A stretch of 13,171 bases of DNA, taken from positions 1 to 13,171 of the forward strand of contig JACUUP010000036.1 of assembly GCA_014859225.1 (NCBI GenBank), written 5' to 3'. Source of the stretch: Candidatus Aerophobota bacterium. GTDB taxonomy: Bacteria > Aerophobota > Aerophobia > Aerophobales > B3-G15. Under the pieces are notes generated by a model. The model did no database searches, was not told the DNA's origin, and saw only the letters and a program-made list of their open reading frames with translations. Positions within the stretch are counted from its first letter, which is position 1. The number at the start of each line of letters is the position of its first letter. The translations under genes were made by a program, and so were the position numbers. Positions 1-13,171 of this stretch are shown here, in pieces.

Positions 1-198
1 CGCAATACCCTTCCACTCTAGTAGTAGCCTCAGGAATTCACCACTCAGATCTAGGGTAACAGCTGTCGACCCGGCAGTTTTAAATCGTTCTCTGGCTCTC
101 TTGATTCCAAAAGTATGTGACACTCCTTCCGTAGGAATCCACGTGCCCATCCCGGCACTGTCTTCCATCACTTGATAAGTGTTTATGGATAATAGCAT
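1..198 (-). CDS. Unknown protein, 3' end outside the window
   Basis: I do not recognise this protein. The frame is open for all 66 codons from the ATG at 198 to the window edge and starts MLLSINTYQVMEDSAGMGTW. A strong Shine-Dalgarno GGAGG lies seven bases upstream, and the ATG overlaps the TAA stop of the preceding gene fragment by one base (TAATG), which is the usual arrangement for translational coupling. There is no signal peptide or membrane segment in the visible part; it contains a basic stretch (KRARERFK) around residues 33-40. Its tight coupling to the TIGR04255 remnant suggests the two were an operon pair. Because the partner has lost its 5' part, this gene may now be poorly translated. 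No function is assigned. Confidence 0.6.
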   Translation of the reverse strand, partial: MLLSINTYQVMEDSAGMGTWIPTEGVSHTFGIKRARERFKTAGSTAVTLDLSGEFLRLLLEWKGIA

Positions 199-611
199 TA
201 TTTTACCTCCCCAAACAAAATTCGGCTCTTGTCTTTAATACACAACTCAAAAGTTTTCTCAACTACTGAGTGTCCTTGGTCTAGCCAATTCTCGAATTCT
301 TCCATAGATATAGCCTCCGGGACAGACATGATATAATGAATGTCCAATACTATTAACGTTGTGTTGGGTGTTTCAGGACGAGTATTGCCGATTGTAAGAA
401 GCATTCTATCACGATGGTTCTGATAAGGGATTTCTATTCGGGATAGGAAACGCGTGTGGACCTGTGGCAGATCTTGGGGTATGTGAGGAAAAAAATCAAC
501 ATAGTCGCCCACTTCGACTGATTCAGCTTTGATTTCTATCTTATTGATGTACCGGAGTCCTATTCGTTTGAACCCTTTCGGATTAGCTATCTCTTTATAT
601 ACCTCCTCGTT
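198..611 (-). pseudogene. TIGR04255-family protein remnant, 5'-truncated
   Basis: The frame is open from a TAG at 612-614 to the TAA at 198-200 and encodes about 137 residues. The first residues (EEVYKEIANPKGFKRIGLRY) resemble the middle of TIGR04255-family proteins, whose members carry an RIGLRYIN-like motif and are roughly twice this long. The N-terminal half is missing: upstream of the TAG the same frame has further stops and AT-rich sequence. The first usable start codon is GTG at 510-512 (104 residues), which lies inside the conserved region and has no ribosome binding site. The GAGGAGG near 603-608 looks like a ribosome binding site but encodes part of the EEV residues. I therefore call it a broken gene. 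The family's function is not known to me; assignment is by motif memory and is moderately sure. Confidence 0.6.
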
Positions 612-675
612 CTAATTTACTTTTTTATCGTTAACTTATTTACTTATACTACAAACTCTTGGTAATTCATCTTTA

Positions 676-703
676 ATTATATAACAAACTATTTTTTTGT
701 CCA
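676..703 (-). promoter_or_regulatory. Predicted sigma70-type promoter
   Basis: On the minus strand TGGACA (698-703) is followed after 16 bases by a perfect TATAAT (676-681). It points toward the truncated gene at 198-611, about 60 bases downstream of the predicted start of transcription. It may be the original promoter of that gene or one brought in by the rearrangement that truncated it. Confidence 0.45.
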
Positions 704-720
704 AACTTCGCATCAAGTCA

Positions 721-763
721 GGTCGTCTTAAATGTAACCGACAAGATATTCATTTGGACGATC
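721..763. repeat. Imperfect inverted repeat able to form a hairpin
   Basis: The left arm GGTCGTCTTAAATG (721-734) pairs with CATTTGGACGATC (751-763), with one bulged T, two G-T pairs and a 16-base loop. No T-run follows on either strand, so it is not an ordinary terminator. It lies between the truncated gene and the radical SAM gene, close to the GGGGACAG motif at 801-819, and could be a piece of a small mobile or REP-like element. Confidence 0.4.
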
Positions 764-800
764 TAAAAGAGAGCTCTTGAAAAATATGTTTGAAAAAAAA

Positions 801-819
801 ATAAATCTGTCCCCTTTTT
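801..819 (-). repeat. AAAAAGGGGACAGATTTAT motif, possible element end
   Basis: The minus strand reads AAAAAGGGGACAGATTTAT just after the stop codon of the radical SAM gene. From memory, strings of the form GGGGACAGAYTTATT recur in many anaerobe genomes, often near REP-associated Y1 (IS200-like) transposase genes. No transposase gene is present here, so this would be a relic or a non-autonomous copy. The window holds only this one copy, so the call rests on recollection of the motif. Confidence 0.35.
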
Positions 820-826
820 CTTGTTG

Positions 827-2185
827 TTAACCTGGTCTGCGAAAAAGACGATAGGCAATGTTAGAAATTGCGTATACGAGAAGTCTTGGTAAATTCGTCA
901 ACGGAGGAAGCCTTCTCAAAATTGATGACCAGGAGTAAAATTCTTGCCAGGCCCACTCTTTCCCTCTTGTCAACTCTTCAGGTGACATCCCTGAAGGTTC
1001 AAAAACGGCAGTTCTGAAGCTGTAGCGTGACCAGTTTTCATCTAGTATTCTTTTCTCTTCTCTCAATTTTTCCATCAGTCGGGTACCTGGCAGAGGAGTA
1101 AGGATGGCAAATTGAGCCAAATCTAACTTTATGAGCTTAGCAAAATCTACTGTACGTTTGAAAACAGTTTCATCTTCACCATCAAACCCAAACACAAAGG
1201 CTCCCAGTACAGTAATTCCATACTTATGCAAAAGTTTCACAGCCTGCGCATACATTTCAGGTTTATTTACCTTTTTGCCTATCCCGGTAAGGGAAGACTG
1301 GTCAATACTCTCAAATCCAATAAATAGGAATCGACACCCGCTTTTAGCGGCAAGTTTTAACAAATCTTCGTTCTCTGGTGTTGCTACGTTGACACTTGCC
1401 TGACCTCCCCAGAATATTCTTAATGGTGCAAGAGCTTCAAATAGCTCCCTGGCGTACTCTTTTTGGCCAAAGATATTGTCGTCAAGAAATGCAAAGGGGT
1501 CTACCGGGGCTTTATCCCAGAGTTTAGCTATAGCCTTACGCCAGAAACTAATTTTATCGGCTTCTATCATGGTTTCAATCTCTTTTATCACCTCTTTTAC
1601 AGGTCGAAACCGATATCTTGCACCAAAGAACCTGCTTACTGCACAAAAAAAACAATTAAACGGACACCCCCTGGAAACATGGAGTGTATTAAAACCAAGA
1701 TAGTTTTTTCGTTTGAGAAGGTTTCTACGGGGAACAGGCAAATCAGATAAATCTGGTAATTCCTTATTTTTATAAATTTTTTGGAGTTTACCCCCCTCGC
1801 AGTCCTCCAAAAGTTTAGGCCAAATCCCTTCCGCCTCACCAACTACGACAGCATCACAGTGCTCCAGTGCTTCCTCTGGTAGAGCGCTCACATGTATGCC
1901 ACCCATGATAACGGTTTTACCCATCTCTCTCATTCTATCGGCAAGTTCATAAGCTCGCGGAGCCTGAGCTGTCATTACGGTTAAACCAATAATATCTGCT
2001 TTTTGTATTTTTTCTGAATCATATTCTACAGTATCTATGTTTTCATCAATTATCGTGTAATCATTATCGGGAGCTAAGGCTGCTAATAATGCCAGATTTA
2101 AGGGAGGAAACCGGAAGAATTTTGAGATAAAACCCGGTCTGGTAGCAGTTGGAGAAATTAAGACAATTTTGTGCATCTTTTGCAT
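827..2185 (-). CDS. Radical SAM protein with B12-binding-like domain and DUF4070-like C-terminus
   Basis: A 452-residue protein built like the BchE/HpnJ-type radical SAM family. The N-terminal Rossmann-like domain (about residues 5-130) carries MGGIHVSALPEEAL and VVVGEAEG, typical of B12-binding radical SAM proteins. However, the DxHxxG cobalamin-ligand motif is absent, so cobalamin binding by a histidine is doubtful. The radical SAM core follows: Cys174, Cys178 and Cys181 (CPFNCFFC) should ligate the [4Fe-4S] cluster, and FLDDNIFG and FLFIGFESI match later strands of the barrel. The C-terminus after about residue 360 resembles DUF4070. Two possible starts, Met1 and Met4, are close together; Met1 was kept because GAGGA lies 12 bases upstream. 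The substrate cannot be told. A 47-base gap separates it from the upstream DUF5615 gene, so the two may share a transcript. Confidence 0.88.
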   Translation of the reverse strand: MQKMHKIVLISPTATRPGFISKFFRFPPLNLALLAALAPDNDYTIIDENIDTVEYDSEKIQKADIIGLTVMTAQAPRAYELADRMREMGKTVIMGGIHVSALPEEALEHCDAVVVGEAEGIWPKLLEDCEGGKLQKIYKNKELPDLSDLPVPRRNLLKRKNYLGFNTLHVSRGCPFNCFFCAVSRFFGARYRFRPVKEVIKEIETMIEADKISFWRKAIAKLWDKAPVDPFAFLDDNIFGQKEYARELFEALAPLRIFWGGQASVNVATPENEDLLKLAAKSGCRFLFIGFESIDQSSLTGIGKKVNKPEMYAQAVKLLHKYGITVLGAFVFGFDGEDETVFKRTVDFAKLIKLDLAQFAILTPLPGTRLMEKLREEKRILDENWSRYSFRTAVFEPSGMSPEELTRGKEWAWQEFYSWSSILRRLPPLTNLPRLLVYAISNIAYRLFRRPG

Positions 2186-2232
2186 TTTCTGTAGGTTATC
2201 CTCAATTTATTTTTACATATTTTTAAATGAAG

Positions 2233-2685
2233 TCAACACATATTGAAAGAATTTTCTCCCCAGGGGTAAAATCTTTCCTTTATCTCTCCTCCTGTTTCTT
2301 GATACCTTAGCCTGAATCCGCAGACAGAAGCTATTATTTTGATGAAGCAAAGAGGATGGGATTTTTCTTTTAAGGTTTTCTGCAAGAGGGGTGATAAAAC
2401 AGATAAAATGTAAATCATCTTGTCAGTATTTTTTTCCTCTATTATGATAATGCCTGCGCTTTTATGAAAGGGAAATCTGCAGGGGTCAAGATAATCTTTA
2501 TCTCTTGTTAAAAGAATCCGCTTCTCATCTCTTGCTTTTCTATGATGATAGAGGTCTTCTTTTCCCTGCAAATCTTTCTCCTCGCAAACATAAATGATGT
2601 CCCAGTGAAGTTTATCTCTAATATATTTAACCACTTCACAGGGTATATCCTCATCTACATAAAATTTATTTTTTCTTTCAGCCAT
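2233..2685 (-). CDS. DUF5615 family PIN-like protein (putative toxin-type nuclease)
   Basis: A 150-residue protein with the DUF5615/Mut7-C-like PIN fold signature. FYVDEDIP near the start supplies acidic residues Asp11, Glu12 and Asp13, and RILLTRDKDYLD supplies Asp62 and Asp64. Such residues would bind metal in a PIN-type RNase. The start is supported by TTAAGGA four to five bases before the ATG. Family members are often encoded beside a small DUF433 antitoxin-like gene. None is seen here: the upstream 138 bases are a divergent promoter region and the downstream neighbour is the radical SAM gene. The last 35 or so residues (after SVCGFRLRY) are of unknown role. Family assignment is fairly sure; toxin activity is inference. 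Confidence 0.75.
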   Translation of the reverse strand: MAERKNKFYVDEDIPCEVVKYIRDKLHWDIIYVCEEKDLQGKEDLYHHRKARDEKRILLTRDKDYLDPCRFPFHKSAGIIIIEEKNTDKMIYILSVLSPLLQKTLKEKSHPLCFIKIIASVCGFRLRYQETGGEIKERFYPWGENSFNMC

Positions 2686-2743
2686 TTTTTCCTTAAGTAT
2701 ACAGCAAAAAGGGTAAAATTGAAAGGCGTAAAAGTTAAGACAG

Positions 2744-2772
2744 TTGACTTTTGTTTATATTTAGATTATTTT
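2744..2772 (+). promoter_or_regulatory. Predicted promoter of the liv operon
   Basis: TTGACT (2744-2749) is followed after 17 bases by TATTTT (2767-2772), in the divergent spacer between the DUF5615 gene and livG. Transcription would begin about 45 bases before the livG start codon. An alternative -10, TAAAAT, sits at 2779-2784. No operator was recognised. Confidence 0.4.
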
Positions 2773-2823
2773 TATGGATAAAATTAGTCAAATATTTATT
2801 AAGAAAAAGGTGAGATATTAGAA

Positions 2824-3573
2824 ATGCTGAAGGTAAGAGAGCTTGAGAAAAGCTTTGGGGGAATAAAAGCTATAGATAAATGTTCCCTCAGGGTGCAAAT
2901 AGGTTCCATTACGGGTCTTATTGGACCTAATGGAGCAGGAAAAACCACGCTTTTTAATTTAATTAGCGGGGTTTACAAACCTGATAGGGGACAAATATGG
3001 TTTATGGATGACAGAATTGACGGACTTCCCTCTCATCAGATTGCAAGAAAATCCATCGCGCGAACTTTCCAGATCCCCAGGGAGTTTAAAGAGATGACTG
3101 TCCTGGAAAATCTCATGCTCATTCCCAAACATCAACTTGGAGAAAATGTTTTTAACACTCTTTTCAGGCCAGTAGATGTCAGAGAACAGGAAAAACAAAT
3201 TATGGAAAAGGCTACAAGCATACTGGAATTTGTTGAACTTGCTCATCTAAAAGATGAATACGCTAAAAGTTTATCCTCCGGGCAGAAAAAACTGCTCGAG
3301 CTTGCTAAGATGCTTATGTCTGACCCTCGAGTAATCCTTCTGGATGAGCCAGGAGCAGGAGTGAATCCCACCCTGATGAGAAAACTGGTGGAGAACATTG
3401 AAGAACTTCGTCAGCAAGGGATAACTTTTTTTCTTATTGAACATGACATGGACCTTGTTACCTATCTTTGCGATAAGGTAATTGTTATGAACAAAGGCCG
3501 CACGATGGCAGAGGGAACTCCCCATGAGATAAAAAAAGACAAAAATGTTCTGGAAGCATACCTCGGGAGTTAG
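2824..3573 (+). CDS. livG: Branched-chain amino-acid type ABC transporter ATPase, LivG-like
   Basis: This is one of the two ATPases that power a HAAT-family amino-acid importer at the inner face of the cytoplasmic membrane. Motifs are complete over 249 residues: Walker A GPNGAGKTT (34-42), Q-loop Gln83 (RTFQIPREF), signature LSSGQ (150-154), Walker B VILLDEP with Asp174 and Glu175, and H-loop His207 (LIEHDMD). RTFQ and PGAGVNP are typical of LivG-type subunits. The length fits the family (about 250). The start ATG has AAAGGTGA ten bases upstream. It is the first gene of livGFHM, with livF seven bases downstream. The substrate is likely branched-chain or related amino acids, but this family also carries amides, urea and aromatic compounds. 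Confidence 0.93.
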   Translation: MLKVRELEKSFGGIKAIDKCSLRVQIGSITGLIGPNGAGKTTLFNLISGVYKPDRGQIWFMDDRIDGLPSHQIARKSIARTFQIPREFKEMTVLENLMLIPKHQLGENVFNTLFRPVDVREQEKQIMEKATSILEFVELAHLKDEYAKSLSSGQKKLLELAKMLMSDPRVILLDEPGAGVNPTLMRKLVENIEELRQQGITFFLIEHDMDLVTYLCDKVIVMNKGRTMAEGTPHEIKKDKNVLEAYLGS

Positions 3574-3580
3574 CTCATTT

Positions 3581-4285
3581 ATGATAGTGCTTAATGTAGA
3601 GAACATAATAGCCGGTTACGGAGAAACAGAGATTTTGCACGGAGTATCTTGCAAAGTTGAAAAAAAAGAGATTGTCACCATCATAGGTCCCAATGGAGCG
3701 GGAAAGTCCACCTTAATGAAGGCAATTCTGGGACTTTTGAAACCCACCCAGGGCAAGATATTTTTCAGCAACAAAGATATAACCGGGAAAAATCCCAATC
3801 AAATCGTGCAAGAGGGTATATGTTATGTGCCACAATCAGACAATGTATTTCCCTCACTAACTGTAGAAGAAAATCTGGAGATGGGAGCCTTTATAAGAAG
3901 AGATGGCTTCCGGGAAAAAATAAACGAAGTTTATCAAATATTTCCTGATTTAAAGGAAAAAAGGAAAGTCAAAGCCAAGAAACTAAGTGGAGGGCAGCGC
4001 CAGATGGTAGCCATGGGACGAGCTCTCATGCTTGACCCTGCCCTTCTTCTTCTGGATGAGCCCTCTGCCGGCCTTGCTCCCAGGTTAGTCCAGACAATAT
4101 TTAACAAAATCATCCAGATAAATGAAAAAGAGGTATCTATCCTTATGGTGGAGCAAAATGCAAGGCGTGCTCTGGAGATATCCCACAGAGGATACGTTCT
4201 TGCTATGGGACATAACAGATTTGAAGGCTCAGGTGAAGATATTTTAAGCAACGAAGAAATAGGCAAACTGTACCTGGGAGAATAG
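3581..4285 (+). CDS. livF: Branched-chain amino-acid type ABC transporter ATPase, LivF-like
   Basis: Second ATPase of the importer, 234 residues. Walker A GPNGAGKST (36-44), signature LSGGQRQ, Walker B LLLLDEPSAGLAP and the switch region LMVEQNARRAL are present. The VEQN in place of the usual H-loop histidine is characteristic of LivF-type proteins. The frame is open from an upstream ATG at 3545, but that start would overlap livG by 29 bases and add 12 unrelated residues. The ATG at 3581 gives MIVLNVENIIAGYG, matches the usual length of about 235, and has GGGAG upstream within the end of livG. It pairs with LivG to form the ATPase dimer on LivH-LivM. Confidence 0.93.
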   Translation: MIVLNVENIIAGYGETEILHGVSCKVEKKEIVTIIGPNGAGKSTLMKAILGLLKPTQGKIFFSNKDITGKNPNQIVQEGICYVPQSDNVFPSLTVEENLEMGAFIRRDGFREKINEVYQIFPDLKEKRKVKAKKLSGGQRQMVAMGRALMLDPALLLLDEPSAGLAPRLVQTIFNKIIQINEKEVSILMVEQNARRALEISHRGYVLAMGHNRFEGSGEDILSNEEIGKLYLGE

Positions 4286-4313
4286 CTTACCAATACAAGG
4301 AGAGTAAGGTAGA

Positions 4314-5234
4314 GTGGATTTCACCTCAAGAATTTTCCAGCTCGCTTTATACGGAATTGTTTCAGGAAGTATTATAACCCTGGGAGCAATAGGACTTTCT
4401 TTGACCTATGGAATCCTCAAATTTGCTAACTTTGCTCACGGGGATGTAATGGCAACAGGGGCATTTCTCGCCCTTATCTTTCTTAACCTTTTTCAAAGAT
4501 TAGCTCTTCCCTCCTCTCCCTTTCATCCTCTATCTTTTGGTCTACCTTTAGTTTTAGCCTTCATTCTGTGCATGGTCGCCACAGGAGGTGTTGCCATTGG
4601 TATTGACAGCGCACTATATAAAAGACTGCGCGGCACACGCAGTATCACCCTGTTAATTGCCTCTGTGGGGGTTGCCTTCATTCTAAGAAATGTTCTCCAG
4701 TTTATCTGGGGACCTGACCCCCGGTATTACATAAAGAAAATCCAGGTTTCCGTCCGCCTTCCCATCTTAGGGTTAAGGATAAAGCACGACCAGGTTTTTA
4801 TTATAATAGTTGCTGCTTGCCTGGTTATTTTTTTACACTTTTTTCTTACACGCACCCGAATGGGAAAGGCAATGCGGGCAACTTCGGATAACATGGACCT
4901 TGCTAAAGTTTCAGGTATAGATACGGAAAAAGTAATAAAATGGACCTGGGTAATTGGTTCAGCTCTTGCAGCTGCAGGAGCAGTGCTGGCGGGAATTGAC
5001 AACAAATTTATAACACCAAGTTTTGGATGGGATATGCTGCTGCCTATATTTGCTGCTGTTATCCTGGGAGGAATAGGGAGCCCCTACGGGGCAATGCTTG
5101 GAGGAATGGTAATTGGTCTTTCCAGTGAAATTTCCACTGCTTTTATTGCAACTTCCTATAAGCCTGCAGTTGCCTTTATAATAATGGTAGTAATGCTATT
5201 AATTAAACCAAGAGGCCTTTTAGGGGAAAAATAA
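4314..5234 (+). CDS. livH: Branched-chain amino-acid type ABC transporter permease, LivH-like
   Basis: Inner-membrane permease subunit, 306 residues, with about eight hydrophobic segments. The N-terminal region SLTYGILKFANFAHGDVMATGAF is the LivH hallmark, and ILGGIGSPYGAMLGGMVIG near the C-terminus is the conserved loop of BPD_transp_2 permeases. It ends with LLIKPRGLLGEK, typical of the family. The start is GTG at 4314, with AAGGAG eleven bases upstream; no other start codon near the conserved N-terminus fits. It follows livF by 28 bases and ends one base before the livM start codon, so the genes should be cotranscribed. It forms the translocation path with LivM. Confidence 0.93.
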   Translation: MDFTSRIFQLALYGIVSGSIITLGAIGLSLTYGILKFANFAHGDVMATGAFLALIFLNLFQRLALPSSPFHPLSFGLPLVLAFILCMVATGGVAIGIDSALYKRLRGTRSITLLIASVGVAFILRNVLQFIWGPDPRYYIKKIQVSVRLPILGLRIKHDQVFIIIVAACLVIFLHFFLTRTRMGKAMRATSDNMDLAKVSGIDTEKVIKWTWVIGSALAAAGAVLAGIDNKFITPSFGWDMLLPIFAAVILGGIGSPYGAMLGGMVIGLSSEISTAFIATSYKPAVAFIIMVVMLLIKPRGLLGEK

Positions 5235-5235
5235 A

Positions 5236-6270
5236 ATGGAAGCATTTATTGGAATTCTCAACTATGCGGTTTTTTTCGCCATAACAGCAGGCATATTTGC
5301 TGTGCTTTGCCTTGGGTTAAATATTCAATGGGGCTATACCGGACTTTTCAATATAGGTATTGCCGGATTCTATGCTGTAGGTGCCTATACGTCAGCGCTT
5401 ATCTCTGGACCTCCTCCTGGTCCTATGGACTGGAGAGTGGTAGGAGGATTTCAACTTCCCTGGCCGGTAGGATTTGTGGGAGCAGCTCTTGTAAGTGGAT
5501 TAATTGCCTTTATTATAGGAATTCCCACTTTAAAATTAAAAGAGGACTACCTGGCGATTGCTACCATTGGCATAGCTGAGGTTATACGCTTGATAATTAA
5601 AAATGAGAGCTGGCTGACCAATTCGGTCTGGGGAATTAAACATATTACCTCTCCCCTTGCCTTACCCATAGAAAGAGGTATAAGGGCTTTATTGAGGGCG
5701 AATCCTGGATTTCCCCTCTGGCTTCAAAGACTTGTATCTAATGGTTACAACTGGTTTTACCTGGGAATGGTAGTTTTAATCCTCTTGTTACTTTACGGAG
5801 TAAGCGAGAAAATGATAAGGTCTCCCTGGGGTAGAGTGCTAAGAGCAATAAGAGAAGATGAGATAGCAACAAGCACCGCCGGTAAGAATATTTTCTGGTT
5901 TAAGATGCAATCGTTAGTTTTTGGAGCGATGATTATGGGTATGGCGGGAAGCCTGTATGCCCACTATGCCCGATTTATTGATGCAGAAACCTTTGAGCCA
6001 TTCTTCGGGACGTTTTTAATCTGGGTTATGCTCATTGTGGGAGGAAGCGGTAATAATTTAGGAGCAATTCTTGGAGCATTTACTATATGGGGAGTCTGGG
6101 CAGGAACTGAATTTTTAACCCATGGATGGGGACTAACCGGCTACAGAGCAGCGAGCCTGCGTGTGATTTCAGTTGGGGTAATACTGGAATTTATCCTTCT
6201 ACTGAGGCCACGAGGCATTCTGGGAGAGGAAAAAGTTGTCTCCTTTATTTTTAAAAAAGAAAGAAGGTAA
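5236..6270 (+). CDS. livM: Branched-chain amino-acid type ABC transporter permease, LivM-like
   Basis: Second permease subunit, 344 residues and highly hydrophobic. Family marks are NIQWGYTGLFNIGIAGFYAVGAY near the N-terminus, LKLKEDYLAIATIGIAEVIR in the middle (the LivM hallmark), RAIREDEIATSTAGKN, and IVGGSGNNLGAILGAF near the C-terminus. It has AGGGGA eight bases before the ATG, inside the end of livH. A somewhat longer middle region (about residues 130-175) separates the transmembrane halves. It is the last gene of the plus-strand operon; the spacer after it contains several hairpins but no clear GC-rich terminator with a T-run. Confidence 0.92.
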   Translation: MEAFIGILNYAVFFAITAGIFAVLCLGLNIQWGYTGLFNIGIAGFYAVGAYTSALISGPPPGPMDWRVVGGFQLPWPVGFVGAALVSGLIAFIIGIPTLKLKEDYLAIATIGIAEVIRLIIKNESWLTNSVWGIKHITSPLALPIERGIRALLRANPGFPLWLQRLVSNGYNWFYLGMVVLILLLLYGVSEKMIRSPWGRVLRAIREDEIATSTAGKNIFWFKMQSLVFGAMIMGMAGSLYAHYARFIDAETFEPFFGTFLIWVMLIVGGSGNNLGAILGAFTIWGVWAGTEFLTHGWGLTGYRAASLRVISVGVILEFILLLRPRGILGEEKVVSFIFKKERR

Positions 6271-6296
6271 AAAATTTGTCATTAAAGGCAGAATAG

Positions 6297-6352
6297 GTGA
6301 GACACCCGTCCTGCCAAAGATAGACAATCTAACGCAGGACAGGTATCCCGCC
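6297..6352. repeat. Inverted repeat element with nested hairpin
   Basis: The plus strand GGTGAGACACCCGTCCTGCC (6297-6316) and the reverse complement of 6333-6352, GGCGGGATACCTGTCCTGCG, agree at 15 of 20 positions. The inner arms GTCCTGC (6308-6314) and GCAGGAC (6334-6340) are perfect. Between them AGAT and ATCT form a further 4-base stem around AGACA. It occupies the spacer after livM. The arrangement resembles small dispersed repeats of intergenic DNA; only one copy is in the window. Confidence 0.5.
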
Positions 6353-6379
6353 CATCATTACAAAATCCATGTAGCCGCG

Positions 6380-6472
6380 AGGCTTGAGAGCCTGCCAAAC
6401 AATTTACACAGTAAATTTACTTGAGTATTTTCCAGAGGTCTGTTTTACTCAAACTTAACAGTAAAACTTGAG
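6380..6472. repeat. Cluster of short hairpins between convergent genes
   Basis: Four inverted repeats follow one another: AGGCT/AGCCT (6380-6393), AATTTAC/GTAAATT (6401-6417), TTGAGTA/TACTCAA (6421-6452) and GTTTTAC/GTAAAAC (6442-6467). The last two share bases and cannot form together. CTTGAG occurs three times (6383, 6420, 6467). These lie where livM and livK transcripts converge and may act together as a weak two-way terminator, though none has a standard T-run. Confidence 0.4.
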
Positions 6473-6487
6473 CCTTACTTACCTATC

Positions 6488-7723
6488 TTACTCAGCCCTC
6501 ACCTCAACTATTCTTACAGTTCTTGCCCTTCCTTCAAAGTTTTGCCAGATCTCTATTGCTCCTGCTATGGTATCTCCATGTTCATCAAAGATGATAGGAC
6601 CTGACACCCCCTCGTAGTTTATGTCCTTACCTTCTTCAAGTAGCTTAAAGGCTCTGGCAAACTCGTTGTAGGTAACTATCTCCCCGGGGGGATTAGCCAC
6701 AGCACGTAGATTATCCCTTATAGCTGTGCCTTGCTGTTCCTGAGTCATATCAAGGAAGGATGGACCCACCCTTTTAATGGCAAGAGCAATAAGGGCAAGA
6801 GCATCATAGCACGTATCATTGTAAGGTACAGTAGTGGGGCCAAAAGCTTCGTTATAATCCTTCTCAAATGCCTCAGCTACTTCAACTTCCATTGGTCCAG
6901 GAGCTGTCCCAAGAGTTCCGACAATGTAATCAGCTGCAGGACCACCAGCTACATCTTCTCCTTTCATACCATCGGAGAAAATATAAGTTCCCTCGTATCC
7001 AAGCTCAACCGCCTGAACCAAAACTTTATTTCCATCAACAGGATAAGCGATGAGATTGATAGCAGCGGGAGCTCCGACGATAGCTTTTTCTACTTCTCCC
7101 CTGTAGGAAGGTTTATTTTCCTCATAAGGAACCATAGCCAGAACCTGCCCGCCTCCTGCCTCAAATTCGTTTTTAAATACCTCAGCAAGCCCCTTACCGT
7201 AAGGGTTGTTAACATATATTACAGAAGCAGTTTTATAACCCAAATCAAGAGCAAGTTTTCCCTGAACCACACCCTGAAAAGCATCAGATAGAACTGTTCT
7301 GAAAACAAAATCATCATCCTCAAGGTCAGTAAGCATTGGGGAGGTTGAAGCAGGAGAAATTAAAACGATTCTTGCCGGAATGGTTACGCTGGAAGATGCA
7401 AAGGTCACTCCACTGGATAAAGCTCCAATAATAGCTACCACCCGGTCAAGATGAATAAGTTTACTTGCCGCATCTAATCCCACCGCTGGAGCAGTTGCCG
7501 TATCCCTTATTACGAGCTCTAACCTCCTTCCAAGAATTCCCCCTGCCTTATTTACCTGCTCAACAGCAAGCTTTGCTCCGCTAACTATGGGTGGACCAAA
7601 GGGAGCAAGACCACCGGTTAGGGCAAAGAGAGCACCAATTTTTATAGGCTCCTGAGCACCTCCGGTAATGGTTAAGCTAAGTAAGAAAATAACCGTCAAA
7701 ATGAACACTATTACCTTTTTCAT
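6488..7723 (-). CDS. livK: Branched-chain amino-acid type ABC transporter substrate-binding protein, LivK-like
   Basis: A 411-residue periplasmic binding protein (Peripla_BP_6 type I fold) that would deliver ligand to LivHM. The N-terminus MKKVIVFILTVIFLLSLTI is a signal peptide, with a likely cut after GGA (residue 23). There is no lipobox cysteine, which suggests a free periplasmic protein. The mature part opens EPIKIGALFALTGGLAPFG and contains INQ-like VEQVNKAGGILGRRLELVIRDT and VIYVNNPYGKGLAEVF, all typical of the family. AGGAGGAG lies about seven bases before the ATG. It is convergent with livGFHM rather than in that operon, so its dosage is set separately. Its ligand cannot be told from sequence alone. 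Confidence 0.92.
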   Translation of the reverse strand: MKKVIVFILTVIFLLSLTITGGAQEPIKIGALFALTGGLAPFGPPIVSGAKLAVEQVNKAGGILGRRLELVIRDTATAPAVGLDAASKLIHLDRVVAIIGALSSGVTFASSSVTIPARIVLISPASTSPMLTDLEDDDFVFRTVLSDAFQGVVQGKLALDLGYKTASVIYVNNPYGKGLAEVFKNEFEAGGGQVLAMVPYEENKPSYRGEVEKAIVGAPAAINLIAYPVDGNKVLVQAVELGYEGTYIFSDGMKGEDVAGGPAADYIVGTLGTAPGPMEVEVAEAFEKDYNEAFGPTTVPYNDTCYDALALIALAIKRVGPSFLDMTQEQQGTAIRDNLRAVANPPGEIVTYNEFARAFKLLEEGKDINYEGVSGPIIFDEHGDTIAGAIEIWQNFEGRARTVRIVEVRAE

Positions 7724-7804
7724 TGCTTTACTCCTCCTTTTTCTTAGATTTACTTATTTGTCCCACTGATACCGAATTTCTCTGCAACCACCCCCTTTCT
7801 TCAG

Positions 7805-7830
7805 GCTGGCAACAAACTGCCCAGCTTTTT
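7805..7830 (+). terminator. Rho-independent terminator in plus orientation
   Basis: GCTGGCA (7805-7811), loop ACAAAC, then TGCCCAGC (7818-7825) with one bulged C, followed directly by TTTTT and ATTATTA. The T-run makes it a terminator for plus-strand transcripts, whereas both flanking genes (gcvH and livK) are on the minus strand. Read on the minus strand, the hairpin is preceded by the A-run and followed by no T-run. Confidence 0.6.
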
Positions 7831-7837
7831 ATTATTA

Positions 7838-8227
7838 CTAATTAGCTGACTCTTTTTCTACAATTTTTTCATACTCCGGGGCGCTAAGAAGTGAGTTAAC
7901 TTCCTGCAGGTTAGAAATTTTTACCTTAACAAGCCACCCTTCACCATGGGGGTCCTTGTTGATGGTGGAAGGGTCCTCATTTAACTTCTCGTTAACCTCC
8001 AGTATCTTTCCTGTAACAGGCGATGGAACATCAAAGACTGTTTTAACTGACTCAAGAGTGCAAAAAGTGTCTTTTTGTTTTATCTTCTTATCTTTTTCGG
8101 GAAGCTCAACATATAAAATATCTCCCATTTTTTCCTGTCCAAAGTGGGTAATACCAACTGTAGCTATATCTTTTTCTATTTTAACCCATTGATGCGACTC
8201 AAGATACCTTAAATTAGCTGGATACAT
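7838..8227 (-). CDS. gcvH: Glycine cleavage system H protein (lipoyl carrier)
   Basis: A 129-residue H protein. In the glycine cleavage/synthase system its lipoyl arm shuttles the aminomethyl group and electrons between the P, T and L proteins. The lipoylation site is Lys62 in LESVKTVFDVPSPVTG, and VNEKLNEDPSTINKDPHGEGWLVKV is the conserved C-terminal half. Length fits the family (about 125-130). AAGGAG lies nine bases before the ATG, within the stop region of the response regulator four bases upstream, so it is tightly cotranscribed. No gcvT or gcvP is in the window. Its partners are therefore either encoded elsewhere or it serves another lipoyl-dependent process. The lplA-like gene at the right edge could attach its lipoate. 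Confidence 0.93.
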   Translation of the reverse strand: MYPANLRYLESHQWVKIEKDIATVGITHFGQEKMGDILYVELPEKDKKIKQKDTFCTLESVKTVFDVPSPVTGKILEVNEKLNEDPSTINKDPHGEGWLVKVKISNLQEVNSLLSAPEYEKIVEKESAN

Positions 8228-8231
8228 AAAT

Positions 8232-8618
8232 CTATTCTCCTTGTAAAAGGTTTTTAATTCGAGAAATTAGCTCATCTGGTTTAACAGGTTTATCTATATA
8301 ATCTTCTGCCTCAAGTTCAAGTCCCTGAGAAACAGAATAAGAAGTCTGGCTAAGTTTTTGTTTAAGTGCAGTTAACATTATTACAGGGATTTTGTTGTAC
8401 TTAAGAGAGCTTTTTATTTCTCTGCATACCTCAAATCCACTTTTTTCAGGCATCATTATATCAAGAATTAAAAGGTTGGGGCGAAAACTATTTAACCTCT
8501 CAAGGCACTCTTTTCCACTTATTGCTGTTGCTACCTCAAAATCATTCTTTTCCAGAAAAACTCTGGTTCCTTCCAGAAAATCTTTATCATCATCCACTAA
8601 AAGTATTTTTTTCTTCAT
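8232..8618 (-). CDS. Stand-alone response regulator receiver protein
   Basis: A single CheY-like receiver domain of 128 residues with no output domain. The acidic pocket is DDD (9-11), the phosphoacceptor is Asp53 (LLILDIMMP), the switch Thr lies in IMLTA, and the conserved Lys is in DYIDKPVKP. The frame is open from an ATG at 8639, but that codon overlaps the sequence ATGGAGGGAGG that serves as the ribosome binding site. The ATG at 8618, ten bases after GGAGG, gives MKKKILLVDDD and is preferred. The stretch between the switch Thr and KP is five residues longer than in ordinary receivers, as in the other two receivers here. Output must be by protein contact or phosphotransfer. Confidence 0.9.
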   Translation of the reverse strand: MKKKILLVDDDKDFLEGTRVFLEKNDFEVATAISGKECLERLNSFRPNLLILDIMMPEKSGFEVCREIKSSLKYNKIPVIMLTALKQKLSQTSYSVSQGLELEAEDYIDKPVKPDELISRIKNLLQGE

Positions 8619-8653
8619 TATTTTTTGGCCTCCCTCCATCTTAATCTATCTAT

Positions 8654-8662
8654 ATTATACCA
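8654..8662 (-). promoter_or_regulatory. Extended -10 promoter upstream of the receiver-gcvH pair
   Basis: The minus strand reads TGGTATAAT, a perfect TATAAT (8654-8659) with the TGn extension. It lies in the 76-base AT-rich gap between the two receiver genes. The -35 region is poor (TATTTA at 17-base spacing). It could give the downstream receiver and gcvH extra transcription independent of the main operon promoter. Confidence 0.45.
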
Positions 8663-8694
8663 GAAAATTAAAAAAATAAATAGATGTATTTTAA

Positions 8695-9084
8695 CTATTT
8701 TCTGCTTAAGATTTTTTCTATCCGATGAATAAAATCTTTTGGATTAACCGGTTTTTCTATATAATCATCCACATCAAGAGAAAGCCCAGTCTCAAGCTCG
8801 TATCTTCTTTCGCTTGCCTGTTTTTTTACTGAAGTGAGAATTAAAATAGGCACGGTAGAAAACTCAGGCTCCTTTTTTAACTTTTTTATGACCTCAAATC
8901 CGTCCATCCTGGGCATAAGAAGGTCAAGAACTAAAAGGTCAGGCATTTTTTCATTCATCTTTTCCAATACCTCTTTTCCATTAGCGGCAAAGGTTAACGC
9001 ATAAGAGGTGGCGCTTAGCATCAGTTTTAAAGATTCACGAACATCAGGGTCATCATCTGCAATTAATATCAGCTTTTTTCCCAT
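8695..9084 (-). CDS. Stand-alone response regulator receiver protein
   Basis: A 129-residue CheY-like receiver without an output domain. The acidic pocket is DDD (10-12), the phosphoacceptor Asp54 (LLVLDLLMPRMDGFEV), the switch region ILTS, and the conserved Lys lies in DYIEKPVNP. AGGAGG sits six bases before the ATG, and the gene starts 12 bases after the stop of the MetV-MetF gene, so it is in the same operon. It has the same lengthened segment before the KP motif as the other two receivers. It resembles the receiver at 8232-8618 more than typical OmpR-type receivers, suggesting duplication. Target unknown; probably receives phosphate from the kinase at 10767-11912. Confidence 0.92.
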   Translation of the reverse strand: MGKKLILIADDDPDVRESLKLMLSATSYALTFAANGKEVLEKMNEKMPDLLVLDLLMPRMDGFEVIKKLKKEPEFSTVPILILTSVKKQASERRYELETGLSLDVDDYIEKPVNPKDFIHRIEKILSRK

Positions 9085-9096
9085 ATCATCCTCCTG

Positions 9097-10740
9097 TTAG
9101 CCAGGTCGGGGCAAAAGATTTGCCTCCTCTACAATTTGAGGAACGACCTCCTCCCAGGCTACAGCCATAATATGCACTCCCTTAACCCCATCAGTTTCTC
9201 TTAATCTATTTATAAGCTCAACACAAAGTTTTATCCCTTCTTTTTTGGGGTCCTTTGCATCCTCCATTCTTGCTACAACCTCATCGGGGACACTAACACC
9301 TGAAACATAATCTCGCATATACCTTGCCATCCCAACTGATTTTATGGGAATCACTCCCGCAAGAATATAAACCTTATCAGAAACTCCTTCATCTTTTAAT
9401 ATTGACATCCATTTTTCAAACTTTTCTACATCAAATACAGCCTGAGTCTGGATAAAATCGCATCCTGCAGCTATTTTCTTGGCAAGTCTTATCGCTCTAA
9501 ATTCAAAAGGGTCGGCAAAGGGATTCTCCACTGCCCCGATAAATACTGAAGGGGGAGAGGATAACTTATCACCTGATAAAAACTTTCCCTCGCTTCGCAT
9601 CCTATTTAAAGCAAAAATAAGCTGCACCGAATCAACGTCATAGACATTTTTTGCCTGTGGATGATTGCCAAATTTTTGATGGTCTCCTGAGAGGCATAAA
9701 AAATTTCTAACTCCAAGACCACAGGCACCTAAAATATCACTCTGGATAGCTAAGCGATTTCTATCACGCGTAACTACCTGCACAACTGGTTCTATTCCAA
9801 ACTGAAGAAGGATAGCCGCACAGGCTATACTTGACATCCTCGTAATAGCTGTCTGGTTATCGGTAATATTAACAGCATCGGCAAAGCCCTTTAGAAGTTT
9901 AGCTTTAGTTTCAACTGGTTTCGGGTCTGCTCCCTTAGGTGGACCAAGCTCACAGGTAAGAGCAAATTTTTCCTCTCTTAAAATCTTCTCCAGCTTGCTA
10001 TCCGGGGTAGAAGAGGCAATTTTTTCCATCTTTTCTATTTCAATTTTTTCCTCTAACAGGTTTTCCTTTGAATCTGAGGCGGTGGTAGCTTTTGTTATGT
10101 TAAATTTGCGTGGTCCTCCATCCCGGGAACTTGACCAATCCTTGGGCAAAATTATACTCCTTAAAGTATCTAATCTACCCATATTTTTTAATTTGTCTAT
10201 TATCATCTGCCACCCACATTCTATTTCAGGGTCTATTTCACATTTTCCATTCTCCGAGCCACCACACGGACCGTTAAGAAGGGATTTGGAGCATCGGGTA
10301 ACAGGACAAATTCCTCCCGTTATATCCAGGATACATTCACCACACATCTGACATCTTTCTTCAAAATTTCCAAAGCGAACAATCTCTCCTAAAAATAAGC
10401 TGTTACATCCTGGATATACAGGTTTTTCCAGAATTCCAGCAACTGTTTGGGTTCCGTTTCCGCAGGCAAGGATTAAAATAGCATCTGATAAATCAATTTC
10501 TTTTTTATGTTCACGGAAAAACTTCATATCATTTAATCTGTGACAGGCAGGCTCAAGAATGACCCAGCCAGCAACAGTTTTTCCCGTTTTCTCAAGCTTT
10601 TCTTTCATCTCTTTGACTTCTTCCTCTCCCCCGGTTTTACATAAAGTTGCACATTCACTGCAACCACAAATAAATACCGAGCTGTGGAAGGATAAAAATT
10701 TATCAATTTCCTCAAACCGCTTTTGCTCTGTGATAATCAT
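9097..10740 (-). CDS. MetV-MetF fusion: methylene-tetrahydrofolate reductase with cysteine-rich N-terminal domain
   Basis: A 547-residue protein joining two parts that are separate subunits in acetogens such as Moorella. The N-terminal part (about 1-200) matches the MetV/MTHFR_C domain: Cys25, 27, 30, 34 (CGCSECATLC) and a second group at Cys130, 133, 136, 145, 150, 159, 167 and 175, probably for Fe-S or zinc sites. A polar linker (about 215-248) follows. The C-terminal part (about 250-547) is a MetF TIM barrel that would reduce 5,10-methylene- to 5-methyl-tetrahydrofolate with FAD: CELGPP holds the acid matching the catalytic Glu of FEFFPP, and LSGDH and TQAVFD are conserved. The ATG has GGGAG eight bases upstream. 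The N-terminal domain suggests the electron donor is an Fe-S/flavin partner, not only NAD(P)H. Confidence 0.88.
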   Translation of the reverse strand: MIITEQKRFEEIDKFLSFHSSVFICGCSECATLCKTGGEEEVKEMKEKLEKTGKTVAGWVILEPACHRLNDMKFFREHKKEIDLSDAILILACGNGTQTVAGILEKPVYPGCNSLFLGEIVRFGNFEERCQMCGECILDITGGICPVTRCSKSLLNGPCGGSENGKCEIDPEIECGWQMIIDKLKNMGRLDTLRSIILPKDWSSSRDGGPRKFNITKATTASDSKENLLEEKIEIEKMEKIASSTPDSKLEKILREEKFALTCELGPPKGADPKPVETKAKLLKGFADAVNITDNQTAITRMSSIACAAILLQFGIEPVVQVVTRDRNRLAIQSDILGACGLGVRNFLCLSGDHQKFGNHPQAKNVYDVDSVQLIFALNRMRSEGKFLSGDKLSSPPSVFIGAVENPFADPFEFRAIRLAKKIAAGCDFIQTQAVFDVEKFEKWMSILKDEGVSDKVYILAGVIPIKSVGMARYMRDYVSGVSVPDEVVARMEDAKDPKKEGIKLCVELINRLRETDGVKGVHIMAVAWEEVVPQIVEEANLLPRPG

Positions 10741-10766
10741 TTTTTAACTCCCAACCCCCCGGAAGG

Positions 10767-11912
10767 TCAACTGGAAACTAAACTTTTGCTTACGGTAAAT
10801 ATAAAATTGTTACCCTGCTGAAAACCAGCTTCCTCCATCGCTTTTTCACTTAAATCTTTTTCCCAGAGACACTTGCCGGATGATATATAACAGGACTCAA
10901 CCCAGGTTTTTCCTCCATGTCTTTCCACAAGTTCCCTTGTAACATCAAGTCCTATACCTGAGCCTTTTTCTTCTCCGCTTACATATCTTTTAAAAATTAT
11001 TTCTCGGTCCTTTTTGGGAATAATCTCTCCTGTATTTGCAACATTAAAGTAATGAAATCTGTCGCCTCTATCAAGGTAACCTAAAAATATGCATGCCCTC
11101 TCTCCTCCATGTTTTATAGCATTGGTAATCAAGTTATTGTAAATCACCTGTATATAATCAGAGTCACAAACAACTTCTAAATTTTGAGGAATATCACAGA
11201 AAAACTGAATCCCTTTATCTAAGGCGTATTCGGTGTGAAAGTCAAGAACCTCTTTTATAACCTGGGTGTAAAAATTTATCTTTACCGGCTTTATCTCAAG
11301 CTCTTCTGCTTTTATCCTGGAATAAATCAGAAAATTCTCCACAGTTTTTAGTCCGTGCTGGCTTCTGCTAATTATTCTACCATATAAATCGTTTCTTTTC
11401 TCAGATGGAAGCTCTATCTGGCAAAGAATACTGGTCAGTTGGTTGATAGTGGCAAGAGGAGTTTTCAGTTCATGAGAGGCATAGGCGGTAAGTCTATCTG
11501 ATAGTTCCACCAGTCTGTAAAGGCGTGTATTATCCTGAATTACTTCCACTCCGTACTCCATTTTACCCCGGGGGGAGTAAAGAGGGAAAGAAAATACCTC
11601 CAGAAACTTTTCCCGGCCGGCTTTTTCAATTACCTTTAAGCCTCTTGAATTTTTTCTCGTTTTAAAAGTTCTGCGGACTGCACATATTCTCTCTGAACAG
11701 GGGGTGTCGCTATTGAAGCTCACTTTATAACATTTCATTCCAATTATAGACCTTTCGGGCTCTTCTTGAATTTTATGATATTCGTTATTAGCCCACACTA
11801 TGTTAAAATCCCTGTCAACAACGGCAACAGCAAGGCCCATTGAATTTAAAATCTCAACTCCAAACCTATCTCCCATTATCTTTTCCAACTTGTTGGAATT
11901 ATAATTGTTCAT
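10767..11912 (-). CDS. PAS-domain sensor histidine kinase, cytoplasmic
   Basis: A 381-residue kinase with no membrane segment, so the signal is intracellular. The PAS domain (about 15-128) carries Cys61, Cys72 and Cys77 (CYKVSFNSDTPCSERIC), which could hold a metal/Fe-S site or act as a redox sensor. The dimerisation/phosphoacceptor helix has His147 in YASHELKTPLATI. The catalytic domain has the N-box NLITNAIKHGG and a G-box GSGIGLDVTRELVERHGG. No receiver domain is attached, so the three separate receivers are its likely partners. The start is the ATG at 11912, 27 bases after the upstream receiver; its ribosome binding site (AGGCGA) is weak, and Met13 is an alternative. Confidence 0.9.
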   Translation of the reverse strand: MNNYNSNKLEKIMGDRFGVEILNSMGLAVAVVDRDFNIVWANNEYHKIQEEPERSIIGMKCYKVSFNSDTPCSERICAVRRTFKTRKNSRGLKVIEKAGREKFLEVFSFPLYSPRGKMEYGVEVIQDNTRLYRLVELSDRLTAYASHELKTPLATINQLTSILCQIELPSEKRNDLYGRIISRSQHGLKTVENFLIYSRIKAEELEIKPVKINFYTQVIKEVLDFHTEYALDKGIQFFCDIPQNLEVVCDSDYIQVIYNNLITNAIKHGGERACIFLGYLDRGDRFHYFNVANTGEIIPKKDREIIFKRYVSGEEKGSGIGLDVTRELVERHGGKTWVESCYISSGKCLWEKDLSEKAMEEAGFQQGNNFIFTVSKSLVSS

Positions 11913-11939
11913 TGGCGTCTCGCCTGTCCATAACTATTT

Positions 11940-12335
11940 TCACCTTCTGGTCTTTAAAAGCTTCCTCACCTTCTCAAGTAAATCTTGCGGACTGACAGGT
12001 TTATCAAGATACTCATCTACCTCAAGCATCTTTTCTTTTGCTTGAGAAAGAATTTTATCTTCTATTTTTTTGGCAAGAGCACTGAGCACAAGTACTGGAA
12101 TATTGCTGTAGTTTGAACTGTTTTTTAGTTTACGGGATATAACTGCTCCATCCTCTCCGGGTAGTAAAAGGTCAAGAATTATAAGGTCTGGCTTTTCTTT
12201 TTTAACCGCATCAAGTCCCTGTTTTCCATCAAAAGCTACATCTATTCTGTAGGATTCGCCCTCCAGGATTATTTTTAAAGCCTCCACCATGTCCTTATCA
12301 TCTTCTATAATTAGTATCTTTGGCTGCGATGACAT
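11940..12335 (-). CDS. Stand-alone response regulator receiver protein, first gene of the operon
   Basis: A 131-residue CheY-like receiver with no output domain. The acidic pocket is EDD (11-13), the phosphoacceptor Asp55 (LIILDLLLPGEDG), the switch Ser lies in VLVLSA, and the conserved Lys in EYLDKPVSP. As in the other two receivers, the stretch from the switch residue to KP is about five residues longer than usual. Here that segment (KKIEDKILSQAKEKMLEVDE) looks strongly helical. The ribosome binding site GAGAATAA is weak. The gene lies directly before the kinase, which makes it the best candidate for its cognate partner. It is preceded by a near-consensus promoter at 12417-12445. Confidence 0.92.
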   Translation of the reverse strand: MSSQPKILIIEDDKDMVEALKIILEGESYRIDVAFDGKQGLDAVKKEKPDLIILDLLLPGEDGAVISRKLKNSSNYSNIPVLVLSALAKKIEDKILSQAKEKMLEVDEYLDKPVSPQDLLEKVRKLLKTRR

Positions 12336-12416
12336 TTATTCTCTAACTTATCTGTTGCCTGCGCTCTCTGCTACAATTCCTCACTCTATCTTTTTTTGTA
12401 TTTGCTGATGTAGGTA

Positions 12417-12445
12417 ATTTTAGACAATTTACTAAAATATGTCAA
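12417..12445 (-). promoter_or_regulatory. Near-consensus sigma70 promoter of the receiver-kinase-metVF-gcvH operon
   Basis: On the minus strand a perfect -35 TTGACA (12440-12445) is followed after exactly 17 bases by TAAAAT (12417-12422). Transcription would start near 12410, leaving a leader of about 75 bases before the first receiver gene. GACA and TGTC at the two ends of the spacer (12423-12443) form a dyad, with TTTACTAAA inside it, which could be an operator. Confidence 0.65.
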
Positions 12446-12465
12446 ACAAAGAGGAGGGGAAATTT

Positions 12466-12507
12466 TTGACAGGGGTAAATTTGCTAATAAAATCAAAGAT
12501 ATGCTGA
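12466..12507 (+). CDS. Possible 13-codon leader peptide overlapping the ligase start
   Basis: A strong Shine-Dalgarno AGGAGGGG (12452-12459) is six bases from a TTG at 12466. That frame encodes 13 codons (TTG-encoded Met, then TGVNLLIKSKIC) and ends in TGA at 12505-12507, overlapping the ATG of the ligase gene (ATGCTGA). The ligase ATG itself has no ribosome binding site within normal distance. Leader translation could therefore load ribosomes on the ligase. Alternatively the ribosome binding site is used by an unrecognised longer start of the ligase, whose frame is open upstream to 12414. Confidence 0.3.
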   Translation: MTGVNLLIKSKIC

Positions 12508-13171
12508 AAAATTATAAAATATGGCAGCTCCTGAATTACGGTTTAGCAGACTCCAGTGAAATTTTGGCCGCGGAGGAAAAAATAGCCTTCAGGGTGGGAG
12601 ACGGCAATCTACCCCCTGTACTTGAAATTTGGATACCTTCTCGGGAGTGTTTTGTTCTTGGAAAATACTACGCAAAAAGACTGAAAAAAAAGGGATTAAT
12701 GGATAAGGTAAAGAGCCTGGGGATTCCCATTGTTCTTCGCTCAAGCGGAGGAGAGGCAATTCTTCATGATTCTACCTGTCTTAATTTTGGGGTGATTGTT
12801 CCACGCAAGTTTCTTTCTGGTTCCATAGATATTGGCAAAGCTTTTACCTTGCTTTCATCCGGGGTAGTGGAGGTGCTTAAAAAAATGAAAATTGCTGTTT
12901 GCTGTGGCAAGGCTAAAACTTTCTGTCCCGGCTTCTATGATATTCTGGTGGAAGATAAAAAAATAGCCGGGATTTCTCTTCTATTAAGGAAAAATTTTTG
13001 CCTGGTGCATGGAACCTTGCTGGTGAATAGCGACAGAAAGTATTTTGAGAAGCTTAAAATATTTTATCCTTCCATTGATGAGGAAGCAACCTCTCTTAGA
13101 AACTTAAAAGGAAAAAAGATGGATATAAACAAGCTAATCACTACTATCATCCAGGGCTACAGGAAGAGCTT
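12501..13171 (+). CDS. Lipoate-protein ligase A / biotin-lipoate ligase family protein, 3' end outside the window
   Basis: 223 codons are visible and the frame runs off the window. The protein matches the LplA/LipB/LipM cofactor-transferase fold: RSSGGEAILHDSTCLNF corresponds to the RRxSGGGxVxHDxGxxN lipoyl-AMP site, FCPGFYDILVEDKKIAGIS holds the conserved Lys in KIAG, and LVHGTLLVN is the HGTLLV strand. The third Gly of SGGG is replaced by Glu, as seen in some family members. It would attach lipoate or octanoate to a carrier protein. It is divergent from the operon containing gcvH and shares its 165-base promoter region, making GcvH a plausible acceptor. Ligase versus octanoyltransferase cannot be decided. 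The ATG at 12501 lies nearest the conserved KIWQLL start. Confidence 0.85.
   Translation, partial: MLKNYKIWQLLNYGLADSSEILAAEEKIAFRVGDGNLPPVLEIWIPSRECFVLGKYYAKRLKKKGLMDKVKSLGIPIVLRSSGGEAILHDSTCLNFGVIVPRKFLSGSIDIGKAFTLLSSGVVEVLKKMKIAVCCGKAKTFCPGFYDILVEDKKIAGISLLLRKNFCLVHGTLLVNSDRKYFEKLKIFYPSIDEEATSLRNLKGKKMDINKLITTIIQGYRKS

Follow-up and report, generated by a model that had tools for sequence, protein, structure and literature searches.

In an ancient pathway of CO2 fixation, one of the key reactions is that of methylene-THF reductase (MTHFR). Which compound donates electrons to MetVF/MTHFR in nature is unsettled, and disputed in many anaerobes (PMC8760232). In DscP3, a single-cell genome of Chloroflexi, metF_1 is flanked by genes read as 'phoBR', and there are two unlike metVF sets, of which MetF_1 is Moorella-like and MetF_2 is A. 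woodii-like (PMC5736913). This is the sole earlier mention that we found in the open-access literature of the association between MetF and the receiver described below as RR2; we found no family-level description of it there.

We analyzed a window of 13,171 nucleotides, that is, the whole of contig C99 from the genome of a Candidatus Aerophobota bacterium, an uncultured deep-sediment bacterium. The minus strand carries, in this order, genes for a receiver (RR1), a soluble PAS kinase, a MetV-MetF fusion, two further receivers (RR2 and RR3) and GcvH, and the gaps from RR1 to GcvH are 27, 26, 12, 55 and 4 nt (Table 1). As in DscP3, MetF adjoins kinase and receiver genes and the genome has two unlike metVF sets, the second MetV-MetF being located on contig C131. 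Acetyl-CoA synthase is also encoded in this genome. The original prediction, made from the sequence alone, had placed six genes on one strand with a divergent LplA-like gene, and our analysis confirmed these calls and their order. Of the gap range of 4 to 76 nt given at that time, the lower value was correct; the upper value is 55 nt, and 76 is obtained if RR3 starts at a later ATG.

Table 1. Features of the window (positions are those of the window)
Feature	Position	Strand	Basis or remark
LivK-type binding protein	6488..7723	-	may end the transcript; neighbour shared with G001
GcvH-type lipoyl carrier, 129 aa, Lys62 in ESVK	7838..8227	-	PF01597 2e-44
RR3 stand-alone receiver, 135 aa	8232..8639	-	same loop insertion as RR2
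RR2 stand-alone receiver, 129 aa	8695..9084	-	cross-phylum orthologous family
RR2 signature SERRYELETGLSLDVDDY, residues 91-108	8761..8814	-	alignment; AlphaFold model; entropy
MetV-MetF fusion, 547 aa, 'type A' methylene-THF reductase	9097..10740	-	PF12225 + PF02219; tree
Soluble PAS_4-HisKA-HATPase histidine kinase, 381 aa	10767..11912	-	Pfam
Phospho-acceptor His147 (SHELKTP)	11472..11474	-	alignment; Arg in decayed G001 copy
PAS motif C61-Y-x9-C72-x4-C77	11682..11732	-	invariant in four orthologues (alignment)
RR1 stand-alone receiver, 131 aa	11940..12335	-	PF00072 5e-22; trees
Promoter-like TTGACA-N17-TAAAAT, signalling operon	12417..12445	-	consensus match only
Promoter-like TTGACA-N16-TAAAAT, lplA-like gene	12466..12493	+	consensus match; similar sequence before lplA of G001
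Lipoate ligase/transferase-like gene (LplA-B_cat)	12501..13169	+	PF21948 6e-30; divergent, cut by contig end

The two mirrored promoter-like sites are the best in their region and the sole ones there with 11 of 12 matches; a sequence resembling the plus-strand site is also present upstream of lplA in the sister genome G001. The next gene on this strand, downstream of GcvH, is livK. Since they are separated by 114 nt that hold no terminator-like site, the operon transcript may extend through livK. No RNA element was detected in the window with Rfam.

The kinase has the marks of a two-component histidine kinase, namely HisKA with its phospho-His and HATPase_c with NNLITNAIKHG and GSGIGL. Its G1 box, NTGEII, is of unusual form. 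Orthologues with 61-73% identity were found in four genomes (G001, G011, G012 and G013), and the cysteine motif conserved in the PAS domain is a possible redox or Fe-S site. RR1, RR2 and RR3 (129-135 aa) are single-domain response regulators that keep the phosphorylation residues; the acidic residues, Asp, Ser and Lys of the RR1 pocket are intact. The earlier statement that the receivers have no DNA-binding domain was borne out, since Pfam gave no output domain in any of the three. Among the loci examined RR1 occurs only in Aerophobota, with orthologues in G001 and G011 according to the trees. The fusion protein is an MetVF-type reductase by its domains, a Cys-rich MetV (PF12225) and MetF (PF02219), and its type A probably corresponds to the Moorella-like type of PMC5736913.

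The original prediction had proposed a search for conserved neighbourhoods. This search gave about 36 further loci, in Desulfobacterota, Chloroflexota, Nitrospirota, Nitrospinota and Aerophobota, in which RR2-RR3 lies behind the same MetF clade; nearly all are from metagenome-assembled genomes. The order is therefore not unique to one genome, and because these genes are found again in different arrangements in further phyla, their association exceeds chance. When the window is included, the distance between the MetF stop and the RR2 start is between -64 and +303 nt in 36 of 37 RR2 genes, and 36 of the 37 RR2-linked MetFs belong to one clade of 56 rows (support 88); many near relatives of these MetFs lack RR2. 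In the reverse survey RR2 was present in 3 of 386 relatives and in 4 of 146 Desulfobacterales, every time on a contig with an MTHFR gene, and one of these loci (G451) was reached independently of MetF. Within Aerophobota, RR2 tracks type A MetF (4/5 vs 0/12, Fisher 0.002) even when the two are unlinked, as in G007, where RR2-RR3 stands beside type B MetVF and not type A. A second, type B MetV-MetF lies within 9 kb in 17 of 36 RR2 loci vs none of 20 RR2-less relatives, a difference (Fisher 1e-4) that is indicative only, because the sequences are related. Thus RR2 is an orthologous output-less receiver that is fixed, together with RR3, behind one MetF clade, that of type A, and this holds for at least five phyla. 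The MetF-RR2-RR3 core persists where kinases and flanks differ between phyla. The sensor types of the kinases vary by phylum (PAS, REC-PAS, cNMP-binding and 6TM), and the histidine kinase was ruled out as a conserved unit.

We defined the RR2 family by monophyly, the motif RRYELETG, a loop insertion and an MTHFR neighbour, and the window's RR2 has all of these. The clade was recovered with an SH-aLRT of 91 when its own motif columns were removed from the alignment. As a whole, the 83 inserted receivers are set apart as a single clade, with a support of 99, from 23 ordinary receivers taken from four genomes, and in nearly all RR2 loci the gene next after RR2 is another receiver. The signature spans helix alpha4, the lengthened alpha4-beta5 loop and the start of beta5 in the AlphaFold model (pLDDT 92.5), and RRYELETG, on the output face, is invariant in the family. 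The mean entropy of alpha4 was 0.48 in RR2, where it is the most conserved helix, and 2.33 in RR3; that of the kinase-facing alpha1 of RR2 was 1.26. A Foldseek search with the RR2 model returned ordinary receivers only.

We consider it about an even chance (roughly 0.5) that these genes form a two-component module dedicated to the methylene-THF reductase of the Wood-Ljungdahl methyl branch and acting by protein contact. The gene association was observed directly; phosphotransfer and protein contact are what we infer from it. The PAS domain would sense a redox or energy cue, and the kinase would phosphorylate RR1, RR2 and RR3. Phosphorylated RR2 (RR2-P), which probably dimerizes through alpha4-beta5-alpha5, would then bind MetVF-A or its electron-transfer partner and alter the activity or the partner of MetVF-A, so that the cell might change over from one of its two MTHFRs to the other or switch the pathway between the reductive and the oxidative direction. 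The module would probably bias the use of two MTHFRs. Points against it are that the invariant alpha4 of RR2 may do no more than preserve a homodimer of the OmpR/PhoB type, that many near MetF relatives lack RR2, that RR2-RR3 is placed with the type B enzyme in G007, that the locus has decayed in two sister genomes and that nearly all loci come from metagenome-assembled genomes.

In a classical phosphorelay, RR1-RR3 would be Spo0F-like relays to a distant DNA-binding regulator and the linkage to MetF would be operon co-regulation. A relay role is common for output-less receivers, and the genome has other receivers, some of them in longer frames (on contigs C215, C132 and C19). On this view a conserved Hpt or DNA-binding partner would be expected near some of the loci, but none is among the recurrent gene families, in the operon or in the RR2 loci, and RR2 would not have to follow type A MetF across contigs as it does in G007. 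We therefore regard this explanation as rather unlikely. We think it unlikely, too, that the dedicated module takes its most specific form, that is, that RR2-P binds the MTHFR directly and switches its electron partner or direction, so as to select either a Moorella-like or an Acetobacterium-like MTHFR, and that Aerophobota recruited lipoylated GcvH as a redox partner of the same enzyme.

RR2 and RR3 might instead serve the kinase as phosphate sinks or feedback proteins; communication would then be confined to the kinase and the receivers, and MetF would be an uninvolved neighbour. Such designs typically have more than one output-less receiver for each kinase. A receiver that exerts feedback control is described in PMC7078487. 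However, kinases have been swapped between phyla while RR2-RR3-MetF was retained, and it is the kinase-facing alpha1 of RR2 that is variable and the output face that is invariant, which makes this role improbable.

The window's GcvH matches its family above cut-off (PF01597 and TIGR00527), with the lipoyl Lys in ESVK. It is encoded apart from GcvT and GcvP, whose absence had been noted; this holds for the window, but the genome has an SHMT-GcvT fusion on contig C169, where the glycine-cleavage set has its own GcvH, and GcvPA/GcvPB on contig C258. The MetVF-linked GcvHs form a clade separate from the glycine-cleavage GcvHs (SH-aLRT 97) and occur in two families, f1 and f6 (G000/G001 and G007); Lpd-LipB is present instead in G011/G012. 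Beside MetF-RR2 in other phyla we saw no lipoyl genes, and the lipoyl part is an addition local to Aerophobota. The simplest reason for GcvH to have joined the operon in this lineage would be that glycine cleavage also yields methylene-THF, the substrate of MetVF.

The separate GcvH clade, the proximity of Lpd to MTHFR genes (G006, G007 and G011), the window's lack of Hdr or Nuo genes and the unsettled electron donor would also suit a phosphorelay-controlled lipoyl electron carrier (NADH - Lpd - dihydrolipoyl-GcvH - MetV, with LplA or LipB) replacing HdrABC-MvhD or NuoEF. Yet the G011 operon has Lpd without GcvH, and in G006 Lpd adjoins MetF while GcvH was not found in that genome at all. A specific tie of Lpd to MetVF is weakened, because Lpd is single-copy in most genomes, is required for glycine cleavage anyway and forms its more constant pair with tsaD. 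We find such a carrier quite improbable. Membership of the lplA-like gene in the module is doubtful: in G001 lplA is on another contig, and the 836 nt upstream of it hold no RR1. The original proposal of joint C1/lipoyl signalling thus stands for the C1 link and the absence of DNA-binding output, but not for the lipoyl genes, which vary within Aerophobota.

In G001 the locus has decayed, with frameshifts in MetVF, a GcvH without the lipoyl segment and the kinase His changed to Arg, and in G002 an RR3-GcvH remnant is left; the locus is therefore dispensable in these two genomes. Although this decay and the displaced lplA might suggest functionally unrelated neighbours in a compact genome, such a reading is extremely improbable, being contradicted for MetF-RR2-RR3 by the same core with different flanks in five phyla, and lplA and livK may be chance neighbours.

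The recurrence of receiver and reductase points to a signalling switch on one-carbon metabolism that has hardly been studied. If the dedicated module is real, the RR2 family would add post-translational or dedicated control to the MTHFR step in at least five phyla, and it would bear on the puzzle of why many sediment bacteria have a cluster that encodes two MetVF enzymes of unlike type. RR2, with its invariant face, is a concrete protein to test.

Compared with known systems, the locus shares with sHdr-LbpA and GcvH-L/LplA2 a GcvH-like carrier near a ligase-like gene. These predicted parallels proved to be poor matches, for the window genes include no sHdr or other Hdr-like gene and no sirtuin or macrodomain of the SirTM type (the contig ends within lplA). 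RR1-RR3 are output-less like CheY, Spo0F and DivK, which work by protein contact; the differences are the lengthened alpha4-beta5 loop of RR2 and RR3, the RRYELETG signature of RR2 and the conserved linkage to a metabolic enzyme. RR2 finds its best NCBIfam matches in RpaB and PhoB, and its LETG...DDY region and alpha5 Arg resemble the OmpR/PhoB dimer face; unlike those proteins, the RR2 family has no DNA-binding domain in any phylum. The mention in PMC5736913 is one sentence on one genome, without the receiver family, other phyla or lipoyl genes. The MetV-MetF is of the same general type as that in HdrABC-MvhD-MetVF of Moorella thermoacetica (PMC6295475, PMC5736913). Unlike that cluster, the window has no Hdr or MvhD genes, and it has a phosphorelay, GcvH and a fusion of MetV with MetF. 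The predicted comparison with HdrA/MetVF is apt, since MetFs of this clade occur elsewhere in HdrABC-MvhD-MetVF clusters, and cross-phylum relatives of this locus lie in Hdr/MvhD clusters.

In the window, the minus-strand genes for RR1, the PAS histidine kinase (HK), the MetV-MetF fusion (MetVF), RR2, RR3 and GcvH follow one another with gaps of 27, 26, 12, 55 and 4 nt, and all domains of these six proteins were confirmed by Pfam and NCBIfam, which bears out the gene order of the original prediction. It was clear from these searches that RR1-RR3 have no domain besides the receiver, so the reading of them as lacking a DNA-binding domain also stands. The acidic pocket, phospho-Asp, Thr/Ser and Lys, as read from the sequences, are all retained in each. 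The lipoate ligase-like gene (lplA, LplA-B_cat) is, as had been claimed, divergent from the operon promoter. It runs past the contig end, and two promoter-like sites pointing in opposite directions, with 11/12 consensus matches each, lie between it and RR1. livK lies 114 nt beyond GcvH and may be co-transcribed with it. The window spans one entire contig (C99, 13.2 kb) in a genome of 1.8 Mb that is 91% complete.

The gene order is not unique to this genome. The sister genome G001 has livK-GcvH-RR3-RR2-MetVF-HK-RR1, as in the window, and G011, from a different family of Aerophobota, has HK-RR1-MetV-MetF-RR2-RR3-Lpd-LipB; in G012, this arrangement is split, with the HK and Lpd-LipB ends on two different contigs. 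RR2 and type A MetF (see below) are also on separate contigs in G007, that is, MetVF-GcvH on one and RR2-RR3-MvhG-MvhA-MetV-MetF(B)-protease-Lpd on the other. MetF-RR2-RR3 occurs in about 35 of the 80 loci retrieved by MetVF alignment, reaching Desulfobacterota, Chloroflexota, Nitrospirota and Nitrospinota. Outside Aerophobota these are mostly Wood-Ljungdahl clusters with HdrA, MvhD, NuoEFG-like, FolD, CooS, AcsB or AcsC, where labels other than MetF, RR, HK and GcvH were assigned by reading the cluster sequences.

A phylogeny built on 134 MetF domains placed all but one of the 37 RR2-linked MetFs, including that of the window, in one clade of 56 rows (type A; support 88), and the second MetFs adjoining them, together with the other MetF of the window's genome, belong to a separate clade (type B). 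RR2 starts between -64 and +303 nt from the MetF stop in 36/37 genes. Because the loci had been collected via MetF, we performed the reverse search with an RR2 profile. Clear matches came from 3 genomes among 386 relatives, each of them Aerophobota (the top matches beyond this phylum, at E ~1e-33, do not represent RR2), and from 4 of 146 Desulfobacterales, and in all seven genomes the RR2 contig also holds methylene-THF reductase (MTHFR) genes. The profile recovered a locus in G451 that the MetF route had missed. Within Aerophobota, 4/5 genomes that encode type A MetF have RR2 (the truncated copy of G001 is included in this number), versus 0/12 genomes that lack this MetF. A type B MTHFR lies within 9 kb at 17/36 RR2 loci versus 0/20 members of the type A clade without RR2 (Fisher 1e-4, p-values for the association being optimistic because of shared ancestry).

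In all three window receivers, the stretch from the conserved Thr/Ser to the DDY-KP motif is about 5 residues longer than usual, at 21 residues versus 16-17 in ordinary receivers. All 83 inserted receivers formed a single group (SH-aLRT 99) against 23 ordinary receivers of four genomes. RR2 was likewise a single group with the motif columns left out (n=37, SH-aLRT 91); the unity of RR3 was resolved less well. The RR2 signature is S-x-RRYELETG-x-x-LDVDDY-x-EKP, in which R93, R94, Y95, E96, L97, E98 and G100 are invariant in 22 non-redundant sequences. In a confident AlphaFold model (pLDDT 92.5), this signature covers helix alpha4 and the lengthened loop from alpha4 to beta5, where receivers usually present their output face. 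Among the helices of RR2, alpha4 varies least (entropy 0.48; kinase-facing alpha1, 1.26), the opposite of RR3 (alpha4, 2.33). A conserved alpha4 with a variable alpha1 is expected with one constant partner and exchangeable kinases, and homodimerisation of the OmpR/PhoB kind would predict a similar pattern.

The module varies in its kinases and lipoyl genes. The window and one Nitrospirota locus have a PAS kinase; Desulfobacterota have REC-PAS kinases, several Chloroflexota have cNMP-binding ones, and one locus (L135) has a 6TM type. The kinase of Aerophobota looks soluble, and three invariant PAS cysteines (C61, C72, C77) are a possible redox or metal site. Most likely, we infer, the kinase would pass a redox or energy cue by phosphotransfer to RR1-RR3, and phosphorylated RR2, together with RR3, would contact type A MetVF or its electron-transfer partner, biasing the choice between two MTHFRs, or reductive versus oxidative flow. 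The association with type A MetF, the kinship of the receivers and their intact phosphorylation residues are direct observations. Among the main rivals, the receivers might instead relay to an unlinked DNA-binding regulator or serve as a phosphate sink. Kinase and stand-alone receiver pairs also adjoin NiFe hydrogenase genes (G011 C39 and C61, C132 of the window's genome, G188) and a Rex-like repressor (G011 C62, G001 C115) at loci L213, L215, L224, L236, L214 and L281; signalling pairs beside redox enzymes are a wider theme.

Of the joint C1/lipoyl signalling originally proposed, the C1 half is strengthened and the lipoyl half is a lineage feature only. MetVF-linked GcvHs (window, G001, G007) form a clade distinct from glycine-cleavage GcvHs (support 97), with the lipoyl Lys kept in the window and G007. 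Since G011 and G012 have Lpd-LipB in place of GcvH and lplA of G001 lies away from the module, the lipoyl genes are genuinely linked, but only locally. This linkage most simply reflects methylene-THF from glycine feeding MetVF; a lipoyl electron carrier serving MetVF is another main rival. The absence of gcvT/gcvP holds within the window and fails genome-wide: an SHMT-GcvT fusion is accompanied by another GcvH on C169, so the window GcvH is a paralogue, and GcvPA and GcvPB are on C258, with one Lpd (C121). Acetyl-CoA synthase (C16) and a second MetV-MetF, behind a NiFe hydrogenase (C131), are also encoded. SHMT-GcvT-like fusions occur in several Aerophobota genomes. A separate GcvH-like gene follows fumarase-like genes in G011, G012, G014 and G003 and, sequence permitting, precedes a conserved unclassified gene and HdrC/HdrB/HdrA-like genes; its product is a lipoyl carrier within an Hdr-fumarase cluster, apart from glycine cleavage.

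The window copy of the module is intact. In G001, MetVF is frameshifted, the lipoyl segment of GcvH is deleted, RR2 is truncated and the kinase phospho-His is changed to Arg, which is not easily explained by assembly error; in G002, an RR3-GcvH deletion remnant is all that is left. The module thus seems dispensable in these sisters.

Coordinates of flanking and related features
Feature	Sequence	Position	Remark
B12-binding radical SAM protein and DUF5615 gene	window	827-2685	left end
Liv-type ABC transporter livGFHM, livK convergent	window	2824-7723	flanks operon; near locus in G001 and G002 too
RR3 N-terminus in-frame with GcvH C-terminus	L220 (G002)	321-605	94 aa; near Liv transporter genes
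Serine hydroxymethyltransferase and GcvT in one protein	L049	4224-7577	1117 aa; then GcvH, split GcvP
GcvH-like protein	L211	7840-8268	142 aa
GcvH-like protein	L216	4282-4710	142 aa
GcvH-like protein	L217	2908-3336	142 aa
GcvH-like protein	L218	5365-5793	142 aa

We found no account of these receivers as a family, or of how widely they occur, in the open-access literature. The module is a variant of two-component signalling. In syntrophic acetate oxidisers, a response regulator gene adjoins a NiFe hydrogenase, and MetF lies amid hydrogenase genes (PMC6295475). Types A and B, matched by description, fit the Moorella-like MetF_1, whose gene has phoBR at its side in a Chloroflexi genome, and the A. 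woodii-like MetF_2, respectively (PMC5736913).
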